The position numbers were made by a program, and so were the translations under genes. This document shows, piece by piece, positions 1 through 6,213 of a DNA stretch of 6,213 nucleotides. Where the stretch lies: positions 1-6,213 of the forward strand of contig CAIXAY010000410.1 in the NCBI GenBank assembly GCA_903917505.1, read 5' to 3'. Position 1 is the first letter of the stretch; the number at the start of each line of letters is the position of its first letter. This stretch comes from an uncultured beta proteobacterium. GTDB taxonomy: Bacteria > Pseudomonadota > Gammaproteobacteria > Burkholderiales > Rhodocyclaceae. Below the pieces are notes generated by a model. The model ran no database searches. It had not been told where the DNA came from and saw only the letters and a program-made list of their open reading frames with translations.

Positions 1-23
1 AAACCATACAGCGCCAGATGTCA

Positions 24-52
24 AGTATATTAGTGACTACACATTGTAACAA
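24..52 (-). promoter_or_regulatory. Predicted sigma70-type promoter pointing left, out of the window
   Basis: Read on the minus strand, a -35-like TTGTTA (52-47) is followed after exactly 17 nt by a -10-like TATACT (29-24), five of six matches to TATAAT. Transcription would start near position 17 and run off the left edge, so the gene served is not in the window. The surrounding 130 bases are clearly more AT-rich than the flanking genes. A second -35-like hexamer, a perfect TTGACA at 25-20, overlaps the -10, but any -10 for it would lie beyond the edge. This is a consensus match only. Confidence 0.5.
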
Positions 53-57
53 AAATA

Positions 58-103
58 AACGACAAGTGGCCCGAATCGTTAGACCAGACAAGCACTTGTC
101 GTT
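58..103. repeat. Perfect 11-bp inverted repeat with a 24-nt spacer
   Basis: AACGACAAGTG at 58-68 is the exact reverse complement of CACTTGTCGTT at 93-103. The repeat lies 6 bp upstream of the -35 of the leftward promoter. On the minus strand the second arm runs into a T-rich tract (TATTTTTG). It could therefore be a long-loop terminator of the cit operon or an operator pair for the next gene. The 24-nt loop is long for an intrinsic terminator. The repeat itself is certain; its function is inferred. Confidence 0.7.
87..100. promoter_or_regulatory. 14-bp palindrome, candidate operator
   Basis: GACAAG-CA-CTTGTC is a perfect palindrome with 6-bp arms. The half-site GACAAG occurs a third time at 61-66, inside the left arm of the larger inverted repeat. 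Three copies of one half-site within 40 bp upstream of a promoter look like binding sites for a dimeric transcription factor. The regulator cannot be named from the sequence. Confidence 0.4.
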
Positions 104-143
104 ATTGGGGGTGACTACAAAGGGGGTAACTTCAGTCTAGCGA

Positions 144-164
144 AGGACGGGCGCCGCCGTTCCT
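144..164 (-). terminator. Weak hairpin downstream of citG
   Basis: On the minus strand, about 70 nt past the citG stop, a 7-bp stem with one bulged base (AGGACGG at 144-150 against CCGTTCCT at 157-164) closes a 6-nt loop. No T-run follows. It is therefore not a convincing intrinsic terminator and may only be an RNA 3'-end structure. Apart from this hairpin I see nothing in 131-234. Confidence 0.2.
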
Positions 165-234
165 GTGCTTTGGCTCGTCATTGCGCGGCTGCGGACTCCG
201 ACGGCGTTGATGCCTTCGCGCCGGCGGCCTGCGC

Positions 235-1125
235 TCAGCCCGGTACTTGATCCTGGCCGCGGCGATCGTCGCGCGAAGTTTTCGTGTGGCGCACAATTTC
301 GTCGTCGGCCGCGATTTCGCCGCTGGCAATCAGGCAGCCGTAAGCGATGGCCAGCATGTCGGCGACGCCGCCCATGGTGATGTTCATGGCGATGTAGGCG
401 CGATTGCGCTCTTCAAGGTAAGCGATGCAGTCGGCCCCACGTGCGACGCGCTGCTCGAGTTCGCCGCCGTCGCGCCGGACTTGCGCGAGGCCCGCCTCCC
501 CGACGCGGTGCAGCGTCGTCGTGTCGTTTACGGTTTGCATCAGGCTGGCCAGCATGGCCAGCGAGGCGGCGAAGAAATCGCCGGACTGCCGGCGTGTCGC
601 GCGAAACGCGGGCAGCGCGCCGGCGAAAATCGACGGGAAACCGGCGAGCGTTTCGGCGACGATGCCGCCGGCACCGTATTTCGACCTGGCCTGCTGCCCG
701 TTGGTCGCGGCGCGCTCGCCGCCGGCGAAGAACTCGCCGGCCAGCGCCGACAGCGCCGCGCGGATCGCGACCTCGTCGCCCGACGCGGCGTGGCGGCGGG
801 CGATCAGCAGCATGCCGGCGAGGAAAATGAAACCCTTGTGCGTATTGGTTCCCAGCGTCGAGAGCAGGCGCCGTTCGGCGGCCAGGCCGATCTGTCGCTG
901 GGCGGCGAAGGGTTCGCCGGCGGCGAGCGAGCCGACCATCGCGTCAAGATACTCGGCGACCTGGTCGATGGACTGTTCCATGATCGTAAGCGACAGGTCG
1001 GCATGCGAACCGGAATCGGCGAGGTCGACGAGTCCGGGCTTGGGGGTCAGGTAAAGTTCGAGGCGCGCGCCCTTGACCAGCGCCGCGGCCAGCGCTTCAA
1101 GTTCTGAAATGGGCAAGGAGCTCAT
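235..1125 (-). CDS. citG: Triphosphoribosyl-dephospho-CoA synthase CitG
   Basis: This 296-residue protein makes 2'-(5''-triphosphoribosyl)-3'-dephospho-CoA from ATP and dephospho-CoA (EC 2.4.2.52), the precursor of the citrate lyase prosthetic group. Family motifs are visible in order: TPKPGLVD at 27-34 with GSH at 39-41, GTNTHKG at 92-98, YGAGG at 150-154 leading to AGFPSI at 161-166, NDTTTLHR at 200-207 and GGVADMLA at 252-259. The length is typical. The start is an ATG at 1125 that lies inside citX (29-nt overlap). No clear Shine-Dalgarno precedes it at normal spacing, so translation is probably coupled to citX and weak, which would suit a catalytic accessory enzyme. The homologous MdcB of malonate decarboxylase is the alternative by family, but the cit neighbours decide for CitG. 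It is the last gene of the operon. Confidence 0.92.
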   Translation of the reverse strand: MSSLPISELEALAAALVKGARLELYLTPKPGLVDLADSGSHADLSLTIMEQSIDQVAEYLDAMVGSLAAGEPFAAQRQIGLAAERRLLSTLGTNTHKGFIFLAGMLLIARRHAASGDEVAIRAALSALAGEFFAGGERAATNGQQARSKYGAGGIVAETLAGFPSIFAGALPAFRATRRQSGDFFAASLAMLASLMQTVNDTTTLHRVGEAGLAQVRRDGGELEQRVARGADCIAYLEERNRAYIAMNITMGGVADMLAIAYGCLIASGEIAADDEIVRHTKTSRDDRRGQDQVPG

Positions 1126-1627
1126 TGGTTCTGGCGATCACTTCCTCGGGCGGATGGCGCCGGTCGCGCATGCAATCTACGGCCGCTGCGTTGCAAACGA
1201 GGCAGGCGCGCGCCGGCAGCGCGAGTTCCTTGCGACCGACTTGCGTCCCGTCCGCCGCGTAAACGTCAAGGTCGGCCAGGCGCGCCGCGGGATGCATGGT
1301 CTCGAGGCGCATGCATTTCTTCTTGACCACCGTCGGGTCGAGCTTGACGGCGATGATCGCGTAGGGACCGAGCAGGTCGCTTGCCGTCCTCAGGATCAGC
1401 TGCCCGGGGAAAGTCACCGCCAGCTCACCGAGCAGCCAGTGATAGAGCGCTTTCGCGCCGGGCGGGCTTTTCTCGCTGCCCGGGATGTTGAGCGACAGGA
1501 AGATCGTCGCCGGATGGCCCTGGCTCAGATGCTGAGCAAGGCCATCCTGGCGCCTGTCCCGGGCTTCGAGATAATCACGCGCGGACTTGTCGGACGACGT
1601 CAATGATCGAACCGTCACGATACTCAA
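1097..1627 (-). CDS. citX: Apo-citrate lyase phosphoribosyl-dephospho-CoA transferase CitX
   Basis: CitX transfers the prosthetic group made by CitG onto the acyl carrier protein CitD with release of pyrophosphate (EC 2.7.7.61). Family signatures are an N-terminal EARDRRQ at 21-27, SLNIPG at 45-50, HPAARLADLDVY at 112-123 and LPARACLVC at 137-145, followed by the RRHPPEE tail at 156-162. The length of about 176 residues is close to the E. coli protein. The start is uncertain. TTG at 1627 gives a 53-nt overlap with citF, while in-frame GTG at 1618 or TTG at 1603 would give 173 or 168 residues. None has a good Shine-Dalgarno. Conservation is clear only from about residue 18, so it does not settle the choice. 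Expression is likely coupled to citF. It is a separate protein here, not fused to CitG. Confidence 0.9.
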   Translation of the reverse strand: MSIVTVRSLTSSDKSARDYLEARDRRQDGLAQHLSQGHPATIFLSLNIPGSEKSPPGAKALYHWLLGELAVTFPGQLILRTASDLLGPYAIIAVKLDPTVVKKKCMRLETMHPAARLADLDVYAADGTQVGRKELALPARACLVCNAAAVDCMRDRRHPPEEVIARTNELLAHFRT

Positions 1628-3113
1628 TCAAGGCAACGATCTTGTCCTCGAACTCGATGGCCTTCGGAACGCCGGTCACCGCGTAGATCTCGTCGCGCAG
1701 CTGGTGGATATCCTTGACCGGCGCATGCCGGCGAATGAGTTCCGCCTTCAGTTCGGGGAGATTGTCGTTGACCGCGATGCCGCGCTCGGTGACGATCACG
1801 CCGACCGTTTCGCCCGGCGTGGTGATCGTCGTCACCGCGTCGCGAACGATGGGCAGGCGGCCGCGGATCGACGGCGCGACGACGATCGACACCTTGGCGC
1901 CGGCCGCGACGTCGCAGTGCCCGCCGGTGTTGTGCAAGAGGTAGCCCATCGACTCGGTGTTGACGTTGACGTTGAAGTTCACGTCGACTTCGGTGGCGCT
2001 CAGGATCGCGCAATCGAGGCGATTGACCACCGAACCGCAGTTGAACGGGTTGGCGTACATGCCGGCGGTCATTTCGACGTGCTTCTGGTTGCGGCCGATC
2101 GACTCGACGGCGCGCAGGTCGAAACACTGGACATCGAACAAGGCTTCGAACAGGCCTTCCTCGAGCATGTCGACGAAGTTGCCGGTGATGCCGCCGCAAC
2201 CGAAGCTGCCCTTGACCTTGCCTTTGCGCATCATGGCGCGCACGTTCTCGGCGACGGCCAGCGAGATGCCGCCGGTGCCGGTCTGGAAGGAGAAACCGTC
2301 CTTGAGGTAGCCCGAGGACTCCATCACCAGCGCCGCATACTTGGCGATCTGCAGGCCGATCGGATCGGTGGTGATGCGCGTCGTCGACGACACGATCTTC
2401 TTCGGGTCGCCGAGTTTCGGCACCTGCGCGACGAAGTCCACCACCGACTGCGGAATGCCGACCGGAACGGCGGGGAAGGGCACCAGATTGTCGGTGACGG
2501 CAACGACCTTGTGCGCATGCTGCGCATCGACTTGCGCATAGCCTAAGCTGCCGCAGGCCGAGGGGCCGTAGAAGCCGTTGAAGTTGCCGTACTCGTCGCA
2601 GTAAGGCGCGGCGAGGAAGGCAACATCGACCGCAATCTCGCCGGTGATCAGCGAGCGCGCACGCCCGCCGTGCGAGCGCACGACGATCGGGCAATCGAGT
2701 TCGCCCTTGGAAACCAGCTCGCCGATCGGGCCATTGACGCCGCATTCGAAGCCGGTGATCACGCCCTTGCGGATGTAGGGGATCAGTTCGGCATGGACGA
2801 TGTGCACCGAGCTCGAGGCGATCTTGATGTCGCGAATGCCGAGCGCATCGATTTCCTTGACCAGGTCGTTCAAGAGCTGGTCGCCGTTGCGCAGGCTGTG
2901 GTGCGTCGATATGGTCATGCCGTCCTTGAGGCCCGAGGCGATGATCGCCTCCTTGAGCCCGCCGACCAGCTTGCTGCCGTTATGGGTGATGCGCCGGATC
3001 GCCCGCGTCGAGCGCTCGGCGTGCGGTTGCAGTGACCAGGGATCGCTGTAGGGAATCAGCGTCTTGCCGGCGAATGTGTCCGGTATCTGCCGTCCCAGGC
3101 TATTCAGCGCCAT
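1575..3113 (-). CDS. citF: Citrate lyase alpha subunit (citrate:acetyl-ACP transferase) CitF
   Basis: CitF exchanges citrate for acetate on the acetyl-thioester arm of CitD, forming citryl-ACP and releasing acetate (EC 2.8.3.10). The 512-residue length fits the family. Recognisable segments include SLRNGDQLLNDLV (73-85), SHGGRARSLITGE (147-159), CDEYGNFNGFYGPSACGSLG (172-191), FSFQTGTGGISLAV (274-287), GGHCD (397-401) and ERGIAVN (443-449), ending in the typical YRDGSIIDVV. The start is the ATG at 3113, preceded by GAGGAGG with 6-nt spacing. A longer in-frame reading exists upstream, but its extra 15 residues are not family-like and lie in the citE coding region. The gene overlaps the end of citE by 14 nt. 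It looks intact. Confidence 0.96.
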   Translation of the reverse strand: MALNSLGRQIPDTFAGKTLIPYSDPWSLQPHAERSTRAIRRITHNGSKLVGGLKEAIIASGLKDGMTISTHHSLRNGDQLLNDLVKEIDALGIRDIKIASSSVHIVHAELIPYIRKGVITGFECGVNGPIGELVSKGELDCPIVVRSHGGRARSLITGEIAVDVAFLAAPYCDEYGNFNGFYGPSACGSLGYAQVDAQHAHKVVAVTDNLVPFPAVPVGIPQSVVDFVAQVPKLGDPKKIVSSTTRITTDPIGLQIAKYAALVMESSGYLKDGFSFQTGTGGISLAVAENVRAMMRKGKVKGSFGCGGITGNFVDMLEEGLFEALFDVQCFDLRAVESIGRNQKHVEMTAGMYANPFNCGSVVNRLDCAILSATEVDVNFNVNVNTESMGYLLHNTGGHCDVAAGAKVSIVVAPSIRGRLPIVRDAVTTITTPGETVGVIVTERGIAVNDNLPELKAELIRRHAPVKDIHQLRDEIYAVTGVPKAIEFEDKIVALIEYRDGSIIDVVRQVRA

Positions 3114-4020
3114 GGATATCCTCCTCGTTAATGATGATGTCGACCATGCCGTGGGCACGGGCGGTGCGCAGCACGCGGGCGGCGCGAATGACGATCGGCA
3201 TATCGACCATCTTGCCCTTCAGTGAAATGACGCCGGTGCCCATCTCGCGGGCGCGCTTGATGGCCTCCATGACCTGCAGCGCGTAATCGATCTCTTCCTG
3301 CTTGGGCGCGAAGACCTCGTGGATCACGTCGGTCTGGCGCGGATTGACCAGGCACTTGCCGGTGAAGCCGAGGCGCTTGATCAGCTCGGTCTCGGCACGC
3401 AGCGCGTCCATGTCGTTGACGTCGGCGAAGATCGAATCGATGGCCTGGATGCCGGCCGCTTTCGCCGCCCACAGCACGTTCATGCGCGCGTTGAACAACT
3501 CCTCGCCGGTCTTGGTGCGGTTGATTTCCATCGTCGCCGTGTAATCCTCGGCGCCGAAGGCCAGCCCGATCAGTCGCGGCGAAGAGCGGGCGATCAGCGT
3601 CGCGTTGATCACCGCCTGCGCGGTCTCGATCGACGGCAGGATCTTGAAATGGCCGAGCTTGAGCCCGAGTTCCTCCTCGTATTCGGTGAGCAGGGTATCG
3701 AGCCGCTCGACGATTTCCGGCGTGTCGGCTTTCGGCAGGCGAATGCCGTCGGGAATGCCGGGCAGGATGGCTTTCAGGTCGTCGAGCGCCCACTTGGTAT
3801 CGAGGCCGTTGATGCGCACCAGGACTTCTTTGTTGCGCTCCTTGTACGACTCGAGGAAGCGCTTGACCAGGATGCGCGCGGCGTCCTTCTCGCTGAGCGG
3901 GACCGCGTCCTCGAGGTCGATGATGACGCCGTCGCACTGGAACAGCGGAATGTTCTGCAACATCGACGGCATGTTGCCCGGCACGTAGAGCAGCGTCCGG
4001 CGTAATTGATACTCGGCCAC
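3100..4020 (-). CDS. citE: Citrate lyase beta subunit (citryl-ACP lyase) CitE
   Basis: CitE cleaves citryl-ACP to oxaloacetate and acetyl-ACP (EC 4.1.3.34) in the citrate lyase complex. It is a TIM-barrel protein of the HpcH/HpaI-CitE family. From the GTG start at 4020 it has 306 residues, as expected. Visible hallmarks are RRTLLYVPGN (7-16), CDGVIIDLEDAV (29-40), VRINGLDT (68-75, with Arg69), LPKADTPE (95-102), LPSIETA (128-134, with Glu132) and FGAEDYT (155-161, with Asp159). Arg69, Glu132 and Asp159 correspond to the substrate- and Mg-binding residues of the family. The GTG start is supported by GAGGAG 7 nt upstream. An in-frame ATG at 4089 would add 23 residues that are not family-like and lie inside the preceding gene. 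The start is 4 nt after the PPC gene stop. Confidence 0.95.
   Translation of the reverse strand: MAEYQLRRTLLYVPGNMPSMLQNIPLFQCDGVIIDLEDAVPLSEKDAARILVKRFLESYKERNKEVLVRINGLDTKWALDDLKAILPGIPDGIRLPKADTPEIVERLDTLLTEYEEELGLKLGHFKILPSIETAQAVINATLIARSSPRLIGLAFGAEDYTATMEINRTKTGEELFNARMNVLWAAKAAGIQAIDSIFADVNDMDALRAETELIKRLGFTGKCLVNPRQTDVIHEVFAPKQEEIDYALQVMEAIKRAREMGTGVISLKGKMVDMPIVIRAARVLRTARAHGMVDIIINEEDIHGAE
3120..3126 (-). promoter_or_regulatory. Ribosome binding site of citF
   Basis: GAGGAGG lies 6 nt before the ATG at 3113, within the last codons of citE. It decides the citF start against the longer open frame. Confidence 0.8.
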
Positions 4021-4024
4021 GGTG

Positions 4025-4504
4025 TCACTCCTCGGCGAAGAAAATGGTTGGCGTACCGCCCGATTTGGACAGGTGGCGCTGGATGCCATCGACGATCAGT
4101 TCGATGAGGACGATCTCGCAGGTAGCGAAGACCTCGGCGTCGGCCATGTGCCCGCCGACGACGTCGCCGGACGATTTGCCGGCCATGATGTGCAGATGGC
4201 AGTCGAACTGCTCGTCCACTTCGCTCGGAACGATGTTGCCCGACAGGGCGAGCAGTTCGAGCGGGCCTTCGATCTCGTGCGGAATCAGGCGCGCCGAAGT
4301 GATCGGCAATTTGGCGCCGCTCTTGATGTCGTTCAGGCGAACGTTCTTGACCGAGCCGATGGCCGAGAGGATCACCGCATTGTTGACCTTTTCGGTCCTG
4401 ACGAATTCGCGGATGCATTCGACGAGGCTCTCGCCGGGCAGCACCTTGATGATGAAGCGGCGTCCCTGCGTATATTCCTTGTACCAGAATCCCTTGTTGT
4501 TCAT
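4025..4504 (-). CDS. PPC/DUF296-domain protein embedded in the citrate lyase operon
   Basis: The 159-residue product is a single PPC (DUF296, COG1661-like) domain. The family pattern is clear: GESLVECIREF (24-34), a hydrophobic strand with SAIGSV (47-52), EIEGPLELLALSGNI (77-91), the histidine motif HLH (His103, His105) and VVGGHM (116-120, with His119), then a strand ATCEIVLIEL. In this family the conserved histidines cluster and are thought to bind metal. Plant members with AT-hooks bind DNA, but there is no AT-hook here, so DNA binding is not supported. No signal peptide or membrane segment is seen, so it is cytoplasmic. The ATG at 4504 has AGGAGG 6 nt upstream, while a GTG one codon earlier would leave only 3 nt. 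The start overlaps the citD stop by 1 nt, and citE follows after 4 nt. It is not a canonical cit gene and its function is unknown. Tight integration suggests a role in citrate lyase action or control. The family call is firm; the role is inference. Confidence 0.88.
   Translation of the reverse strand: MNNKGFWYKEYTQGRRFIIKVLPGESLVECIREFVRTEKVNNAVILSAIGSVKNVRLNDIKSGAKLPITSARLIPHEIEGPLELLALSGNIVPSEVDEQFDCHLHIMAGKSSGDVVGGHMADAEVFATCEIVLIELIVDGIQRHLSKSGGTPTIFFAEE
4028..4033 (-). promoter_or_regulatory. Ribosome binding site of citE
   Basis: GAGGAG stands 7 nt before the GTG at 4020 and overlaps the final codons of the PPC gene. It supports the GTG start over the ATG at 4089. Confidence 0.75.
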
Positions 4505-4767
4505 CACAGTCCTCCTGCGCGCTGCAGCGCGGTCTCAAGGCGGGCCTCGATGGCGTAATCGAGAGCGCCGCGGTCACTGATGCTGATCCTGCCGCTGACC
4601 GTGCCGTGCTTGGCGAGAACCTCTTCAAGCTTGGCGCGGATCAGGTGCTCGAACTGTTTCTTGACGGTCGATTCGATTTCGATGATCAGCGTTTCGGCCG
4701 GTTCGACCGTGACCATCAGGTCGCTCGACTGCACGGTGCCGGCCTGCCCTTTCTTGCCTATCTTCAT
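4504..4767 (-). CDS. citD: Citrate lyase acyl carrier protein (gamma subunit) CitD
   Basis: This 87-residue protein carries the phosphoribosyl-dephospho-CoA arm on which citrate is activated and cleaved. The N-terminus MKIGKKGQAGTVQSSD matches the family pattern. Ser14, in VQSSD, is at the position of the serine modified in Klebsiella CitD. The conserved EIES-VKKQF segment (residues 30-39) and SDRGALDYAIEARLETA (64-80) follow. In many homologues the second motif reads GALDC; here the cysteine is Tyr. The start ATG overlaps the citC stop by 4 nt (ATGA) and has AGGAGG 6 nt upstream. Length is normal. Confidence 0.95.
   Translation of the reverse strand: MKIGKKGQAGTVQSSDLMVTVEPAETLIIEIESTVKKQFEHLIRAKLEEVLAKHGTVSGRISISDRGALDYAIEARLETALQRAGGL
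4511..4516 (-). promoter_or_regulatory. Ribosome binding site of the PPC gene
   Basis: AGGAGG with 6-nt spacing favours the ATG at 4504 over the adjacent GTG at 4507. Motif and spacing are the same as for citD. Confidence 0.75.
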
Positions 4768-5786
4768 TTCATGCCTCCTGTCATTGCTGGTCCTTCGAGT
4801 TGCCGGCGCAGGGGTTCGGCTTCCTCGCTGGTGAGAAAAGCGAGGGTGCTGGCCGGCACATAATTCTGCAGTTGCGTTGAATCCCGGTGCGCGAGCAGTT
4901 CGCGCACGCGCGAGGCGCTGATGGCTTCCGATTGCGCCTGTCTGCGCTCGATCTCGACGAGCGCGATGCCGTGCGCCGGCAGGATTTCGCGCATCGTGTC
5001 GTTATAAGCGTGCGTCAGCTGGCACAAGGGTTCGCTGCCGACAAAGCGCTGCGTGATGCCGAAGTAAGGCGCGATGCGCGAAGCGAACAGGGTGACGTCG
5101 AGCTCCATCTGAATGCGCGCGACCGGATCGTCTTTCTTGAGAAAGTAGGTCGGAAAGGTTGCGCTGCTCACCAGGTAGTGCCCGGTATCCAGGACGATGA
5201 CATTCTTGATGTCCTGCACGCCTTCCTTGACCAGGCGCATGCGCACGGCAAAGGGGAAAACCGAGCGCTCTTCGCGGACGACGAAGAGATACAGATTGTC
5301 GACCTGCCGCGCCGCCGTTTCCACGAGATAGCGGTGGCCGAGGGTGAAGGGATTGCAGTTCATCACCACCGCCCCGTTGACGCCGGTCCTGATCAAGGCG
5401 CTTTGCGCGGCGAGCCAGTTCTTCAGGCCGTTGCCGTACTCGAGCAGCGCCACCTTGTGGGCGCTGGCCAGCAGCCTGAAGTTGAGCGCCTGGAAGCTGC
5501 CCGAGTATTCGGGCTTGGTGAACACGAAGAGTGAATCGAACCCGGCGGCATAGCCGCACCCGACGAGCATCGTCACGATTTCGCCGAGCAGGCTGCCGCC
5601 CTGATATTCCGGTTCGACCGCCAGCATTTTCAGGACGTTTCCCGCGCGCGCACCGACGGCGATGAGCTCACCCTGCTCGTAACAGCCGACCAGATTGTCG
5701 AAGCCCGCCTCGAAAGACAGGCCGTGACGTTCGATGAGCTGTTTCGCCGCCGCGATGTCCGAACCGGACATCAGTTCCGCGATCAC
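4764..5786 (-). CDS. citC: [Citrate (pro-3S)-lyase] ligase CitC
   Basis: CitC activates citrate lyase by ATP-dependent acetylation of the thiol on the CitD prosthetic group (EC 6.2.1.22). The 340-residue protein has the two family domains. An N-terminal GNAT-like region spans about residues 1-125, with the VEPEYQGGSLLGEIV segment at 57-71. A nucleotidyltransferase domain starts with GAVVMNCNPFTLGHRYL (138-154), whose TLGH is the HxGH-type motif, and closes with ISASRVRELL (289-298), the counterpart of the ISxSxxR motif. The start is GTG at 5786, with GAGGAA about 9 nt upstream. An ATG at 5771 would remove five residues and has a poorer ribosome binding site. It is the first gene of the operon, 185 nt from the upstream isocitrate dehydrogenase gene. 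Confidence 0.95.
   Translation of the reverse strand: MIAELMSGSDIAAAKQLIERHGLSFEAGFDNLVGCYEQGELIAVGARAGNVLKMLAVEPEYQGGSLLGEIVTMLVGCGYAAGFDSLFVFTKPEYSGSFQALNFRLLASAHKVALLEYGNGLKNWLAAQSALIRTGVNGAVVMNCNPFTLGHRYLVETAARQVDNLYLFVVREERSVFPFAVRMRLVKEGVQDIKNVIVLDTGHYLVSSATFPTYFLKKDDPVARIQMELDVTLFASRIAPYFGITQRFVGSEPLCQLTHAYNDTMREILPAHGIALVEIERRQAQSEAISASRVRELLAHRDSTQLQNYVPASTLAFLTSEEAEPLRRQLEGPAMTGGMK
4774..4779 (-). promoter_or_regulatory. Ribosome binding site of citD
   Basis: AGGAGG lies 6 nt before the ATG at 4767, inside the last codons of citC. Confidence 0.7.
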
Positions 5787-5862
5787 TTTGCTTGCTTCCT
5801 CAATGGTGAAAAAAGTCGCTTAACTACAATGAACACGAAGAACAAGGAAATATCAAGACCAT
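5787..5862 (-). promoter_or_regulatory. Presumed promoter and leader region of the cit operon
   Basis: This stretch between the palindromic element and citC is AT-rich and is the likely place for the operon promoter, but no good consensus pair is visible. TTGATA at 5856-5851 (minus strand) could be a -35, with TTCATT 17 nt downstream as a poor -10. TAGTTA further down has no matching -35. No CitB, Crp or FNR site could be recognised with confidence. An activator-dependent promoter, or read-through from the isocitrate dehydrogenase gene, is possible. Confidence 0.3.
5796..5801 (-). promoter_or_regulatory. Ribosome binding site of citC
   Basis: GAGGAA precedes the GTG at 5786 by 9 nt. This spacing is longer than for citD, the PPC gene and citF, but it is the best candidate and supports the GTG start. 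Confidence 0.55.
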
Positions 5863-5951
5863 GTCATTCCGGCGCAAGCCCGAATCCGGAAGAAGGCGCC
5901 GGACACCGGCTTGCGCCGGTGTGACGTTCGATTCCTTGCCTGCTCTTCGTG
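5834..5951. repeat. Nested palindromic intergenic element (REP-like)
   Basis: The core is an imperfect inverted repeat with 28-nt arms at 5863-5890 and 5898-5925 around a 7-nt centre. Aligned as reverse complements the arms agree at 22 of 28 positions and share an exact 12-mer CCGGCGCAAGCC. Outside it lies a second, gapped inverted pair, CACGAAGA..C..AAGGAA, at 5834-5850 and 5931-5951. Similar GTCATTCCGGCGCAAGCC-type intergenic repeats are, as I recall, common in proteobacterial genomes, so this is probably a dispersed element. It fills most of the gap between the isocitrate dehydrogenase gene and citC and could form a large RNA hairpin in either direction. Confidence 0.65.
5903..5922 (-). 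terminator. Stable hairpin, possible 3' end of the isocitrate dehydrogenase mRNA
   Basis: ACACCGGC-TTGC-GCCGGTGT is a perfect 8-bp stem. On the minus strand its loop is GCAA, a GNRA tetraloop. It lies about 50 nt past the isocitrate dehydrogenase stop and within the right arm of the palindromic element. No T-run follows, so it may stabilise a 3' end or act in Rho-dependent termination; it does not look like a classical intrinsic terminator. Confidence 0.4.
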
Positions 5952-5971
5952 CCTGACGCCAGCTTTCCAGA

Positions 5972-6213
<242 letters not shown>

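Follow-up and report, generated by a model that had tools for sequence, protein, structure and literature searches.

A conserved PPC/DUF296 gene between citD and citE in one branch of citrate lyase operons

Citrate lyase is usually regarded as complete with three subunits and three maturation enzymes. In this study, we show that the known operon contains, in one branch of the enzyme, an unnoticed and conserved seventh gene, which encodes a PPC (PCC/DUF296) protein and is located between citD and citE. The analysis started from a stretch of 6,213 nucleotides of an uncultured beta proteobacterium of the Rhodocyclaceae (assembly GCA_903917505.1, contig CAIXAY010000410.1), hereafter called the window. 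PPC is very probably linked in function to this citrate lyase, because the operon-borne PPC proteins form one group (support 80/90), trace to one origin on the CitF tree, are encoded with tight gaps to both neighbours, and because CitE changed where the gene was lost. The functional link put forward in the original prediction is thereby strongly supported. As to the nature of this link, the comparisons give about an even chance that PPC is an accessory, probably physical, partner or subunit of CitD-CitE-CitF which most likely touches CitE.

All six cit genes of a citrate lyase operon are matched by Pfam and lie on the minus strand of the window in the order citC-D-[PPC]-E-F-X-G, preceded by the end of a gene for monomeric isocitrate dehydrogenase. 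NCBIfam cut-offs are passed by citC, citD and citF and missed by citE, citX and citG. The genes are, in the direction of reading:

5972..6211, minus strand: monomeric isocitrate dehydrogenase, C-terminal end (Pfam), upstream neighbour of the cit genes
4764..5786, minus strand: citC, citrate lyase ligase (Pfam; TIGR00124 306.3 bits, cut-off 262.1)
4504..4767, minus strand: citD, acyl carrier subunit, 87 aa (Pfam; TIGR01608 79.9 bits, cut-off 63.5)
4025..4504, minus strand: PPC (PCC/DUF296), 159 aa; ATG at 4504, stop ending at 4025, AGGAGG 6 nt upstream
3100..4020, minus strand: citE, lyase subunit (Pfam; TIGR01588 337.5 bits, below the cut-off of 443.4)
1575..3113, minus strand: citF, alpha subunit (Pfam; TIGR01584 619.6 bits, cut-off 501.45)
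1097..1627, minus strand: citX, cofactor transferase (Pfam; TIGR03124 99.1 bits, just below the cut-off of 105.25)
235..1125, minus strand: citG-type triphosphoribosyl-dephospho-CoA synthase (Pfam CitG 164 bits; below the NCBIfam cut-off)

The original prediction had read the intact PPC gene between citD and citE correctly, including its coordinates, the single nucleotide by which it overlaps citD, the 4 nt that separate it from citE, and the AGGAGG-N6-ATG start common to citD and PPC. The overlap is between the PPC ATG and the citD stop, and citE starts with a GTG at 4020. The encoded protein has the PCC fold. It matches PF03479 with E 2.1e-27 and 96.2 bits (cut-off 25), and this is its sole Pfam match at E 0.001, the acetolactate decarboxylase family giving none. 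The citG-type protein scores higher as MdcB (malonate; 168 bits) than as CitG (135 bits) in NCBIfam, both below cut-off. A monomeric isocitrate dehydrogenase gene likewise precedes the cit genes in L001, L008-L011, L269 and L270.

The betaproteobacterial frame in which the arrangement had first been placed proved too narrow, since the order extends over four phyla, and it is not a feature of this genome only. A PPC-profile search covering one genome per species for 84,980 GTDB species, with two short peptide patterns that reach close relatives only, matched 28 loci; in 26 of them PPC stands between citD and citE, with all three genes on one strand. The two exceptions come from Firmicutes: they encode PCC proteins that share 31-33% identity, and their examined flanks contain no cit gene. 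The 26 loci belong to 25 genomes of Rhodocyclaceae, other Pseudomonadota, Geobacterales, a Myxococcales bin and Holophagaceae. PPC is the sole PCC gene in 18 of the 25, one genome has both of its copies in cit blocks, and six carry further PCC genes, which fall outside the operon-borne group. Distances between the genes are small throughout: with starts picked by script, gaps range from -4 to +23 nt for citD-PPC and from -8 to +18 nt for PPC-citE in all 35 loci with the three genes. The PPC-containing operon is known from Geomonas, Citrifermentans and Propionivibrio. Among ten loci looked at, the flanking genes vary between genomes and give no clue.

The search was also made from the side of the enzyme, group by group, with CitF as query. 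PPC adjoins 37 of 42 citF genes in Desulfuromonadia (the class of G007; 195 genomes), two of six in Thermodesulfobacteriota (the phylum of G007; 198 genomes, a set overlapping in part with the former), one of three full citF genes in Burkholderiales (399 genomes), two of the 30 examined out of 34 in Acidobacteriota (199 genomes), one of six in Myxococcota (146 genomes; one further operon is collapsed) and none of the 19 loci examined in Firmicutes (249 genomes); most loci counted as PPC-negative were viewed within 1.5 kb of citF, a span in which some show no citE or citD. All 37 Desulfuromonadia genomes with a citF of the window type have PPC adjoining citE, and the five without PPC carry another type of citF, about 41% identical.

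The CitF tree separates 54 PPC-positive rows (the window and 53 genomes of four phyla) from 60 PPC-negative rows, defined as those with no PPC seen beside citF, by a branch with aLRT 100. Identity to the CitF of the window is about 67-94% inside the PPC-positive branch and about 37-52% outside it among full-length proteins. In the PPC tree, the operon-borne proteins are set apart as one group from 17 further PCC proteins, at a modest support of 80/90; a clade of this kind was what the original prediction had proposed to look for. Read together with gene content, the CitF tree indicates that PPC joined this citrate lyase branch once.

A natural loss of PPC is found within one genus of the Rhodocyclaceae, that of G1524. 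Among its 28 genomes, 17 have a full citF; PPC lies beside citE in ten of these and is missing from seven. Since the gene was lost while citD, citE, citF, citX and citG were retained, PPC is dispensable for some of these enzymes. The two PPC-less rows tested are located deep inside the PPC-positive branch of the CitF tree (supports 99-100). The trees of CitE and CitF, unlike those of CitD, CitX and CitG, unite all seven rows in a single group. On account of this nesting and grouping we read the seven genomes as one loss event. No PCC gene was found elsewhere in the two of the seven genomes that were checked.

In the lineage of the loss the operon persists with an altered CitE. In the PPC-less seven, CitE departs from the PPC-positive rows at 19-25 of their 124 conserved sites and CitF at 3-5 of 223; for L269 and L270 the difference gives Fisher p 7e-9 and 1e-6, p-values here and below treating CitE positions as independent even though the seven rows share one event. 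CitD, counted in 32 PPC-positive and six PPC-less rows since many loci stop short of citD, is changed at 0-3 of 35 conserved sites and thus shows almost no footprint. The stem branch of the PPC-less group measures 0.399 for CitE and 0.146 for CitF, and mean outgroup distances are raised 1.51-fold for CitE, 1.30-fold for CitF, 1.16-fold for CitX, 1.04-fold for CitD and 1.02-fold for CitG. The PPC-positive neighbour L271 is changed at none of 124 CitE and one of 223 CitF sites; as a control it carries little weight, since L006, its near twin, was among the rows from which the sites had been derived. For this reason a leave-out control was made, in which each of the 53 PPC-positive rows was compared after removal of its near kin (CitF identity of at least 85% or at least 80%) and the conserved sites were redefined. 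The changed share of CitE then amounted to at most 6.1% (85%) or 7.9% (80%), and none of the 53 rows reached 15%; the PPC-less seven, whose nearest PPC-positive CitF is 80-81% identical, show 15-20%. The ratio of CitE to CitF change is 6-10 in the seven and reaches at least 5 in one of 53 controls (85%) or none of 53 (80%).

Numbered by the residues of the window CitE (3100..4020), fifteen sites are changed in all seven rows: 41, 92, 98, 104, 105, 109, 113, 116, 118, 134, 165, 174, 176, 178 and 184. Seventeen are changed in at least six rows, and nine of these fall in residues 92-118, a stretch chosen after the data were seen; when the best 27-residue window was shuffled for the L269/L270 set, 0 of 5,000 shuffles were as high. 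Ten of the 17 are residues which separate PPC-positive CitE from other CitE (p 0.0005, on the terms given above). Three further explanations or patterns were considered for CitE and rejected. Replacement by a CitE from a PPC-free lineage is not supported, given the position of the L269/L270 CitE inside the PPC-positive branch (100/100), where its exact place is unsure (constrained to the Rhodocyclaceae, AU p 0.071). A C-terminal acidic motif, [DE][DE]x[IVL][HYNF]G (window 3103-3126), was considered as a dock for PPC; it occurs in 50 of 51 PPC-positive and 0 of 47 PPC-negative CitE proteins (the count omits the window, L203, whose citE is split in two, L236, which is cut short, the second loci of one genome, and fragments). 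It is retained in 7/7 PPC-less relatives and therefore marks the branch, not PPC. Changes on a single helical face of CitE helix 101-118 were not significant: between 2,078 and 8,226 of 20,000 random subsets reached the same level.

These data suggest the following model. PPC would be produced together with CitD and CitE and would bind the CitD-CitE-CitF enzyme with CitE as main contact; once bound, it may support or regulate the enzyme, by a stabilising or a regulatory effect, and CitE would be re-shaped after PPC was gone. A more specific form of this proposal falls somewhat short of an even chance: citrate lyase of this branch would have a fourth subunit, PPC, docking on CitE at about 92-118 and 165-184 and acting as a stabiliser or as an on/off switch of the acyl-carrier cycle, so that the lineage which shed it had to rebuild CitE. 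Two observations count against the model, namely that CitF has also moved somewhat further out (1.30 as compared to 1.51 for CitE) and that CitD, although its gene flanks PPC, has hardly done so (1.04). Moreover, CitE could have changed for a different reason along this branch, for instance through a shift to a new substrate. A substrate switch would fit because A134, E174 and A178 are changed, yet 82-100% of the citrate lyases that lack PPC retain these residues.

Besides a partner of the enzyme, PPC might itself catalyse a step of the pathway as a small metal-dependent enzyme, for instance oxaloacetate decarboxylation or acetyl-thioester hydrolysis on CitD; a citrate lyase deacetylase activity is known from Rhodopseudomonas gelatinosa. 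We consider this rather unlikely. His103, His105 and His119 (HxH...H), which we take to be the usual metal site of PCC/DUF296 proteins, are all present in the window PPC as originally predicted. Across the 54 operon-borne PPCs, the triad is whole in 45, carries H119Q in four and is broken in five, all of them from Holophaga-type operons. Four of these five are devoid of all three histidines (QYR, EYR) and the fifth retains His105 alone (RHQ), and still gene order and invariant residues are kept. Furthermore, 29 residues are invariant in the 54 proteins, in open frames and over four phyla, and no histidine is among them. Because the triad is broken in the five Holophaga-type PPCs, metal, as judged by these residues, does not define the arrangement and cannot be what retains PPC in every lineage. 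The metal-binding protein of the original prediction may hence describe the window PPC, not the arrangement as a whole. In favour of the partner model, five of the 29 invariant residues (K20, G63, P67, R72 and P81) do not occur in any of the 15 further PCC proteins with which the operon-borne ones were compared. Loop 61-70 ranks fourth of 16 ten-residue blocks for conservation and has the lowest confidence of the structure model (57), a combination which a loop ordered by a partner might show.

It is unlikely, too, that PPC is a helper for assembly of the complex or for cofactor attachment to CitD without being a stable subunit. The coupling of its start to citD and the presence of the maturation genes citC, citX and citG in the same operon would agree with such a role. 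However, PPC is embedded among the structural genes D-E-F, and both its position and a duplication of the block track D-E-F and not C, X and G: G001 contains a second citD-PPC-citE-citF copy of 3,208 bp, 99.9% identical and about 2.1 Mb off on the same contig, around which citC, citX and citG were not found. Also against a helper, CitX and CitG have moved little in the PPC-less lineage as compared to CitE and CitF. The second G001 copy (L004 9727-12934) adjoins an NAD-glutamate dehydrogenase gene and is either a real duplication or a product of assembly.

Very unlikely, in our view, is a hitchhiker without a role in citrate lyase, retained through transfer of the operon as a unit. One origin means that a single insertion may underlie all PPC-positive operons, and PPC was lost in one lineage. 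Against this stand the 29 invariant residues and open frames in four phyla, as does the finding that CitE changed more in the PPC-less lineage than in any of the 53 PPC-positive rows. In addition, citC has moved out of the operon in four genomes while PPC is still there. PPC is not a stand-in for a missing citC, as each of the four genomes has its citC at another site, broken into pieces in one case.

That PPC is a DNA-binding or citrate-sensing regulator of the operon is highly improbable: some sources label such proteins as predicted DNA-binding and plant AHL relatives are reported to bear a separate AT-hook, but the RGRP-type core which characterises the AT-hook was not found in the 159 aa of the window PPC, in line with the original prediction, the protein has a pI of 5.56, and a footprint in CitE is not expected from a regulator. 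We favour the view that PPC is not a transcription factor. The plant AHL proteins share the PCC domain with it, are nuclear and possess AT-hooks, which the operon-borne PPC does not.

Concerning other known systems, the window has the six named genes of the citCDEFXG operon in the usual order on one strand and differs from it by the seventh gene between citD and citE and by a CitF on a separate branch. None of the PCC structures 3HTN, 2DT4, 2H6L, 3HWU, 2NMU, 2HX0 and 2P6Y is titled as a citrate lyase partner. The operon-borne PPCs differ from other PCC proteins by the five residues mentioned above (3HTN and the other structures being outside the 15 compared) and, in some cases, by the lack of the His triad. 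Members of the acetolactate decarboxylase / PTD012 fold group are longer (209-238 and 313 residues as compared to 159) and 10-15% identical, and no joint mention of the PPC domain with acetolactate decarboxylase was found in the literature searched.

The arrangement had been supposed to be undescribed. The literature searched, with most subscription journals outside its scope, holds no description linking citrate lyase to a DUF296/PPC domain, and to this extent the claim stands; a cluster of this kind had, however, already come into sight in 2010, in Geobacter bemidjiensis. There the name citCDEFXG covers Gbem_3862-Gbem_3856, so that six gene names are spread over seven tags; 3857 is citX and 3856 is citG-1 (PMC2996986). 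Five tags are therefore left for C, D, E and F, and the unnamed one is probably PPC. For Enterococcus faecalis, the reported order is oadHDB-citCDEFX-oadA-citMG (PMC3198936). If the proposed role is true, a bacterial PCC-domain protein gains a concrete partner, and the control of citrate cleavage becomes directly testable, as does the use of citrate lyase in carbon dioxide fixation that is proposed for Geobacter in PMC2996986. The natural PPC loss within one genus provides ready pairs with and without the gene.

Several individual loci deserve mention. In G746 (L243 / L102), which was considered as a counter-example and rejected, citD, citE and part of citF are gone along with PPC; residues 1-213 of citC are fused into citF from residue 69, by a deletion or a collapsed assembly. 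The citE of L203 (457-1373) is in two frames and the citF of L236 / G1368 contains one stop, each a broken gene or a sequence error in an otherwise normal operon. A second PCC subfamily with a GDADAGS motif is present in five Propionivibrio-type genomes (L040, L152-L155).
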